Shown: piece after piece, positions 1 through 64,000 of the stretch
Numbering within the stretch: the stretch's first letter is position 1
Layout of the letters: every line of letters starts with the position of its first letter
NCBI RefSeq assembly: GCF_003382365.1
Contig: NZ_QTSU01000003.1
Span: 434,001-498,000 of the forward strand
Source: Lysobacter silvisoli
Lineage (GTDB): Bacteria; Pseudomonadota; Gammaproteobacteria; Xanthomonadales; Xanthomonadaceae
Reading direction: 5' to 3'
Length of the DNA: 64,000 nt
The notes under the pieces: model-generated
Told to the model about the DNA's origin: nothing
The model's input: the letters and a program-made list of their open reading frames with translations, nothing else
Database searches by the model: none
Program-made: the position numbers and the translations under genes

Positions 1-533
1 GCGACCTGGCTGGCCACGTCGCCCATGCCGTGCATGACCAAGGTGCCGATCACGTAGGGCGCGGCCCAGCCGGCGAGCTTGTTGCAGATGCCCATGACCG
101 CGATGCGCTGCGCGGCGCCTTCGATCGGTCCCAGGATGCTGATGTAGGGATTCACCGCGGTCTGCAGGATCGCCAGGCCCGCGCCGATCACGAAGATGCC
201 CGCGACCGCGCCGGGATACACGCGCTGCGTGGTGTATTGGCCGAACACCGCCGCGCCCACCGCCATCAGGAACAGGCCCAGGGCCATGCCCTTCTTCATG
301 CCGGTTTTCTTGAGGATGGCCGAGGACGGCAGCGCCAGGCAGAAGTAGGAGATGTAGAAGGCGCTGGGAATCAGGAACGCCAGCGATTCGCTGACGTCGA
401 AGGCCAGCTGCGCGAACGCGATCAGCGGCCCGTTGAGCCAGGTGACGAAGCCGAAGATGAAGAACAGCCCGCCGACGATGGCGATCGAGCCGAGGTGGCG
501 CTGCGGCGGGCTGCCGCTGTTGGACGTGGACAT
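1..533 (-). CDS. nagP: FucP-type MFS sugar permease, probably GlcNAc transporter (C-terminus outside window)
   Basis: Read on the minus strand from an ATG at 533, the frame stays open to the window edge, so only about the first 177 residues are visible. It begins MSTSNSGSPPQRHLGS, followed by hydrophobic segments: GLFFIFGFVTWLNGPLI, then a helix with FLIPSAFYISYFCLALPSS, then MKKGMALGLFLMAVGAAVF, then AGIFVIGAGLAILQTAVNPY. The FGFVTWLN and ILQTAVNPY stretches are typical of the glucose/galactose/fucose FucP family of proton symporters. In Xanthomonas and Shewanella, members beside GlcNAc genes carry GlcNAc across the inner membrane. The gene diverges from a glucokinase, TonB receptor and GH20 hexosaminidase, which supports that substrate. 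The family call is firm; the GlcNAc substrate is inferred from neighbours. Confidence 0.85.
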   Translation of the reverse strand, partial: MSTSNSGSPPQRHLGSIAIVGGLFFIFGFVTWLNGPLIAFAQLAFDVSESLAFLIPSAFYISYFCLALPSSAILKKTGMKKGMALGLFLMAVGAAVFGQYTTQRVYPGAVAGIFVIGAGLAILQTAVNPYISILGPIEGAAQRIAVMGICNKLAGWAAPYVIGTLVMHGMGDVASQV

Positions 534-864
534 GCGTGTGGACTCCCCTCCATAAGCAAGAGCGGGGCGCGCCCCGCGGCATCCCGGGTCGCCAATGACC
601 TGCGCGACATCCGTTGGCTCAACGGTGTCACAACTTTGTCCGACAAGCCAGAACCCGGCCGCCGACGCGCCGGTCCTCAGCCCCGTCTCGGCGCGCCTTT
701 ATGTTGCGTTGCACCACAGGAAATGCCGTGATTTCGCAGTTTCCGTGGTTTCTTGGCCGCTCCATGACCGCTTGTTGACAACGTTGTCAAATGCTGGGCA
801 CTCTCGGCTCCGCCAGCGGGGGGCTGGCCGGGAATTCGTGGGAATCAGGGCAAGGGAGGGAACG
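534..864. other. Divergent control region between permease and glucokinase
   Basis: Apart from the palindrome at 775-790 and the degenerate copy at 616-631, this 331-nt stretch holds no supportable gene. Open frames crossing it are arginine/alanine-rich and have no ribosome-binding site. It probably contains the promoters of both flanking transcripts, but no clear sigma-70 pair could be assigned. Confidence 0.5.
775..790. promoter_or_regulatory. Perfect 16-bp palindromic operator, LacI-family/NagR-like
   Basis: TTGACAACGTTGTCAA is a perfect palindrome with a central CG, as expected for a LacI-family repressor. Its TGACAACGTTGTCA core matches the NagR (GlcNAc repressor) consensus of Shewanella as I remember it. 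It lies between the divergent permease and glucokinase genes. A much weaker copy, GGCTCAACGGTGTCAC at 616-631, agrees at 10 of 16 positions and lies closer to the permease start. No convincing -10 element was found on either strand. Confidence 0.65.
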
Positions 865-963
865 ATGCAGTCGGATTCGAACCGGGTCGTGGTGTCGTCC
901 TGCGCGGCGCAGTCCTGCGCGCCGGGCCCGCGCCGCCCCGTGCGCTGCGAGCGCGCCGCATGA
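865..963 (+). CDS. Possible 32-aa leader ORF coupled to glucokinase
   Basis: An ATG at 865 follows a strong purine-rich ribosome-binding site (GGGAGGGAACG). It opens a 32-codon frame, MQSDSNRVVVSSCAAQSCAP and onward, ending at TGA 961-963. That stop overlaps the glucokinase ATG at 960 as ATGA. Glucokinase has no Shine-Dalgarno sequence of its own, so ribosomes ending this small frame could re-initiate there. The peptide has three cysteines and no recognised domain. It may be a translational-coupling leader, or just the best-placed ribosome entry site of the transcript. No homology claim is made. Confidence 0.35.
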   Translation: MQSDSNRVVVSSCAAQSCAPGPRRPVRCERAA

Positions 964-1967
964 GCGCCGCCAGCAAGCTGGCCCCGGCCGCCGCGCCCTT
1001 CATCGCCGCCGATGTCGGCGGCACCCACACCCGCGTGGGCCTGGTCCGCGCCGGCGCGGCCGGCGAACACGCCGTGACCGTGCTCGCGCACCGCAAGTAC
1101 GTCTGCGCCGACTACCCCAGCCTGTCCGCGATCCTGGCCGACTTCCTCGCCGGCGCGGGCGCCGGTGCCGGCGCCGACCGCGTGGCCATCGCCTGCGCCG
1201 GCGTGGTGCTGGACGACGCGGTGATCAATTCCAACCTGCCCTGGCGCATCTCGCTGTCGGAACTGCGGCGCGAGCTGGGCCTGCGCGAAGTGCAGTTCAT
1301 CAACGATTTCCAGGCCGCCGCCCACGCCGCCCAGTGCATGGCGCCCGGCGACTCCACCCTGCTCACCCCGGGCGTGACCGAATCCGCGCCGGGCCCGGTG
1401 CTGGTGATCGGCCCCGGCACCGGCCTGGGCGCGGCGGTGCGCATTCCGTTCCGCGGCGCCACCGTGGTCCTGCCCACCGAATCGGGCCACACCGCCTTCG
1501 CGCCCGGCAACGCGCGCGAGATCGAGATCCTGCGCTGGATGCGCCAGCGCGGCGCGCACGTGTCCACCGAACACCTGGTCTCCGGCCCCGGCCTGGTCAA
1601 CCTGTACGACGCGCTGTGCGCGATCGACGGCGCCGCGCCCAGCCTGCGCGCGCCGGCGGCGATCACCCAGGCCGCGCGCCGCGGCGACGCGACCGCGCGC
1701 GAGGCGGTGCTGACCTTCTGCGCCCTGCTGGGCGGCGTGATCGGCGACCTGACCGTGGTCAGCGGCGCCAAGTCGGTGTTCATCGCCGGCGGCATCCTGC
1801 CGCAGCTGAAGGATTTCCTCGACGCCAGCGAGTTCCGCGAGCGCCTGCTCAACAAGGGCGCCATGCGCCCGGTGTTGGAGCGGGTGCCGGTGCGCCTGAT
1901 CGAGAACGAACAACTCGGCGTCATCGGCGCCGCCAGTTGGTACCTGGAGCACGCGCAAGGGGCCTGA
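960..1967 (+). CDS. glk: Glucokinase (Glk family hexokinase)
   Basis: This cytoplasmic ATP-dependent kinase of 335 residues phosphorylates glucose or a related hexose at C6. The N-terminal FIAADVGGTHTRVGL is the phosphate-1 ATP-binding loop. INDFQAAAHA carries the catalytic Asp region, VIGPGTGLGAAV is the second glycine-rich loop, and LPTESGHTAFAP corresponds to the conserved glucokinase GGH segment. The length is normal for bacterial Glk. ATG 960 overlaps the stop of a short upstream frame and has no Shine-Dalgarno of its own. Downstream in the same direction are the TonB receptor and the GH20 hexosaminidase, and the sugar permease diverges upstream. In GlcNAc-using Xanthomonadaceae such kinases can act on GlcNAc; that substrate is inference. 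Confidence 0.9.
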   Translation: MSAASKLAPAAAPFIAADVGGTHTRVGLVRAGAAGEHAVTVLAHRKYVCADYPSLSAILADFLAGAGAGAGADRVAIACAGVVLDDAVINSNLPWRISLSELRRELGLREVQFINDFQAAAHAAQCMAPGDSTLLTPGVTESAPGPVLVIGPGTGLGAAVRIPFRGATVVLPTESGHTAFAPGNAREIEILRWMRQRGAHVSTEHLVSGPGLVNLYDALCAIDGAAPSLRAPAAITQAARRGDATAREAVLTFCALLGGVIGDLTVVSGAKSVFIAGGILPQLKDFLDASEFRERLLNKGAMRPVLERVPVRLIENEQLGVIGAASWYLEHAQGA

Positions 1968-2102
1968 GCCCAAGAGCGCGCTGCCCGATCCACCGCAATG
2001 CCCGGTGCGTCCCCACGACGGTACCGGAACGACGTACCAGGCTTCGCCCAATCGGCACAGATCGAGCGGCGGAGAGGACCACAGCCCGAGGGAGAGAACC
2101 CA

Positions 2103-4844
2103 ATGAAAGTTCGCAAGACCATTCTGTCCGTCAGTATCGTCGCGGCTCTCGGCTTCGCCGGCCAGGCCGTGGCCCAGGACGCCGCACCCGCCAATCAGGA
2201 CGCCACCGACCTCGACACCATCGTGGTCAAGGGCATCCGCGGCGCGATCGAGCAGTCGCTGGACACCAAGCGCGACGACGTCACCCGCGTCGAAGTCATC
2301 ACCTCCGAAGACATCGGCAAGATGCCGGACAAGAACGTCGCCGACTCGCTCGCGCGCGTGCCCGGCGTCAACATCTCGGCGGCCAGCGCCAACGAGGGCG
2401 CGTTCGACGAGAACGACCGCGTCAGCATGCGCGGCACCAGCCCCAGCTTCACCCAGACCCTGATCGACGGCCACAACATCGCCAGCGGCGACTGGTTCGT
2501 GCTCAACCAGACCGGCACTGTGGGCCGCAGCGTGAGCTACTCGCTGCTGCCGTCGGAACTGGTCGACAAGGTGGTGGTGCGCAAGTCGTCGGAAGCCAAG
2601 CTGGTGGAAGGCGGCGCGGTCGGCAGCGTCGACATCGTCACCCGCAACCCGCTCAACTTCGAGAAGGGCTTCAGCATCTTCGGCTCCGTCGGCGCCGTCT
2701 ATGCCGATCAGCCGAGCAAGACCGACCCGCAGATCTCGGTGCTGGGCAACTGGAAGAACGCGGACGGCACCTTCGGCATCACCGTGCAGGCCTTCAGCGA
2801 AGAGCGCCACCTGCGCCGCGACGGCCAGGAAATCCTCGGCTACGAGCAGATCGGCGCAGGCACCGCTGCCGGCGTGGCCCATCCGGACCTGGTCGGCGTG
2901 TTCTTCCCGACCATGATCGGCTCGGCCCTGTTCGAGCAGGAACGCAAGCGCACCGGCGGCATGTTCACCGCGCAGTGGAAGCCGGCCGACAACTTCGAAC
3001 TGGAAGCCAACTACTTCCGTTCGGACATGAAGGCCGACAACTACAACCGCAATTATCTGATTTGGGGTGCGCGCATCATCAACGGCACCGCCGGCAACAA
3101 CGGCCAGGTGCCGCTGCCGGGCTACGTGGTGCGCAACAACACCCTGGTTTCGGCCGATTTCGCGCCGACCCCGGGCGTGACCCCGTCCAACGCGTTCGGC
3201 ATCTATGACCAGATCTCGCGTCCGGGCTCCAAGTCCAGCACCGAGTTCTTCAGTCTGTCGGGCAAGTGGGATGTCAGCGAGAAGCTGCGCCTGTCGGCTC
3301 AGGCCGGCACCTCCGAAGGCCACGGCGAAACTCCGGTGCAGGACGTGGCCGAGTGGGACGTGGGCCTGAACAGCGGCGGTCACTGGCGCCTCAACGGCGT
3401 CGGCGCGGCCGACTGGGGCCTGGGCAACGCCAACACCGGCGCGCCGGGCGTTCCCAACACCGATTACCGCCTGGATTGGATCTTCGGCTTCAACGACATC
3501 GACGTGGAAGACAAGGAAGACTGGGGCCAGATCGACGGCACCTACTTCCTCGACGGCGGCTTGGTCAGTTCGATCGACTTCGGCGTGCGCGAGGCGCGCC
3601 ATGAGCGCAACCTGGACCAGGTCACCGCGCAGGGCCCGAACTTCGCGCTGCCCGAGGACCCGTTCAATCCGGCCACCTGGCCGCAGGGCTATACCAACTA
3701 CCCGGGTGATTTCGCTAACGGTATCGGCGGCAACTTCCCACGCAACATCTGGTACTTCTCGCCGGAAAGCCTGTCCAGGTTCGCACGCCTGGCCAACCGC
3801 GATCCGGTCTCGCGCTTCTACTACCTGGGCGCCTACGGTCTGGAGGAGCGCAGCAGCGCCGCCTACGGTCAGCTCAACTTCCAGGGCGAGCGCTGGACCG
3901 CCAACCTGGGCATGCGCTATGTGCGCACCCAGGAGGAGGTGACCAACTATGTCCAAGCGACCAATCCCAACGAGCCGGGCGTAATCACCACGTCCGCATT
4001 CGGGCCCTACAAGCGGGAAGTCACCAAGAACACCTATAAGGACTGGCTGCCCAGCGCCAACCTCAAGCTGGACATCGCCGAGGACAAGGTGTTGCGCTTC
4101 GCCGCTTCGCGCACGCTGACCCGTCCGGACTTCTCCGCCATCGCCGGTGCGGTCTCGCTGCTTCCGCCGGCCGATGTCAACGGAGTGGGCAGCGGCACCG
4201 GCGGCAACCCGAACCTGGCGCCGATCCTGTCGACCAATCTAGACGCGACCTTCGAGTGGTACTACGGTGAGCGCGCGCTGTTCTCGCTGGGCGTTTTCAG
4301 CATGAACATCGACAACTACGTATCGCTGGCCAACGTGCGCCGTCAGTACATGACCATCGACGCGCAGCGTCCCAACGGCGTCCTGGTCGACTACGACATC
4401 ACTATCCCGGTCAACTCCGGCGCAAAGGTCAACGGTTTCGAAATCGCCTGGGAAGGTCCGATCGGCGACTACTTCGGCGCGTTCGCCAACTACACCTACG
4501 CCGAAGGCGACACCGACGACGGCACCCCGATGCTGGGCACCTCGGAGAACACCTACAACGTCGGCCTGTGGTTCGAGAACGACAAGTTCAACGCCCGGGT
4601 GAACTACACCTACCGCTCGGAGTTCTTCAGCGGCCTGGATCGCGCCTCGTCCTTCTACCAGGACGACATCGACAGCGTGTCGGCGTCGTTCGGTTACAAG
4701 ATCAACGACCACATGTCGCTGAGCCTGGACGCGATGAACCTCAACAACCCCAAGACCAAGTACTACGCCGAAAACAAGGACCGCCCGCGCTCGATCTACG
4801 AGAACGGCCGCCAGTACTACCTCAACTTCCGCTTCAACTATTGA
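2103..4844 (+). CDS. TonB-dependent receptor of the carbohydrate-uptake type
   Basis: This 913-residue outer-membrane transporter begins with a signal peptide (MKVRKTILSVSIVAALGFAG, cleavage after AVA-Q). A TonB-box-like DLDTIVVKG and a plug domain follow: IEQSLDTKRDDVTRVEVITS, then KNVADSLARVPGVNI, then SMRGTSPSFTQTLIDGHNI. The rest is a 22-strand barrel ending in aromatic residues (YYLNFRFNY). The plug pattern fits the Xanthomonas/Caulobacter receptor family that imports plant- or chitin-derived oligosaccharides. ATG 2103 follows GGGAGAGAACCCA and gives the only sensible signal peptide. The gene sits between glucokinase and the hexosaminidase, so GlcNAc or chitooligosaccharides are the likely cargo (inference). 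A strong terminator follows. Confidence 0.92.
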   Translation: MKVRKTILSVSIVAALGFAGQAVAQDAAPANQDATDLDTIVVKGIRGAIEQSLDTKRDDVTRVEVITSEDIGKMPDKNVADSLARVPGVNISAASANEGAFDENDRVSMRGTSPSFTQTLIDGHNIASGDWFVLNQTGTVGRSVSYSLLPSELVDKVVVRKSSEAKLVEGGAVGSVDIVTRNPLNFEKGFSIFGSVGAVYADQPSKTDPQISVLGNWKNADGTFGITVQAFSEERHLRRDGQEILGYEQIGAGTAAGVAHPDLVGVFFPTMIGSALFEQERKRTGGMFTAQWKPADNFELEANYFRSDMKADNYNRNYLIWGARIINGTAGNNGQVPLPGYVVRNNTLVSADFAPTPGVTPSNAFGIYDQISRPGSKSSTEFFSLSGKWDVSEKLRLSAQAGTSEGHGETPVQDVAEWDVGLNSGGHWRLNGVGAADWGLGNANTGAPGVPNTDYRLDWIFGFNDIDVEDKEDWGQIDGTYFLDGGLVSSIDFGVREARHERNLDQVTAQGPNFALPEDPFNPATWPQGYTNYPGDFANGIGGNFPRNIWYFSPESLSRFARLANRDPVSRFYYLGAYGLEERSSAAYGQLNFQGERWTANLGMRYVRTQEEVTNYVQATNPNEPGVITTSAFGPYKREVTKNTYKDWLPSANLKLDIAEDKVLRFAASRTLTRPDFSAIAGAVSLLPPADVNGVGSGTGGNPNLAPILSTNLDATFEWYYGERALFSLGVFSMNIDNYVSLANVRRQYMTIDAQRPNGVLVDYDITIPVNSGAKVNGFEIAWEGPIGDYFGAFANYTYAEGDTDDGTPMLGTSENTYNVGLWFENDKFNARVNYTYRSEFFSGLDRASSFYQDDIDSVSASFGYKINDHMSLSLDAMNLNNPKTKYYAENKDRPRSIYENGRQYYLNFRFNY

Positions 4845-4865
4845 AGCCGGTAGAGGGCTCCAGCC

Positions 4866-4943
4866 GGGTCCGGACCGCCCCCAGGGCGGTGCGGACCCGC
4901 GCAGCTGCGACAGCGGGCCCGGTTATGCCGGGCCCGCTTGTTG
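4866..4943 (+). terminator. Double hairpin terminator after the TonB receptor
   Basis: The first hairpin, 4866-4898, is a two-part stem (GGGTCCG/CGGACCC and ACCGCCC/GGGCGGT, separated by a G-G mismatch). The second, 4913-4937, is a perfect 10-bp stem GCGGGCCCGG/CCGGGCCCGC with a 5-nt loop, followed by TTGTTGT. The second has the form of an intrinsic terminator. The hexosaminidase downstream may therefore need its own promoter or read-through. Confidence 0.75.
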
Positions 4944-4991
4944 TATGAGTGGCGGTTGGGAATGGCATTCGGATACGACCTAGGGGGCGGG

Positions 4992-7373
4992 ATGGGCAGC
5001 AAACGCATGGGGGCGGCGCTGGCCGCGGCGATCGCATTGGCGGCGGCTTTGCCCGCCTGCCAGCGCGCAGACGACGGCAAGGCCACCGCGGTACCGGCCG
5101 AAAACCGCGCGCAGACCACACCGGTGATTCCGCTGCCGGCGCAGATCCAGGCGCGCGAAGGCGAGTTCGTGCTCGACGCGGGCACCCGCCTGCAGGCCGC
5201 CGGCGGCAACGCCGAGGCCGCGCGCATCGCCGGCGATTTCGCCGCGCGCCTGCAGCGCCTGCGCGGCTTCGCCCCGCCGGTGGACGCCAGCGGCACCGCC
5301 CAAGGCGAGGCCAAGACCACGGTGGTGTTCGCCATCGACCCGCAGGCCGCGCTGACCAGCGACGAGGCCTACACCCTGGAAGTGGGCCCCGAGGGCGCGC
5401 GTATCCAGGCGCGCGCACCGGCCGGCCTGTTCTACGGCGCGGTCACCCTGTGGCAGCTGGCCACCGCCGACGGCGCGCGCGGCCCGGCGCGCATCGCCGC
5501 CCAGCGCATCGAGGACGCGCCGCGCTTCGCCTGGCGCGGGCTGATGCTGGACTCGGCGCGCCACTTCCAGAGCGTGGACCAGGTCAAGGCGCTGATCGAC
5601 CAGATGGCGCTGCACAAGCTCAACACCTTCCACTGGCACCTGACCGACGACCAGGGCTGGCGCATCGAGATCAAGAAATACCCGCGCCTGACCGAAGTCG
5701 GCTCCTGCCGCATTCCGGCCGGCGCCTCCGGCCGCGATCCGGCCACCGGCGAACCCAAGCCGTACTGCGGCTACTACACCCAGGACCAGATCCGCGACGT
5801 GGTCCGCTACGCCGCGCAGCGCTACGTGACCGTGGTGCCGGAGATCGAAATGCCGGGCCACGCCCAGGCCGCGATCGCCGCCTACCCGGAGTTCGGCGTG
5901 AGCGACGTGCTCAAGGCGCCGCCGCCGGTCTCGCCCGACTGGGGCGTGCACACCTATCTGTTCAACACCGAAGACGCCACCTTCGTCTTCCTGCAGGACG
6001 TGCTGGCCGAAGTCACCGCCCTGTTCCCCTCGCGCTACATCCACATCGGCGGCGACGAGGCGGCCAAGGATCAATGGCAGGCCTCGCCCAGCACCCAGGC
6101 GCGCAAAACCGCGCTGGGGCTGAAGGACGAAATGGCGATGCAGAGCTGGTTCGTCGGCCGCATCGAGCAATACCTGGGCACGCACAACCGCCGCCTGGTC
6201 GGCTGGGACGAGATCCTCGAAGGCGGCCTGCCCGCGCGCGCCACGGTGATGTCCTGGCGCGGCACCAAGGGCGCGGTGGAAGCCGCGCGCGCCGGCCACG
6301 ACGTGGTGCTGGCGCCGGCGCCGGATCTGTACTTCGACCATGTGCAAAGCGACAACGACGACGAGCCGCCGGGCCGCCTGGCCGCGGTCACGCTCAAGTC
6401 GGTGTACGAGTTCGAAGTGGTGCCGGCCGAACTGACGCCGGACCAGGCCAAGCACGTGCTCGGCGCGCAGGCCAACCTGTGGAACGAGCACCGCCGCAGC
6501 TTCGAGGCGGTGGAACGCGCGGCGTTCCCGCGTGCGGCCGCGCTGGCCGAGGCGGTGTGGTCGCCCAAGGGCGCGCGCGACTGGAACGGCTTCCTGCGCC
6601 GGCTGGTGCCGCAGATGGCGCGCTATCAGGCGCAGGGCTACAACGCTTCGGATTCGGCCTTCGCGGTGCGTTTCGCGGTCGAGCGCGATGGCCAGGGCCA
6701 CCCGATGGTGGCCATGAGCAATCAGGTCGGCTTCGGCGAGATCCGCTACGTCGAGGGCAAGGGCACGTTGAGCGCGCAGTCGGCCGCCTACGCCTCGCCG
6801 CTGCCGCTGCGCCCGCCCACCGTGTTCCAGGCCGCGACCTACGTCGACGGCAAGCCGCTGTCGGCGCCGCGCCGCTACGCGCCGGCCGATCTGGCCGCGC
6901 TGACCATGCGCACCGCCAACCGCCTGCGCCAATGCAAGGGCGGCCTGAACCTGCGCATGGAAGACGACGCGCCCGCTGACGGCCTGGGCGGTCGCTCGCC
7001 GCGCGCGGGCTTGCTGGCCGACGTGTTCGACCCGTGCTGGATCTACGAAGGCGCGGCGATGGACCGCGTGGGCGCGATCGAGGTGCGGGTGGGCCAGGTG
7101 CCGTTCAATTTCCAGCTCTGGCACGACACGCCCAAGGTGGTCACGCGCCCGGCCAACGGCCCCGACGGCGCCCTGGAAGTGCGCGCCGGCAGCTGCGAGG
7201 GCACGCCCATCGCGGTGCTGCCGCTGGGCTCGGCCCGGCTCAACCCCGGCCTGACCACGCTGCGCGCCAAGCTGCCGCCGCTGCAGGGCAGCCAGGACCT
7301 GTGCCTGGTGTTCGCCAGCGGCAACCACGACCCGCTGTGGGCGGTGGAGCGGGTGACCTTGCTGCCGCGCTGA
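4992..7373 (+). CDS. Beta-N-acetylhexosaminidase, GH20, lipoprotein
   Basis: This exo-enzyme removes terminal GlcNAc/GalNAc from chitooligosaccharides or glycans. ATG 4992 gives 793 residues with a lipoprotein signal (LAAALPAC, lipobox cysteine), so it is probably membrane-anchored and periplasm-facing. Upstream in-frame ATGs at 4938 and 4962 would bury the signal. An N-terminal GH20b domain (about residues 30-150) precedes the TIM barrel. The barrel includes HWHLTDDQGWRIEIKKYP and the catalytic Asp-Glu pair D355-E356 in HIGGDEAAKDQW, which supports substrate-assisted catalysis. The last ~170 residues resemble a chitobiase-type C-terminal beta domain. It completes a capture, uptake and phosphorylation pathway with its neighbours. 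The specific natural substrate is not determined. Confidence 0.93.
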   Translation: MGSKRMGAALAAAIALAAALPACQRADDGKATAVPAENRAQTTPVIPLPAQIQAREGEFVLDAGTRLQAAGGNAEAARIAGDFAARLQRLRGFAPPVDASGTAQGEAKTTVVFAIDPQAALTSDEAYTLEVGPEGARIQARAPAGLFYGAVTLWQLATADGARGPARIAAQRIEDAPRFAWRGLMLDSARHFQSVDQVKALIDQMALHKLNTFHWHLTDDQGWRIEIKKYPRLTEVGSCRIPAGASGRDPATGEPKPYCGYYTQDQIRDVVRYAAQRYVTVVPEIEMPGHAQAAIAAYPEFGVSDVLKAPPPVSPDWGVHTYLFNTEDATFVFLQDVLAEVTALFPSRYIHIGGDEAAKDQWQASPSTQARKTALGLKDEMAMQSWFVGRIEQYLGTHNRRLVGWDEILEGGLPARATVMSWRGTKGAVEAARAGHDVVLAPAPDLYFDHVQSDNDDEPPGRLAAVTLKSVYEFEVVPAELTPDQAKHVLGAQANLWNEHRRSFEAVERAAFPRAAALAEAVWSPKGARDWNGFLRRLVPQMARYQAQGYNASDSAFAVRFAVERDGQGHPMVAMSNQVGFGEIRYVEGKGTLSAQSAAYASPLPLRPPTVFQAATYVDGKPLSAPRRYAPADLAALTMRTANRLRQCKGGLNLRMEDDAPADGLGGRSPRAGLLADVFDPCWIYEGAAMDRVGAIEVRVGQVPFNFQLWHDTPKVVTRPANGPDGALEVRAGSCEGTPIAVLPLGSARLNPGLTTLRAKLPPLQGSQDLCLVFASGNHDPLWAVERVTLLPR

Positions 7374-7381
7374 ACGGGGAG

Positions 7382-7484
7382 AAGCAAATCCCCCCACCCC
7401 CCCTTTTTCAAAGGGGGGAACAGCAACACCAGCCTGCTCCAGATTTCCCCCCTTTGAAAAAGGGGGGCTAGGGGGGATTTGCTT
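7382..7484. repeat. GCAAATCCCCC inverted-repeat element, copy 1
   Basis: A 103-bp element bounded by AAGCAAATCCCCCC and GGGGGGATTTGCTT. The subterminal arms CCCCTTTTTCAAAGGGGGG and CCCCCCTTTGAAAAAGGGGGG also mirror each other. The same architecture recurs at 26058-26170 and 29183-29300, and copies 1 and 3 share a downstream CCAAGCCCCCGTC. It starts just after the hexosaminidase stop. With no coding capacity, it behaves like a MITE or a large palindromic extragenic element. Confidence 0.85.
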
Positions 7485-7584
7485 TGCCTCCAAGCCCCCG
7501 TCCCACCGCGTAAACCGTGATGCCCGGCCCGCTCTTCACGCTACTCGGGTTAGCATGTACGCGTATCAGGGGGATCCACCGATC

Positions 7585-8223
7585 ATGCGAATTCGTAGTT
7601 TGTTGTTGGCGGCCGCCATGGCCGTGTCCGGAACCGCCGCGGCGCAGAGCGCCGCCTCGCTGCCCAAGCCCGCCGAGTTCTACTTCGACGCCGACGCCAA
7701 CACCGTCAAACCGGTGATCGTGGTGCGCGAAACCGGCGAAGTGGCGATGCAGAAGCTCAGCCGCATCCTCGAGCGCAAGGTCGGCGCCGACGCCGAAGCC
7801 GCGCAGCTCGCCCATCTGGCCATGGAAGCCGGCCGCACCGACCTGGGCCGCCAGCTCTACGCGCGCTCGCTGTCCGGCCTGGACGCCACCGACGGCATCT
7901 GGCGTTCGGTGGTGTGGAACTACGCCTGGGACCTGTATCGCAGCGGCGACCACGAAAGCGCGTTCCAGCAATGGCGCACCCTGCACGCCGCGCGCGGCGT
8001 CACCGCCAGCTGGATGCCGCCGACCCTGGCGCTGTCGCTGTGGTCGCTGGGCCGCAAGGACGAAGCCGTGCAGTGGTACGCCGCCGCCGTGCGCACCGAG
8101 CCCACCCAGTGGAACACCAGCGCGCAGTTCGCGCGCCTGCTGCCGGGCTGGACCGAGGCCGAGCGCAAGACCCTGGCCGAAGTGCAGGCCGCCTGGGCGG
8201 CCAATCCGCCGAAGTGGCCCTGA
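7585..8223 (+). CDS. Secreted protein with TPR-like helical repeats, function unknown
   Basis: The 212-residue product starts at ATG 7585 with a clear signal peptide (MRIRSLLLAAAMAVSGTAAA, cleavage near AAA-QS). The mature part is periplasmic or secreted. It is alanine/leucine-rich with helical pairs such as AQLAHLAMEAGRTDLGRQLY, WDLYRSGDHESAFQQW and ALSLWSLGRKDEAVQWYAAA, a spacing typical of degenerate TPR or Sel1-type repeats. No catalytic motif is visible. It lies alone between a repeat element and a strong terminator, so it is probably monocistronic. A scaffold or partner-binding role is the most one can infer. Confidence 0.75.
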   Translation: MRIRSLLLAAAMAVSGTAAAQSAASLPKPAEFYFDADANTVKPVIVVRETGEVAMQKLSRILERKVGADAEAAQLAHLAMEAGRTDLGRQLYARSLSGLDATDGIWRSVVWNYAWDLYRSGDHESAFQQWRTLHAARGVTASWMPPTLALSLWSLGRKDEAVQWYAAAVRTEPTQWNTSAQFARLLPGWTEAERKTLAEVQAAWAANPPKWP

Positions 8224-8260
8224 ACCGACCCGCGCGCCGCTGGCGCGCACCGGATTAGAA

Positions 8261-8287
8261 AAGCGGAGCTTCGGCTCCGCTTTTTTT
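8261..8287 (+). terminator. Intrinsic terminator
   Basis: A perfect 9-bp stem AAGCGGAGC/GCTCCGCTT with a stable TTCG tetraloop runs into seven T residues (8281-8287). It ends the transcript of the secreted TPR-like protein. Confidence 0.9.
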
Positions 8288-8493
8288 ATGTGCACGGAAT
8301 GCCGTTCGCGTGGGCTCAGGCGCAGCGCCTGCAGTAGGAGCGTGCCGGCCTGTCCCGCCGCCGCGACCGTTCGTCGGCGCCGTTCCCGTTGGACATCAGG
8401 CGCGGCTACAGTCGGGCCAACCACGGCCGCGGGACCGTAAGTGCTGGTAGGGGGCGGGTTCCGCGTCAGCAAGGAACGTCACCAGGGAACGGC

Positions 8494-9684
8494 ATGTCGA
8501 TTTCGACGCTCAGCGTCATGGTGGTCGAAGACCATGGCTTCCAGCGACGCATGGCGCTGCGCCTGCTCGCGGAGCTGGGCGTGGCGCGCGTGTTCGACGC
8601 CGCCGACGGCGAGGGCGCGCTGCGCCTGCTGGAAGAGGTGCCGCCGCCGGACGTGATCCTGGTCGACCTGGACATGCCGGGCATGGACGGCATCGAATTC
8701 ATCGACCATGTGGCCCAGCGCCGGCTGGCGCGTTCGGTCGCGGTGGTCAGCGCGCTGGACCCGGCCCTGCTCAACACCGTGCAGACCATGGCCCGCGCCT
8801 ACGGCCTGCGCGTGCTGGGCAACATCGAAAAACCGCTGACCCAGGCCAAGCTGCTGCAGGCGCTGCAAGGCTACGAACACGCGCTGCAGGCCGAAGCGGC
8901 CGAGGAGCCGGTCGAAGTCACGCCCGAGCTGCTGCGTCAGGCCCTGGACGCGGGCGAGATCGGGCCCTGGTTCCAGCCGCAGGTCGAATTCGGCAACGGC
9001 AAGCCGGTGGGCGTGGAAGCGCTGGCGCGCTGGCGCCGCAGCGACGGCCGGGTGGTGCGGCCGCAGCATTTCGTGCCGGTGATGGAGCGCGAGGGCCTGC
9101 TCGACCGCCTCACCGACCACATGATCAGCGAGGGCTGCCGCTGGAAGCGCGGCTGGGATCGCGAAGGCCTGCGTTTGAACCTGTCGATCAACGTCTCGCC
9201 GGCCACGCTGGCCGACAGCGGTGCCGCCGACCGCTTCCAGCACCTGGTGCGCGAGGCCGGGGTGGAGCCGGAGGAAGTGGTGCTGGAGATCACCGAGACC
9301 TCGCTGATGGCCGACGCAGCGCGCGGCCTGGGCGTGCTGGCGCGCTTGCGGCTGAAGGGCTTCGGCCTGTCGATCGACGATTTCGGCACCGGCTATTCCT
9401 CGCTGGCGCAGCTGTCGCAGATTCCGTTCACCGAACTGAAGATCGACCAGGGTTTCGTCTCCGGCGCCAAGGGTCAGCCGCGCAAGCGCGCGGTGATCGA
9501 GGCCAGCCTGGACCTGGCGCGCAAGCTGGGCCTGGACGTGGTGGCCGAAGGCGTGGAGACGGTGGAGGACTGGCAGATGCTGGCCGAGCTGGGCTGCGGC
9601 ATGGCCCAGGGCCACCTGATCGCCGAGCCGGTGCCCGGCGAGGATCTGCCGGCCGTGCTCGGCCGCTGGCGGCGGCCGGAGTAG
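8494..9684 (+). CDS. Response regulator with EAL c-di-GMP phosphodiesterase output (REC-EAL)
   Basis: A 396-residue cytoplasmic regulator. The REC domain (about 5-125) has the acidic pair E12-D13 (VVEDH), phospho-acceptor D58 (VDLDMPGMDG) and a conserved Lys in NIEKP. The EAL domain (about 150-390) keeps all the usual catalytic signatures: EALARW, SINVSP, EITETSLM, DDFGTGYSSL, KIDQGFV, VAEGVET and a final AQG. It should therefore hydrolyse c-di-GMP, with phosphorylation controlling activity. ATG 8494 is preceded by AGGGAACGGC; a longer upstream extension lacks domain character. A hybrid kinase starts 9 bp after the stop, so the pair is almost certainly co-transcribed and the kinase is its likely phosphodonor. 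Confidence 0.93.
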   Translation: MSISTLSVMVVEDHGFQRRMALRLLAELGVARVFDAADGEGALRLLEEVPPPDVILVDLDMPGMDGIEFIDHVAQRRLARSVAVVSALDPALLNTVQTMARAYGLRVLGNIEKPLTQAKLLQALQGYEHALQAEAAEEPVEVTPELLRQALDAGEIGPWFQPQVEFGNGKPVGVEALARWRRSDGRVVRPQHFVPVMEREGLLDRLTDHMISEGCRWKRGWDREGLRLNLSINVSPATLADSGAADRFQHLVREAGVEPEEVVLEITETSLMADAARGLGVLARLRLKGFGLSIDDFGTGYSSLAQLSQIPFTELKIDQGFVSGAKGQPRKRAVIEASLDLARKLGLDVVAEGVETVEDWQMLAELGCGMAQGHLIAEPVPGEDLPAVLGRWRRPE

Positions 9685-9693
9685 GCACCGCGC

Positions 9694-12591
9694 GTGCGCG
9701 CCTGGCTGGGCACGCTCAGCATCCGCCGCCAACTGTGGGCGCTGTTCGGACTGCTGCTGCTCACCGGCGCCACTGTGCTGGTGGTGGACGAGATCGCGCA
9801 GTACCGCGCGCGCGAAAGCCTGCTGACCCTGCGCGAGGATTCGCTGCAGGGGCTGCGCCATATCAAGACCGTGTCCGACGCCTACGGCCTGGACGTGGTC
9901 GACACCACCTTCCGCGTGCGCAACAACCTGGTGACCTGGCGCGAAGGCGTGGCCACGGTCGACGCCGCGCGCAAGCGCATCGACGACAGCTGGGCGGTGC
10001 TGCAGACCCTGCCGCGCACGCGCGAGGAAGCGGTGCACTTCCGCGCCGCCGGCGAGGCGCGGGTGGCCGCCGACGCGGCCGCGGCCGAGCTGCGCGCGAT
10101 CCTGCTGCGCGAGGACATCGTCGCCCTGGGCGGTTTCGCCGACACGCGTCTCTACCCGGCGATCGATCCGGTGACCCAGCGCCTGAAGCTGCTCTCGGAC
10201 CTGGCCCTGGTCCAGGCCGACGCGGTGGTGCGCGAGGACATCGCCCGCAGCCGCCGGGTCAGCGCGCTGCGCATCGGCCTGTCGGTGCTGGCGCTGCTGA
10301 TCGCCGCGCTGATCGGCCGGCGCGTGCTGCGCAACGCCTACCGCGGCGTGGAGAGCCTGGTGTGGCTGGCGCGGCGCATGCGCGAGCACGACTACACCGC
10401 CGTGCCCAAGCACGAGCCGCGCGGCGAGCTGGCGATGGTGATGCAGGCCTTCCTGGAGATGCGCAGCAACGTGCTGGGCTTCGAGAACGAGCTCACCGAT
10501 CAGTTGCTGCGCAACGAACGCACCCGCGCCGAGCTGGAGCGGCGCGAGCATTTCCAGCGCTCGTTGCTGCAGGCGGCGCAGACCGCGATCGTCGTGGTCG
10601 ATGCGCAAGGCCGCTTCACCCAGGTCAATCCCTTCGCCGAACGCCTGCTGGGCTGGCCCGCGGCCGAACTGCTGGAGCGCCAGCATTTGCACGTGTTGTT
10701 CGAGGGCAAGGCGCTGCAGGCGCTGGCGGCGGAGCTGGGCGAAAGCCTGGGCCGGCCGGTGCTGGCCGACTGGACCGCGCTGCGCGAATTGGGCCGGACC
10801 CGCGCCGCGCCGCGCGAGGCCATGCTGCGCCATCGCAACGGCACCTGGGTGCCGGCGCTGGTGGCCATGTCGGCGCTGCGTGGCGAGGAGCGCGGCGACG
10901 ACGGCGGCCTGCTGCTGGTGGCCGCCGACCTCAGCGCGATCCGCCGCCTGGAACGCGAACTGCGCGCGAGCGAGGCGCGCGCGCAGGAGGCCAGCCGGGC
11001 CAAGTCCTCGTTCCTGGCGGCGATGAGCCACGAGATCCGCACGCCCATGATCGGCGTGACCGGCATGATCGAAGTGCTGGCCCATTCCCAGCTGGACCCG
11101 GATCAGCGCCGCGCGCTGAACATCATCCAGCAGTCCTCGCAGTCGCTGCTGCAGATCATCGGCGACATCCTGGATTTTTCGAAGATCGAAGCCGGGCGGC
11201 TGGAGCTGTCGCCCACACCCAGCTCGCTGCCGGCGATGCTGCGCAGCACCGTGGCCAACTACGCCGGCGCGGCTTCGAGCAAGGGCCTGAACCTGCTGTG
11301 CGAGATCGACACGCGCGTGGGCCCGGCGCACCTGGCCGATGCGCTGCGGCTGCGCCAGATCGTGAGCAATTTCCTGTCCAACGCGCTCAAGTTCACCCAC
11401 GAGGGCCTGGTCCAGGCCGCGCTGGAATGGCAGGACAGCGCCAGGAACGCCGACGGCGTCGTGGTCGACACGCTGTGCTTGCGCGTCACCGACACCGGCA
11501 TAGGCGTGGACGAGGCGCAGCAGAAAAAGCTATTCCAGGCTTTCAGCCAGGCCGAGAGCGACACCACCCGCCGCTACGGCGGCACCGGCCTGGGCCTGGC
11601 GATCTGCCGGCGCCTGGCCGAGCTCATGGGCGGGCGCATCGAGATGGAAAGCCGGCCCGGTTTGGGCACCACGATGCGGCTCCTGGTCAGCCTGCCGCGC
11701 GCGCGCGCCGAAGACCTGCCGGCCGACGCCACCGGCGCCGGCAAGGCCGCGACGGTGGCGTTGCGGCCGCTGCCCAGCGTGGAGCAGGCGCAGACCGAGC
11801 GCAGCCTGGTGCTGCTGGCCGACGACCACCCCACCAACCGCTTGGTGATCGCGCGCCAGCTGGCCCTGGCCGGCTACGCCAGCGAATCGGCCGAGGACGG
11901 TTTGCAGGCGCTGGAGCGTTGGCGCAGCGGCCGCTACGCATTGCTGCTGTCGGACGTGCACATGCCCGGGTTGGACGGCTACGCGCTGGCGCGTGCAATT
12001 CGCGAAGCCGAGGACGAATCCGGCCAGGCGCGCACGCCCATCGTCGCGCTGACCGCGTCGGCGCTGAAGGGCGAAGCCGAGCGCTGCCTGGCCGCGGGCA
12101 TGGACGACTACCTGAGCAAGCCGGTGTCGGTGGCCGCGCTGGCGCAATGCCTGCAACGCTGGTTGCCGCATACCGCGCCCGCGGCGGCGGGCGCCGCCGC
12201 GGCGAACGGGCCGGCCTTGCAGTTGCCCGGCGACGCCTTGCCGCAGCTGCGCGAGCCGCCCGCGCTGGACCGCAGCGTGCTCGATGCGCTGGCCGGCGGC
12301 TCGGCGGAGGAGGCGCGCGCGCTGATCGAGGACTTCTTGGCCTCGACGGTGCAGGACCAGCAGGCCCTGCACGCCGCGCGCGAAGCCGGCGATGCGGTCG
12401 CGCTCACGCGCCAGGCGCACAAGATCAAAGGCGCCGCACGCATGGTCGGCGCGGTCGAACTGGCCGACGCGGCGCAGGCGCTGGAGAGCGCGGGGCGCCT
12501 GGGCGAATGGCCGCCGCTGCCGCCGCGGGTGGCGGACCTGGACACCGCGCTGGAACGCCTGCGCCTAGCCGTGGCCGCCGCGATCATCTAA
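9694..12591 (+). CDS. Hybrid sensor histidine kinase with PAS, REC and HPt domains
   Basis: The product is a 965-residue inner-membrane kinase starting at GTG 9694. Two membrane segments (about residues 12-30 and 189-208) flank a periplasmic helical sensor. A HAMP-like linker and a PAS domain (about 290-410) follow. HisKA has phospho-acceptor H446 in [15 protein letters not shown], and the ATPase domain has the [23 protein letters not shown] and GLGTTM boxes. The receiver has D754 ([11 protein letters not shown]) and the C-terminal HPt has H909 ([11 protein letters not shown]). This is a full BarA/ArcB-style phosphorelay in one chain. It is coupled to the REC-EAL gene 9 bp upstream, so H909 to D58 transfer is the natural inference. 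The stimulus is unknown. Confidence 0.93.
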
Positions 12592-12601
12592 GACCCTCGA
12601 T

Positions 12602-12715
12602 ACCGTCATTCCGGCGCAAGCCGGAACCCATTTTGATCTTGACCTGCCAGCCGCCCACCCGCGGTTCCACGGAGCGAAAATCAACATGGGTTCCGGCTTG
12701 CGCCGGAATGACGGT
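12602..12715. repeat. Palindromic element with perfect 29-bp terminal inverted repeats
   Basis: The left arm at 12602-12630 (starting ACCGTCATTCCGGCGCAAGC) and the right arm at 12687-12715 are exact reverse complements over 29 bp. Each arm also contains its own small palindrome (TTCCGGCGCAAGCCGGAA). The 56-bp centre has a rougher inner inverted repeat (TTTTGAT/AAAATCAA). The layout suits a BIME-like pair of REP sequences or a small MITE. It fills the gap between the hybrid kinase and the gamma-glutamyltransferase. Confidence 0.85.
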
Positions 12716-12827
12716 GGAGGTGAGCGCGCGGCGCCAGCGCACCTCGCGCAATCGGTCGTCTCCCCCGTCATGCGCCACCCGCCCCAGGTCTGCGTTATCG
12801 TCGCGGTCCGATCCGCGGAGCCTCGCC

Positions 12828-14567
12828 ATGACGTCTTCCCGCTCGTCCTCCCGCCGCCGGCGCCTGCCGCTGGCCGTGCTGGCCGCCCTGCTGGCGCTGG
12901 GCCAGGCCGCGCCCGCGGCGGCCGCCGACCGCATCACCGGCAAGCCCTTCGCCACCCGCAGCGAGGTCTACGCGCCGCACGCCATCGCCGCCACCTCGCA
13001 TCCGCTGGCCACCCAGATCGCGCTGGACGTGATGAAGCGCGGCGGCAACGCGGTGGACGCGGCCATCGCCGCCAACGCCGCGCTGGGCCTGATGGAACCC
13101 ACCGGCAGCGGCATCGGCGGCGACCTGTTCGCGATCGTGTGGGACCCCAAGACCGCCAAGCTCTACGGCTACAACGGCTCGGGCCGTTCGCCCAAGGCGC
13201 TGAGCCTGGCCGAATTCCGCAAGCGCGGGCTCAGCGATATCCCGCCGCACGGCCCGCTGCCGGTGACCGTGCCCGGCGCGGTCGATGGCTGGTTCGCGCT
13301 GCACGAGCGCTTCGGCCGCCAGTCCATGGCCGACAACCTGGCGCCGACCATCCGCTATGCGCGCGAAGGCCATCCGGTGCACGAGGTGATCGCCTACTAC
13401 TGGAACGCCTCGGTGCCGCGCCTGTCGAAGTGGCCCGGCTTCAAGGAGCAGTTCACCATCGACGGCCGCGCCCCGCGCACCGGCGAGATGTGGAAGAACC
13501 CGAACCTGGCCGCGACCCTGGAGCAGATCGCCCAGGGCGGCCGCGACGCGTTCTACAAGGGCCAGATCGCGCGCACCATCGATGCCTACTTCAAGGCCAA
13601 CGACGGCTTCCTGCGCTACGAAGACCTGGCCGCGCACCGCGGCGAATGGGTCGAGCCGGTCAGCACCAACTACCGTGGCTTTGACGTGTGGGAACTGCCG
13701 CCCAACGGCCAGGGCATCGCCGCGCTGCAGATCCTCAACCTGCTCGAACCCTACGACCTCAAGTCCTACGGCTTCGGCAGCCCCGAGCACGTGCATTTGT
13801 TCGCCGAAGCCAAGAAGCTGGCCTTCGCCGACCGCGCGCGCTGGTACGCCGACCCGGCCTTCGCCCAGCTGCCGGTGGAGCAGCTGATCTCCAAGCGCTA
13901 CGCCGAGCAGCGGCGCAAGCTGATCTCGATGGACAAGGCCGCGCGCGAAGCGCAGCCGGCCACGCCCAAGGAGCTGGACGAGGGCGACACCATCTACCTG
14001 ACCGTGGCCGACGCCGACGGCATGATGGTGTCGCTGATCCAGTCCAACTACCGCGGCATGGGCAGCGGCATGGCCGCGCCGGGCCTGGGCTTCATCTTCC
14101 AGGACCGCGGCGAGCAGTTCGTGCTCAAGGAAGGCCACCCCAATTCCTTCGCGCCGGGCAAGCGCCCGTTCCACACCATCATTCCCGCGTTCGTGACCAA
14201 GAACGGCAAGCCCTGGCTGTCGTTCGGGGTGATGGGCGGGGCGATGCAGCCGCAGGGCCACGTGCAGATCCTGCTCAACATGATCGACTTCGGCATGAAC
14301 CTGCAGGAAGCCGGCGACGCGCCGCGCATCCAGCACGACGGCTCCACCGAGCCGGCCGGGCAGGCGGTGGCGATGAGCGACGGCGGCGAGCTGGATCTGG
14401 AAACCGGCTATCCCTACGAGACCGTGCGCGAGCTGATGCGCAAGGGCCACAGCGTGCGTTTCGCCCACGGCCCCTACGGCGGCTACCAGGCGATCATGGT
14501 CAATCCCAACGGCGGCTACGTCGGCGCCAGCGAATCGCGCAAGGACGGGCAGGCCGCGGGGTATTGA
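12828..14567 (+). CDS. ggt: Gamma-glutamyltransferase, periplasmic Ntn hydrolase
   Basis: This 579-residue preprotein hydrolyses or transfers the gamma-glutamyl group of glutathione and related peptides. A signal peptide (RRRRLPLAVLAALLALGQAAPAAAA) follows ATG 12828. Family signatures include HPLATQIALDVMKRGGNAVDAA near the N-terminus and PTGSGIGGDLF. The processing/nucleophile Thr falls at about T388 in DEGDTIYLTVADADG, at the place where Ggt precursors self-cleave. The segment SLIQSNYRGMGSGM rather than the E. coli-type sequence suggests the YwrD-like branch. The next gene (TPR/2OG oxygenase) starts 4 bp after the stop and a gamma-glutamylcyclotransferase follows, so a gamma-glutamyl peptide pathway is likely. 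The exact substrate is uncertain. Confidence 0.92.
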   Translation: MTSSRSSSRRRRLPLAVLAALLALGQAAPAAAADRITGKPFATRSEVYAPHAIAATSHPLATQIALDVMKRGGNAVDAAIAANAALGLMEPTGSGIGGDLFAIVWDPKTAKLYGYNGSGRSPKALSLAEFRKRGLSDIPPHGPLPVTVPGAVDGWFALHERFGRQSMADNLAPTIRYAREGHPVHEVIAYYWNASVPRLSKWPGFKEQFTIDGRAPRTGEMWKNPNLAATLEQIAQGGRDAFYKGQIARTIDAYFKANDGFLRYEDLAAHRGEWVEPVSTNYRGFDVWELPPNGQGIAALQILNLLEPYDLKSYGFGSPEHVHLFAEAKKLAFADRARWYADPAFAQLPVEQLISKRYAEQRRKLISMDKAAREAQPATPKELDEGDTIYLTVADADGMMVSLIQSNYRGMGSGMAAPGLGFIFQDRGEQFVLKEGHPNSFAPGKRPFHTIIPAFVTKNGKPWLSFGVMGGAMQPQGHVQILLNMIDFGMNLQEAGDAPRIQHDGSTEPAGQAVAMSDGGELDLETGYPYETVRELMRKGHSVRFAHGPYGGYQAIMVNPNGGYVGASESRKDGQAAGY

Positions 14568-14571
14568 GCGA

Positions 14572-16218
14572 GTGAGTTCGACCGGTCCGCGCGCGTTGTC
14601 GCCCAGCGAACAGTCGCGCCTGATGGGCGAGGCCTTCGCCGCGCTGCAGCGCCGCGACGGCGCCGCCGCGCGCGCGGCCTGCGAAGCGGTGCTCGCGGCC
14701 GACGCCAGCGTGTTCGGCGCCTGGCGTTTGCTCGGCATGGCCGCGGGCCTGCAAGGCGATGCGGCCTGCGCTTTGCAGGCGGCCACGCGCGCGCAGGCGC
14801 TGCGGCCGCGCGATGCGGCCGTGGCCTTGGAACTGGGCACGCATCTGCTGCGCGCGGGCCGTGCCGGCGAGGCGATGGCGCCGTTGCGGCTGGCCATGGA
14901 CGCGCCCGAGCCCGACATGCTCGCCGGCTTCCGCTACGGCCTGGCCGCGTTCCAGCTCGGCGACTACGAAGCCGCGGCCGCCGGTTTCGAGTTGGCCGTG
15001 CAACGCGACCCGTCGTCCGACGAAGCCTGGAACAATCTGGCCGCGGCGCTGGGCCGCCTGCAGCGCTATCCGCAGGCCATCGCCGCCGCGCGCAACGCCC
15101 TGCGCCTCACCCTGCAGGATGCGCAGGCGCACCAGACCCTGGCCGCGCTGCTGTCCAACTTGTTCGAGCGCGATGCGCTGGAAGAGGCGCTGCGCGCGGC
15201 CGAGCGCGCGCTGCAGCTGGACCCGGCGCTGGCCGCCGCGCACCGCGACGCCGCGGTGGTGCTGCGCAAGCTCGGCGATCCGCAGCGCGCGGAGGCACAT
15301 GCGCGCCGCGCGGTGCAACTGGCGCCGGACGATGCGACCGGCATCGAGCTGCTCGGCGACCTGCTGGTCGCCAACCGCCGCAGCGGCGACGCGGTGGCGG
15401 TGTACCGCGCCGCGTTCGCGCACGGCGTTGACACGCCGGCGCTGCGCCGCCAGCACGGCATCGCCTTGCTGCGCGACGGCCAGCCCGCCGCTGCGCACCA
15501 GGCGTTGGACGCGCTGCTGCGCGAGCAGCCGCAGGACCAACGCGCGATCGCGCATCTGGGTGTGGCGCTGGCGGCCGACGGGCAGCTGGACGCGGCGGTC
15601 GAACGACTGGGTTTGCAGCGTCACATCCAGGCGATCGGGCTGCCGCTGCCCGCCGGCTTCGACGACGGCGCCACGTTCCACCGCGCGCTGGCCGACGACA
15701 TCCGCCGCCACAGTCAGCAGCGCTGGGAGCCGGCCGGCCTGGCCGCGCGCGGCGCCTATCTCAGCGGCGACCTGCTGGCCGACCGCACGCCGGCGATCCT
15801 GGGTTTCGAGCAGCGTTTGCGCGAGGCCATCGACGCCTACATCGCCGCCTGCCGCGCGACGCCGGACGACGACTTCCTGCGCAACGCGCCCGAGCGTTAT
15901 CGCTTGCATGTGTGGGCCACGCAGGCCGCCGAAAGCGGCTACATCGACACCCACATCCACGAGGAATCCTGGCTGTCGGGCGCGTACTACGTGGAGCTGC
16001 CGCCGGCCATCGCCGACGGCGATGCCGAGCACGCCGGCTGGATCGAATTCGGCCGCCCCTACGCCGGCCTGCCCGCCTGGCCGGAACACGCGCTGCGCCA
16101 CGTGCGCCCGCAGGTCGGCACCGTGCTGCTGTTCCCGTCCTATCTGTTCCATCGCACCCTGCCGTACCGCGGCGACGGCGAGCGCATCAGCATTTCCTTC
16201 GACCTGGCCGCGGTCTGA
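14572..16218 (+). CDS. TPR protein fused to 2OG-Fe(II) oxygenase
   Basis: This 548-residue protein starts at GTG 14572, 4 bp after the gamma-glutamyltransferase stop. Residues about 10-340 are TPR repeats (e.g. EAWNNLAAALGRLQRYPQAI, AAHRDAAVVLRKLGDPQRAE). The last ~190 residues match the putative 2OG-Fe(II) oxygenase family PF13759. Candidate iron ligands are H461/H463 in DTHIHEESWLSGAYYVELP and H527 in LFHRTLPY, with R538 (ERISISF) to hold 2-oxoglutarate. Such fusions are thought to hydroxylate proteins or peptides presented by the TPR arm, but substrates are generally unknown. Tight linkage to two gamma-glutamyl enzymes hints at a peptide or amino-acid substrate (inference). Confidence 0.85.
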   Translation: MSSTGPRALSPSEQSRLMGEAFAALQRRDGAAARAACEAVLAADASVFGAWRLLGMAAGLQGDAACALQAATRAQALRPRDAAVALELGTHLLRAGRAGEAMAPLRLAMDAPEPDMLAGFRYGLAAFQLGDYEAAAAGFELAVQRDPSSDEAWNNLAAALGRLQRYPQAIAAARNALRLTLQDAQAHQTLAALLSNLFERDALEEALRAAERALQLDPALAAAHRDAAVVLRKLGDPQRAEAHARRAVQLAPDDATGIELLGDLLVANRRSGDAVAVYRAAFAHGVDTPALRRQHGIALLRDGQPAAAHQALDALLREQPQDQRAIAHLGVALAADGQLDAAVERLGLQRHIQAIGLPLPAGFDDGATFHRALADDIRRHSQQRWEPAGLAARGAYLSGDLLADRTPAILGFEQRLREAIDAYIAACRATPDDDFLRNAPERYRLHVWATQAAESGYIDTHIHEESWLSGAYYVELPPAIADGDAEHAGWIEFGRPYAGLPAWPEHALRHVRPQVGTVLLFPSYLFHRTLPYRGDGERISISFDLAAV

Positions 16219-16238
16219 GCGGCGCTCTGGAGTCCGCC

Positions 16239-16589
16239 ATGACCGACATCGCGCTGTTCTCCTACGGCACCTTGCAGGACGAGGCGGTGCAGCTGGCGAC
16301 CTTCGGCCGCCGCCTGCACGGCCAGGCCGATGCCCTGGTCGGCTACCGCCGCGGCCTGCTCAAGATCGAGGACCCGCAGGTGCTGGCCGCCAGCGGCCAG
16401 GACCACCACCCCATCGTCGAACCCAGCCACGACCCCGCCGACCGCGTCGCCGGCACCGTGTTCGCGATCAGCGCGCAGGAACTGGCGCAGGCCGACGCCT
16501 ACGAAGTGGACGACTACGAACGCGTCGAAGCCCCGCTGGCCTCCGGCCGCCGTGCCTGGGTCTACGTGCGCCGCCGCCCTGCAGGGTAG
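16239..16589 (+). CDS. Gamma-glutamylcyclotransferase-like protein (AIG2/GGCT fold)
   Basis: A 116-residue cytoplasmic protein with the family's opening signature LFSYGTLQDEAVQLATFGR (YGTL is the substrate-binding loop). The catalytic-type Glu lies in ADAYEVDDYERV. The C-terminal WVYVRR strand is also typical. Members release 5-oxoproline from gamma-glutamyl amino acids. It lies 20 bp after the TPR/2OG oxygenase and two genes after gamma-glutamyltransferase, forming a small gamma-glutamyl-cycle-like set. The stop codon TAG is the TAG of a GTAGGAGCGG REP sequence, so the natural C-terminus may have been set by that repeat. Reaction specificity is inferred from family and context. Confidence 0.85.
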   Translation: MTDIALFSYGTLQDEAVQLATFGRRLHGQADALVGYRRGLLKIEDPQVLAASGQDHHPIVEPSHDPADRVAGTVFAISAQELAQADAYEVDDYERVEAPLASGRRAWVYVRRRPAG

Positions 16590-16758
16590 GAGCGGCGCAA
16601 GCCGCGACCGCGAACCTTCGGCCACGGCGCCAATGAGCCGACTCGTCCGCGCAGCGCAGACATCGACGCCTTCGCTTGCCGCCCTCTGTGGGAGCGACGC
16701 GAGCCGCGATAGCGCACCTTCGGCCGCCCGTGGTCGCGGTTTGCGCCGCTCCTACCCC
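16585..16758. repeat. Cluster of three GTAGGAGCGG-type REP sequences
   Basis: REP-like units lie at about 16585-16612 (GGGTAGGAGCGGCGCAAGCC...), 16687-16712 (TGTGGGAGCGACGCGAGCCGC) and, inverted, 16730-16758 (ending GCGCCGCTCCTACCCC). Each contains an imperfect GCGGC..GCCGC hairpin after a GTAG/GTGG tetranucleotide, as in REPs mobilised by RAYT transposases. The first unit overlaps the stop of the cyclotransferase gene and the last ends 21 bp from the AAA+ gene stop. Confidence 0.85.
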
Positions 16759-16778
16759 AAAGCAGATTCGCCGCCGCT

Positions 16779-18269
<1,491 letters not shown>

Positions 18270-18378
18270 GGAATCGGTCTTCGGGGCCGGCGCCATCATA
18301 TCGGGGCGCTTGAGCGCGCGCGCGGCAACCGCGACCATGACCGTCTCGCGCCCTGCGGCGCGCCGACCGCGGACCGCG

Positions 18379-19287
18379 ATGGCTTTCGACGCCTTCGCCC
18401 TGGTGCTGGCCATGCTGGCCCTGGGCTACTTGTTCCAGCGCCTGCGCGCGCTGCCCGAGGGCGCCGCGCAGACCTTGAACCTGGTGGTGCTCTACGTCTG
18501 CCTGCCGGCGGCGGTGCTGCGTTATGCGCCGCGCCTGACTCTGGAGCCGGCCCTGCTGGGCGTGGCCGCGGTGCCCTGGCTGTTGCTGGGCGCCACCGTG
18601 TTGCTGGTGGGCCTGCTGGCGCGTTGGCTGCGCCTGCGGCGCGACGAGCACGCGGTGCTGCTGTTGACCGTGGCCCTGGGCAACACCAGCTTCCTCGGCT
18701 ATCCGCTCACCCGCGCGCTGATCGGCGAGCACGCATTGCCCTATGCCGTGGTCTACGACCAGTTCGGCGCCTTCCTGATCCTGTCCACTTTCGGCCTGTG
18801 GGTGCTGGCGCGCTACGGCGGCGACACCGCGCCCAGCGCCAGCGACATGCTGCGCCGGGTGCTGCGCTTCCCGCCGCTGTGGGCCTTGCTGATCGGCTTC
18901 ACCGTGATGCCGGCCGAGCCGCCGAGCTGGATCGCCGGCGGCCTGCAGCGCTTGTCCGACGCGCTGCTGCCGCTGGCCATGCTGACCATCGGCCTGTCGG
19001 TGAAATTGGCCCTGCCGCGCGACGAACTGCGGCCGCTGGCGGCGGGCCTGATCTTGAAACTCGCGCTGATGCCGGCGCTGGCCTGGGCGCTGGTGCCGCT
19101 GCTGGGCCTGCACGGCGAGATGGCGCGCACCACCGTGCTGGAGTCGGCCATGCCCTCGATGGTCACCGCCGGCGCGCTGGCCATCGCCCACCAGCTGGCG
19201 CCGCGCCTGGCCGCGGCCATGGTCGGCTACGGCCTGCTGCTGTCGCTGCTGACCCTGCCGCTGTGGGCGCGGGTGGCGGTGGGCTAA
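18379..19287 (+). CDS. AEC (auxin efflux carrier) family transporter
   Basis: A 302-residue membrane protein starting at ATG 18379 (MAFDAFALVLAMLALGYLFQ). About ten hydrophobic segments are visible, including LNLVVLYVCLPAAVLRY with the family's helix-breaking proline, LLLTVALGNTSFLGYPLTRAL with the conserved N-x-x-F-x-G-x-P, and VLESAMPSMVTAGALA near the C-terminus. The length matches bacterial AEC permeases (about 310). Characterised relatives transport organic acids such as malate or malonate; nothing here fixes the substrate. It is divergent from the AAA+ gene and convergent with the subtilase gene. Its TAA stop lies inside the A-tract of the subtilase terminator. Confidence 0.88.
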   Translation: MAFDAFALVLAMLALGYLFQRLRALPEGAAQTLNLVVLYVCLPAAVLRYAPRLTLEPALLGVAAVPWLLLGATVLLVGLLARWLRLRRDEHAVLLLTVALGNTSFLGYPLTRALIGEHALPYAVVYDQFGAFLILSTFGLWVLARYGGDTAPSASDMLRRVLRFPPLWALLIGFTVMPAEPPSWIAGGLQRLSDALLPLAMLTIGLSVKLALPRDELRPLAAGLILKLALMPALAWALVPLLGLHGEMARTTVLESAMPSMVTAGALAIAHQLAPRLAAAMVGYGLLLSLLTLPLWARVAVG

Positions 19288-19317
19288 AAAAACGGCGCCG
19301 GATCCTTCCGGCGCCGT
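19285..19317 (-). terminator. Intrinsic terminator of the subtilase gene, overlapping the AEC stop codon
   Basis: On the minus strand, a perfect 11-bp stem (ACGGCGCCGGA/TCCGGCGCCGT, 4-nt loop) is followed by seven T residues. Those residues are A 19286-19292 on the plus strand and include the AEC stop TAA at 19285-19287. It serves minus-strand transcripts; as a hairpin it may also stop plus-strand polymerase less efficiently. Confidence 0.85.
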
Positions 19318-19372
19318 CGGCGAATCCCCGCGTCCACGAGATCGCGGGGACCGCACTTCGGAGAAGCGAACC

Positions 19373-21811
19373 TCAGTTCACCGCGGAGCAGGTCGCGCCG
19401 TTGGTGGCCTGCAGCTGGTCGTAGCTCGACTGGCCGGCCGGCAGCGGCGAGGCCTGCGCGGGCAGCAGCGAGCGGTAGGCCGGTGCGTACAGCGCCGACA
19501 GCACGCAGGCCTGCGACTGCGCGTGGAACCTCAGGCGGCCGTTGCCGAAGCCGCTGTCGAAGCCCGCAGCGCCCAGATCGTTGCCCTGGGTGCCGGCGAC
19601 CAGGACCAGCGCGTCGTAGGTCGCGTTGGCCAGGTGGTTGCGGCGCTGGCTCAGCAGCGCGGCGCGGTCGGCCTTCTGCTGCGCGGTGGCGTTGGCCGGC
19701 AGCGCGGCGGGCTCGGTGGCGCTGGTCAGCTGGCGCTGGTGCTGCAGGCCCAACGCGGCCAGCGCGGCCACGTGCGGCGCCGCGGCGGAGGTGCCGCCGA
19801 AGCCGTTGTCGCCGTAGGACACCGTGTCGACGTTGGCGAAGCTGCCCACATCCGGCTTGGCGTTGCCCGCGGCCTGACCGGCCGGGCGCGCGCCGCCGGC
19901 GGCCAGCACCGGGCCGCGCGAGCTGTAGTTCTCCAGCGCCGAATCGGCCGCGTTCAAGGCCGCCACCGTGATCACGCTGGCCGAGTCGGCCGGGTGCAGG
20001 ATCGAACGCTCGGCTTGCGCGTACTGCAACGGCAGCTTGCCGGTGGTGATGCGCAGGAAGTTGGCCGCCGCCGCGGTCTTGCGCACCACGCGCAAGGCGA
20101 AGATGCCGCCGCCGGAGATCGCCGCGCCGCCCAGGGCCAGGCCACGGTAGGCGTCGGCGCAACGCGCGGTGGCCATGTTCGACGACGGCACGAAGTTGAA
20201 GCCTTCCAGCGGCTCCTGCCCGGCGCCGCCGTTCTGCGCCTGGTCGGACTGCGTGGCCACGACCCAGCCGGCGGGCGTGACGATGTTGCCCCAGCGCCCG
20301 GTCACCGGATCGCGTCCGAACGCCCGCGTCTCATCGCGCCAGCGCAGCAGTTCCAGGCGGTAGTCGGTATCGACCAGATTGTTGTTGGACGCCCAATCGT
20401 TCCAGCTCAGGAAGGCGGTGATCGGCAGCTGGTTGGCCACGGCCGCGCCGCCCGCGCCGAACAGCGGATAGCACTGGGCGAAGGCCGCGCCCTGGCCGAT
20501 GTTGATCGACAGGGTATTGGCGTCCTGCACGCCGGCGGTGGCGGTGTCGAAGTCCTGGTTCACGTTGGCCACCGCGGCGCCGTTGCTGTCGCCGTCCCAG
20601 TGCGCCTGGGCGTGGTTGCCGGCGGCGTTGATCACGATCACGCCGTTGCGGCTGGCCGCGTCGAGCGCGTCGTACAGGCCCTTGTACACGCCCGTGGTGG
20701 CGGTGCCGTCGCCCGGCGCGCCGGCGATGCCGCCCTGCGAGGCGGTGATGACCTGCGCGCGCGGTTCGCCCAGCGGCTGGTTCTGCGCGTCCAGGTTGGC
20801 CGCGTTCTGGATGCCGCGCACCCAGTCGGCGGTGGCGCCGGCGTCGTAGACCCTGAACTTGGCCCGCGGCGCGATGTCGTAGACGATCTCGGTGACCGCG
20901 TTGCCGTGCTTCTGCCCGCCCGCGCCGAACGCCTTGCCGGTGGGCGGCGTCAGCACCAGGTTGTCGGGCTCGGCCACGGTGTTGCTCGGCCATTCGCCCG
21001 CGGCCTGCAGCGCGGCGACCTGGCCGGCGTTGTCGGCGAACTGGTCCATGATCGCGATGGTCAGGCCTTCGCCCTGCAGATTGCGGCGCAGCGCCAGCGG
21101 CACGTCGGCCGAATTGCCCAGCGCGCGCAGTTGGTCGATGCCGCTGGCGGTGGCGCCGTCGGAGAACACCACCGTGTCGGCGATCTGCATCAGGTCCACG
21201 CCGGCCACGCCGTCGTGCCCGGCCACCCATTCCAGCTGCGCCAGCGGCACCAGCGCTTCCAAGCTGGGCGAACCCGGGATCTCGTGCGCGGCGATGCCGC
21301 CGGCGCGCAGGTGGGCGAGCAGGTGGGCGGCGGCCTGCGCGAGCCGGTTCGCGTCCTGGATGTCGGCGTAGTCCAGGGCCAGATCGACGTTGACCTTGAC
21401 CTTCTCGCCTTCGCGCCAGCGCAGCGGAATGCCGGCGCGGTCCAGCGCGGCGATCTGCGCGCGCACCGAGGCGGCCTGCGCGGCGGGATCGGACGCGCCT
21501 GGGCGCGCGGCGGCACCGGCCGCCTGGCGCAGCTGCGCCGGCAGCGTCTGCACGGCTTGCAGCAGCTGGCCGGCGCCGAGCTTGGCCTGCACCGGCGTCT
21601 GCGGCACGGGCGCGGTGTAAGCCACGCTCAGCGAGGCCGGCGCCGCGCCCGGGCCGTTGCCCGCGGCTCGCGCGGCGGCGGCATCGGCGCCCGCGTACTG
21701 CGCCTGCGCAACCGGCGCCATGGCCGCATCGCGCTGCGACCACAGCAACACCGCGGTCACGGCCGCGGTCAGTGCGATGACGGTGTTCTTTCTGGTGAGA
21801 CCCTTCTTCAT
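19373..21811 (-). CDS. Secreted S8 (subtilisin-like) serine peptidase
   Basis: The 812-residue precursor starts at the ATG complementary to 21809-21811 (MKKGLTRKNTVIALTAAVTA, a signal or anchor). It has an alanine-rich N-terminal region of about 240 residues. The triad is D256 (IAIMDQFADN), H302 (GQKHGNAVTEI) and S675 (GFGGTSAAAPHVAAL), with oxyanion Asn in VINAAGNHAQ. The 373-residue His-Ser spacing is far longer than in subtilisin, implying a large inserted domain rich in WN/WA motifs (about 450-560). The C-terminus has cysteines but no sorting domain. Such enzymes suit a predatory or lytic soil bacterium; specificity is unknown. It ends at a strong terminator. Confidence 0.88.
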   Translation of the reverse strand: MKKGLTRKNTVIALTAAVTAVLLWSQRDAAMAPVAQAQYAGADAAAARAAGNGPGAAPASLSVAYTAPVPQTPVQAKLGAGQLLQAVQTLPAQLRQAAGAAARPGASDPAAQAASVRAQIAALDRAGIPLRWREGEKVKVNVDLALDYADIQDANRLAQAAAHLLAHLRAGGIAAHEIPGSPSLEALVPLAQLEWVAGHDGVAGVDLMQIADTVVFSDGATASGIDQLRALGNSADVPLALRRNLQGEGLTIAIMDQFADNAGQVAALQAAGEWPSNTVAEPDNLVLTPPTGKAFGAGGQKHGNAVTEIVYDIAPRAKFRVYDAGATADWVRGIQNAANLDAQNQPLGEPRAQVITASQGGIAGAPGDGTATTGVYKGLYDALDAASRNGVIVINAAGNHAQAHWDGDSNGAAVANVNQDFDTATAGVQDANTLSINIGQGAAFAQCYPLFGAGGAAVANQLPITAFLSWNDWASNNNLVDTDYRLELLRWRDETRAFGRDPVTGRWGNIVTPAGWVVATQSDQAQNGGAGQEPLEGFNFVPSSNMATARCADAYRGLALGGAAISGGGIFALRVVRKTAAAANFLRITTGKLPLQYAQAERSILHPADSASVITVAALNAADSALENYSSRGPVLAAGGARPAGQAAGNAKPDVGSFANVDTVSYGDNGFGGTSAAAPHVAALAALGLQHQRQLTSATEPAALPANATAQQKADRAALLSQRRNHLANATYDALVLVAGTQGNDLGAAGFDSGFGNGRLRFHAQSQACVLSALYAPAYRSLLPAQASPLPAGQSSYDQLQATNGATCSAVN

Positions 21812-22243
21812 GCGAGGTATTCCTGATGATTGGCCGTAAGGGATCGCTGCGCCGCACGTGAGTGCGCACAAGGGAGCAAGCGGATGGGCGTGGGCGATCG
21901 TCGGTGCCGTATGCGCCGCGCTTCGTCGCGATCGAAGCGCGGTGCTGCAATTCGGCACACTTTGTCTAACGCGATGAGGTAGCGCGCCCCTACCCCGATT
22001 TTTCTTTTTTTGAAATTTTTATGCGGGGGTCACACTTCTTCGCGCGTTTGATGCGTAGTGCATCCACGATAAAAGTGCAGGTGGACGCGGCCGTGCGGTG
22101 CGGGAGCCCCGTTCGCGGATCGGTCCTGCGGGGAACCTCCCGTCCCCGCGGTCCGAGTACGGCCCCCTCCCAGCGCGCTGATCCGTGATGACCGTATCCA
22201 CGACCCCGGTGTACGCTGCGGCTTCCGCCCGGAGGGAGCTCGC
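21812..22243. other. 432-nt gene-free region between divergent subtilase and ParA genes
   Basis: No credible gene is present. The notable feature is an A/T-rich tract at about 21998-22020 (TTTTTCTTTTTTTGAAATTTTT), extreme for this genome. On the minus strand it is A-rich and lies about 190 bp upstream of the subtilase start, where it could act as an UP-element or bent promoter DNA. No clean -35/-10 pair was recognised. Confidence 0.5.
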
Positions 22244-22873
22244 ATGAAGACCGTGCTGGTGGCCAGTTCCAAGGGGGGCGTGGGCAAGACCACCATCGCC
22301 ACCCATCTAGCAGCGCAGTCGGCCTTGGACGGCCTGCGCACCGCGCTGGTCGACGCCGACCCGCAAGGTTCGTCCACGCGCTGGGCGCAACGCCGCGCCG
22401 GCCTGGACAGCGCGGTCCTGCCGCTGGACGGCACCCGCCGCAAGGCCTGGCGCAAGGCGCTGCCCGAGGACACCCAGCGGGTGGTCATCGACGCTGCGGC
22501 CGGGGCCATGGCCGACGACCTGGAGGCCTTCCTGGAGGTCGCCGACGCGGTGGTGGTACCGGTGCAGCCCTCCACCCTGGACATCGAGGCCACCGTGCCG
22601 TTCCTGGACACCCTGGCCAAGCACGCGCGCGTGCGCCGCGGCCAGCTGCGCGTGGGCCTGGTCGGCAACAAGCTCAAGCCCTGGACCAACGCCTCGCAGC
22701 AGGCGCTGGAACTGCTGCGCGAATGGCCCTACCCGCTGGTGGGCGAGCTGCGCGACAGCCAGGCCTACGTGGTCATGACCGCGCTGGGCAAGAGCCTGTT
22801 CGATTACCACTCGGCGCAGATCCGCGAACACCAGGCGGACTGGGAGCCCTTGCTGAAGTGGCTGAAGAAATAG
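22244..22873 (+). CDS. Orphan ParA-family ATPase
   Basis: A 209-residue cytoplasmic P-loop ATPase. It opens with the deviant Walker [16 protein letters not shown] (signature lysine present), followed by [10 protein letters not shown] (switch I, Walker A') and VVIDAAAG (Walker B). No parB gene or parS-like site is adjacent, and the protein lacks the N-terminal HTH of plasmid-type ParA. It therefore belongs with short orphan ParA/MinD relatives that position chemoreceptors, pili or other cargo. It is 133 bp upstream of sixA on the same strand. The cargo is unknown. Confidence 0.85.
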
Positions 22874-23006
22874 GCGCGCCGCCTTCGCCGGCCGGGCGCC
22901 GCCCCGCCCGCCGCCCCCTACCCATCGCCGGGCCTGGCAGGCATGCTCTGTGCAGGCCCGCGCATGCGCCGGTTCTTCACTTTCCGACACAGGCTTCCGC
23001 CCCGCT

Positions 23007-23483
23007 ATGCGCGAACTGATCCTGCTCCGCCACGCCCATGCCGAACCGGCCGCCAACGGCCAGGCCGACCTCGACCGACCGCTGTCCGCCGAAGGCCTGG
23101 CCGAAGCCGAGGCCGCCGGCCGCTGGCTGGCGGCCAACAAGCTGGTGCCCGACTGCGTGTTGTGCTCGCCCTCGCGGCGCACCCGCGAGACGCTGGAAGC
23201 GGTGCTGTCGGCGGTGGGCTACGTCGACCAGCGCATCGAGCCGTCGATCTACGAAGCCACCCCCGGCACCCTGATCGCGTTGGCCGACCAGCACGTGGAA
23301 GCCGAGCGGCTGATGCTGGTCGGCCACAACCCGGGCCTGGAGCGGCTGGCGGCGCTGCTGCACAGCGGCCAGTCCGGCGACTACCGCGGCATGCCGCCGG
23401 CCGGCATCGCGGTGCTGACCGTGCCCGCCGACACCGGCCTGGAGCCGGGCGTGGCCCAGCTCAGCGCCTTCTGGTGGCCGTGA
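23007..23483 (+). CDS. sixA: Phosphohistidine phosphatase SixA-like
   Basis: This 158-residue member of the histidine phosphatase superfamily carries the catalytic RHA motif (R8-H9 in LILLRHAHAEP), the second conserved His H107 (VGHNPGLERL) and CSPSRRTRETL. In E. coli SixA dephosphorylates phosphohistidine of HPt or PTS proteins. Start ATG 23007 removes a non-conserved 19-codon extension. The stop overlaps the GTG start of the yceI-like gene by 4 bp (GTGA), so the two are translationally coupled. The target phosphoprotein here is not known. Confidence 0.87.
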   Translation: MRELILLRHAHAEPAANGQADLDRPLSAEGLAEAEAAGRWLAANKLVPDCVLCSPSRRTRETLEAVLSAVGYVDQRIEPSIYEATPGTLIALADQHVEAERLMLVGHNPGLERLAALLHSGQSGDYRGMPPAGIAVLTVPADTGLEPGVAQLSAFWWP

Positions 23484-24097
23484 GGCCGCCACGACCGGCC
23501 GCCGTACGCACCTACGCCGCGCTCGGCCTCGCTGTGATCGGCGCGGTCGCCGGCGCATTGGCCAGCGCGCCGGCACAGGCGTCGCAGGCGCCGGCCGTGC
23601 GCTCCTCCGGCTTCGACCCGGCCCACACCCGTTTCGGCTTCGAGTTGCGCACGCGCTGGGGCCAGCGCGTGGAAGGCCAGTTCCCCCGTTACGAGGGCGA
23701 GGTCAGCGTGCTCGCCGACGGCCGCCACCAGGTGCGCATCGCCCTGGCCACGGCCGCGGTCGAAGTGGCCGGTTCGCAGCGCTACACCGAAATCGCGCGC
23801 GGCCGCCGTTTCTTCGATTCGGCCCAGTACCCGCAGATCGAATTCCTGTCCGAGCCGCACAGCGGCGAGCTGGTCAGCACCGGCGGCCGCCTGCGCGGGC
23901 GCCTGACCCTGCACGGCGTGAGCCGCATGGAAACCTTCGTGCTCGCCCCGGCGGTGTGCGCGCGCCCGGGCCTGGACTGCGACGTGGTCGCCTACGGCAG
24001 CGTCAGCCGCGACGACTACCGCTTGGACGGCTGGCGCCTGGCCCTGGCCGACCGCGTGCGCTTCACCCTGCGCGTACGCCTGCGGAGCGCGCTGTGA
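23480..24097 (+). CDS. YceI-family periplasmic lipid-binding protein
   Basis: The protein starts at GTG 23480, overlapping the sixA stop, and has 205 residues. A signal peptide (LGLAVIGAVAGALASAPAQA) leads into a lipocalin-like beta-barrel. YceI signatures are FDPAHTRFGFELRT near the start, YTEIARGRRFFDSAQYPQIEF in the middle and RLTLHGVSRMETF. The family binds polyisoprenoid or fatty-acyl chains in the periplasm. The stop overlaps the GTG of the following phospholipase D-like gene (GTGA at 24094-24097). The repeated 4-bp overlaps mark sixA, this gene and the next as one operon. Ligand identity is inferred from the fold only. Confidence 0.87.
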   Translation: MRPPRPAAVRTYAALGLAVIGAVAGALASAPAQASQAPAVRSSGFDPAHTRFGFELRTRWGQRVEGQFPRYEGEVSVLADGRHQVRIALATAAVEVAGSQRYTEIARGRRFFDSAQYPQIEFLSEPHSGELVSTGGRLRGRLTLHGVSRMETFVLAPAVCARPGLDCDVVAYGSVSRDDYRLDGWRLALADRVRFTLRVRLRSAL

Positions 24098-26028
24098 CGC
24101 GCTGGAAGACCCTGGCCGTCGCGCTGCTGGCGCTGAGCCTGTCGGCCTGCGCCGGGCTGTCGCGGGTGGAGCGCGAGCGCGCCACCGCGATCGTGCTGGC
24201 CGCGCGCCCGGCGCAGGTGGATTGCGACCAGCCCAACGCCTGCGCCCAGCCTTCGCCGCTGCGCGAGCTGGCCGCGCGCGCGCTGGCCGAGTCCACGCCC
24301 GAGGCGCCGCGCCACTACGCGCTGATCCTGGACCACGGCCCCGACGCGCTGCTGGCGCGCATCAACCTGATCCGCAGCGCGACCACCGCGATCGACCTGC
24401 AGACCTACATCTACGACGAAGACGACGCCGGCAAGCTGGTGCTGGACGAGTTGCTCGCCGCCGCGCGCCGCGGCGTGCGCGTGCGCCTGCTGCTGGACCA
24501 GCTCGCCGCGCTGCGCCGGATCGAAACCCTGGCCGCGCTGTCGGGCGCGCACGCCAATTTCGAAGTCCGCCTGTACAACCCGGTGCTGCGCCGCGCGCGC
24601 ATCACCTACCCGCAGTACCTGCTGGCCGCGGCCTGCTGCTGGCGCCGGCTCAACCAGCGCATGCACACCAAGCTGCTGCTGGTGGACGGTGCGGTCGGCA
24701 TCACCGGCGGGCGCAACTACCAGGACGACTATTACGACTGGGACGACGAGTACAACTTCCGCGACCGCGACCTGCTGGTGGCCGGCCCGATCGCGCAGGT
24801 CATGGACGAGGACTTCGTGCGTTTCTGGGAAGACCGCCGCAGCGTGCCGGTGGAGCGGCTCAAGGACGTGGGCGGCCAGGTGCTGCGCAGCGGCGTGCCG
24901 GCGCTGCCGCCGACCCAGTTCGAGCGGCCGCAGCGTGCCGAAGCCATGCGCCGCGACGCCGGCGATTTCGAGCGCGTGCGCGAGCGCCTGGCGTCGCAGG
25001 CCTTGTTGGTGGACGGCGTGCGCTACATCGCCGATTCGCCCGACAAGCACCGCGGCGACGGCAGTGGCGGCGCCCCGGCCTCGGATTCGCTGCGCGGGCT
25101 GATCGAGTCGGCGCAGACCGAAGTGCTGCTGCAAACGCCGTATCTGGTGCTGTCGGATTCGGCCCAGGACCTGTTCCGGCAACTGCGCAAGCGCCCGCAG
25201 CCGCCGCGGGTGATCGTGTCCACCAACAGCCTGGCCGCCACCGACGCCTTCATCGCCTATGCGCTGTCGTACAAGTACAAGCGCCGCTACCTGCGCGAGT
25301 TCGGTTTCGACATCTACGAGTACAAGCCGTTCCCCGCCGACGCCCCGATCGACATCGCCGCCACCGGCGCGGTGCTGCCGGACCTGGGCCTGCCCGGCCT
25401 GCCCGAGCCCGATCCGGAACTGCTGCGCGCGCAGCGCCCGGACCGCGCCAGCGTGGTCTCGCGCACCCAGTACCGCTCGCCGCTGTCGCGCGAGTACGCG
25501 GCCATGCGCTACGCGCGCCGACGCAGCAACGAACCGGTGCCGCTCAAGCGCGCCGGCGTGCGCATCGGCATGCATGCCAAGTCGATGGTCATCGACGAGC
25601 GCATCGGCGTGGTCGGCACCCACAACTTCGATCCGCGCGGCGACCACTACAACACCGAAGGCGCGGTGGTGATCGAGGACCCGGCGTTCGCGCGCGAACT
25701 AGCCGCGAGCATCCGTCGCGACATCGCGCCGGAGAACTCCTGGGTGATCGCGCGCCGCGACAAGCCGCCGGTGTTCTCGGGCCTGGAGTATTCGCTGGCC
25801 AAGATCTCCGAGCACCTGCCGCTGTTCGACCTGTGGCCGGTGCGCTACGCCACCAGCTACGAATTCGTGCCCGGCCCGGACTGCCCGCGTCCGCTGTACC
25901 GCAACCAGCCCGGCTTCCGTGCCTGCTACCGGCCGGTGGGCGACTTCCCCGAGGTCAGCATCGGGCCCAAGCGCCTGATCACGCGGATCTTCACCGCGTT
26001 CGGAGCGGGGCTGGCGCCGATTCTGTAG
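24094..26028 (+). CDS. Phospholipase D / cardiolipin synthase-like lipoprotein
   Basis: The 644-residue protein starts at GTG 24094 with a lipoprotein signal (LALSLSACAG). Two complete HKD motifs mark the PLD superfamily: H191-x-K193-x4-D198 (RMHTKLLLVDGAVGITGGRN) and H494-x-K496-x4-D501 (GMHAKSMVIDERIGVVGTHNFDP). The arrangement resembles ClsC-type cardiolipin synthases, which join phospholipids by transphosphatidylation, but the lipid anchor and extra length set it apart. Co-translation with a YceI-like lipid carrier suggests envelope lipid metabolism. Synthase versus phospholipase activity cannot be settled from sequence alone. Confidence 0.87.
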   Translation: MTRWKTLAVALLALSLSACAGLSRVERERATAIVLAARPAQVDCDQPNACAQPSPLRELAARALAESTPEAPRHYALILDHGPDALLARINLIRSATTAIDLQTYIYDEDDAGKLVLDELLAAARRGVRVRLLLDQLAALRRIETLAALSGAHANFEVRLYNPVLRRARITYPQYLLAAACCWRRLNQRMHTKLLLVDGAVGITGGRNYQDDYYDWDDEYNFRDRDLLVAGPIAQVMDEDFVRFWEDRRSVPVERLKDVGGQVLRSGVPALPPTQFERPQRAEAMRRDAGDFERVRERLASQALLVDGVRYIADSPDKHRGDGSGGAPASDSLRGLIESAQTEVLLQTPYLVLSDSAQDLFRQLRKRPQPPRVIVSTNSLAATDAFIAYALSYKYKRRYLREFGFDIYEYKPFPADAPIDIAATGAVLPDLGLPGLPEPDPELLRAQRPDRASVVSRTQYRSPLSREYAAMRYARRRSNEPVPLKRAGVRIGMHAKSMVIDERIGVVGTHNFDPRGDHYNTEGAVVIEDPAFARELAASIRRDIAPENSWVIARRDKPPVFSGLEYSLAKISEHLPLFDLWPVRYATSYEFVPGPDCPRPLYRNQPGFRACYRPVGDFPEVSIGPKRLITRIFTAFGAGLAPIL

Positions 26029-26057
26029 GCGCGTTGCGGGGCTGCGCGCCCTCAAAA

Positions 26058-26170
26058 GCAAATCCCCCCTCAACCCCCCTCTACAAAGGGGGGAGCCATA
26101 ACCGTGGCCGCCCTGCACCCCCTACGAAACTGTTCCCCCTTTGTAGAGGGGGGGGGCTAGGGGGATTTGC
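26058..26170. repeat. GCAAATCCCCC inverted-repeat element, copy 2
   Basis: A 113-bp element bounded by GCAAATCCCCC and GGGGGATTTGC. The subterminal arms CCCCCTCTACAAAGGGGGG and CCCCCTTTGTAGAGGGGGG replace the CTTTTTCAAAG of the other two copies in both arms at once. That compensated change suggests the pairing itself is selected. It fills most of the gap after the phospholipase D-like gene. Confidence 0.85.
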
Positions 26171-26416
26171 CTTTGCTTTCGCCTTACCCCTCCGCCACCC
26201 CCGTCACATCCCCCCATCTAGGTCGTCAGTCATGCCACATCCAACGCAACCCTGCGGCCGCAAACCCCATCTGTATAGGCAAGTCCCAGTGTTGCAGCCC
26301 CCGCCCAGCTAGTAGGTCTTCGGTGGGGTGACTTCCGGCATATGGAACAAGCTGCCAGGTGTTGTAGTCTACCAACACACCGAAGCACTAACACTCCCAC
26401 GACCCAGGAAACCGCC

Positions 26417-26608
26417 ATGAACGTCTCCCGCCTGTTCGACCGCACCGTCTCTACTCCGAGTACCACCCCCCGCCCTGCGCCGGTCGCCCCGGTCCGCCAC
26501 GTCCACCGCGAACGCGACTTCGGCGTCGGCTACGGCAACAGCAGCGGCTACGCCAGCAACCGCCGCTACAGCAACGACTGGGCGCAGCCGCGCTTCCGCT
26601 TCGGCTAA
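26417..26608 (+). CDS. Small basic protein, unknown function
   Basis: A 63-residue frame with a good ribosome-binding site (AGGAAACCGCC before ATG 26417). The sequence is rich in Arg, Pro, Ser, Gly and Tyr (PRPAPVAPVRHVHRERDFG, then YGNSSGYASNRRYSND) and is probably disordered. No domain, signal peptide or membrane segment is seen. It is monocistronic, with a comparatively AT-rich leader containing a GTGTTG...CAACAC inverted repeat at 26359-26378. An earlier in-frame ATG at 26342 lacks a ribosome-binding site. Third-position GC is high, which favours a real gene. Confidence 0.6.
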   Translation: MNVSRLFDRTVSTPSTTPRPAPVAPVRHVHRERDFGVGYGNSSGYASNRRYSNDWAQPRFRFG

Positions 26609-26834
26609 GCATCAAGGTGTCGCCCTGGTCGTGTGTCGGTACGCGCCATAAGCGCCGGGATCGGCGCGCTGCGGCCCTCTCCACGCAGCGTGCCGGTCCG
26701 AAGGCCCCCGCCTATCGCCGCCTAGCTTTCGCAACACCGTCCCCCTAGACGCAGGCAGCCCCCGGTCTCCGACCGTCCCCCGGCTGACCTGCGTTCTTTT
26801 TGTCCTGGCGCCGCCGCCCGGCTATCGTGGCGCG

Positions 26835-27275
26835 ATGACCGCCCCCACCGCCCCGCGGACCGTGTTCCGCCGCCCCAGCACCCTGGACCAGCTCAACGCG
26901 CTCTCGCGCGGCACGGCCATGGAGCCGCTGGGCATCGTGTTCACCGAGATCGGCGCCGACTACCTGCGCGCGACCATGCCGGTGGACGCCCGCACCCACC
27001 AGCCCTACGGCCTGCTCCACGGCGGCGCCTCGGTGCTGCTGGCCGAAACCCTGGGCAGCAGCGCCGGCATGATGTCGGTGGGCGAAGGCCAGGGCTGCGT
27101 GGGCATCGAGATCAACGCCAACCACCTGCGCGGCGTGCGCGAGGGCACGGTCACCGGCACCGCCCGCCCGCTGCACGTGGGCGCGCGCACCCAGGTCTGG
27201 GAGATCCGCATCGAGGACGAGGCCGGGCGCCTGGTCTGCATCTCGCGCCTGACCCTGGCGGTGATCGAGCGCTGA
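26835..27275 (+). CDS. Hotdog-fold acyl-CoA thioesterase (YdiI/MenI-like)
   Basis: The 146-residue cytoplasmic enzyme matches the PaaI/YdiI hotdog group. QPYGLLHGGASVLLAETLGS holds the hotdog HGG turn and the catalytic-type Glu of the AE pair; VGIEINANHLRGVREG is the second conserved segment. YdiI relatives hydrolyse 1,4-dihydroxy-2-naphthoyl-CoA or aromatic/medium acyl-CoAs. The organism probably uses ubiquinone, so a general acyl-CoA or aromatic-CoA role is likelier than menaquinone synthesis (inference). An acyltransferase gene follows 49 bp downstream. Confidence 0.85.
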   Translation: MTAPTAPRTVFRRPSTLDQLNALSRGTAMEPLGIVFTEIGADYLRATMPVDARTHQPYGLLHGGASVLLAETLGSSAGMMSVGEGQGCVGIEINANHLRGVREGTVTGTARPLHVGARTQVWEIRIEDEAGRLVCISRLTLAVIER

Positions 27276-27324
27276 ACGCGGCCCCGGCGCGGCGCTCTCG
27301 CCACGCCGTCGGCGCTTCGGTATC

Positions 27325-28140
27325 GTGAGCGCAATGAATGCGCCGTCTCCCCACGCCGGCGCGGCCGCGCGCCCCGCTGCGCCGGCCGCGCGCGCGCTGC
27401 GTTACCTTATCCGCGTACCCATGCTGCTGTGGCACCTGCTGGTGCACCTGCCGCTGGTGCTGTTGCTGATCACGCCCCTGACCGGCGGTATCGCGGTGGG
27501 CGGCGAGCGCCTGGAACACCGTCTGATCCGCGCCTGGTCGGCCGGCCTGATGCGGGTGTTCGGTTTCCGCCTGCGCCGCTACGGCACCCCGCTGCCGGGC
27601 GCGGCCATGTTCGTGGCCAACCACGTCAGCTGGATCGACATCGAGGCCCTGCACAGCCAGCGCATGATGGGCTTCGTGGCCAAGCGCGAGATCTCCAGCT
27701 GGCCGGTGGTGGGCTGGCTGGCCGCGCGCGGCGAAACCATCTTTCACCACCGCGGCAGCACCGAGTCGCTGGGCGGCGTGCTGCACGAAATGCTCGCGCG
27801 CCTGCGCGCGGGCCGTTCGGTGGGCGTGTTTCCCGAAGGCGGCACCCGTGGCGGCGGCGAGATCGGCCCCTTCCATGCGCGCATCTTCCTGGCCGCGGTC
27901 GAAGCCGGCGTGCCGGTGCAACCGGTGGCGCTGCGCTACGGCGCCGGCGGCGACGCCCAGACCGTGGTCGCGTTCCAGCCGCGCGAAAGCTTCTTCGCCA
28001 ATTTCCTGCGCCTGCTCGGCGAACCCGCGCGCATCGCCGAAATCCACTTCCTGCAGCCCATCGCCCCCGGCGATGCCGACGGCCGCCGCCGCATCGCCGA
28101 CCTGGCGCGGCAGCGCATCGTCGATGCGATGACGGGCTGA
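27325..28140 (+). CDS. 1-acyl-sn-glycerol-3-phosphate acyltransferase (PlsC-like)
   Basis: This inner-membrane-associated acyltransferase has 271 residues from GTG 27325; an ATG three codons later (27334) is an equally good start, and neither has a strong ribosome-binding site. A hydrophobic segment (LLWHLLVHLPLVLLLITPL) precedes the acceptor site NHVSWID (NHx4D, block I). Block III is FPEGGTRGGGEI. Members acylate lysophosphatidate or other lysolipids. An alpha/beta hydrolase of the YheT group follows 28 bp downstream, so the two probably share a transcript. Exact acceptor is uncertain. Confidence 0.88.
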   Translation: MSAMNAPSPHAGAAARPAAPAARALRYLIRVPMLLWHLLVHLPLVLLLITPLTGGIAVGGERLEHRLIRAWSAGLMRVFGFRLRRYGTPLPGAAMFVANHVSWIDIEALHSQRMMGFVAKREISSWPVVGWLAARGETIFHHRGSTESLGGVLHEMLARLRAGRSVGVFPEGGTRGGGEIGPFHARIFLAAVEAGVPVQPVALRYGAGGDAQTVVAFQPRESFFANFLRLLGEPARIAEIHFLQPIAPGDADGRRRIADLARQRIVDAMTG

Positions 28141-28168
28141 GCCGCCGCGCCGTCCAGCGCACGCCGCC

Positions 28169-29170
28169 ATGGCCGACACCGAGCCGACCGCCAACGACTA
28201 CCGCCCGCCGCGCTGGCTGCGCAATGCGCACGTGCAGTCGGTGCTGGGCTCCAGCCCGCTGCGCCGGCGCAGCGCCGAACGCCGTTTGCAGGCCCTGGGC
28301 GCGACCACCACCGAACACCTGATCGACGGCGGCGACGGCGTGCGCCTGCAGGGCTTGCACAGCGCGGTGCCGGGGCAGAGCTCGCGCGGCCTGGTCCTGC
28401 TGCTGCACGGCTGGGAAGGCAGCGTCGATTCCAACTACATGCGCATGACCGCGGCGCAGCTGCTGGGCCGCGGCTTCGAAGTGTTCCGGCTCAACTTCCG
28501 CGATCACGGCGACACCCATCACCTCAACGAAGGCCTGTTCCACTCCAACCGCATCGGCGAAGTGCTGCACGCCGCGCAGGACGTGGCCGCGCGCTTCCCG
28601 CGCCGGCCGCTGGCGGTGGCCGGCTATTCGCTGGGCGGCAACTTCGCCCTGCGCCTGGCCCTGCAGGCGCCCGAGGCCGGGCTGCCGTTGGCGCACGCGG
28701 CCGCGGTGTGCCCGGTGCTGGACCCGGCCCGCACCATGGACTCGATGGAGCAGGGCCTGCCGATCTACCTGTGGTACTTCGAGCGCAAGTGGCGCGGTTC
28801 GCTGGCGCGCAAGCGCGAGCTGTTCCCGCAGTTCCACGATTTCGACGACCGCACCCTGGGCCTGCGCATGCGCCCGCTGACCCAGTGGATGGTCGAGCGG
28901 CACACCGACTACGGCACCCTGGACCGCTATTTCGACGGCTATTCCATCGCCGGCCCGCGCCTGTCGGCGCTGCAGGTGCCGGTGAGCATCCTGATGGCCG
29001 AGGACGACCCGGTGATCCCGATCCAGGGCTTCCGCGAACTCGATCTGCCGGCCAATGCCTGCTTGGAGATCGCGCCTTGGGGCGGGCATTGCGGGTTCCT
29101 GGAGAACGCGCGGCTGGACGGGTTCGCCGAGCGCTGGATCGCGGGGCGCTTGGCGGCGGCGCTGGGGTAA
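28169..29170 (+). CDS. Alpha/beta-hydrolase, YheT/EMB8 family
   Basis: A 333-residue cytoplasmic hydrolase. Signatures of the COG0429 group are RPPRWLRNAHVQSVLGS at the N-terminus, the oxyanion segment LLLHGWEGSVDSNYM, the nucleophile elbow GYSLGGN and a C-terminal WGGHCGFLE with the catalytic-type His. Substrates of YheT-like hydrolases are poorly defined; some relatives act as acylglycerol or acyl-ester hydrolases. The gene follows the PlsC-like gene closely and is ended by a repeat element. Confidence 0.88.
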   Translation: MADTEPTANDYRPPRWLRNAHVQSVLGSSPLRRRSAERRLQALGATTTEHLIDGGDGVRLQGLHSAVPGQSSRGLVLLLHGWEGSVDSNYMRMTAAQLLGRGFEVFRLNFRDHGDTHHLNEGLFHSNRIGEVLHAAQDVAARFPRRPLAVAGYSLGGNFALRLALQAPEAGLPLAHAAAVCPVLDPARTMDSMEQGLPIYLWYFERKWRGSLARKRELFPQFHDFDDRTLGLRMRPLTQWMVERHTDYGTLDRYFDGYSIAGPRLSALQVPVSILMAEDDPVIPIQGFRELDLPANACLEIAPWGGHCGFLENARLDGFAERWIAGRLAAALG

Positions 29171-29182
29171 GGCGGAGCAAAA

Positions 29183-29300
29183 GCAAATCCCCCGGCCCCC
29201 CTTTTTCAAAGGGGAGAGCAGCATGGCGGGCGATTGGGGTGCACGCACTCCCCCAAATCGGGTTCCTCCTTTTGAAAAAGGGGGGGCAGGGGGGATTTGC
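29183..29300. repeat. GCAAATCCCCC inverted-repeat element, copy 3
   Basis: A 118-bp element bounded by GCAAATCCCCC and GGGGGATTTGC, with subterminal CCCCCTTTTTCAAAGGGG and CTCCTTTTGAAAAAGGGGGG. It begins 12 bp after the hydrolase stop. The downstream flank shares CCAAGCCCCCGTC with copy 1 (7382-7484), so homology runs beyond the inverted repeat. Confidence 0.85.
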
Positions 29301-29382
29301 TCTTAGCCCCCAAGCCCCCGTCAAAGCGCAAACCCGCCCGCCCCCCTACAATCCCCCTCTTATCCCAGCCCGAAGCAGATCC

Positions 29383-31455
29383 ATGTACGAAACCACCCTC
29401 GACGCCCTGCGCCGCGGCGCAGCGGCGGAGGCCCTGGCCGCCGCCCAGGAACTGACCGCGGCGCAGCCGCAAGACCCGCACGCCCACCGTCTGCTCGCCG
29501 CCGCGCGCCGCGCCGGTGGCGACCGCGACGGCGCCCTGGCCGCCCTGGACCAGGCCCTGGCGATCGCGCCGGAAGACGCCAACCTGCACCTGGAGCGCGC
29601 CGGCCTGCTGCTGGACGCGCGCGAACTGGATCAGGCGCAGCGCGCGCTGGCCCAGGCCATCGGCCTGGATCCCAACCAATTCCCCGCCTACATCGTGCAG
29701 GCGCAGCTGGCGATCAGCCGCGGCGACCTGGACGAGGCCGAGCGCCTGGTGCGCACCGCCGCGCGCATCGCCCCCGATCACCCGCAGGTGGCCGCGGTCG
29801 AAGGCACCCTGCTGCTGCGCCGCGGCGATGCCGATGCCGCGCTGTCGCTGCTCAGCGGCGCGGCCGAGCGTTCGCCCGACGAACCGCAGCTGCGCCACGC
29901 GCTGGGCTTCGCCTACCTGGCCAAGGGCCATTACGCCTTCGCCGAACAGGCCTTCCGCGGCCTGATGGAACGCCACCCCGCGCAGAGCGCGTCGCTGCGC
30001 GTGCTCATCGTCGAGCTGATGCGCCGCCAGGGCCGCACCGTCGAAGCCGCCGACGAACTGACCCGGCTGGCCGCCAGCGACGACAGCCCCGGCCTGCAGC
30101 GTTGGCTGGGCGAGATCGAACTCGAAGCCGGCCGCACCGACAGCGCGCTGCCGCGCCTGCGCGCCGCGCTCGCGGCCGAGCCGCGCGACCGCCGCACCCT
30201 GTCGGCGCTGATCGAAGCCTGGCGCCGCCTCGGCGACGCCGACGACGCGCGCACCACCCTGGAAGCCGCGCTCGCCACCCATCCGCAGACCGACGACCTG
30301 TGGCGCGCGCGCCTGCTGTTCGAACCCTTCGCCGGCGACGAAGCGCGCGCGGTGGTCGAACGCTGGATGGTGGCCATGCCCGACTACATCCCGGCGCTGG
30401 AAGCGCGCGCGACCATCCACGATCAGGCCGGCGAGCGCGAACAGGCCGACGCCATCGCCCACCGCATCGTCGAGCTCAACCCGGGCGACACCCGCTCGGA
30501 GCTGCGCATCATCGACAGCCTGATGCGCAGCGACGCCGATGCCGCGGTCAGCCGCGTGGAAAGCCTGCTGGCGCGCGCGCAGGACGAACAGGTCAAGCTG
30601 ACCCTGCGCCACCTGCTCGGACGCACCCTGGACAACGCCGGCCAGCCCGGCGCCGCCGCCGCGACCTGGATGGAACTGCAGACCGAGGCCGCGCCCAGCC
30701 GCCTGCCGCTGCCGCCGGTGACCACCCCGCGCACCAACTGGCCGGACCTGGCGCCGCTGCCGGAAGATCCCAAGGGCGTGCTGCTGCTGTGGGGCCCGCC
30801 GGGCTCGCTGGTCGAACGCATCGCCCAGACCTTCGACATGGCCCAGGGCCCGCTGCGCGCCGACCGCTTCGGTTCCAACCCGCCCAACGATCCGCTGCAG
30901 CGCTACGGCACCGCCGAGGCCCTGATCGACGGTTCGCTGGACCCGGCTTACGCGATCCGGCTGTGGCGCGCGGCGCTGCCCACGCGCGGCATCCACGACG
31001 GCGCGATCTTCGACTGGCTGCTGTGGTGGGACAACGCGCTGCTGTTGGCGCTGCGCCCGCACCTGCCCGAGGCGGTGCTGATGATCGCGCTGCGCGATCC
31101 GCGCGACATGCTGCTGGACTGGCTGGCCTACGGCGCGCCGGCGCCGTTCAAGTTCGAATCGCCGGAAATCGCCGCGCGCTGGATGGCCCAGGTGCTCAAC
31201 CAGATCGCCGCGCTGCACGAGCAGGACCTGATGCCGCACCGTCTGATCAAGCTCGACGAGATTTCGCAAAGCCCCGGCGGCATCGCCCAGGCCATCGCCG
31301 ACGCGCTGCAGATCACCATCAGCGCGATGCCCGACGAAGCAATCGGCCCGCAGCGCTTCGAGCCGGGCCATTGGCGCGCGTTCGCCGAGCCGCTGGCCGA
31401 GGCCTATGCACTGCTCACCCCGGTGGCCAAGCGCCTGGGCTATCCGGAAAGCTGA
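29383..31455 (+). CDS. TPR protein with a degenerate sulfotransferase-like C-terminal domain
   Basis: The 690-residue protein starts at ATG 29383. About the first 440 residues are TPR helical pairs (e.g. LDQALAIAPEDANLHLERAG, LRHALGFAYLAKGHYAFAEQ). The C-terminal ~240 residues follow the layout of TPR-linked sulfotransferases. VLLLWGPPGSLVERIAQTF sits where a G-x-P-R-S-G-T-T PAPS loop is expected but has lost the RSGT. ALRDPRDMLLDWL matches the 3'-phosphate RDPRD motif but has Asp where the usual Ser sits. It may be a dead transferase serving as a binding module, or use another nucleotide. No signal peptide is evident. The domain assignment is by eye. Confidence 0.65.
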   Translation: MYETTLDALRRGAAAEALAAAQELTAAQPQDPHAHRLLAAARRAGGDRDGALAALDQALAIAPEDANLHLERAGLLLDARELDQAQRALAQAIGLDPNQFPAYIVQAQLAISRGDLDEAERLVRTAARIAPDHPQVAAVEGTLLLRRGDADAALSLLSGAAERSPDEPQLRHALGFAYLAKGHYAFAEQAFRGLMERHPAQSASLRVLIVELMRRQGRTVEAADELTRLAASDDSPGLQRWLGEIELEAGRTDSALPRLRAALAAEPRDRRTLSALIEAWRRLGDADDARTTLEAALATHPQTDDLWRARLLFEPFAGDEARAVVERWMVAMPDYIPALEARATIHDQAGEREQADAIAHRIVELNPGDTRSELRIIDSLMRSDADAAVSRVESLLARAQDEQVKLTLRHLLGRTLDNAGQPGAAAATWMELQTEAAPSRLPLPPVTTPRTNWPDLAPLPEDPKGVLLLWGPPGSLVERIAQTFDMAQGPLRADRFGSNPPNDPLQRYGTAEALIDGSLDPAYAIRLWRAALPTRGIHDGAIFDWLLWWDNALLLALRPHLPEAVLMIALRDPRDMLLDWLAYGAPAPFKFESPEIAARWMAQVLNQIAALHEQDLMPHRLIKLDEISQSPGGIAQAIADALQITISAMPDEAIGPQRFEPGHWRAFAEPLAEAYALLTPVAKRLGYPES

Positions 31456-31460
31456 GCCCA

Positions 31461-31509
31461 AGCGGCCGTCGCGCCCTCGCGACGGCCGCTGCGGCAGCAT
31501 CGGTTTTTT
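31461..31509 (+). terminator. 13-bp hairpin after the TPR protein
   Basis: AGCGGCCGTCGCG/CGCGACGGCCGCT is a perfect 13-bp stem with a CCCT loop at 31461-31490. The T-tract (GGTTTTTTA) comes about 13 nt later instead of directly after the stem, so termination may be inefficient. Confidence 0.6.
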
Positions 31510-31542
31510 ATCGCGTCAGTCCCCACACGCCACGGAGGCGGC

Positions 31543-32172
31543 ATGCAGATCCATAGCGACAGTTTCGAACACCGCGCGCGCCTGTCCGCCGATTTCGCCG
31601 CCGGCCAGCCCACGGCCGACGGCTACGGCTTCGCCGCCAACCGCAATCCGCACCTGGCCTGGAGCGGCGCGCCGCAGGGCACGCGCTCGTTCGCGCTGCT
31701 GTGCCTGGACCCCGACGTGCCCACCGTGGGCGAGATGGTCGGCCGCGACGACGTGCAGATTCCGGTCGAGCAACCGCGCACCGATTTCTGCCATTGGGTC
31801 ATGGTCGACATTCCCGCCGACGTGAGCGAGATCGCCGCCGGCAGCTGCAGCGATGGCGTGGTCGCGCACGGCAAGGCCGACCCGGCCGGCCCGCGCGGCG
31901 CGCGCCAGGGCCTGAACGACTACACCGGCTGGTTCGCCGGCAACGCCGACATGGCCGGCGACTGGCGCGGCTACGACGGCCCGTTCCCGCCGCCCAACGA
32001 CCTGCGCCTGCACCGCTATTTCTTCCGCGTGTTCGCGCTCGACGTCGAACGCCTGCCGTTGCCCGAGCGCTTTACCGCCGCCGACGTGCAGCGCGCCATG
32101 CACGCGCATGTGCTGGCCGAAGCGTCGATCTACGGCACCTATTCGCTGAATCCGGCGGTGGCGTCCGCGTAA
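31543..32172 (+). CDS. PEBP-like protein, YbhB/YbcL family
   Basis: This 209-residue protein of the phosphatidylethanolamine-binding (Raf kinase inhibitor-like) family has a clear GGAGG site before ATG 31543. Signatures include NPHLAWSGAPQGTRSFALLCLDPDVP (the DPD anion-binding strand), CHWVMVDIP and NDYTGWFAG, with a late LHRYFFRVFALD. It lacks a signal peptide, so it is cytoplasmic. Bacterial YbhB functions are not established; ligand or peptidase-regulator roles have been proposed. It appears monocistronic. Confidence 0.88.
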   Translation: MQIHSDSFEHRARLSADFAAGQPTADGYGFAANRNPHLAWSGAPQGTRSFALLCLDPDVPTVGEMVGRDDVQIPVEQPRTDFCHWVMVDIPADVSEIAAGSCSDGVVAHGKADPAGPRGARQGLNDYTGWFAGNADMAGDWRGYDGPFPPPNDLRLHRYFFRVFALDVERLPLPERFTAADVQRAMHAHVLAEASIYGTYSLNPAVASA

Positions 32173-32350
32173 AGCGCCGCTGCGGCGCATCTGTGCGAGG
32201 CGCGCCGCGCCTCGCCGGCCGGTGGGTGTTGAGTGCCGCCATGCTCAACGTCACCACTCAATGGCTATCGTTTTGGCGCATTCCCATCCGGTATCCCTGC
32301 TGGCACCGCCGCAACCCTGCTAAGGTCGCCGCATTCCTGGGGGGGAACCG

Positions 32351-32926
32351 ATGGACGAACACGACCCGTACCGCGCATCCAGCGCGGCGCTGACCGCGCC
32401 GCTGGAAAAGCTGGACATCGAGTCCACGACCAAGGTCCGCCGCTTCTTCAACTGGCTGATCGACAAGGCCGTGGGCTACGCCTGCTGGGCGGTCGGCGCC
32501 GCTGTCGCAGTCGTCATCTTGGGTGAGCCGGCGGTGCAATGGTTCGAGGAAATGTCGCGTTTGCTCGAACTAGTGCTCTCCGTCGTTTCGATGTTGGCCT
32601 ACTACACCCTCATGGAAGGCGCGTTCGGCTTCACCATCGGCAAGCTGATCACCAACACCCGCGTGGTCGACGAATACGGCCGGCCGCCGGGCTTCGGCCG
32701 CGCCCTGCTGCGCAGCCTGTGCCGGTTCATCCCGTTCGAAGCCTTCTCGCTGTTGATGAGCGAGGACAGCGTGCGCCGCGGCTGGCACGACTCGCTGGCG
32801 CGCTGCTACGTGATCGACCGCCCCCGCAACGGCGCACCCGCCGGCCGCCCGCGCCATTCCATCAGCGATCAGTTCGCCGACGGCGTGCTGCCGCCGGCCA
32901 GGCCCGCCGCGGAATCCGCGCCCTAA
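32351..32926 (+). CDS. RDD-family membrane protein
   Basis: A 191-residue integral membrane protein with a strong GGGGGAA site before ATG 32351. The RDD features are FFNWLIDKAVGYACW (Asp in the first membrane segment), AYYTLMEGAFGFTIGKLITNTRVVDEYG (the G-x-T-x-G-K-x-x-x-x-x-x-V turn), and RALLRSLCRFIPFEAFS followed by GWHDSLARCYVI. Three hydrophobic stretches are visible. RDD proteins have been linked to sodium/proton antiport in some bacteria, but most are uncharacterised. Repeat sequences separate it from its downstream neighbour. Confidence 0.85.
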   Translation: MDEHDPYRASSAALTAPLEKLDIESTTKVRRFFNWLIDKAVGYACWAVGAAVAVVILGEPAVQWFEEMSRLLELVLSVVSMLAYYTLMEGAFGFTIGKLITNTRVVDEYGRPPGFGRALLRSLCRFIPFEAFSLLMSEDSVRRGWHDSLARCYVIDRPRNGAPAGRPRHSISDQFADGVLPPARPAAESAP

Positions 32927-32947
32927 TCGCAGCGCCTCTTGGCCTTG

Positions 32948-33160
32948 GGGTAGGAGCGGCGTAAGCCGCGACCGTGATGCCGCCCTGACTGCGCAGCCCC
33001 GCCGCCGCTCGAATTTACGCGTCGCGGCTCACGCCGCTCCTACCCCAAAGCGGGCGATGCGTAGGCGGGCGCACCGCCTGCCGCCTGTGGGAGCGACGTA
33101 AGTCGCGATTGGTCCACTCGCCTTTCGGCCTTCCAATCGCGGCTCACGCCGCTCCCACAG
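32948..33160. repeat. Cluster of four GTAGGAGCGG/GTGGGAGCG REP sequences
   Basis: Units at about 32948-32974 (GGGTAGGAGCGGCGTAAGCC), 33021-33046 (inverted, GTCGCGGCTCACGCCGCTCC), 33086-33110 (TGTGGGAGCGACGTAAGTCG) and 33134-33160 (inverted, AATCGCGGCTCACGCCGCTC) form two convergent pairs. They occupy most of the 354-nt gap between the RDD gene and the META lipoprotein gene. Each convergent pair could fold into a long hairpin, a BIME-like arrangement. No gene is seen in the gap. Confidence 0.85.
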
Positions 33161-33280
33161 ACAGCAGGCAGCGCAGGCGCGGTACAGGCTAAGAACGTAA
33201 TGCGCGCGCGCCCGTGAAAGCTGTGCCGCGACGCGCAATTCCGCATCGCGGCGCAGCCGCTACCGTAAAGCCGGCGGCGC

Positions 33281-34102
33281 TTACTTCGCCACCACTTCCG
33301 ATTCGACCACCATATCCAGCACGTACGCCACCGACGAGGCATCCGCCGGCGGGTTCTTGATGTCGTACTGCTTCACCCGCAACACGTTGCGCACGCCGGC
33401 CTGGTGTTCGTAGCCCTCGATCTCCTGGTACAGCGGCTGCCAGGCGGCATCGGTCTTGGCGGCCACGCCGTTGGCGTCGTAGCTGCGCTCGCGCACCTGC
33501 AGGCACCGCATGTTCGGAATCAGCGGGTGCGAGCAGGGCGCGCGCTGCGCGGCCACTTCGAAGAACACGGTCTTGCCTTCGCCGCCGTAGCGCGTGGCCG
33601 GCGTGGGCGCGCCTTCGAAGCGCAGCTGGTCGCCGTTGGCGGCGGTCAGCAGCAGGCTGGGCGCGTCGCCGCCTTCGATCTTGGCCGGCAGGGTGCCGCG
33701 CAGGCGTTCGCCGACCGCGGTGTCCAGTTCCATCAAGCCGCGGTCCTGGCAGGCCATCAGGGTTTGCGCCATGTCGCCGAAGGTCAGGCCCTTGGCATCG
33801 CGCGTGTAGCGGCCGTTGGCGCCGTTGCAGCCGCCGCTGACGCTGACCCGGTCGCCCTTGAAGTCCAGCTGCAGCGGGCGCTGCGGGTTGGGCGCCAGCA
33901 CCGCGATCGCCTTGCCCGACGCGTCCTGCGCGCTGGTCAGGCGCCAGTGGTAGGCATCGAGCTTGATGTCGGCGCTCGCATCGGCGGCGGTACCGGCCGC
34001 GGTCGTACCGGCGGCGGCACCCTGCTGCGGATCGGTCGAGGTGTTGGACGCGCAGGCGGCCAGGGCCAGGCTGAGCAGGGCGGGGGCGAACAGGGTCTTC
34101 AT
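33281..34102 (-). CDS. META + DUF4377 domain lipoprotein
   Basis: The 273-residue lipoprotein starts at the ATG complementary to 34100-34102 (MKTLFAPALLSLALAACAS, lipobox LAAC). Residues about 50-150 form a META domain like HslJ (YHWRLTSAQDASGK, then VSVSGGCNGANGRYT and MAQTLMACQDRGLMELD). The C-terminal ~90 residues match the DUF4377 pattern (MRCLQVRE, WQPLYQEIEGYEHQ, NPPADASSVAYVLDMVVE). The META-DUF4377 fusion recurs in heat-shock/antibiotic-tolerance-linked lipoproteins, but no enzymatic activity is known. It lies 122 bp downstream of uppP on the same strand. Confidence 0.85.
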   Translation of the reverse strand: MKTLFAPALLSLALAACASNTSTDPQQGAAAGTTAAGTAADASADIKLDAYHWRLTSAQDASGKAIAVLAPNPQRPLQLDFKGDRVSVSGGCNGANGRYTRDAKGLTFGDMAQTLMACQDRGLMELDTAVGERLRGTLPAKIEGGDAPSLLLTAANGDQLRFEGAPTPATRYGGEGKTVFFEVAAQRAPCSHPLIPNMRCLQVRERSYDANGVAAKTDAAWQPLYQEIEGYEHQAGVRNVLRVKQYDIKNPPADASSVAYVLDMVVESEVVAK

Positions 34103-34224
34103 GGGGCGATCTTCCATTGCGAATAACGAACCGATGCGAACGCAGCGGGGCAGCCACTGGGGCTGCGCCTATTCAGGATCGTTCAGGCGGCGGAAAGAAA
34201 GCGTGAAAAAGCGGTATCGCGGGT

Positions 34225-35031
34225 TCAGCTGCCCGAGGGCATCAACAGCAGCAGCGCCGCGCCCAGGGCGAAGCGGTAATAAGCGAACGCAGTGAATCGG
34301 TGGCTCTGGATGTAGCGCAGCAGCCACTTCACCGCGATGAAGGCGGTCACCGCCGAGGCGACGAAGGCCACGGCCAGCGCGGTCCAGTCCTCGTTCGCCG
34401 CGGCCGGGGTGCCCAGCACGTCCAGGGCCTCGTAGGCGGTGGCGGCGAACATGGTCGGGATGCCGACCAGGAACGCGAACTCGGTGGCCGCCGCGCGGCT
34501 GGTGGTGCCGGCGAGCAGGGCGACGAAGATGGTCGCGCCCGAGCGCGAGGTGCCGGGGAACACGCCGGCGATCACCTGGGCCACGCCGACCAGGATCGCC
34601 ACCGTCCAGCTGATGTGGCTGCGCTCGCCCAGGACCTGCGCGCGCTTGGCCGCGTAGTGCTCGGCCAGCAGCATCCAGATGCCGCCCAGCACCAGCGCCC
34701 AGGCGATCGGCAGCACCTTGTCCGGCAATTCGAAGCCCAGCTTCTTGACCGCGATGCCCAGCACCGCGGTCACGCCGAAGGCGACGATCAGCTTGAGCAG
34801 GTAGTCGCGGTTCTCCGGCTGCATGAAGCCGGTGGCCAGCTGCCACAGGCGCTGGCGGTAGATCAGCACCACCGCCAGGATCGCGCCGGCCTGGATCGAG
34901 ATGTTGAACAGGTCCGAACGGTGACCGAGCCAGTGCTGGGCGATCAGCAGGTGGCCGGTGCTGGAGATGGGCAGGAATTCGGTGATGCCTTCGATGATGC
35001 CGAGCAGCAGCGCGGCGAGCAGATCGGTCAT
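34225..35031 (-). CDS. uppP: Undecaprenyl-diphosphatase UppP (BacA)
   Basis: The 268-residue inner-membrane phosphatase recycles undecaprenyl pyrophosphate, the lipid carrier of peptidoglycan and O-antigen synthesis; extra copies give bacitracin resistance. The active-site motifs are intact: EGITEFLPISSTGHLLI near the N-terminus (E-x-x-x-E type Glu plus SSTGH) and FPGTSRSGATIF (PGxSRSxxT) in the second half. Eight hydrophobic segments are visible and the length is normal. The upstream 250 bp also hold the divergent glnA control region, so the two promoters are back to back. Confidence 0.95.
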   Translation of the reverse strand: MTDLLAALLLGIIEGITEFLPISSTGHLLIAQHWLGHRSDLFNISIQAGAILAVVLIYRQRLWQLATGFMQPENRDYLLKLIVAFGVTAVLGIAVKKLGFELPDKVLPIAWALVLGGIWMLLAEHYAAKRAQVLGERSHISWTVAILVGVAQVIAGVFPGTSRSGATIFVALLAGTTSRAAATEFAFLVGIPTMFAATAYEALDVLGTPAAANEDWTALAVAFVASAVTAFIAVKWLLRYIQSHRFTAFAYYRFALGAALLLLMPSGS

Positions 35032-35090
35032 GGAGTGGGGCTGAGCCGGATGACGGGGACGAAATCGGGCTCAGGATAGCTCAAAGCGGG

Positions 35091-35111
35091 TTTGCACCTA
35101 AATGGTGCAAA
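35091..35111. promoter_or_regulatory. NtrC binding box upstream of glnA
   Basis: TTTGCACC-TAAAT-GGTGCAAA is a perfect 8+5+8 inverted repeat matching the enteric NtrC consensus TGCACC-N5-GGTGCA. Its centre is about 115 bp upstream of the sigma-54 promoter, the usual enhancer distance. Two further half-site-like motifs, TGCACC at 35124-35129 and GGTGCACC at 35149-35156, lie between it and the promoter. A near copy overlaps the ntrB start at 60773-60793. Confidence 0.9.
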
Positions 35112-35201
35112 TCCATCCTCGGTTGCACCAACTGATCGCATTGCTGCGGTGCACCCAAGATTAATTCATTGAAAATCAATGTCTTGAGATTCTCCGAATG
35201 T

Positions 35202-35217
35202 TGGCACGTGGCTTGCT
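35202..35217 (+). promoter_or_regulatory. Sigma-54 promoter of glnA
   Basis: TGGCACG-TGGC-TTGCT is an exact match to the sigma-54 consensus TGGCACG-N4-TTGCW, with GG and GC at -24/-12. Transcription would begin near 35228, giving a 5' leader of about 55 nt before the glnA ATG at 35284. With the NtrC box upstream this is a canonical nitrogen-limitation promoter. Confidence 0.95.
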
Positions 35218-35283
35218 TTGTCTAGCCCAGGCAGCCACCACGCCGCGCAAGATCCCCTTTCCCTAGCCCACCGGATCCAGTCC

Positions 35284-36693
35284 ATGTCCCTCGAACACGT
35301 CGAAAAGCTCATCAAGGACCACAAGATCGAATTCGTCGATCTGCGCTTCACCGACATGCGCGGCGTCCAGCACCACGTGACCTTCCCCAAGTCCATCGTC
35401 GAGCCGGCGCTGTTCGAGGACGGCAAGATGTTCGACGGCTCCTCGATCAGCGGCTGGAAGGGCATCAACGAGTCGGACATGATCCTGCTGCCCGACGCGT
35501 CCACCGCGTTCCTGGATCCGTTCACCGCCGATCCGACCCTGGTGCTGACCTGCGACATCCTCGATCCGGCCACCATGCAGGCCTACTCGCGCGACCCGCG
35601 CGGCGTGGCCAAGCGCGCCGAGGCCTACCTGAAGTCCAGCGGCGTCGCCGATCAGGCCTTCTTCGGTCCCGAGCCCGAGTTCTTCATCTTCGACTCGGTG
35701 CGCTACGCCAATGAAATGGGCCACACCTTCTTCCACATCGACTCGGAAGAGGCGCATTGGAACTCGGCCAAGGAATACGAAGGCGGCAACAGCGGCTACC
35801 GTCCGGGCGTGAAGGGCGGCTACTTCCCGGTCGCGCCGCTGGATTCGCTGCACGACCTGCGCGCCGAGATGTGCAAGACCCTGGAGCAGGTCGGCATCGA
35901 AGTCGAAGTGCACCACCACGAAGTGGCCAACGCCGGCCAGTGCGAGATCGGCACCAAGTTCAACTCGCTGGTCAAGAAGGCCGACGAGCTGCTGACGATG
36001 AAGTACATCATCAAGAACGTGGCCTTCCGCAACGGCAAGACCGCGACCTTCATGCCCAAGCCCATCGTCGGCGACAACGGCAGCGGCATGCACGTGCACC
36101 AGTCCTTCGCCAAGGGCGGCGTCAACCTGTTCTCGGGCGACGGCTACGGCGGCCTGTCGCAGCTGGCGCTGTGGTACATCGGCGGCGTGTTCAAGCACGC
36201 GCGCGCGATCAACGCCTTCACCAACTCGGGCACCAACAGCTACAAGCGCCTGGTGCCGGGCTTCGAGGCGCCGGTGATGCTGGCCTACTCGGCGCGCAAC
36301 CGTTCGGCGAGCTGCCGCATTCCGTACGTGGCCAACCCGAAGGCGCGCCGCATCGAAATGCGCTTCCCCGACCCGATCCAGTCGGGCTACCTGACCTTCG
36401 CCGCGCTGATGATGGCCGGCCTGGACGGCATCAAGAACCAGATCGATCCGGGTGCGCCCAGCGACAAGGACCTGTACGACCTGCCGCCGGAAGAGGAGAA
36501 GGGCATCCCGACCGTGTGCCACTCGCTGGACCAGGCCCTGGAAGCGCTGGACAAGGATCGCGACTTCCTCAAGGCCGGCGGCGTGTTCACCGACGACTTC
36601 ATCGACAGCTACATCGCGCTGAAGATGCAGGAAGTGACCAAGTTCCGCGCGGCCACTCACCCGCTCGAGTACCAGATGTACTACACCGTCTAA
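35284..36693 (+). CDS. glnA: Glutamine synthetase type I
   Basis: A dodecameric cytoplasmic enzyme (469 residues) forming glutamine from glutamate, ammonium and ATP. GS signatures: [18 protein letters not shown], the metal site [25 protein letters not shown], the ATP-binding [16 protein letters not shown] and [10 protein letters not shown]398 in [13 protein letters not shown] is the adenylylation site, so it is the GlnE-controlled GSI-beta type. Expression is expected from the NtrC/sigma-54 promoter just upstream. A GNAT gene follows after a 31-nt hairpin. The glnK-amtB genes lie 1.5 kb downstream and ntrBC 24 kb downstream. Confidence 0.97.
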
Positions 36694-36703
36694 GCCCAAG
36701 CTC

Positions 36704-36734
36704 GCGCGCGCCGGGACGCGATCCCGGTGCGCGC
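36704..36734 (+). terminator. GC-rich hairpin between glnA and GNAT gene
   Basis: GCGCGCG-CCGGGA, loop CGCGA, TCCCGG-TGCGCGC forms a 13-bp stem (one G-U pair) 10 bp after the glnA stop. There is no T-tract, so it may stabilise the glnA mRNA end or attenuate instead of terminating cleanly. Confidence 0.45.
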
Positions 36735-36760
36735 ATTCCACGCTGCCGCCAGGAGCACCG

Positions 36761-37216
36761 ATGCAGATCCGCGCCGGACAACTGGACCATCCGCAGGTGA
36801 TCGCGCTGCTGCGCGAACACCTGCAGGGCATGGCCGAGCTGTCGCCGCCGGAAAGCATCCACGCGCTGGACCTGGACGGTCTGCGGCGCCCGGAAATCAG
36901 TTTCTGGAGCGCATGGCAGGACGAGGACCTGCTCGGCGTGGGTGCGCTCAAGCAGCTCGACGCGGAGCACGGCGAGATCAAGTCCATGCGCACGGCCTCG
37001 CGCCACCTGCGCAAGGGCGTGGCCGCGGCGATGCTGCAGCACCTGCTGGGCGAGGCCGCGCGCCGCGCCTACCGGCGCCTGAGCCTGGAGACCGGATCGA
37101 TGGACGGCTTCGCGCCGGCGCGCACGCTGTACGCGCGCTACGGCTTCGAGCCCTGTCCACCGTTCGCCGACTACGTCGACGACCCCAACAGCGTGTTCAT
37201 GAGCAAACGGCTGTAA
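36761..37216 (+). CDS. GNAT-family N-acetyltransferase
   Basis: A 151-residue cytoplasmic acetyltransferase. LLGVGALKQLDAEHGEIKSM is the beta4 strand; HLRKGVAAAMLQHLLGEA matches the acetyl-CoA pyrophosphate loop with R/Q-x-x-G-x-A spacing; LETGSMDGFAPARTLYARYGFEPCPPF is the C-terminal signature. The sequence resembles the YjhQ/putative acetyltransferase group. It is 67 bp after glnA and may be partly co-transcribed with it through the intervening hairpin. The substrate is not predictable. A good terminator follows. Confidence 0.88.
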   Translation: MQIRAGQLDHPQVIALLREHLQGMAELSPPESIHALDLDGLRRPEISFWSAWQDEDLLGVGALKQLDAEHGEIKSMRTASRHLRKGVAAAMLQHLLGEAARRAYRRLSLETGSMDGFAPARTLYARYGFEPCPPFADYVDDPNSVFMSKRL

Positions 37217-37220
37217 CCCC

Positions 37221-37258
37221 CACGCGGCCCGCGGCGCAAGCCACGGGCCGCGTGCTTT
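37221..37258 (+). terminator. Intrinsic terminator after GNAT gene
   Basis: CACGCGGCCCG/CGGGCCGCGTG is a perfect 11-bp stem with a 12-nt loop, followed by CTTTTC. It separates the glnA-GNAT unit from the TorF-glnK-amtB unit. Confidence 0.8.
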
Positions 37259-37419
37259 TCCACCATCACCAGCACAAACAGGAGACCCAACCGACGGGCT
37301 ACGCCCCGCCGCCAGGCGAGTGCGTCCCCGAAGAAACGCGGGCACCCAGCTACGTCCCGCTTTCGAGAGCACGAATGCAATGACCGGGGAGGGGCCACCG
37401 CTTATGAGGAGCCTGCGTC

Positions 37420-38563
<1,144 letters not shown>

Positions 38564-38583
38564 CCCCTGACGCGAGTAACGAT

Positions 38584-39957
38584 ATGAAGACGCATGCATT
38601 GAAGTGCCGCTCGCGCGAGCGGTCGTTGCGAACCCTGGCCCTGGGCGCGCTGCCCGCGGCCGCGATGTTGGCGCCATGGGCGGCGCGGGCGCAGGAAGCG
38701 GCCGCGGCGGCCGAGCCGGTGGTGGACAAGGGCGACGTGGCCTGGATGCTGACCTCGACCCTGCTGGTGCTGTTGATGACCGTGCCCGGACTGGCCCTGT
38801 TCTACGGCGGCCTGGTGCGCTCCAAGAATGTGCTGTCGGTGCTGATGCAGGTGCTGGCGGTGTTCTCGCTGATCGTGCTGCTGTGGGTGGCCTACGGCTA
38901 CTCGCTGGCCTTCGCCGGCGGCGGTGCGTTCATCGGCACGTTCGACAAGCTGTTCCTGGCCGGCGTGAGCAAGGACACCCTGGCGGCCACCTTCAGCGCC
39001 GGCGTGGCCTTGCCGGAGTTCGTGTTCGTGGCCTTCCAGTCCACCTTCGCCGGCATCACCGGCGCGCTGATCGTCGGCGCCTTCGCCGAACGCATCAAGT
39101 TCTCGGCGGTGCTGCTGTTCTCGGCGATCTGGTTCACCTTCGCCTACCTGCCGATCGCGCACATGGTCTGGTACGGGCCGGACGGCTATCTGTTCGCCAA
39201 GGGCGCGATCGACTTCGCCGGCGGCACAGTGGTGCATATCAACGCCGGCATCGCCGGCCTGGTCGGCGCCTACTTCGTCGGCAAGCGCGTGGGCTACGGG
39301 CGCGAGGCGATCAAGCCGCACAACGTGACCTTCACCATGATCGGCGCGTCGCTGCTGTGGGTGGGCTGGTTCGGCTTCAACGCCGGCTCCAATCTGGAGG
39401 CCACGGCAGGCGCCGCCTTGGCCTTCCTCAACACCTTGCTGGCCACCGCGGCGGCGGCCCTGGCCTGGAGCCTGGTGGAGAAGCTGATCAAGGGCAAACC
39501 CTCGATGCTGGGCGGCGCGTCGGGCGTGGTCGCCGGCCTGGTCGCGATCACCCCCGCCTGCGGCACGGTCGGGCCGATGGGCGCGATCGCCATCGGCGCG
39601 ATCGCCGGCGCGGCCTGCGTGTGGGGCGTGCACGGGCTCAAGCGCCTGCTGCGCGCCGACGACGCGCTGGACGTGTTCGGCGTGCATGGCCTGGGCGGCA
39701 TCATCGGCGCGCTGCTCACCGGTGTGTTCAGCGCGCCGGCGCTGGGCGGTTACGGCCTGGGCGCGGGCAACGACAGCATCGCCGCGCAGGTGGGGGTGCA
39801 GGCGCTGAGCGTGGGCATCACGGTGCTGTGGTCGGGCCTGGTGTCGGTGCTGGCCTTCGCTGCGATCAAGCTGCTGTTCGGCTTGCGCGTGGCCGAGGAA
39901 GCCGAGCGCGAAGGTCTGGACATCACCTCGCACGGCGAGTCGGCCTACGAGAGCTGA
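38584..39957 (+). CDS. amtB: Ammonium transporter AmtB
   Basis: The 457-residue trimeric channel has a cleavable signal peptide (LGALPAAAMLAPWAARAQ) and eleven membrane segments. Family signatures are GLALFYGGLVRSKNVLS, GAFAERIKFSA, the pore histidines in GGTVVHINAGIAGLVGA and VFGVHGLGGIIGALLTG, and NVTFTMIGASLLWVGWFGFN. The C-terminal tail (EEAEREGLDITSHGESAY) is the GlnK-docking segment. It conducts ammonia/ammonium into the cell during nitrogen limitation and is blocked by deuridylylated GlnK, its immediate upstream neighbour. Confidence 0.96.
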   Translation: MKTHALKCRSRERSLRTLALGALPAAAMLAPWAARAQEAAAAAEPVVDKGDVAWMLTSTLLVLLMTVPGLALFYGGLVRSKNVLSVLMQVLAVFSLIVLLWVAYGYSLAFAGGGAFIGTFDKLFLAGVSKDTLAATFSAGVALPEFVFVAFQSTFAGITGALIVGAFAERIKFSAVLLFSAIWFTFAYLPIAHMVWYGPDGYLFAKGAIDFAGGTVVHINAGIAGLVGAYFVGKRVGYGREAIKPHNVTFTMIGASLLWVGWFGFNAGSNLEATAGAALAFLNTLLATAAAALAWSLVEKLIKGKPSMLGGASGVVAGLVAITPACGTVGPMGAIAIGAIAGAACVWGVHGLKRLLRADDALDVFGVHGLGGIIGALLTGVFSAPALGGYGLGAGNDSIAAQVGVQALSVGITVLWSGLVSVLAFAAIKLLFGLRVAEEAEREGLDITSHGESAYES

Positions 39958-39963
39958 TCGGGA

Positions 39964-39989
39964 CGGGCCGGAGGCACGCCTCCGGCCCG
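39964..39989 (+). terminator. Hairpin after amtB
   Basis: CGGGCCGGAGG/CCTCCGGCCCG is an 11-bp stem with loop CACG, starting 7 bp after the amtB stop. No T-tract follows, so it may be a Rho-assisted or processing end. Confidence 0.55.
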
Positions 39990-40115
39990 GACACTGCCGT
40001 CTCTTCGCCGCAGCGGCGCGGGCCGCGCGCCGGTCTGCATAACGCCGTAGCGGGACGATCCGTAGTCGGCCGCACCCGCGCCGCTGCGGCGAAGAGCACG
40101 CCCGCTCCCGCCTCG

Positions 40116-40289
40116 GGGTAGGAGCGGCGTGAGCCGCGACCGCGAACCCTCACCTACGACGAGAGCCGCGCGCGCTCCGCGTAGGAGCTGCGCAAGCTGC
40201 GACCGCGAACCCACCGTTACGACCAAGCCCTCGGTCGGCGGGGGGTCTGCTCTGGCGCCTTGGGGTAGGAGCGGCGTGAGCCGCGATCC
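40116..40289. repeat. Three direct GTAGGAGC-type REP sequences after amtB
   Basis: Units at about 40116-40142 (GGGTAGGAGCGGCGTGAGCC), 40181-40206 (GTAGGAGCTGCGCAAGCTGC, with a compensated stem change) and 40263-40289 (GGGTAGGAGCGGCGTGAGCC) are all in the same orientation. They belong to the family seen at 16585-16758 and 32948-33160 and open an 812-nt gene-free patch. Confidence 0.85.
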
Positions 40290-40361
40290 GCTCCGAACTC
40301 GCGAAGGTGTTTGGGTGTGTTGGTTGAAGCAACAGCAACAGCTTCCGTCCGCAAGCGGCCG

Positions 40362-40540
40362 GGTCACTTTCTTTTGATAAGCGTCAAAAGAAAGTAACCA
40401 AAGAAAAACGCTTCACCAAAGCTCCCCTGCGAGATCGAAGCGCGCACGGGGATTTTTCGATCAGGCATCCTGCCCGAGCGGAAAACGGCGCACCTCCTGT
40501 GCGCCGCCCTTCGGGTCTTCTATTGGAATGGCGAGATCGG
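40362..40540. repeat. Composite multi-hairpin repeat element (CTTTCTTTTGA family)
   Basis: It starts with a near-perfect 16-bp hairpin, GGTCACTTTCTTTTGA/TCAAAAGAAAGTAACC (40362-40399), continues with CAAAGAAAAACGCTTCACC, and ends with GC-rich hairpins (GGCGCAC/GTGCGCC at 40487-40505). Very similar composites occur scattered through xanthomonad genomes to my recollection, ending, as here, with a CCTGTGCGCCGCCCTTCGGGT-type stretch. No protein is encoded. It could be an RNA-level element or a non-autonomous mobile unit. Confidence 0.65.
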
Positions 40541-40582
40541 AGTTGGCGTGAGGATCAAGAGCATTCGCGCTGCGCGCTCATC

Positions 40583-40687
40583 CCCTCACCCTAGCCCTCT
40601 CCCGCAAGCGGGAGAGGGAATCCATCCCACGCCGCCGCCGCTGCTTTAGCCCCTCTCCCGCTTGCGGGAGAGGGGTTGGGGTGAGGG
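40583..40687. repeat. Palindromic CCCTCTCCCGC repeat pair
   Basis: Two arms, CCCTCACCCTAGCCCTCTCC... (40583-40618) and ...GGAGAGGGGTTGGGGTGAGGG (40650-40687), form an inverted pair. Each arm itself contains the hairpin CCCTCTCCCGC-AAGC-GGGAGAGGG or its mirror. This resembles common intergenic palindromes of Xanthomonadaceae and Pseudomonadaceae. It ends about 80 bp before the AraC-type regulator start. Confidence 0.8.
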
Positions 40688-40769
40688 CAGCGCGCATCCA
40701 GCAAACCGCCCATCGCCGATCCGTTAGCCAGGCAAAGCCCATGCTCCCCGCCGGTGCTAGCATCCCCCC

Positions 40770-41630
40770 ATGTCCGTCACCCCGCTGCTGCAAGGCCCGC
40801 TCACCGTGGTGGACTACCGCTGCCAGGCCGGGCCGGACGACCGCCCCTTCCTCGAGCATCACGGCGTCTTCGCCGTTGCCTACGTGCGCCGCGGCAGCTT
40901 CGGCTACCAGTCCCGCGGTCGGCGCTACGAACTCGTGGCCGGTTCCGTGCTGGTCGGCCGCGCTGGCGACGACTACCTGTGCACGCACGAGCACCACCTG
41001 TGCGGCGACGAATGCCTGTCCTTCCAATTCGCGCCCGAGCTGGTCGAAGAACTGACCGGCACCCAGCATTGCGCCGCATCGGCCTGGGCCACCGCAGGCC
41101 TGCCGCCGCTGCCGGAACTGATGGTGCTGGGCGAACTGGCCCAGGCCGCGGCCGAAGGGCGCAGCGAACTGGGCCTGGACGAACTGGGCCTGCTGTTCGC
41201 GCAGCGCTACCTAAGCCTGATCGGCGGGCGCGATGCCTCGCAAGTGCGCGCATCGCTGCGCGACCGCGGCCGCGCGATCGAGGCGGCGCTGTGGCTGGAC
41301 GCGCACGCGCACGAAGCGGTGGACCTGGAACGCACCGCCGCGCGCAGCAGCCTGAGCGCCTTCCACTTCCTGCGCCTGTTCTCGTCGGTGCTCGGCGTTA
41401 CGCCTCACCAGTACCTGTTGCGCGCGCGCCTGCGCCGGGCGGTGCCGCTGCTGGCGGACGATACCCGGCCGATCACCGAGGTGGCCTACGACAGCGGCTT
41501 CGCCGACCTGTCCAACTTCGTGCGCACCTTCCGCCGCGCCGCCGGGGTGTCGCCGCGCGGGTTCCGCCGCGCCGCGCGCGGCGACCGCAAGATTCTCCAA
41601 GAACGCATCCGCGCCTGGGGCGCAGGCTGA
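40770..41630 (+). CDS. AraC-family transcriptional regulator
   Basis: A 286-residue DNA-binding regulator. The N-terminal half looks like a cupin-type sensing region ([34 protein letters not shown]). The C-terminal ~100 residues carry two HTH motifs: [41 protein letters not shown] and [36 protein letters not shown]-family gene follows 24 bp later with its ribosome-binding site in a hairpin right after this stop codon, so the two are probably coupled. The inducer is unknown. Confidence 0.92.
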
Positions 41631-41631
41631 G

Positions 41632-41647
41632 CCTCCCATCAAGGAGG
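41632..41647 (+). promoter_or_regulatory. Hairpin masking the Shine-Dalgarno of the VOC gene
   Basis: CCTCC-CATCAA-GGAGG pairs the full AAGGAGG ribosome-binding site (41641-41647, 7 nt before ATG 41655) with a CCTCC placed 2 nt after the stop codon of the AraC gene. Ribosomes terminating there could melt the stem, giving translational coupling. A five-pair stem is modest, so this is tentative. Confidence 0.4.
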
Positions 41648-41654
41648 TTTCCCC

Positions 41655-42017
41655 ATGTACGACCATATCGGCCTGAAGGTCCGCGACCTCGACGCCAGCC
41701 TGCGCTTCTACGAAGCCGCGCTGGGCGCGCTGGGCCACCGCCTGGACTCGCGCTACGAAGGCGGCGCCGGCCTAGGCCCGGAAGGCGCGCCGGCGCTGTG
41801 GCTCAATGCCGACGCGCAGGCCCCGCGCGGCGCCGCCCATGTCGCCTTCCGCGCGCCCGACCGCGCCGCGGTCGACCGTTTCCATGCCGCAGGGCTGAAG
41901 TCGGGCGGCCGCGACAACGGCGCGCCCGGTCCGCGCCCGGACTACGGCCCGACCTACTACGCCGCGTTCCTGATCGACCCCGACGGCCACAACGTCGAGG
42001 CCGTCTGCCTGGATTGA
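41655..42017 (+). CDS. VOC-superfamily (glyoxalase-like) protein
   Basis: A 120-residue cytoplasmic protein made of two beta-alpha-beta-beta-beta modules. MYDHIGLKVRDLDASLRFYEAALGALG is the classic vicinal-oxygen-chelate opening with a metal-ligand type His4. The second module has HVAFRAPDRAAVDRFHAAGL, and YYAAFLIDPDGHNVEAVCLD supplies the terminal Glu ligand. The family includes glyoxalases, dioxygenases and resistance proteins; this sequence does not show which. It is coupled to the AraC-type regulator upstream. Confidence 0.88.
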   Translation: MYDHIGLKVRDLDASLRFYEAALGALGHRLDSRYEGGAGLGPEGAPALWLNADAQAPRGAAHVAFRAPDRAAVDRFHAAGLKSGGRDNGAPGPRPDYGPTYYAAFLIDPDGHNVEAVCLD

Positions 42018-42037
42018 GCCGGCCCGCGCGCTCGGGC

Positions 42038-42973
42038 TCAGGCCAGGCGCGCGTTGCTGCGCACCAGCTCGATCTCCGAGCGCGGCGGCGCGCCGAACAA
42101 GCGCTTGTACTCGCGGCTGAACTGCGACGGGCTTTCGTAACCCACCTTGTGCGCGGCGGCGACCGCCTCGATGCCGTCCATCAGCATCAGCCGCCGCGCC
42201 TCGTGCAGGCGCAGCTGTTTCTGGAACTGCAGCGGCGACATCGTGGTCACCGCCTTGAACTGGTGGTGCAGCGAGGACGTGCTCATATGCACCGACTGCG
42301 CCAGCTCCTCGATGCTCAGCGGCAACAGATAGCGCTGGCGCAGCAACTCGACTGCACGCGCAATGCGGTGCGGGCGGCTGTCGGCCATGGCCAGGTCGCA
42401 CAGGCGATGGCCCAGATCGCCCACCAGCACCCGGTAGTGGATTTCGCGCAGCGCGATCGGCGCCAGCACCGGCAGGTCCTGCGGCGTTTCCAACAGCCGC
42501 ATCAGCCGAAGCACCGCGTCCAGCAGCGGCGCGTTCACGCGTGCGGCATACAGGCCCAGGTCCAGGCCGGGCGAGGGCGCACGCGGACCGGCTTCCAGGA
42601 TCAAGGCGGCGATCTGCTCCGGATCGATGTCCAGGCGCAGGCACAGGTAGGGCTGTTCCGGCGTGGCCTCGATGACCTGGCCGATCATCGGCAGGGTCAC
42701 CGACACCACCAGGTAGTTGAGCGGGTCGTAGCGGTAGGTTTCGCCGGCCAGCATGGCCACCTTGCTGCCCTGGGCGACGATGCACAGGCGCGGCTCGTAC
42801 AGGGTCGGCTGACAGGGCGTGGGCGCACTCATGCGGATCAGCTGCAGCGAGTTCACCGCGGTGTCGTGTACACCGTCGCTAGGGGTCAATCGGGCAATCC
42901 GCTCGGCCAGCTCGGCCTGCGCCGCGCAGAACCCCTCGCGGGCGGCCGATTCGACGAAAGTATTGGTGTTCAT
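42038..42973 (-). CDS. AraC-family regulator with AraC_N (type II) sensing domain
   Basis: The 311-residue regulator has the AraC_N pattern in its first half (LYEPRLCIVAQGSKVAMLAGETYRYDPLNYLVVSVTLP). HTH motifs lie in the last 100 residues (LSIEELAQSVHMSTSSLHHQFKAVTTMSPLQFQKQLRLHEAR and GIEAVAAAHKVGYESPSQFSREYKRLFG). AraC_N regulators often control neighbouring oxidoreductase or efflux genes. It diverges from the RND pump operon across a 243-bp region with a large hairpin, so it is the likely local regulator of that pump (inference). Confidence 0.92.
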   Translation of the reverse strand: MNTNTFVESAAREGFCAAQAELAERIARLTPSDGVHDTAVNSLQLIRMSAPTPCQPTLYEPRLCIVAQGSKVAMLAGETYRYDPLNYLVVSVTLPMIGQVIEATPEQPYLCLRLDIDPEQIAALILEAGPRAPSPGLDLGLYAARVNAPLLDAVLRLMRLLETPQDLPVLAPIALREIHYRVLVGDLGHRLCDLAMADSRPHRIARAVELLRQRYLLPLSIEELAQSVHMSTSSLHHQFKAVTTMSPLQFQKQLRLHEARRLMLMDGIEAVAAAHKVGYESPSQFSREYKRLFGAPPRSEIELVRSNARLA

Positions 42974-43085
42974 GGCTCTCAGCGGGCAGGGGGCTGGCTG
43001 GGATTATGTTTACCGAATCTGCCGTTCGGCGTGCCGGATCGGCCGAATTGCAGGATCGGGCAATGATTCGACAGCAATGTACTAA

Positions 43086-43138
43086 CCGGACGGGGTCCGG
43101 GGAGACGACCATAAGCCGCTCTCCCCCGACCCGTCCGG
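43086..43138. promoter_or_regulatory. Large hairpin in the leader of the RND operon
   Basis: CCGGACGGGGTCCGGGGAGA and TCTCCCCCGACCCGTCCGG pair over about 19 bp with two one-nucleotide irregularities and a 14-nt loop. It lies 79 bp upstream of the pump start in the divergent AraC/RND region. It has no T-tract. It could be a leader RNA structure or an extended operator; its sequence does not match the REP families in this window. Confidence 0.45.
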
Positions 43139-43216
43139 GCCCGCCCCGGCGTGGCGCCCGCGCGCCCCCGCCGAAGACGCTCCGGCCGAGTTTCCCTCCC
43201 CACGGGACTCGTCGCG

Positions 43217-46200
43217 ATGTGGATCGTCCAATACGCGCTCAACCGCCGCTACACCATCGGCGTTCTTGCCATCCTGATCCTGCTGTTCGGTCTGCAGTCG
43301 GCGCGGCGCATGCCCACCGACATCCTGCCCGAGGTCGGCATCCCCTCGGTCAACCTGGTCTGGACCTATAGCGGCCTGCCGGCCGCGGACATGGCCGCCA
43401 AGCTCACCTCGTTCTCCGAGGTGGCGATCATGAACACGGTCGACGACCTCAAGGAAGTCCGCTCGGAGTCGATCAACGGCGCCAGCATCGTGCGCATCGA
43501 CTTCCAGCCCACGGTCAGCCTGGACCGCGCCCTGGGCCAGATCACCGCGGTGTCGCAGACCATCCTGCGGCGCATGCCGCCGGGCACCTCGCCGCCGCTG
43601 GTGGTGCGCAACAACGTCTCGTCCACGCCGGTGCTGCAGCTGGTGCTGTCCTCGGATTCGATGACCGAGGCGCAGCTGTACGACTACGCGCGCCTGCAGC
43701 TGCGTTCGCAGATCCAGACCATCCCCGGCATCCGCATGACCCTGCCTTACGGCGGTGCGCCGCGGCAGATCATGGTCGATCTGAATCCGTCGGCGCTGCA
43801 GACCTATGGCCTGACGCCCAGCGACGTGACCTCGGCGCTGGAGCGCGGCAGCCCGACCCTGCCCTCGGGCGCGATCCGCGAGGGCGGGCGCGAACTGCAG
43901 ATTTCGCTGGACACCAGCCCGGCCACCGCCGCCGACTTCCTCGACCTGCCGGTGGCCTCGCGCAACGGCGGCGTGATCTACGTGCGCGACGTGGCCTCGG
44001 TGCGCGACGGCGCCGCGCTGCAGACCAACGTGGCGCGCATGGACGGCGCCAGCGCGGTGTCGGTGGCGCTGATCAAGCTAGGCGGCGCCTCGGCGGTGGA
44101 ACTGGTGCGCGCCGTGCGCGAGCGCCTGCCCGAAATCGAGGCCTCGGCGCCGCCGGGCATGCGCATCGTGCCGATCTTCGACCAGTCGGTGTTCGTCGAT
44201 CAGGCCATCGGTTCGATCCAGCACGAAGCGCTGCTGGTGGGCCTGCTGGTGGCGCTGGTGGTGCTGGTGTTCATCGGTTCCTGGCGCTCCAGCCTGATCG
44301 TGCTGTCGGCGATCCCGCTGGCGCTGCTGGCCTCGGTGGCCATGCTGCATCTGCTGGGCTACACCTTCAACGTGATGACCCTGGGCGGCCTGGCGCTGGC
44401 GATCGGCATCCTGGTCGACAACGCGGTGGTCGACGTGGAGAACACCAACCGCAACATCGCCCTGGGCAAGGACGTGCGCACCGCGATCCTGGACAGCGCC
44501 AGGGAAGTGGTGTTCCCCGAGTTCGTGTCCACGGTGGCGATCTGCATCGTGCTCACTCCGATCCTGCTGATGACCGGCTTGTCGGCCTGGGTGTTCACGC
44601 CGCTGGCCCTGGCGGTGATCTTCGCCATGGCCGCCTCGTTCCTGCTCTCGCGCACCCTGATCCCGGTGCTGTGCTACCTGCTGCTGCCGGCCGACATCGA
44701 CAGCCGTGCGCGGCCGCGTTGGCGGTTCGAACGCGCGCTGCTGGCGGTGAACCACAAGGTCGAACACAGCCTGGACGCGTTGCGCGAACGCCACCACGCG
44801 CTGCTGCTGCGGCTGGGCCATCACGGCGGCGTGCTGGCCCTGGCCGCGCTGCTGACCGTGGGCGTGGGCGCCTCCGCCGCGCTGATGCTGGGGCGGGAGT
44901 ATTTCCCGCAAGTCGACGCCGGCCAGTTGCGACTGCAGGTGCGCATGCCCTCGGGCCTGCGCCTGGAGGAAACCGCGGCGCGGGTCAGCCAGATCCAGCG
45001 CGAGATCCGCCAGATCGTGCCGGCGCAGGAACTGCAGACGGTGTACGAGCAGATCGGCGTGCCCGACGCGGTCAACCTGGCCCTGGTCGACAGCGCGGTG
45101 GTCGGTTCGTTCGAGGCCGAGGTGATGCTGCAGCTGCGCGCGCCGCACGGCCCCAGCCGCGTGTATCTGCAGCAGATCCGCGAGCGCATCGCGCAGAAAT
45201 TCCCCGAGGTGCAGGTGTTCGAGCGCCCGCCCGACGCCACCAGCCGCACCCTGGCCGGCTCGGCCGCGGCCGCGTTCGAGGTGCGCCTGATCGGCCGCGA
45301 CACCGCCGGCAACCTGGCCCTGGCGCGCGAGATCGAAACCCGCCTGCGCCAGGTGCCCGGCGCGGTCGACGTGGCCCTGCGCCAGGTGCTGGACCTGCCC
45401 GAATACCAGGTGCGCATCGACCGCACCCGCGCCGCACAATTGGGATTGGACGCGCAGCAGGCCAGCCGCGCGGTGCTGGCGGTGCTGGGTTCGGCCGGCA
45501 CGGTGTCGCCGGTGTACTGGACCGACACCGTCAACGCCATCGCCTACACCGTGCAGGTGCAGGCGCCGCCGGCGCAGCTGGGCGACATCGACACCCTGCT
45601 CAATCTGCCGCTGCGCATCGGCGCCAACGGCCAGCCGGTGCTGTTGCGCAGCATCGCCACGGTCACCCCGCGCACCGTGCCGGCCAGCATCGGCCGCACC
45701 ACGCTGGCGCCGACCATCAGCGTGCTGGCCAATGTGCAGGGCACCGACCTGGGTTCGGTCTACGACCGCCTGCGCGGAATCACCGGCGAACTCGAAGGCC
45801 GGCTCAAGTCCGGCAACCGCATCGAGATCGCCGGCCAGGCCGGCGAAATGCAGAGCGCCTACAGCGAACTGGCCGCCGGCCTGCTGATGTCGGCAGTGCT
45901 GGTGTTCCTCGTGCTGGTGGTGAACTTCCAGTCCTGGATCCAGCCGCTGGTGGCGATGTCCGGCTTGCCGTTGGCGATCGCCGGCGCGGCCATCGGACTG
46001 TTCGTGACCGGCACGCCGCTGAGCGTGCCGGCCTTGATGGGCGTGATGATGGTGATCGGCGTGTCCACGGCCAACAGCGTGCTGGTGACCAGCTTCGCCC
46101 GCGGCCTGATCGCCGAAGGCCACGATCCGGAACTGGCCGCCTACGAATCCGCCGCGGTGCGCCTGCGCCCGGTGCTGATGACCGCCAGCGCGATGGTGCT

Positions 46201-46435
46201 GGGCATCGTGCCCATGGCCATCGGCCTGGGCGAGGGCGGCGAACAGAACGCGCCGCTGGGCCGTGCGGTGATCGGCGGCCTGCTGCTGGGCACGCCAGCC
46301 ACCCTGGTGCTGGTGCCCTCGATCCTGGCCGTGCTCGGCCGCCACAGCAAACGGCGCGCGGCCGGTCATGCCGCTGCCGCCGCCCCCATCGAAGATTCCA
46401 ACGCTGCCGGCGCCGCCGGCGCAGGAGCCCTGTGA
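43217..46435 (+). CDS. RND efflux permease
   Basis: The product is a 1072-residue inner-membrane proton/drug antiporter starting at ATG 43217 (MWIVQYALNRRYTIGVLAIL). It has the duplicated RND layout: TM1, a large periplasmic loop, TM2-6 (e.g. LGGLALAIGILVDNAVVDVENTNRN), TM7, a second loop and TM8-12 (VSVPALMGVMMVIGVSTANSVLVTSFA). In TM4 the proton-relay pair is Asp-Asn (VDNA) where AcrB has Asp-Asp, as in several divergent HAE-like subfamilies. The stop overlaps the adaptor start (TGATG). No outer-membrane channel gene is linked, so a shared TolC-type partner is likely. Substrate is unknown. Confidence 0.93.
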   Translation: MWIVQYALNRRYTIGVLAILILLFGLQSARRMPTDILPEVGIPSVNLVWTYSGLPAADMAAKLTSFSEVAIMNTVDDLKEVRSESINGASIVRIDFQPTVSLDRALGQITAVSQTILRRMPPGTSPPLVVRNNVSSTPVLQLVLSSDSMTEAQLYDYARLQLRSQIQTIPGIRMTLPYGGAPRQIMVDLNPSALQTYGLTPSDVTSALERGSPTLPSGAIREGGRELQISLDTSPATAADFLDLPVASRNGGVIYVRDVASVRDGAALQTNVARMDGASAVSVALIKLGGASAVELVRAVRERLPEIEASAPPGMRIVPIFDQSVFVDQAIGSIQHEALLVGLLVALVVLVFIGSWRSSLIVLSAIPLALLASVAMLHLLGYTFNVMTLGGLALAIGILVDNAVVDVENTNRNIALGKDVRTAILDSAREVVFPEFVSTVAICIVLTPILLMTGLSAWVFTPLALAVIFAMAASFLLSRTLIPVLCYLLLPADIDSRARPRWRFERALLAVNHKVEHSLDALRERHHALLLRLGHHGGVLALAALLTVGVGASAALMLGREYFPQVDAGQLRLQVRMPSGLRLEETAARVSQIQREIRQIVPAQELQTVYEQIGVPDAVNLALVDSAVVGSFEAEVMLQLRAPHGPSRVYLQQIRERIAQKFPEVQVFERPPDATSRTLAGSAAAAFEVRLIGRDTAGNLALAREIETRLRQVPGAVDVALRQVLDLPEYQVRIDRTRAAQLGLDAQQASRAVLAVLGSAGTVSPVYWTDTVNAIAYTVQVQAPPAQLGDIDTLLNLPLRIGANGQPVLLRSIATVTPRTVPASIGRTTLAPTISVLANVQGTDLGSVYDRLRGITGELEGRLKSGNRIEIAGQAGEMQSAYSELAAGLLMSAVLVFLVLVVNFQSWIQPLVAMSGLPLAIAGAAIGLFVTGTPLSVPALMGVMMVIGVSTANSVLVTSFARGLIAEGHDPELAAYESAAVRLRPVLMTASAMVLGIVPMAIGLGEGGEQNAPLGRAVIGGLLLGTPATLVLVPSILAVLGRHSKRRAAGHAAAAAPIEDSNAAGAAGAGAL

Positions 46436-47559
46436 TGCGTTCCGTCTCCCTCAAGCCTTATGCCGCGCTGGCCGCGGCCATTGCCGTGGCGGTCGCCGCC
46501 GGTTGCGGCCGCAGCGACGCGGTCGAACCGCCACCGGCGACGGTACCGGAAGTGACCACGGTGGCCGCCGAGCCGGCCGAGGCGCAGCTGGAACTACGCC
46601 TGCCCGCGCGCGCCTTAGCCGGCGAATCGGCGCAGATCTACGCCCGCGCCACCGGCTTCGTCCGCGACCGCCGCGTGGATCTGGGCGACAAGGTCGAAGC
46701 CGGCCAAGTCCTGGCCGTCATCTCCGCGCCCGAAGTCGAACAAGCCGTGCGCGAGGCCGAGGCCGACCTGGGCCAGGCCAGCGCCGACCAGGAGCTGGCC
46801 AAGGTCAACTTCGACCGCGCCCAGGTGCTGGTGGGTTCCGGCGCGATCTCCAAGGAGATGTACAGCGACCGCAAGGCCAACCGCGATGCCGCCGCCGCGG
46901 CGCGCGCGGCCGCGCAGGCGCGCCTGACCAGCGCGCGCGAGCGCAGCGGCTTCCAGAGCGTGCGCGCGCCGTTCGCCGGCGTGGTCGCGGCGCGCAACAT
47001 CGAGCGCGGCGATCGCGTGGTGGCCGACTCGGCCGCCTCCGCCCTGCCGATGTTCGAACTCAACGCGCTGGACCCGCTGCGCATCGTGATCGACGTGCCG
47101 CAGAGCGCGGCCTTGCAGGTGCGCCCCGGCCTGCAGGCCGAAGTGCGCTTCCCCGAATTGCCCGGCGAGACGTTCAAGGCCGAAGTCGCGCGCAGCGCGC
47201 AGAGCCTGTCGCGCGACCTGGGCGCGATGCGCGTGGAACTGCGCCTGCCCAACCCCGAAGGCCGCATTCCGGCCGGCATGGTCGGCGAAGTGCGGCTGCA
47301 GGTGCCGCGCACCGCGCCGGCGGTGCGGGTGCCGGTGTCGGCGGTGCTGCAGGGCGGCGCCGGTCCGCGCGTGGCCGCGCTGCGCCAGGATTCGACCCTG
47401 GAATTCCGCAGCGTGGCGCTGGGCCGCAACCTGGGCGGCGAGATCGAGATCGTCTCCGGCCTGGCCGCGGGCGACACCGTGGTGCGCGCGCCCAATTCGC
47501 TGCTCAGCGAGGGCGCCAAGGTCAAGGTCCGGCCCACGCCGCCGCCGCGCAAGTCGTAA
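46435..47559 (+). CDS. RND periplasmic adaptor (MFP) lipoprotein
   Basis: A 374-residue adaptor starting at ATG 46435, overlapping the permease stop. It has a lipoprotein signal (LAAAIAVAVAAGCGR). The order is a first lipoyl half (RVDLGDKVEAGQVLAVISAPEVEQ), an alpha-hairpin of about 70 residues (QASADQELAKVNFDRAQVLV, then YSDRKANRDAAAAARAAAQA), a second lipoyl half (RAPFAGVVAARNIERGDRV), a beta-barrel and a membrane-proximal domain (VPVSAVLQGG). It bridges the RND permease and an outer-membrane channel. The permease-before-adaptor order is the reverse of acrAB. Confidence 0.92.
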   Translation: MRSVSLKPYAALAAAIAVAVAAGCGRSDAVEPPPATVPEVTTVAAEPAEAQLELRLPARALAGESAQIYARATGFVRDRRVDLGDKVEAGQVLAVISAPEVEQAVREAEADLGQASADQELAKVNFDRAQVLVGSGAISKEMYSDRKANRDAAAAARAAAQARLTSARERSGFQSVRAPFAGVVAARNIERGDRVVADSAASALPMFELNALDPLRIVIDVPQSAALQVRPGLQAEVRFPELPGETFKAEVARSAQSLSRDLGAMRVELRLPNPEGRIPAGMVGEVRLQVPRTAPAVRVPVSAVLQGGAGPRVAALRQDSTLEFRSVALGRNLGGEIEIVSGLAAGDTVVRAPNSLLSEGAKVKVRPTPPPRKS

Positions 47560-47662
47560 GGCCGGGCCGTACACATCGCGCTAACGCCACGACGCGATGG
47601 CCTTAACCCGGTGCCGCCTAGGCTGGCCCATGCCCGCCTCGAGGCGATACCGGGAGTACGGC

Positions 47663-47902
47663 ATGGCGATCTGCGACGTATGCGGCAACGACTACGACAA
47701 GGCGTTCCGCGTCGAACAAGGCAGCCGCAGCGGCACCTACGATTCCTTCGAATGCGCGATCCACGCGATGGCGCCGCGCTGCGCGCACTGCCATTGCGCG
47801 ATCATCGGCCACGGCATGGAAAGCGGCAACGCGTTCTACTGCTGCGCGCACTGCGCCAAGCACGCCGGCGTGAGCGGCGTGGCCGACCGCGCGCCGGCCT
47901 GA
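47663..47902 (+). CDS. Cys/His-rich small zinc-binding-type protein (prokaryotic metallothionein-like)
   Basis: A 79-residue protein with C-x2-C near the start (MAICDVCGNDYDKAF) and a dense second cluster, FECAIHAMAPRCAHCHCAIIGHGME, then FYCCAHCAKHAG. Nine or more Cys and several His suggest one or two structural zinc sites. The CGNDYDKAF and SFECAIHA...IIGHG patterns recall a widespread small family often annotated as prokaryotic metallothionein. It is preceded by GGGAGTACGGC and stands alone. Metal storage versus zinc-ribbon protein binding cannot be separated here. Confidence 0.75.
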   Translation: MAICDVCGNDYDKAFRVEQGSRSGTYDSFECAIHAMAPRCAHCHCAIIGHGMESGNAFYCCAHCAKHAGVSGVADRAPA

Positions 47903-47985
47903 GCCGCAGGCCCGGTGCCCGCTAGAGGGCGCTCCGTTTTGCCGCTACCATCGTGGGCAGTCGCAAGGACTGCGCGGGGAGCGGC

Positions 47986-50601
<2,616 letters not shown>

Positions 50602-50667
50602 CCTAGGGCCCCGGTTCGGGCGTCAATCGAACGGCGGGCCCACCATCACGTGCAGGGGTAAGCAGGT

Positions 50668-51549
50668 ATGCAGGACAGCCAGTTATTGCAGGTGCTGTTG
50701 CCGATCGCGATCGCCTTGATCATGACCGGCATCGGCATGTCGCTGACGCCCGCGGATTTCCTGCGCATAGGCGAGCGGCCCAAGCCGGTGCTGGTGGGCG
50801 TGCTCGGTCATTACCTCTGGCTGCCCGCGCTGGGCTTCTTCGTCGCCTGGGCCTTTTCCTTGCCGGCCGAATACGCGGTCGGCCTGGTGCTGGTGGCCGC
50901 CTGCCCCAGCGGTTCCTCGTCCAATGCGCTGACCTACCTCAGCCGCGGCAACGTCGCCCTGGCCGTCAGCCTGACCGTGATCAGCGGCCTGATCACCTTC
51001 ATCAGCGTGCCGCTGCTGGTGAATCTGGCCCTGCACGTGTTCGCCGGCGAGCGTGCCGATCTCAGCGTGCCGTTCCGCAGCACCGCGCTGCACCTGGCGG
51101 TGCTGGTGTTGATCCCGATCCTGGTCGGCATGGCCGTGCGCCGCCTTGCGCCGCGCGCGGCGCTCAAGATCGAAAAGTGGACCGGCGTGTTCGCCGTGCT
51201 GGTGCTGCTGGCCATCATCATCGCCCTGGTCGTGCAGCAATGGGCGCAGCTGCCCGCGCTGTTGCGCGGCGTCGGCCTGCCGGCCTTCGTGCTTGCCTGC
51301 GGCGCCACCGCTGGCGGCGTGCTCCTGGGCCGCTGGCTACGCTTGGACCTGCCCGACGCGCTGACCGTCGGCATCGAAGTCGGCGTGCAGAACGCCACCC
51401 TGGCCGCACTGATCGCGCTGACCCTGATGAAGTCCGAACAGATCGCGGTGCCGGCGCTGATGTACGGCATGCTCATGTACATCCCGGCGGCGATGGTGGT
51501 GCTGTACGGTCGGCGCGCCGCGCGGCGCCGGGCCCAGGCGGCCGCGTGA
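50668..51549 (+). CDS. Bile acid:sodium symporter (BASS) family transporter
   Basis: A 293-residue membrane protein with about ten helices. Characteristic segments are GIGMSLTPADFLRI, the crossover helix LVAACPSGSSSNALTYLSRGNVALAVSLT and GIEVGVQNATLAALIAL (the E-x-G-x-Q-N sodium/substrate site). Bacterial members move organic anions with sodium; few have known substrates. The stop overlaps the GTG start of a GST-like gene (GTGA). It lies 66 bp after the A-T-TE synthetase on the same strand, so a link to that product is possible but not shown. Confidence 0.9.
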   Translation: MQDSQLLQVLLPIAIALIMTGIGMSLTPADFLRIGERPKPVLVGVLGHYLWLPALGFFVAWAFSLPAEYAVGLVLVAACPSGSSSNALTYLSRGNVALAVSLTVISGLITFISVPLLVNLALHVFAGERADLSVPFRSTALHLAVLVLIPILVGMAVRRLAPRAALKIEKWTGVFAVLVLLAIIIALVVQQWAQLPALLRGVGLPAFVLACGATAGGVLLGRWLRLDLPDALTVGIEVGVQNATLAALIALTLMKSEQIAVPALMYGMLMYIPAAMVVLYGRRAARRRAQAAA

Positions 51550-52256
51550 ACCTGCTGGTAGGCGAGGCCTTCTCGCCGTGGACGATCAAGGCGCGCTGGG
51601 CCTTGGATCGCTGCGGCGTCGCCTACGCCTATCGCGAATACACGCCCGGCCTGAGCGAGCCGTGGCTGCGTTGGAAGCTGGGCCGCTGGCGCCAGCCGGT
51701 ATCGGTGCCGGTGATGCTCACGCCCGGTCGCGCGCTGCTGGGTTCCTGGGAAATCGCGCAGTACGCCGGGCAGCAGGCGGGCGAGGAATGCCTAGGAGCC
51801 TTCGATCAGATCCAGCCCTGGGACCAAATCAGCGAACACGGCCTGGCGGCCGCGCGCACGCGCGTGGTCCGCGCGGTGCTCGCCGACGACCGCACCCTGG
51901 ACGAAGCGGTGCCGTTCCTGCCGGCCGGGGCGCGCTTCCTGCTGCGGCCCGTCGCCCGCAACGTGGCCGGCCGCCTGGACCGCAAATACGCCGCACTCGC
52001 CTTCGCCGACGCCCATCGCGACGCGTTGCTCGCGGTGCGTTCGGCGCTGGCGCAGTCCGGCACCGGCTTCGTGCTGGATCGCTTCAGCTACGCCGACATC
52101 AGCCTGTCGGTGTTGCTGGAGGCGGTGGTGCCGCAATCCGGCCCCGCCGTTCTCGGTCCGGCGCATCGCGCCTGCTGGCATCACGCCGCGCTGGCCGCGG
52201 AGTTCGCCGATCTGCTTGAATGGCGCGCAGGCTTGCAGCGCGACTACGGGCCGTGA
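51546..52256 (+). CDS. Glutathione S-transferase-like protein
   Basis: Starts at GTG 51546 inside the stop of the BASS gene; 236 residues. The N-terminal thioredoxin-like part has the GST opening VGEAFSPWTIKARWALDRCGVAYAYREY, and VPVMLTPGRALLGSWEIAQYAG supplies the cis-Pro and Ser-Glu-type glutathione contacts (here SWEI). The rest is an all-helical C-terminal domain. It may conjugate or isomerise a glutathione-linked substrate. Translational coupling to the carrier suggests a shared substrate. No subclass was assigned. Confidence 0.82.
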   Translation: MNLLVGEAFSPWTIKARWALDRCGVAYAYREYTPGLSEPWLRWKLGRWRQPVSVPVMLTPGRALLGSWEIAQYAGQQAGEECLGAFDQIQPWDQISEHGLAAARTRVVRAVLADDRTLDEAVPFLPAGARFLLRPVARNVAGRLDRKYAALAFADAHRDALLAVRSALAQSGTGFVLDRFSYADISLSVLLEAVVPQSGPAVLGPAHRACWHHAALAAEFADLLEWRAGLQRDYGP

Positions 52257-52317
52257 TGCTTCCGTGCTCAGCGCCACCGCCGATCAGAACCCTAAGCACC
52301 GGCCACCTGGAGTTTCG

Positions 52318-52782
52318 ATGAAGTACGCGCTCGCTCTCGCCCTGTTCGCCTTGGGTCCAGCCACGGCCGCCGAGCCGGCCACACCCGCGCCGTCGCTCGA
52401 ACAGCTCGTGCTGGCCCAGGACCAGGCTGTCTTCGCCGCGTTCAACGCTTGCGACGTCGCCGAGTTCCGCAAGTATTTCGACCCGGCGGTGGAGTTCTAC
52501 CAGGACAACGACGACGTGTCCGTCGGCGTGGACGAACTGGTCCAGTCCTTCGACGGACGCTGCAAGGACGGCAAGTCGAACCTGCGCCGCGAACTGGACG
52601 CATCAGCGGTGGAGGTGCATCCGATCCAGGGCTACGGTGCGGTCCAACTGGGCGCGCACCGCTTCTGGATCGTGGCCGACGGCGAGGCGGACGAACTGGC
52701 CGCGCAGCCGCGCTTCGTCCATCTGTGGAAACGCCAGGGCGAACGCTGGGTGATCACCCGCGTCATCAGTTACGGACACTGA
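52318..52782 (+). CDS. Secreted NTF2-like (SnoaL/DUF4440-type) protein
   Basis: The 154-residue protein carries a signal peptide (MKYALALALFALGPATAAEP). The mature part fits the small cone-shaped NTF2-like fold: QLVLAQDQAVFAAFNACDVAEFRKYFDPAVEFYQDND, a middle helix, and a closing strand pair FVHLWKRQGERWVITRVISYGH. DUF4440 members are ligand-binding or isomerase-like. It lies 62 bp after the GST-like gene and could belong to the same transcript. No catalytic residue can be named with confidence. Confidence 0.8.
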   Translation: MKYALALALFALGPATAAEPATPAPSLEQLVLAQDQAVFAAFNACDVAEFRKYFDPAVEFYQDNDDVSVGVDELVQSFDGRCKDGKSNLRRELDASAVEVHPIQGYGAVQLGAHRFWIVADGEADELAAQPRFVHLWKRQGERWVITRVISYGH

Positions 52783-52819
52783 CCCGAATCGCCGGAGGGC
52801 CAGACCCAGGAGTGGCGCG

Positions 52820-53224
52820 ATGAAACTTGCTCTAGTGTTGGCGGCTCTCATCCTGACCGGTTGCGCTAGCCGCGGTCCCATCGGTGGCCCGCTTAGCCTG
52901 ACCGGCACCTACCAGCTCCTGGGCGACGGCCAGCTCTGCTTGCTTCCGTCGCCCGGCTCCGCAAAGCGCCTGCCCCATTGGAAGGCCGGCGCGAGGCTCT
53001 GCTTCGCCAACACCTCGGAAGCGATCGATCTGCTCGGCGCCAGGGAGGCCTTCCAGAAAGTCGGCTACTCGCATGTCTGCGGATTCGAAGGCGAGGCGAG
53101 CGTCACCGCGACGGATTTTTGGCTCAACCTGGGCCAGGTCGGCGGGGAAGACTGGCGGTACCAGGCGCGGCTGGTAAGCGTCGAGCAGGTACGGCCGTCC
53201 AAACTCATTTCCTGCGAGCGCTGA
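52820..53224 (+). CDS. Small predicted lipoprotein, unknown function
   Basis: A 134-residue protein with a lipoprotein signal (MKLALVLAALILTGCASRG, lipobox LTGC) and an AGGAG site 8 bp before ATG 52820. The mature part includes LTGTYQLLGDGQLCLLPSPG and LCFANTSEAIDLLGAREAFQ, and has four further Cys. No known domain was recognised. Codon use in its second half is less GC-biased than in flanking conserved genes. Confidence 0.7.
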   Translation: MKLALVLAALILTGCASRGPIGGPLSLTGTYQLLGDGQLCLLPSPGSAKRLPHWKAGARLCFANTSEAIDLLGAREAFQKVGYSHVCGFEGEASVTATDFWLNLGQVGGEDWRYQARLVSVEQVRPSKLISCER

Positions 53225-53297
53225 TTCCCTTGCGTTCGCCCATTCGCCGCTTCGTATTCAGCAGCGTTCCATTCAAGACCTGGGTCGAGTAGACACC

Positions 53298-53552
53298 ATG
53301 CCCACCATCGATTTCAGCAAAGACGAAAAATCCATCCTCGTCCGCAAGCTCCAGCTTTACTTCAGCGAAGAGCTCAAGCAACCCATCGGCCAATTCGATG
53401 CGGAGTTCCTGCTGGACTTCATCTCCAGCGAACTGGGCGCGTACTACTACAACCGCGGCTTGTACGACGCCCAGGCCGCTCTGTCGGCCAAGCTGGAGGA
53501 TGTGCAGGACGCCATTTACCAGCTTGAGCAGCGCACGGACTTCAAACGGTAG
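53298..53552 (+). CDS. DUF2164 family protein
   Basis: An 84-residue cytoplasmic protein, starting MPTIDFSKDEKSILVRKLQL. It shows the DUF2164 pattern: YFSEELKQPIGQFDAEFLLDFISSELGAYYYNRGLYDAQAAL. The family has no established function. It is probably helical, and the last ~25 residues (KLEDVQDAIYQLEQRTDF) look coiled-coil-like. It sits among small accessory genes with lower GC than the region average. Confidence 0.85.
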   Translation: MPTIDFSKDEKSILVRKLQLYFSEELKQPIGQFDAEFLLDFISSELGAYYYNRGLYDAQAALSAKLEDVQDAIYQLEQRTDFKR

Positions 53553-53559
53553 TCGGAGC

Positions 53560-53829
53560 ATGTCCTACTCGAGCCATCGAAGGCTGGCGCTAGATGAGAG
53601 CATCCCGATTAGTCATCGGGTGTCGCACGTTCGTTCTTGCGCTCTGCATGTGGCACAGAAGTTGGGCGTACCGCGCTCGGAATTGCTCGACCTGATAGGC
53701 ATTTCGGATAGCTACGAGGATCAAGACCTGCCATCCATGACGCAGCTGGAGCAGGCCGTTCATTCGCTCGATGCTATCCGGCTTGCAGGTGGCTCCGGTG
53801 GAGCCCTGCCACCGCGCCGGGTGCCTTAG
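53560..53829 (+). CDS. Hypothetical protein of 89 residues
   Basis: The frame from ATG 53560 encodes MSYSSHRRLALDESIPISHR and onward, with a helical middle (CALHVAQKLGVPRSELLDLI). It starts 8 bp after the DUF2164 stop with only a weak CGGAGC site. Codon use is unlike the host pattern (ATT, AGT, TCT, ATA and GTA all occur), suggesting either a recently acquired gene or decaying non-coding DNA. No domain was recognised. Confidence 0.4.
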   Translation: MSYSSHRRLALDESIPISHRVSHVRSCALHVAQKLGVPRSELLDLIGISDSYEDQDLPSMTQLEQAVHSLDAIRLAGGSGGALPPRRVP

Positions 53830-53918
53830 CGGCAAAGCCCGACCTGCGGCGCAAACACCCACTGGCCCGCCCCCGCGCGCCTCGCTAAGCTGCCCCCATC
53901 ACCGACCGCTGGACAGGC

Positions 53919-55010
53919 ATGGACTCCTGGGCGCTAGCGCTGATCTTCGCCGGTCTCTCGCTCTCGCTGCTGGCCTGGTACGCGGGGCGGCGCCATGAGC
54001 GCGGCAGGCAGTCGCGGCGGCTGGCCGCGGTCCTGGGCGCCTTGTCGGCGCCGATGCCGGTGGCCTTCGTCGCCTGGGCGCCGCGATCGGGCGTGGTGCT
54101 GTGGAGCACCGCCGCCGAGCGGCTGTTCGGCGTGGATGCGACGCTGATGCTGGGTCAGGCATTGCCGGCGGAGCTGGAGGCCTTGCGCTGGACGGAGGTC
54201 GAGGCGGACAGGGCCCGGTCCGGCGCGCGCCTGCAGCTGCGCGGTGCCAACGGCGCGGTCGATGCCATGGTCTGGATGGCCACCGAGGCCGACGGCCTGG
54301 TCGTCGTGGCTATCGAGGATGTGCACTCCAGCGCAGCCAACGCGCGCGCCGCCGAGGTTGCGCGCGCGCAGCGCGACGCCCTGGTGCGCGAGGTGCATCA
54401 CCGGATCAAGAACAGCCTGCAGGGCGTGGCCGGCTTGCTGCGCCAGCATCTGTCCGACAAGCCCTTGCTCAAACCGCTGCTGGAAGCCGCCTCCGCCCAG
54501 GTCTCGGCGATCGCCGCGGTGCACGGGTTGCATGGCGAAGCCAAGGACGGGCGGATCGACCTGCGCATGCTGATCGTGCGGGTGGCCGCGTCGATCTCCG
54601 GCATCATGCATGTACCGATCACGGTGTCGGAACGGTGCGTGGTGCTGGAGCGTTTCAGCGTCAACGAAGAGGAGTCCGTGCCGGTGGCGATGGTGCTGAA
54701 CGAGCTCATCATGAACGCGGCCAAGCACCGCTCGCGTTCCGGCGCCAACGGCATCGTCGCCATCGATGCGGTCGCGCAGGCGCAGCGCGCGCAGATCCTG
54801 GTGAGCAATCCCGGGTTCCTGCCGGCGAACTTCGACTTCGGCGCGGGCGCCAACCTCGGCAACGGCCTGGGCCTGATCCGCTCGCTGTTGCCGCGGCGCG
54901 GCGCCAGCATCGCGCTGGCCGAGGAAGGGCGGCGCGTGGTGGCCACGCTGGTCCTGCACGCACCCGATGTACTCAGCGCCACCCCCCAGGATGAGGAGGC
55001 GATCGCATGA
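53919..55010 (+). CDS. Membrane sensor histidine kinase, HisKA_2 type
   Basis: The 363-residue kinase has one N-terminal membrane segment (MDSWALALIFAGLSLSLLAWYAG). A PAS-like region follows (about 45-130, including SGVVLWSTAAERLFGVDA). The HisKA_2 phospho-acceptor region is REVHHRIKNSLQGVAGLL (H160/H161), then an HATPase domain with VLNELIMNAAKH and GNGLGLI. HisKA_2 kinases such as EutW usually pair with ANTAR regulators. That is so here: the stop overlaps the start of a REC-ANTAR gene (ATGA). The signal is unknown, with almost no periplasmic loop to sense outside cues. Confidence 0.9.
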   Translation: MDSWALALIFAGLSLSLLAWYAGRRHERGRQSRRLAAVLGALSAPMPVAFVAWAPRSGVVLWSTAAERLFGVDATLMLGQALPAELEALRWTEVEADRARSGARLQLRGANGAVDAMVWMATEADGLVVVAIEDVHSSAANARAAEVARAQRDALVREVHHRIKNSLQGVAGLLRQHLSDKPLLKPLLEAASAQVSAIAAVHGLHGEAKDGRIDLRMLIVRVAASISGIMHVPITVSERCVVLERFSVNEEESVPVAMVLNELIMNAAKHRSRSGANGIVAIDAVAQAQRAQILVSNPGFLPANFDFGAGANLGNGLGLIRSLLPRRGASIALAEEGRRVVATLVLHAPDVLSATPQDEEAIA

Positions 55011-55618
55011 ACGGCGCACACCGCTTGCTGGTGGTCGACGACGACCGATTGGTGCTGGCGACGATCTGCCGCGGCTTGCAGGCCGCGGGCTATCGGGTCG
55101 AATCCGCGCAATCGGTGGACGAAGCGATCGCGCTGCTCGACGCCGCGCGCCCGGATCTGGCCTTGCTGGACATACGCATGGGCGAACGTGGCGGCTTCGA
55201 ACTCGCGCGCGAACTGCTGGCGCGCGACGGCATTCCCTTCATGTTCCTGTCGGCCTACGGCGACGAGGCCACGGTGGAGGAAGCCACCGAACTGGGCGCG
55301 GTGGGCTTCCTGGTCAAGCCGATCGACATACCGCAGATCATTCCGGCGGTGGAGGCGGCGCTGAAACGCGCCGCCGATCTCAGCCGTCTGCGCAGCACCG
55401 GCCGTCAGCTGGAGCAGGCGCTGGACCAGCAGCGCGGGATCAGCGTGGCGATCGGCATCCTGATGGAGCGGCATCGCTGGTCGCGCAGCGAAGCCGAGCT
55501 GCGCCTGCGCGACACCGCCCGTTCGCAGCGGCGCAAAATGACCGACCTGGCCGAAGGCATCGTGTTCGCGGCCGACGCTCTGGCGGCCTCGGCGTTGGGC
55601 GGGGACCGTTCGGATTAG
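55007..55618 (+). CDS. Response regulator with ANTAR RNA-binding output
   Basis: A 203-residue cytoplasmic regulator. REC (about 5-120) has the acidic cluster D11-D12-D13, phospho-acceptor D55 (LALLDIRMGERGG) and a Lys in LVKPID. A short coiled coil (RLRSTGRQLEQALDQQRG) leads to the three-helix ANTAR domain (about 140-190: ISVAIGILMERHRWSRSEAELRLRDTARSQRRKM). Phosphorylated ANTAR regulators dimerise and bind paired RNA stem-loops to prevent transcription termination. Its start overlaps the partner kinase stop. Which transcript it controls is not evident; no unmistakable twin-hexaloop target was seen nearby. Confidence 0.93.
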   Translation: MNGAHRLLVVDDDRLVLATICRGLQAAGYRVESAQSVDEAIALLDAARPDLALLDIRMGERGGFELARELLARDGIPFMFLSAYGDEATVEEATELGAVGFLVKPIDIPQIIPAVEAALKRAADLSRLRSTGRQLEQALDQQRGISVAIGILMERHRWSRSEAELRLRDTARSQRRKMTDLAEGIVFAADALAASALGGDRSD

Positions 55619-55642
55619 CGACGGGCTCGGCCTTGCACTGAG

Positions 55643-55670
55643 TTGACAAGCCCTCGCGATTGGTTTTAGC
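55643..55670 (+). promoter_or_regulatory. Candidate sigma-70 promoter of the GTPase/Roadblock operon
   Basis: An exact TTGACA at 55643-55648 is followed after 16 bp by a poor -10 (TTTAGC). It lies in the 180-bp gap before the 322-aa gene and would give a leader of about 120 nt. Support comes mainly from the perfect -35. Confidence 0.4.
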
Positions 55671-55798
55671 GTCTGTACCAGCCCCGGCGCCCCGCAAGCG
55701 CGCCCCGGCCGCAGCGACTGCCCCGACCCGGCAGCTCATCCGTTCCATTCGGCCCCGCACCCGCCGATCGCAGCAGCGATACGAGGGCTTGCGCGCCG

Positions 55799-56767
55799 AT
55801 GAACACAGACGCTCTTTTCGAACCCGCGCCCCACGCCGTGGCGCACGAGCGCGACGCCGTGCCCTTGCGCCTGCTCGTCGACGGCCTGGAGCCCGACGAA
55901 CGCGCGACGCTGGATGCGATCCTGAAGGTGGTGGGCCCCAAGTCCCTGCGCGGCTGGGCCTGGGCCGAAGGCACGGAGACCGACCTGTACCTGCACACGC
56001 GCGCCTTGCGCCGCCCCGGCGTGCACGCCGGCGTGTCGGGCCTGCTGCTGCGCGAACACGAAGCGGCGGCACCGCCGGAGGCGTTGACGTTGGCGGTGCC
56101 GTTCCGGGTGATGGCGGTGCTGGAACTGTTGGACGGCGCGATCGACCGCTTGCAGCGCGAGCGGCTCGCGGCCCCGGCCGAAGCGCCGGAAGACGACAAG
56201 ACCCTGGCCTCGTCGCTGGCGCGTCTGCTGGCGCGCCCGGTCGATCACACCTTGCGCGTGCGCGTGCTGGGTCATGGCACGGTCTATCTGTGCACGCGCA
56301 GCCGCATGTACTGCATGGACTTCGCCCAGGAACAGTTGGGCAAGGCGCTGGAATCCAAGCGCTTCGTGCTCACCGCGATCGCGCCGGACTCGCCGGAACT
56401 GAGCGCCGAGCGCGATCACGGCTCGCCGCTGGACGAATTGCTGTGGCCGATCGGGCTGATGACGCCGCGCGAACAGGCGACGCGGCAGGAGCGCCATCGC
56501 CTGCGCCAGTGGCCGGACTTCGCGCGCCTGCCGCACGAGCCCCGCCATCTGCAGGCCTGCGCCGTGCTGGCAGCCACGGCGATGGATGCGCGCGAACTGG
56601 CCGCCGCCACCGGCCTGAGCGACACCGAAGCCGACCATTTCCTGCACGCCTGCGAGTTGTGCGGCGTATTGGAAGCGGCGGCCGCCGAACCGCCGCCGCC
56701 CGCGCCCACCCCAAGCAAACCCACAGGCGGTCTGTTCGATCGCCTGTGGCGGCGCTGGCTGAAATAG
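55799..56767 (+). CDS. Unknown protein of a GTPase/Roadblock operon, possible winged-helix C-terminus
   Basis: The 322-residue protein is predicted cytoplasmic. An N-terminal mixed domain (LRLLVDGLEPDERATLDAILKVVG) and a middle region with CTRSRMYCMDF match nothing I know. Residues about 235-300 (WPDFARLPHEPRHLQACAVLAATAMDARELAAATGLSDTEADHFLHACELCGVLE) read like a winged helix-turn-helix. A proline linker and a basic tail (GGLFDRLWRRWLK) follow, perhaps a membrane-touching amphipathic end. It is 10 bp upstream of the GTPase gene, so the two should act together. Comparable proteins beside COG2229 GTPases play the part DUF742 plays in Streptomyces conservons (analogy only). Confidence 0.7.
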   Translation: MNTDALFEPAPHAVAHERDAVPLRLLVDGLEPDERATLDAILKVVGPKSLRGWAWAEGTETDLYLHTRALRRPGVHAGVSGLLLREHEAAAPPEALTLAVPFRVMAVLELLDGAIDRLQRERLAAPAEAPEDDKTLASSLARLLARPVDHTLRVRVLGHGTVYLCTRSRMYCMDFAQEQLGKALESKRFVLTAIAPDSPELSAERDHGSPLDELLWPIGLMTPREQATRQERHRLRQWPDFARLPHEPRHLQACAVLAATAMDARELAAATGLSDTEADHFLHACELCGVLEAAAAEPPPPAPTPSKPTGGLFDRLWRRWLK

Positions 56768-56777
56768 GGAGAGTCCG

Positions 56778-57341
56778 ATGCCCCGCGAATACATCGTGCT
56801 GGTGGCCGGCCCCATGGGCGCCGGCAAGACCACCGCCATCGCCGCGCTCAGCGAAATACCGGTGGTGCTCACCGAGGCGGTCAACACCGATCAGGCGCGC
56901 CATGCCAAGGCCACCACCACGGTGGCGCTGGATTACGGCGAGATCTCGCTGGGCGACGGCGACAAGGTGCGGCTCTACGGCGTGCCGGGGCAGGACCGCT
57001 TCGATTTCATGTGGCGCATCCTGGAAAAGCGCTCGCTGGGCATGATGCTGCTGATCGACAACGGCGCCACCGACCCCTTGTCCGATCTGGAGCGCTATCT
57101 GCATCACTTCGACACGTTGGGCGCGCGCAGTGCGCTGGTGGTCGGCGTGACCCGTCGCGACCAGGGCGGCACGCCGCCGATGGAGGCCTACCACGCGCGC
57201 CTGGGACGGCTGGGCCGGGTGCTGCCGGTGTTCTCGGTGGATGCGCGCAACGCCGCGCAGGTGCGCACCATGCTGGGCGCGCTGATCGCCATGGTCGAAG
57301 CCAAGGCCGCCGCGCGTGCGCACGCGGGGGCCGTCGCATGA
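56778..57341 (+). CDS. Ras-like small GTPase (COG2229/MglA-CvnD type)
   Basis: The 187-residue GTPase has G1 LVAGPMGAGKTTAIAAL, a switch-I Thr region (KATTTVALDYGEI) and G3 YGVPGQDRFDFMW. The Asp of the usual DxxG is replaced by Val-Pro-Gly, as in MglA-type and COG2229 proteins. The G4 position reads VGVTRRD instead of NKxD. It therefore belongs to the prokaryotic GTPases regulated by Roadblock proteins, two of which follow (the first overlapping by ATGA). In Myxococcus MglA sets cell polarity; Streptomyces CvnD controls development. Its own role here is unknown. Confidence 0.88.
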   Translation: MPREYIVLVAGPMGAGKTTAIAALSEIPVVLTEAVNTDQARHAKATTTVALDYGEISLGDGDKVRLYGVPGQDRFDFMWRILEKRSLGMMLLIDNGATDPLSDLERYLHHFDTLGARSALVVGVTRRDQGGTPPMEAYHARLGRLGRVLPVFSVDARNAAQVRTMLGALIAMVEAKAAARAHAGAVA

Positions 57342-57727
57342 GCGCGCACGATCTGCATTCGCCCTGTCGCGACGTGCTGGAAGCGCTGGTGACCCAGACC
57401 CTGGGCGTGGACTCGGCGGCGGTGGTCACCGGCGACGGTTTCGAGGTCGCCGCGGTGCTGCGCGAGGGCGTGGCCGGCGAGCGCCTGGCGGCGATGGTGA
57501 GTTCGCTGCTCGCGCTGAGCGAAGCGGTGGCGCTGGAGCTGGGCATGAACGGTTGCCGCAACGTCATCGTCGAAACCGAGGCCGGCGCGGTGGTGACCCT
57601 GCGCATTCCGGCTTCAGGCCGCGAACTGCTGATGAGCGTGCTGTGCAGCGACGCGGCCAGCCTGGGCTCGGTGCTGTACGCCGCGCGCGACACCGCGCGC
57701 ACCCTGGGGCAGCGCCTGACGACCTGA
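57338..57727 (+). CDS. Roadblock/LC7-type protein, first of two
   Basis: This 129-residue protein starts at ATG 57338 inside the GTPase stop. It shows the Roadblock pattern VLEALVTQTLGVDSAAVVTGDGFEVAAVL, then ERLAAMVSSLLALSEAVALELG and NVIVETEAGAVVTLRIP. Such dimers act as GTPase-activating or platform proteins for MglA-type GTPases (MglB, CvnB). Coupled translation implies a stoichiometric partner of the GTPase. It is distinct from the second Roadblock protein in both length and sequence. Confidence 0.85.
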   Translation: MSAHDLHSPCRDVLEALVTQTLGVDSAAVVTGDGFEVAAVLREGVAGERLAAMVSSLLALSEAVALELGMNGCRNVIVETEAGAVVTLRIPASGRELLMSVLCSDAASLGSVLYAARDTARTLGQRLTT

Positions 57728-57803
57728 TCCGCATAACGGCCGCGGACGTCGCATCGGGTCCGCCGCCGTCCACTGTCCGGTGCGAAAGGGAGGAGTAGGG
57801 GCC

Positions 57804-58163
57804 ATGGGCAATCTGACGCAATCGCTGGAAGAACTGATGCAGATCGACGGCGCGGCCGCCGCCGCGGTGGTGGATTCCAACAGCGGCATGGTGCTGGGCA
57901 AGGCCGGCGGCGGCGTGGACCTGGACGTCGCCGGCGCCGGCAACACCGAAGTGGTGCGCGCCAAACTCAAGACGATGAAATCGCTGGGCCTCAAGGACAA
58001 CATCGAGGACATCCTGATCACCCTGGGCAAGCAGTACCACGTGATCCGGCCCATGGCCGAGCGCTCGGGCGTCTTCATCTACCTGGTGCTGGACAAGGCC
58101 AAGTCCAGCCTGGCGCTGGCGCGGATCAAGACTGCGGAAATCGAGGCGGGGATGTCGCTGTAG
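57804..58163 (+). CDS. Roadblock/LC7-type protein, second of two
   Basis: The 119-residue protein starts at ATG 57804 with a very strong site (AAGGGAGGAGTAGGGGCC), so it may be made in excess over the upstream proteins. The Roadblock pattern is LTQSLEELMQIDGAAAAAVVDSNSGMVLGKAG, then VVRAKLKTMKSLGLKDNIEDILITLGKQYHVIRPM, ending VFIYLVLDKAKSSLALARI. Related single-domain proteins in proteobacteria are short relatives of MglB. With the preceding Roadblock gene it could form homo- or heterodimers on the GTPase. It closes the operon; a separate promoter candidate follows. Confidence 0.85.
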   Translation: MGNLTQSLEELMQIDGAAAAAVVDSNSGMVLGKAGGGVDLDVAGAGNTEVVRAKLKTMKSLGLKDNIEDILITLGKQYHVIRPMAERSGVFIYLVLDKAKSSLALARIKTAEIEAGMSL

Positions 58164-58236
58164 CCGCTGTCTTCTGGGCTCCCGGCGCCGGGTGGCCGCC
58201 GGGGGGCCAGTCGCGGCGGGGGGCCGCGGCGGCCAG

Positions 58237-58264
58237 TTGAGATTCGCCGGTAAGGGCGTACATT
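58237..58264 (+). promoter_or_regulatory. Candidate sigma-70 promoter of the GGDEF-EAL gene
   Basis: TTGAGA (58237-58242), a 16-bp spacer and TACATT (58259-58264) lie 34 bp before ATG 58298. The pair agrees at 5/6 and 4/6 positions with consensus, and would give a short leader. Confidence 0.45.
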
Positions 58265-58297
58265 CTGTGCCTACATGCCACGCTCTGGGGGCTGGAC

Positions 58298-60712
58298 ATG
58301 CAGCACAGGGATGTCGCTGCGGCGCGTAGCGCGAACTGGTACGCGACGCCCGGCAGCAAGAAGGCGCCATGGCGCGTCTGGCTGGGTTTTGTCGCCCTGG
58401 TGTTCGCCGCGGGGCTGGCCACGGTGATTTCCGCCGCCGTGATCGAGATCCAGGCCGGCGCCACCGCCTATCTGGTCGGCGAGGGCCATTGGTCGCGGGC
58501 GCGGCTGGAAATCGTCTACCACCTGGACCGCTACGCGGCGCGCGGCGATCCGCGCGAACTGGCGTTGGCGCGCAAGGCGCTGGAAGTGCCCATGGGCGAT
58601 CGCGCCGGACGACTGGCGCTGGAGCGCAGCCCGCCGGACCTGCAGGCGGCCGCGCAGGGCTTTCGCGCCGGCCGCAACGCCGAGGCGGATATCCCGCGTC
58701 TGATCTGGGTGTACCGCAATTTTTCCAAGGCGCCGTTCTTCGCCGACGCGGTCGCGATCTGGCGCGAGGCCGAACCGCACATCTTCCGGCTGCAGGCCAT
58801 CGCCGATCAGCTGGAAGCGCACTGGCGCCAGCCGGGCGCCGGCGCCGCCGGACCGCAGGTGCGCGCGGAATTGGACCGCATCGGCCGAACTCTGCAGCCG
58901 ATGGAGCGGCGCTTCGCCGACACCCTGCTCGACGGCGTCGCGCAGGTGCGGGTGATGCTGCTGCTGGTCAGCGGCGTGCTGTTCGTGGTCATCGCCGCGC
59001 TCGCGGTGCTCGCCTACTACTCGTCGCTGCGCCGCATCCGCGCCACCGAGAGCCGCTTCCGCGCCGCCTTCCAGCAGGCCAGCGTGGGCATGGTCAAGCT
59101 CAACACCGATGGACTGGTGCTGGCCGCCAACGAGGAACTGGCGGCGATGCTGGGCCATTCCGCCGAGTACCTGGTGGGCACGCGCTTCAGCGACCATCTC
59201 AACGACGGCGGCGCGGCCGACGACAGCTGGATGAACGCCACCGCGCCGGTGGAACACCGCGTGCGCCGCGCCGACGGCAGCCAGTTCTGGGGCCGCATCA
59301 CCACCTCCAACGTACAGGTGGAGCATGGCGACGGCCGCATCTTCCTCATCGTCGAGGACGTGTCCGAGGCGCGCGACCTGACCCAGATCCTGACCTTCCA
59401 GGCCAGTCACGACGGCCTCACCGGCCTGATCAACCGGCGCGAGATCGAGCAACGCCTGGACGGTCTGCTCGCGCAGGCGCACGCCGACGGGCGCCGCCAC
59501 ACCCTGTGCTTCCTCGATCTGGATCAGTTCAAGCTCATCAACGACACCTGCAGCCACGCCGCCGGCGACGAAGTGCTGCGGCTGATCGCGACGACCCTGC
59601 CCGGCCATCTGCGTCCGCAGGATTGGATGGGCCGCCTGGGTGGCGACGAGTTCGCGGTGCTGCTGCACGACACGCCGGTCGACGCCGCGACCGCGCTCGC
59701 CGGCCGCATGAACCAGATCCTGGCCGATACCTGCCTGCTGTGGGAGGGCCACCATTTCGCCCTGACCGCGAGCATCGGCCTGGTCGAGATCAACGCCGAA
59801 AGCCCGACCGTGGCCTGGCTGCTGCGCGCGGCCGACACCGCCTGCTACCTGGCCAAGGACGGCGGCCGCAACAGCATCCAGGTCTATGCCGAAAGCGACG
59901 CCGAGGTCGCCCAGCGCCACCGCGAGATGCACTGGATCGACCAGACCCGGTCGGCGATCGCCGAAGACCGCCTGCAGCTGTACGCGCAGCGCATCGTGCC
60001 CTTGGATCCGGCCGCGGGCGGACTGCAGTACGAGATCCTAGTTCGCCTGCGCGACCACAACGGCAACCTGTGCCAGCCCGGCGCGTTCCTGCCGGCGGCC
60101 GAGCGTTACGGCCAGGCCAGCATGATCGACCTGCAGGTGCTGACGCTAACGGTGCAGGCCTTGTCGCGCAACCGCGCGCACCTGAACCAGCTGGAGCTGT
60201 GCCACGTGAACGTGTCTGGCCAGTCGGCGGCGTCGCGCGACTTCTGCCGGCGCGCCGAAGCGCTGCTGACGGCCAACCCCGAGGTGGCCCGCAAGCTGTG
60301 CTTCGAGCTGACCGAGACCGCGTCCATCGACCGGCTGTCGCAAGCGCGCGCCTTCATCGAGACCGTGCATGCGCACGGTTGCCTGGTGGCGCTGGACGAT
60401 TTCGGCAGCGGCCTGTCGTCGTTCGCCTATCTCAAGAGCCTGCCGGTGGACATCCTCAAGATCGACGGCCTGTTCGTGCGCGACATCGATCGCAACGACC
60501 TGGACTACGCCGTGGTCCGCGCGATCACCGAGGTCGCGCGTTCGCAGGGCAAGCGCACCGTGGCCGAATGGGCCGAGACGCCCGCCGTGCTGCAGCGCCT
60601 GCGCGACATCGGCGTGGATGCCGCCCAGGGCTATGCCATCCACGAGCCCTGCCCGCTGCAGGAACTGATCCGCCAGGTCGGCCCGGCCGCGCCGACATCC
60701 CACGTCGCCTGA
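58298..60712 (+). CDS. Membrane PAS-GGDEF-EAL c-di-GMP enzyme with degenerate EAL
   Basis: An 804-residue inner-membrane protein. Two membrane segments (about 26-48 and 224-242) enclose a periplasmic helical sensor. PAS (about 255-365), GGDEF (about 375-540) and EAL (about 550-795) follow. GGDEF is intact (448-452, LGGDEF), with an RxxD I-site exactly five residues before it (RPQD-WMGRL-GGDEF), so product-inhibited diguanylate cyclase activity is expected. The EAL domain keeps ELTET, DDFGSGLSS and KIDG, but EAL is EIL (579-581) and EGVET is EWAET, so phosphodiesterase activity is doubtful. It follows the Roadblock genes and may be their output or a separate unit. Confidence 0.92.
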   Translation: MQHRDVAAARSANWYATPGSKKAPWRVWLGFVALVFAAGLATVISAAVIEIQAGATAYLVGEGHWSRARLEIVYHLDRYAARGDPRELALARKALEVPMGDRAGRLALERSPPDLQAAAQGFRAGRNAEADIPRLIWVYRNFSKAPFFADAVAIWREAEPHIFRLQAIADQLEAHWRQPGAGAAGPQVRAELDRIGRTLQPMERRFADTLLDGVAQVRVMLLLVSGVLFVVIAALAVLAYYSSLRRIRATESRFRAAFQQASVGMVKLNTDGLVLAANEELAAMLGHSAEYLVGTRFSDHLNDGGAADDSWMNATAPVEHRVRRADGSQFWGRITTSNVQVEHGDGRIFLIVEDVSEARDLTQILTFQASHDGLTGLINRREIEQRLDGLLAQAHADGRRHTLCFLDLDQFKLINDTCSHAAGDEVLRLIATTLPGHLRPQDWMGRLGGDEFAVLLHDTPVDAATALAGRMNQILADTCLLWEGHHFALTASIGLVEINAESPTVAWLLRAADTACYLAKDGGRNSIQVYAESDAEVAQRHREMHWIDQTRSAIAEDRLQLYAQRIVPLDPAAGGLQYEILVRLRDHNGNLCQPGAFLPAAERYGQASMIDLQVLTLTVQALSRNRAHLNQLELCHVNVSGQSAASRDFCRRAEALLTANPEVARKLCFELTETASIDRLSQARAFIETVHAHGCLVALDDFGSGLSSFAYLKSLPVDILKIDGLFVRDIDRNDLDYAVVRAITEVARSQGKRTVAEWAETPAVLQRLRDIGVDAAQGYAIHEPCPLQELIRQVGPAAPTSHVA

Positions 60713-60772
60713 TCGCGCCAAACTAGTGGCCCGGCCTCAGCCTGGTGCCAGACGTAGTCGGCACCCGGCAGA

Positions 60773-60793
60773 TTTGCACTAAGATGGTGCAAT
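60773..60793. promoter_or_regulatory. NtrC box overlapping the ntrB start codon
   Basis: TTTGCACT-AAGAT-GGTGCAAT differs from the glnA box (35091-35111) at only four positions, and its final bases include the A and T of the ntrB ATG (60792-60794). Bound NtrC would cover the ribosome-binding region's DNA and probably the promoter, predicting autorepression, as NtrC does at glnL in enteric bacteria. Confidence 0.85.
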
Positions 60794-61853
60794 GTCGCCC
60801 GAATCGCCTCCCGCACCGGCCCTGGACGGCCTGACCACGCCGCTGGCCTGGAGCGACGCGGGCGGTGCGATCCTGGGCTGCAACCTGGCGTTTTCGCGCT
60901 GGCTCGGGGTCAGCGCGCGGCGGCTCAACGGCTGGCCGCTGGCCGGGCTGGACGCGGGCGACGGCCGCCTGGCCGCGGCGCTGACGCGCACCGCCGCCGA
61001 CGAGTCGCTGCGGCTGCGCCGCATCCGCCTGCGCTACGCCGACGGCGACGAGCGCTTCGCCGACCTGTGGCTGAGCCGGCACGGCGAAGGCGGCTGGCTG
61101 CTGGAGGCGCATCCGGTGGACGAGTTCCCCGGCGACGATCCGGCGCTGCTGCTGCCGTCGGCCTTGTCGGCCTCGCTCAAGGGCCTGGCGCACGAGCTGC
61201 GCAATCCGCTGGCCGGCGTCAAAGGCGCGGCGCAGTTGCTGGCGCGGCGTCTGGACGCGGGCAACGGTCACAACGGCGATTCGCGCGAGCTGGTCGAACT
61301 GATCGACAGCGAAGTCGATCGCCTGACCGCGTTGCTGGACCGCCTGCTCAACCCGGCGCCGCCGCGCGCGCATGCGCCGCTCAACATCCATGCGGTGCTG
61401 GAGCGCGTGCTGCGCCTGGCCGAAAGCGAAGCGGGCTGGGCGCTGCGCCTGGTGCGCGACTACGACCCCAGCCTGCCCGAGTTCGCCGGCGACGCCGACC
61501 GGCTGATGCAGGCGCTGTGGAACCTGGTGCGCAACGCCATCGAGGCCGGCGCCAGCCAGGTCAGCCTGCGCACGCGCGCTGAGCACGGCGTGCGCATCGC
61601 CGAGGCGATCCACCCGATCGCGCTGCGCCTGGAGATTTCCGACGACGGCCGCGGCGTGCCCGAGGAACTGGCCGAGCAGCTGTTCCTGCCGCTGGTGTCC
61701 GGCCGCGCCGAGGGCAGCGGCCTGGGCCTGGCGCTGGCGCAGCAGGTCGCGCGCGAGCACCGCGGTTCGCTGGCCTACCGCTCGCGCCCGGGCCACACCG
61801 TGTTCACCCTGCTGCTGCCGATGCACATCGAAGAGGGGGCGCCGCCCGCATGA
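60792..61853 (+). CDS. ntrB: Nitrogen sensor kinase NtrB (GlnL)
   Basis: This soluble kinase of 353 residues phosphorylates NtrC under nitrogen limitation and is switched to phosphatase mode by P-II. A PAS-like N-terminus (LAWSDAGGAILGCNLAFSRWLG) precedes the H-box LKGLAHELRNPLAGVKGAAQLL (H134). The N-box is ALWNLVRNAIEAG, and ATP-binding glycine boxes EISDDGRGVPEELAEQLFLPLVSGR and GSGLGLALAQ follow. The start ATG 60792 lies within an NtrC box and has only a weak AAGATGG site. The stop overlaps ntrC (ATGA). It works with GlnK (38225) and glnA (35284). Confidence 0.95.
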   Translation: MSPESPPAPALDGLTTPLAWSDAGGAILGCNLAFSRWLGVSARRLNGWPLAGLDAGDGRLAAALTRTAADESLRLRRIRLRYADGDERFADLWLSRHGEGGWLLEAHPVDEFPGDDPALLLPSALSASLKGLAHELRNPLAGVKGAAQLLARRLDAGNGHNGDSRELVELIDSEVDRLTALLDRLLNPAPPRAHAPLNIHAVLERVLRLAESEAGWALRLVRDYDPSLPEFAGDADRLMQALWNLVRNAIEAGASQVSLRTRAEHGVRIAEAIHPIALRLEISDDGRGVPEELAEQLFLPLVSGRAEGSGLGLALAQQVAREHRGSLAYRSRPGHTVFTLLLPMHIEEGAPPA

Positions 61854-63265
61854 ACGCCAGCTCGGCAACGCCGGCGCGCGTGTGGGTGGTCGACGACGAC
61901 CGCAGCGTGCGCTTCGTCCTGGCCACCGCGCTGCGCGAGGCCGGCTACAGCGTGGACGGCTTCGAAAACGCCGACGACGTGCTCGCGGCGCTGGCGCTGC
62001 GCGGCGCGCCCGACCTGCTCTACACCGACGTGCGCATGCCCGGCGACGACGGCCTGGTCTTGCTGGACAAGCTCAAGGCCGCCGCGCCGCGCCTGCCGGT
62101 GATCGTGATGAGCGCCTACACCGACGTGGCCAGCACCGCCGGCGCGTTCCGCGGCGGCGCGCACGAGTTCCTGTCCAAGCCCTTCGATCTGGACGATGCG
62201 GTGGCGCTGGCCGCGCGCGCGCTGGGCACCGAGCACGGCGCCGCTGCGCCCGCGGCCGAGGCCGCGCCGCCCGCCGATACGCTGATCGGCGACACGCCGG
62301 CCATGCGCACCTTGTTCCGCGCGATCGGCCGCCTGGCGCAGGCGCCGCTGTCGGTGCTGATCACCGGCGAAACCGGCACCGGCAAGGAACTGGTCGCGCG
62401 CGCGCTGCACCGCGAATCGCCGCGCGCCGCGCGCCCGTTCGTGGCGCTCAACACCGCGGCGATCCCGGCCGAGCTGCTGGAAAGCGAATTGTTCGGCCAC
62501 GAGGCCGGCGCCTTCACCGGCGCGCAGCGCCGCCACATCGGCCGCTTCGAGCAGGCCGACGGCGGCAGCCTGTTCCTGGACGAAATCGGCGACATGCCGC
62601 TGACTTTGCAGACGCGGCTGCTGCGCGTACTGGCCGAGGGCGAGTTCTTCCGCGTCGGCGGGCGCGAGCTGATCCGCGTGGACGTGCGTGTGATCGCCGC
62701 CACCCACCAGGACCTGGAAACTCTGGTCGCCGAGGGCCGCTTTCGCGCCGATCTGCTGCACCGGTTGGACGTGGTACGCCTTCGCCTGCCGCCGCTGCGC
62801 GAACGCCGCGCCGACATCGCCCAACTGGCCGAGCGCTTCCTGGCCGCGGCCGCGGCCAAGTTCGCGGCCACGCCCAAACGCCTGTCCAAGCCCGCGCTGG
62901 AACGGCTGCTGGCGCACGACTGGCCCGGCAACGTGCGCGAACTGGAGAACGTGTGCTGGCGCCTGGCCGCGTTGGCGCCGGCCGACAGCATCACCCGCGC
63001 CGACCTGGACGAAGTGCTGGCCGCCTCCGGCCCCGCGCGCGCGGCCGACGACGACTGGGACGCGCGCCTGTCGGCCTGGGCGCGCGCGCAGCTGGCCGAA
63101 GGCGCGCAGGACCTGCACGCGCATGCGCGCGAACGCTTCGACCGCGCCCTGCTGGAGGCGGCGCTGGAGCACACCGGCGGCCGCCGCACCGAAGCCGCCG
63201 CGCGCCTGGGCCTGGGCCGCAACACGCTGACCCGAAAACTGGGCACGGGGCGCAAGCGCAGCTAG
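61850..63265 (+). CDS. ntrC: Sigma-54 activator NtrC (GlnG)
   Basis: The 471-residue bacterial enhancer-binding protein has a receiver with acceptor D60 (LLYTDVRMPGDDG). The AAA+ domain has Walker A GETGTGKELVARALH, the sigma-54-contacting GAFTGA loop (220-225), Walker B GGSLFLDEIGDMPL and the arginine finger region FRADLLHRLDVVRLRLPPLRER. A Fis-type C-terminal HTH (LLEAALEHTGGRRTEAAARLGLGRNTLTRKL) completes it. It should activate the glnA sigma-54 promoter from the box at 35091 and repress ntrBC through the box at 60773. It is translationally coupled to ntrB. Confidence 0.96.
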   Translation: MNASSATPARVWVVDDDRSVRFVLATALREAGYSVDGFENADDVLAALALRGAPDLLYTDVRMPGDDGLVLLDKLKAAAPRLPVIVMSAYTDVASTAGAFRGGAHEFLSKPFDLDDAVALAARALGTEHGAAAPAAEAAPPADTLIGDTPAMRTLFRAIGRLAQAPLSVLITGETGTGKELVARALHRESPRAARPFVALNTAAIPAELLESELFGHEAGAFTGAQRRHIGRFEQADGGSLFLDEIGDMPLTLQTRLLRVLAEGEFFRVGGRELIRVDVRVIAATHQDLETLVAEGRFRADLLHRLDVVRLRLPPLRERRADIAQLAERFLAAAAAKFAATPKRLSKPALERLLAHDWPGNVRELENVCWRLAALAPADSITRADLDEVLAASGPARAADDDWDARLSAWARAQLAEGAQDLHAHARERFDRALLEAALEHTGGRRTEAAARLGLGRNTLTRKLGTGRKRS

Positions 63266-63407
63266 CGATCCGCGCACACCTGCGCGGGTCGCGGCGACGG
63301 CCCGACGGCGGTGTGCGGACTCTGCTTGGTTTCACCGTTGCTGAACCGGCCGCGCGCTAGCCTCGTATGCTTGGACTTACAGCATCGACCTCATGCAAGG
63401 AGCCGCC

Positions 63408-63980
63408 ATGAACGCCGCCGCCCGCACCGCACTGATCGCCGCCGCCGTCCTCGCCCTGAGCGCTTGCGGTTCCGCGCCGCCCAAGACCAAGGCGCCGCCG
63501 CCGGCACCCAAGCCGGTGTCCACCGCGCAGTCCGGGCAGGCGATCCTGGCTTCGGCCTCGGGCAGCCTGGTCAGCGGCAAGCTGAAGCTGACGCCCACCG
63601 CCGACGGCGTGCGCCTGACCGGCGTGATCGGCGGCTTCGCACCCAACAGCGTGCACGCGATCCATATCCACGAGAAGGGCGATTGCAGCGCGGTCGACGC
63701 CAGCAGCGCCGGCGGCCATTTCAATCCCGGCATGAGCGCGCACGGCAAGGCCGACAGCGGCACCCATCACGGCGGCGACATGGACAACATCACCGCCGAT
63801 GCCGAAGGCGTGGCCCAGGTCGACGCGCATGCGCGTGCGGTGACCTTGGGCGGCGGCGCCAGCAACGACGTCGCCGGCCGCGCGGTGATCGTGCATGCCG
63901 CGCCCGACGACTACGTGACCCAGCCGACCGGCAACGCGGGCGCACGCCTGGCCTGCGGCGTGATCTCCGTGTCGCACTGA
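63408..63980 (+). CDS. sodC: Cu/Zn superoxide dismutase, lipoprotein
   Basis: The 190-residue protein starts at ATG 63408 after an ideal AAGGAGCCGCC site; an ATG five codons earlier is less well placed. The signal ends in a lipobox (LALSACGSA), so it is anchored at the periplasmic face. The metal site is complete by eye: HAIHIHEKGDC (Cu ligands), GGHFNP, SGTHHGGDMDNI (Zn/Cu ligands, including Asp) and GRAVIVHAAPDDYVTQPTGNAGARLACGVI (last Cu His and the disulfide Cys). It dismutates superoxide in the periplasm, protecting against host or competitor oxidative attack. It appears monocistronic and ends 20 bp before the window edge. Confidence 0.95.
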   Translation: MNAAARTALIAAAVLALSACGSAPPKTKAPPPAPKPVSTAQSGQAILASASGSLVSGKLKLTPTADGVRLTGVIGGFAPNSVHAIHIHEKGDCSAVDASSAGGHFNPGMSAHGKADSGTHHGGDMDNITADAEGVAQVDAHARAVTLGGGASNDVAGRAVIVHAAPDDYVTQPTGNAGARLACGVISVSH

Positions 63981-64000
63981 CATGTCGCGACTGCGAATTC

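Follow-up and report, generated by a model that had tools for sequence, protein, structure and literature searches.

A Group 3-type MglA GTPase operon preceded by a HisKA_2 kinase/REC-ANTAR gene pair in Lysobacter silvisoli

The window analysed here, a 64,000-nucleotide stretch of Lysobacter silvisoli DNA, carries at 53919-58163 six genes on the + strand, all of them present where the original prediction had put them (Table 1). Both ATGA overlaps that it described are present in the sequence, and the gap separating the two halves of the cluster is exactly 180 bp (55619-55798), as it had stated. The same six-gene order occurs in Lysobacter sp. cf310, Lysobacter sp. Root916 and Chiayiivirga flava (neighbouring genes at relatives' loci were detected by tblastn and profiles), and hence in four genomes of two genera; since order is conserved in those three relatives, the arrangement is more than chance. 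The unusual part of the locus is the HisKA_2 kinase/REC-ANTAR pair ahead of the GTPase operon.

Table 1. Features at and next to the six-gene cluster, with window positions and the evidence for each
Feature	Position	Strand	Evidence
HisKA_2 (HWE-like) histidine kinase gene	53919-55010	+	Pfam, N-box, hydropathy
REC-ANTAR response regulator, divergent ANTAR subclass	55007-55618	+	Pfam, solved relatives, residue comparison
Promoter-like TTGACA-N18-TAGCGT, 5' of the GTPase operon	55643-55672	+	Shared with Lysobacter cf310 and Root916
Leader hairpin pairing over the start codon of the 322-aa protein gene	55742-55804	+	Folding energy against shuffles
322-aa Group 3-associated protein	55799-56767	+	Homologues at GTPase loci
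Small Ras-like GTPase, MglA Group 3 type	56778-57341	+	Pfam and motifs
Roadblock/LC7 protein 1, MglB-like	57338-57727	+	Robl_LC7 and conserved Asp-Gly pair
Roadblock/LC7 protein 2	57804-58163	+	Aligned members, conservation
PAS-GGDEF-EAL protein	58298-60712	+	Pfam and motifs

The kinase matches HisKA_2 (7.9e-10; 39.1 bits against a cut-off of 22.3) and also HWE_HK (29.4 bits against 22.8), with an H-box, HHRIKN, starting at residue 160, an N-box, and a possible N-terminal membrane segment judged by hydropathy. A PAS-like stretch falls under the Pfam cut-off (17.8 against 22.6 bits), and no GAF domain was found in the kinase by Pfam. The regulator joins a Response_reg domain (2.6e-25; 89.2 bits, cut-off 30.2) to an ANTAR domain (5.4e-13; 48.9 bits, cut-off 27.3), its receiver residues D12, D13, D55, S82 and K104 are intact, and its nearest solved structures are EutV (6wsh) and Rv1626/PdtaR (1s8n).

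The GTPase/Roadblock signalling block that had been proposed was borne out by Pfam and motifs. The GTPase matches ATP_bind_1 (1.9e-10) and contains GPMGAGKT, KATTT, YGVPGQ, VTRRD and VDAR. The catalytic signature of Groups 2-5 is threonine, not arginine, in G2, as in KATTT here, together with GTPGQ in G3; in its G3 the window GTPase replaces this T by V, a change that some relatives share, while many others have YGTPGQ. The G4 motif VTRRD is without the NKxD lysine, and G5 is VDAR. D155 and R157 are invariant among 38 GTPase sequences, and a structure profile search had MglA structures among the matches listed, ranked beneath eukaryotic Rab/Sec4. Roadblock 1 matches Robl_LC7 (7.4e-10), and all 24 sequences compared share D33 and G34. 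Pfam recognises no family in Roadblock 2 itself, but 11 of its 30 aligned members hit Robl_LC7 with E values up to 1, the best being 1e-8. None of the other five proteins is as conserved as Roadblock 2, which two other Lysobacter carry at 96% identity. Its likelier start is ATG 57804, where aligned relatives begin, GTG 57780 also being possible. At least one Roadblock match was found at 54 of the 56 GTPase loci fetched.

By motifs and operon content, the right four genes are not new but fit the Group 3 MglA system, known though little studied, published for beta- and gamma-Proteobacteria, including Xanthomonas (Wuichet and Sogaard-Andersen 2014, PMC4316618). According to the accessible text of that paper, a Group 3 operon consists of an unknown protein, the GTPase and one or two Roadblocks, a content that the window shares along with Thr replacing the intrinsic Arg finger, an atypical G4, DAR in G5 and the Roadblock Asp-Gly. 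It departs from the published system in its ANTAR regulator, which that text never mentions, and no input to the Group 3 GTPase is given there.

For the 322-aa protein no Pfam family scored above cut-off; a homologue is present at 54 of the 56 fetched GTPase loci, within 500 bp upstream and on the same strand at 53 of the 56. The accessible text of PMC4316618 reports REC-like and wHTH-like folds for the Group 3 unknown protein by Phyre2, and we suspect a degenerate receiver-like N-terminus and a wHTH-like C-terminus here, so that the winged-helix-like label of the original prediction is tentative. A REC profile aligned in the right register (P 0.047) at a probability of 1.1%, which is not significant, and HTH-type Pfam matches appeared in a few of 28 relatives (best 8.9e-5, a dimerisation domain). 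The AlphaFold model, built from only four sequences (the window and related loci), is poor, with a pLDDT of 39.6.

The Group 3-type GTPase is widespread: of the 369 genomes sampled from the class, 65 carry it. The co-occurrence expected of the two halves was rare from the GTPase side, with an adjoining ANTAR gene in only 4 of 80 GTPase-bearing genomes, and tight from the side of the ANTAR orthologue: three of the 198 genomes sampled from the family carry it, and in all three the GTPase follows 1.2-1.3 kb downstream. Within the window's own genus, 2 of 9 sampled genomes have the orthologue. Comparable linkage appears in a second, distant bacterial order, where three of four such ANTARs among 57 genomes have a GTPase no more than 10 kb away. 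In genome G673 one strand carries a HisKA_2 kinase, REC-ANTAR, REC-GGDEF-EAL, a second HisKA_2 region, a 322-like protein, the GTPase, an ABC/phosphatase protein, one Roadblock-like protein and one Roadblock; in G756 one strand carries an ANTAR protein, a HisKA_2 kinase, an ABC/phosphatase protein, two Roadblock-like proteins, a 322-like protein, the GTPase, a Roadblock and a second ANTAR protein. Since G673 was picked after its linkage had been noticed, only G756 serves as an unselected case there, at a crude chance of ~0.03. Gene order thus ties the two halves together in at least two lineages, as had been supposed, and because a similar pairing exists in so distant an order it is probably meaningful. 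Seven other ANTAR relatives (L107-L113; 33-55% identity) have no GTPase in the DNA examined, two of the seven contigs being under 6 kb; five of them adjoin a HisKA_2 kinase, so that elsewhere the pair works without a GTPase. An 865-aa ORF in G673 that suggested a kinase/322-aa fusion was rejected, the kinase part leaving the frame in its ATPase domain and the 322-like part starting later.

The ANTAR domain had been taken for an RNA-binding arm, which is doubtful because it is without most of the RNA-contact residues of EutV. R142, K147, K149, E160, Y164 and M172 are all replaced in the window regulator (Q, I, R, E and R at 142, 149, 160, 164 and 172, respectively). R142, K147, K149 and M172, by which EutV binds RNA, are absent from all 18 sequences of the subclass, against 21 of 21 ordinary ANTARs that keep them (147 being K or R). 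The window regulator retains R168 and R175 and is still basic at position 143, position 164 is aromatic in most other members, and a basic motif, ARxxRR, occurs in 16 of the 18; an altered RNA site is therefore equally possible. If the subclass fails to recognise the canonical hexaloop RNA, not every annotated 'ANTAR antiterminator' is one.

Targets were sought in cis, in the island and in the G756 and G673 regions. The island has no dual hexaloop hairpin (A1, G4) at stem ≥4 on either strand, and at stem 3 its three sense-strand candidates do not exceed the shuffles (mean 3.05). Nor does canonical ANTAR RNA exceed shuffles in the other two regions, G673 having one dual hairpin at stem 4, a number equalled in 52 of 100 shuffles. 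A canonical target in any of these regions was accordingly rejected. Rfam gave no match up to E 1 within 50000-64000.

A promoter in the gap, suggested earlier, is plausible: TTGACA-18 nt-TAGCGT is identical and equally spaced in cf310 and Root916, within a stretch (55619-55690) that is only 60% identical overall across the three Lysobacter genomes; a stricter consensus promoter scan did not list it. With its own promoter-like site in the gap, the right half may form a separate transcript. Downstream, the leader hairpin (-29.5 kcal/mol, z -3.76, none of 200 shuffles as stable) recurs in the two Lysobacter relatives (z -2.85 and -3.69), but not in Chiayiivirga (z -1.2) or G756. Among 25 further loci where a 322-aa homologue stands without an ANTAR gene, several with guessed start codons, one reached z ≤ -3 (L043, -3.4), and the start-codon hairpin was rejected as a general trait of such systems. 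The genome holds no copy of the leader beyond the leader itself. It is improbable, in our estimate, that the subclass is a new ANTAR class (EutV-type contacts lost, mostly with ARxxRR) that serves Ras-like GTPase modules as their phosphorelay input and in Lysobacter controls the GTPase operon through this conserved hairpin; were it so, a single locus would unite a two-component system, control by RNA and a GTPase switch.

A conservon, to which the cluster had been likened, is not its nearest relative, given that an unknown protein and as many as two Roadblocks are already part of the Group 3 system as published. Actinobacterial conservons (CvnA-D) likewise cluster a kinase gene, a Roadblock and an MglA-family GTPase, but the window has two Roadblocks, a different GTPase group and, among nine proteins scanned, no DUF742/CvnC match in Pfam at E up to 1. 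Moreover, the CvnA-type kinase is without a cognate response regulator, whereas here the HisKA_2 kinase gene overlaps that of REC-ANTAR, and conservon membership was rejected. EutW/EutV and PdtaS/PdtaR resemble the left half in that a kinase feeds a REC-ANTAR regulator; EutV and PdtaR keep canonical R142, K149 and M172, unlike the window regulator, and we know of no GTPase partner for either system. The Myxococcus MglA/MglB/RomR polarity module also combines a GTPase, a Roadblock GAP and a receiver-domain protein, though RomR is, to our knowledge, not an ANTAR protein. Myxococcus MglA is a Group 1 GTPase with TVPGQ and an Arg finger, unlike the window GTPase (PMC4316618, accessible text). The original prediction knew of no described system with an ANTAR antiterminator added and a GGDEF-EAL gene adjoining; our search of the accessible literature found no paper joining ANTAR with MglA/MglB.

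Our preferred reading, at a probability of about 0.45, is that the genes of 55799-58163 form a Group 3 MglA system, probably for surface or type IV pilus control, with dedicated two-component input gained in a small Lysobacteraceae clade. The GTPase would act with both Roadblocks, one or both of them likely GAPs, and with the 322-aa protein as a dedicated partner; the HisKA_2 kinase would phosphorylate the REC-ANTAR regulator, which may then set what the GTPase operon beside it delivers, through RNA or protein contact. A surface output is suggested by PilM, a type IVa pilus protein (E ≤ 1e-38), which 61 of the 65 genomes with the GTPase possess, compared with 211 of the 304 without it, a count that ignores phylogeny, and by the accessible account of Snodgrassella, where mutating an orphan mglB belonging to a Group 3 system changed both spreading in soft agar and competition in the gut (PMC11112851). 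These points, the four-genome order, the ANTAR-GTPase adjacency in all three family genomes and the G673 and G756 clusters favour the preferred reading; it is weakened by the rarity of the ANTAR gene among GTPase-bearing and same-genus genomes, L107-L113, the promoter-like site in the gap, the missing EutV contacts, the lack of a canonical target and the hairpin's absence from Chiayiivirga.

Alternatively, the Group 3 MglA operon and the HisKA_2/ANTAR pair would be unrelated neighbours, side by side since the Lysobacter/Chiayiivirga ancestor with no shared pathway. Other beta/gamma genomes have the pair without the GTPase, a promoter-like site lies in the gap itself, and 76 of 80 GTPase genomes lack the pair, as 7 of 9 same-genus genomes lack the ANTAR orthologue. 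We nevertheless consider such independence rather unlikely, because order is kept between Lysobacter and Chiayiivirga while the 322-aa protein is down to 47% identity, yet DNA upstream of the kinase is not conserved even within Lysobacter (33% identical in all three genomes), and because G673 and G756 show comparable linkage. Rather unlikely, too, is that the subclass no longer binds RNA and that the regulator is a phosphorylation-controlled protein partner, with the Roadblocks or the 322-aa protein as possible contacts, in which case GTPase input would be protein-protein, as in the precedent of RomR, a response regulator that acts with MglA in Myxococcus (PMC4316618, accessible text). The replaced EutV contacts and the lack of dual-hairpin targets beyond shuffles agree with this, while the basic and aromatic residues kept, the prevalence of ARxxRR and an ANTAR score well over the Pfam cut-off count against it.

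The PAS-GGDEF-EAL protein has a GGDEF motif and the usual EAL motifs. Its position next door, part of the original prediction, held in three Lysobacter genomes and failed beside the Chiayiivirga cluster, where no GGDEF-EAL match lies within ~5 kb downstream or 7 kb upstream of the six genes; the G756 region has no match either. GGDEF-EAL genes are abundant in genomes of this sort, so chance neighbours are expected. We find it quite unlikely that the module mainly tunes c-di-GMP, with kinase/ANTAR and GTPase both acting on the adjacent enzyme, even with REC-GGDEF-EAL inside the G673 cluster and GGDEF/EAL matches near the ANTAR homologues of L109, L110 and L111. PdtaS, the partner kinase of PdtaR, is reported in the accessible text of PMC11537054 to bind c-di-GMP via a GAF domain, which the window kinase lacks by Pfam. 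With a complete two-component pair fixed ahead of it in one lineage, an input to the Group 3-type GTPase becomes testable.

In the island, an already known GTPase system is joined by a two-component partner that is uncommon and whose ANTAR belongs to an unusual class; this pairing apparently recurs across lineages. As originally described, its six genes lie on the same strand with two ATGA overlaps and a 180-bp gap, all of which is borne out in the window sequence. Domain searches found a HisKA_2 kinase, a REC-ANTAR regulator, a small GTPase and Robl_LC7, and left the 322-aa protein unclassified; a Pfam search with the window Roadblock 2 gave no match, and 11 of 30 relatives matched (E up to 1, best 1e-8). 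The next gene encodes a PAS-GGDEF-EAL protein, directly followed by a HisKA kinase and a receiver/sigma-54-activator/Fis-type regulator (NtrB/NtrC-like) with an ATGA overlap. A literature search for ANTAR with MglA and MglB, a weak negative from mostly non-subscription journals, returned only 'Antarctic' false matches, and among the matches listed for any three of ANTAR, kinase, GTPase and roadblock, the two papers outside a Myxococcus review with both 'antar' and 'roadblock' were irrelevant to the link.

Coordinates of features in the window and in two fetched loci (L211 from genome G673, L216 from G756)
Feature	Position	Strand
HisKA_2 kinase	53919-55010	+
REC-ANTAR regulator	55007-55618	+
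Gap between halves	55619-55798	
Leader	55691-55798	
322-aa protein	55799-56767	+
GTPase	56778-57341	+
Roadblock 1	57338-57727	+
Spacer between Roadblock genes (76 bp)	57728-57803	
Folded Roadblock spacer region	57740-57810	
Roadblock 2	57804-58163	+
PAS-GGDEF-EAL	58298-60712	
HisKA kinase and NtrB/NtrC-like regulator	60792-63265	
882-aa ORF	47953-50601	
ABC ATPase/DSP-type phosphatase, G673	L211:4935-6308	
ABC ATPase/DSP-type phosphatase, G756	L216:9361-10800	
Second HisKA_2 region, G673	L211:6865-9462	
HisKA_2 kinase, G673	L211:11719-12903	

The right half is already known and fits the Group 3 MglA type. Wuichet and Sogaard-Andersen (PMC4316618) describe such systems in beta/gamma-Proteobacteria: one or two MglB proteins accompany a GTPase, whose G4 is atypical and whose G5 reads DAR, and an unknown protein in which some regions resemble a receiver and others a winged helix. 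The window GTPase carries KATTT, YGVPGQ, VTRRD and VDAR, and its homologues occur in 51/198 genomes of the family (E 1e-10) and 65/369 of the class (1e-20), that of the 322-aa protein in 36/200 of the order (E 0.001). Among 60 fetched loci, 56 had the GTPase by profile; the 322-aa homologue was present in 54 of these (exceptions L096, L100), lying on the same strand and at most 500 bp upstream in 53, and at least one Roadblock in 54 (exceptions L032, L043). Four loci had the 322-aa homologue and no GTPase match in the profile search. The profiles drew in part on the first 40 loci; the other 20, independent of them, all carried the 322-aa homologue, which lay directly upstream of the GTPase in 19. 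Loci L093-L095, L097-L099, L102 and L103 show an alternative order of Roadblocks, diverged 322-like gene and GTPase.

The novelty lies in the left half, the HisKA_2 kinase/REC-ANTAR pair. A genome-collection scan with the window ANTAR protein yielded 27 loci, three of which show all six genes in this order: Lysobacter sp. cf310 and Root916, where the GGDEF-EAL gene and then the kinase/sigma-54-regulator pair follow, and Chiayiivirga flava, without GGDEF-EAL. Seven ANTAR loci at 33-55% identity (L107-L113) had no GTPase match within the fetched DNA, and in five (L107, L108, L110, L111, L112) a HisKA_2 kinase adjoins the ANTAR gene; the other 17, more distant, had no GTPase match. The predicted co-occurrence of the two halves thus holds from one side: the ANTAR orthologue (E 1e-25), found in 3/198 family genomes and 2/9 sampled within the genus, has the GTPase 1.2-1.3 kb downstream in all three, but from the GTPase side the pairing is rare, an ANTAR domain occurring in 24/80 GTPase-bearing genomes and beside the GTPase in four (the window genome, G211, G091 and G673), with positions compared by eye and limited by draft contigs.

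In G673, from another order, a single strand encodes a HisKA_2 kinase, a REC-ANTAR and a REC-GGDEF-EAL protein, along with a second HisKA_2 region, a 322-like protein, the GTPase, an ABC/phosphatase protein, and one Roadblock-like plus one Roadblock protein. The 57 genomes searched in that order gave four ANTAR matches (E 1e-35), confined to two genomes. The two matches in G756 lie on either side of a GTPase cluster which itself includes a HisKA_2 kinase, so that, with G673, three of the four are no more than 10 kb from a GTPase. For G756, the unselected case, at least one such pairing would arise by chance with a crude probability of 0.03; for both genomes the figure is 3e-4 if the selection of G673, where linkage had already been seen, is ignored. 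The two linkages may share one ancestral event. Both clusters also contain a protein that combines an ABC ATPase with a DSP-type phosphatase; it lies beside Roadblock-like proteins and may be another partner of these GTPases. The second HisKA_2 region of G673 is nearly identical to the kinase and its ATPase part leaves frame, indicating either a recent duplication or a damaged gene.

RNA-hexaloop contacts of EutV, according to PMC8934654, include R142, K143, K147, K149, E160, Y164, R168 and M172. In an alignment of EutV and AmiR with the ANTAR domains found across all the fetched loci, a canonical class, into which EutV and Rv1626/PdtaR fall, keeps R142, K149 and M172 in 21 rows, with K or R at 147. 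A divergent class of 18 distinct rows, among them those of the window, Chiayiivirga, G673, G756 and L107-L112, lacks all of these and has R at 172, with ARxxRR in 16/18, E160 kept in two (L110, L209) and an aromatic at 164 in most; the planctomycete L113 is intermediate. The window residues are Q142, R143, V147, I149, R160, E164, R168, R172 and R175. Within the set of 80 GTPase-bearing genomes, ANTAR lies beside the GTPase in 4/7 divergent-class genomes versus 0/18 canonical ones (p 0.003; tables inspected by eye, orthologues making up three of the four positives, matches without an alignment row, e.g. those of G576 and G441, unclassed). A HisKA_2 kinase occurs in 13/21 divergent-set versus 0/21 canonical-set loci, a contrast that we treat as a lead and not as a statistic because flanks were short (~1.5 kb for all canonical and several other loci) and the divergent set includes overlapping cut-outs of the same genomes.

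PilM (E 1e-38 or better) was found in 61/65 GTPase genomes versus 211/304 others (Fisher 8e-6; 60/65 and p 4.5e-5 without borderline G624), at a threshold near the family cut-off, exceeded by 272/369 genomes, with GTPase-genome rows read by eye and phylogeny ignored. In a Snodgrassella Group 3 system, G78R in an orphan Roadblock gene altered soft-agar spreading and gut competition, according to PMC11112851. Together, these suggest that the output is most likely behaviour on surfaces or of type IV pili, which for the window module we infer.

The gap contains TTGACA-N18-TAGCGT, a promoter-like site identical in two other Lysobacter genomes. Across the three, the leader is 83% identical, more than the 322-aa gene (77%), the stretch ahead of the GGDEF-EAL gene (65%) or the DNA upstream of the kinase (33%). 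A hairpin predicted over the 322-aa start codon (-29.5 kcal/mol, z -3.76; z -2.85 and -3.69 in the two relatives) is absent from Chiayiivirga and G756; 1/25 other loci had z -3 or lower, and the whole gap as a single fold gave z -1.24. Two-sided changes affected 2/43 pairs of the consensus fold, and covariation is therefore no proof of the hairpin. Canonical ANTAR dual hairpins did not exceed the shuffled background, and an Rfam search gave no match. Folding of the Roadblock spacer region revealed nothing unusual; the spacer itself is 84% identical in the three Lysobacter, conserved like coding DNA. Elsewhere in the window, an 882-aa ORF resembles a stand-alone NRPS module, with putative adenylation, carrier and thioesterase motifs.
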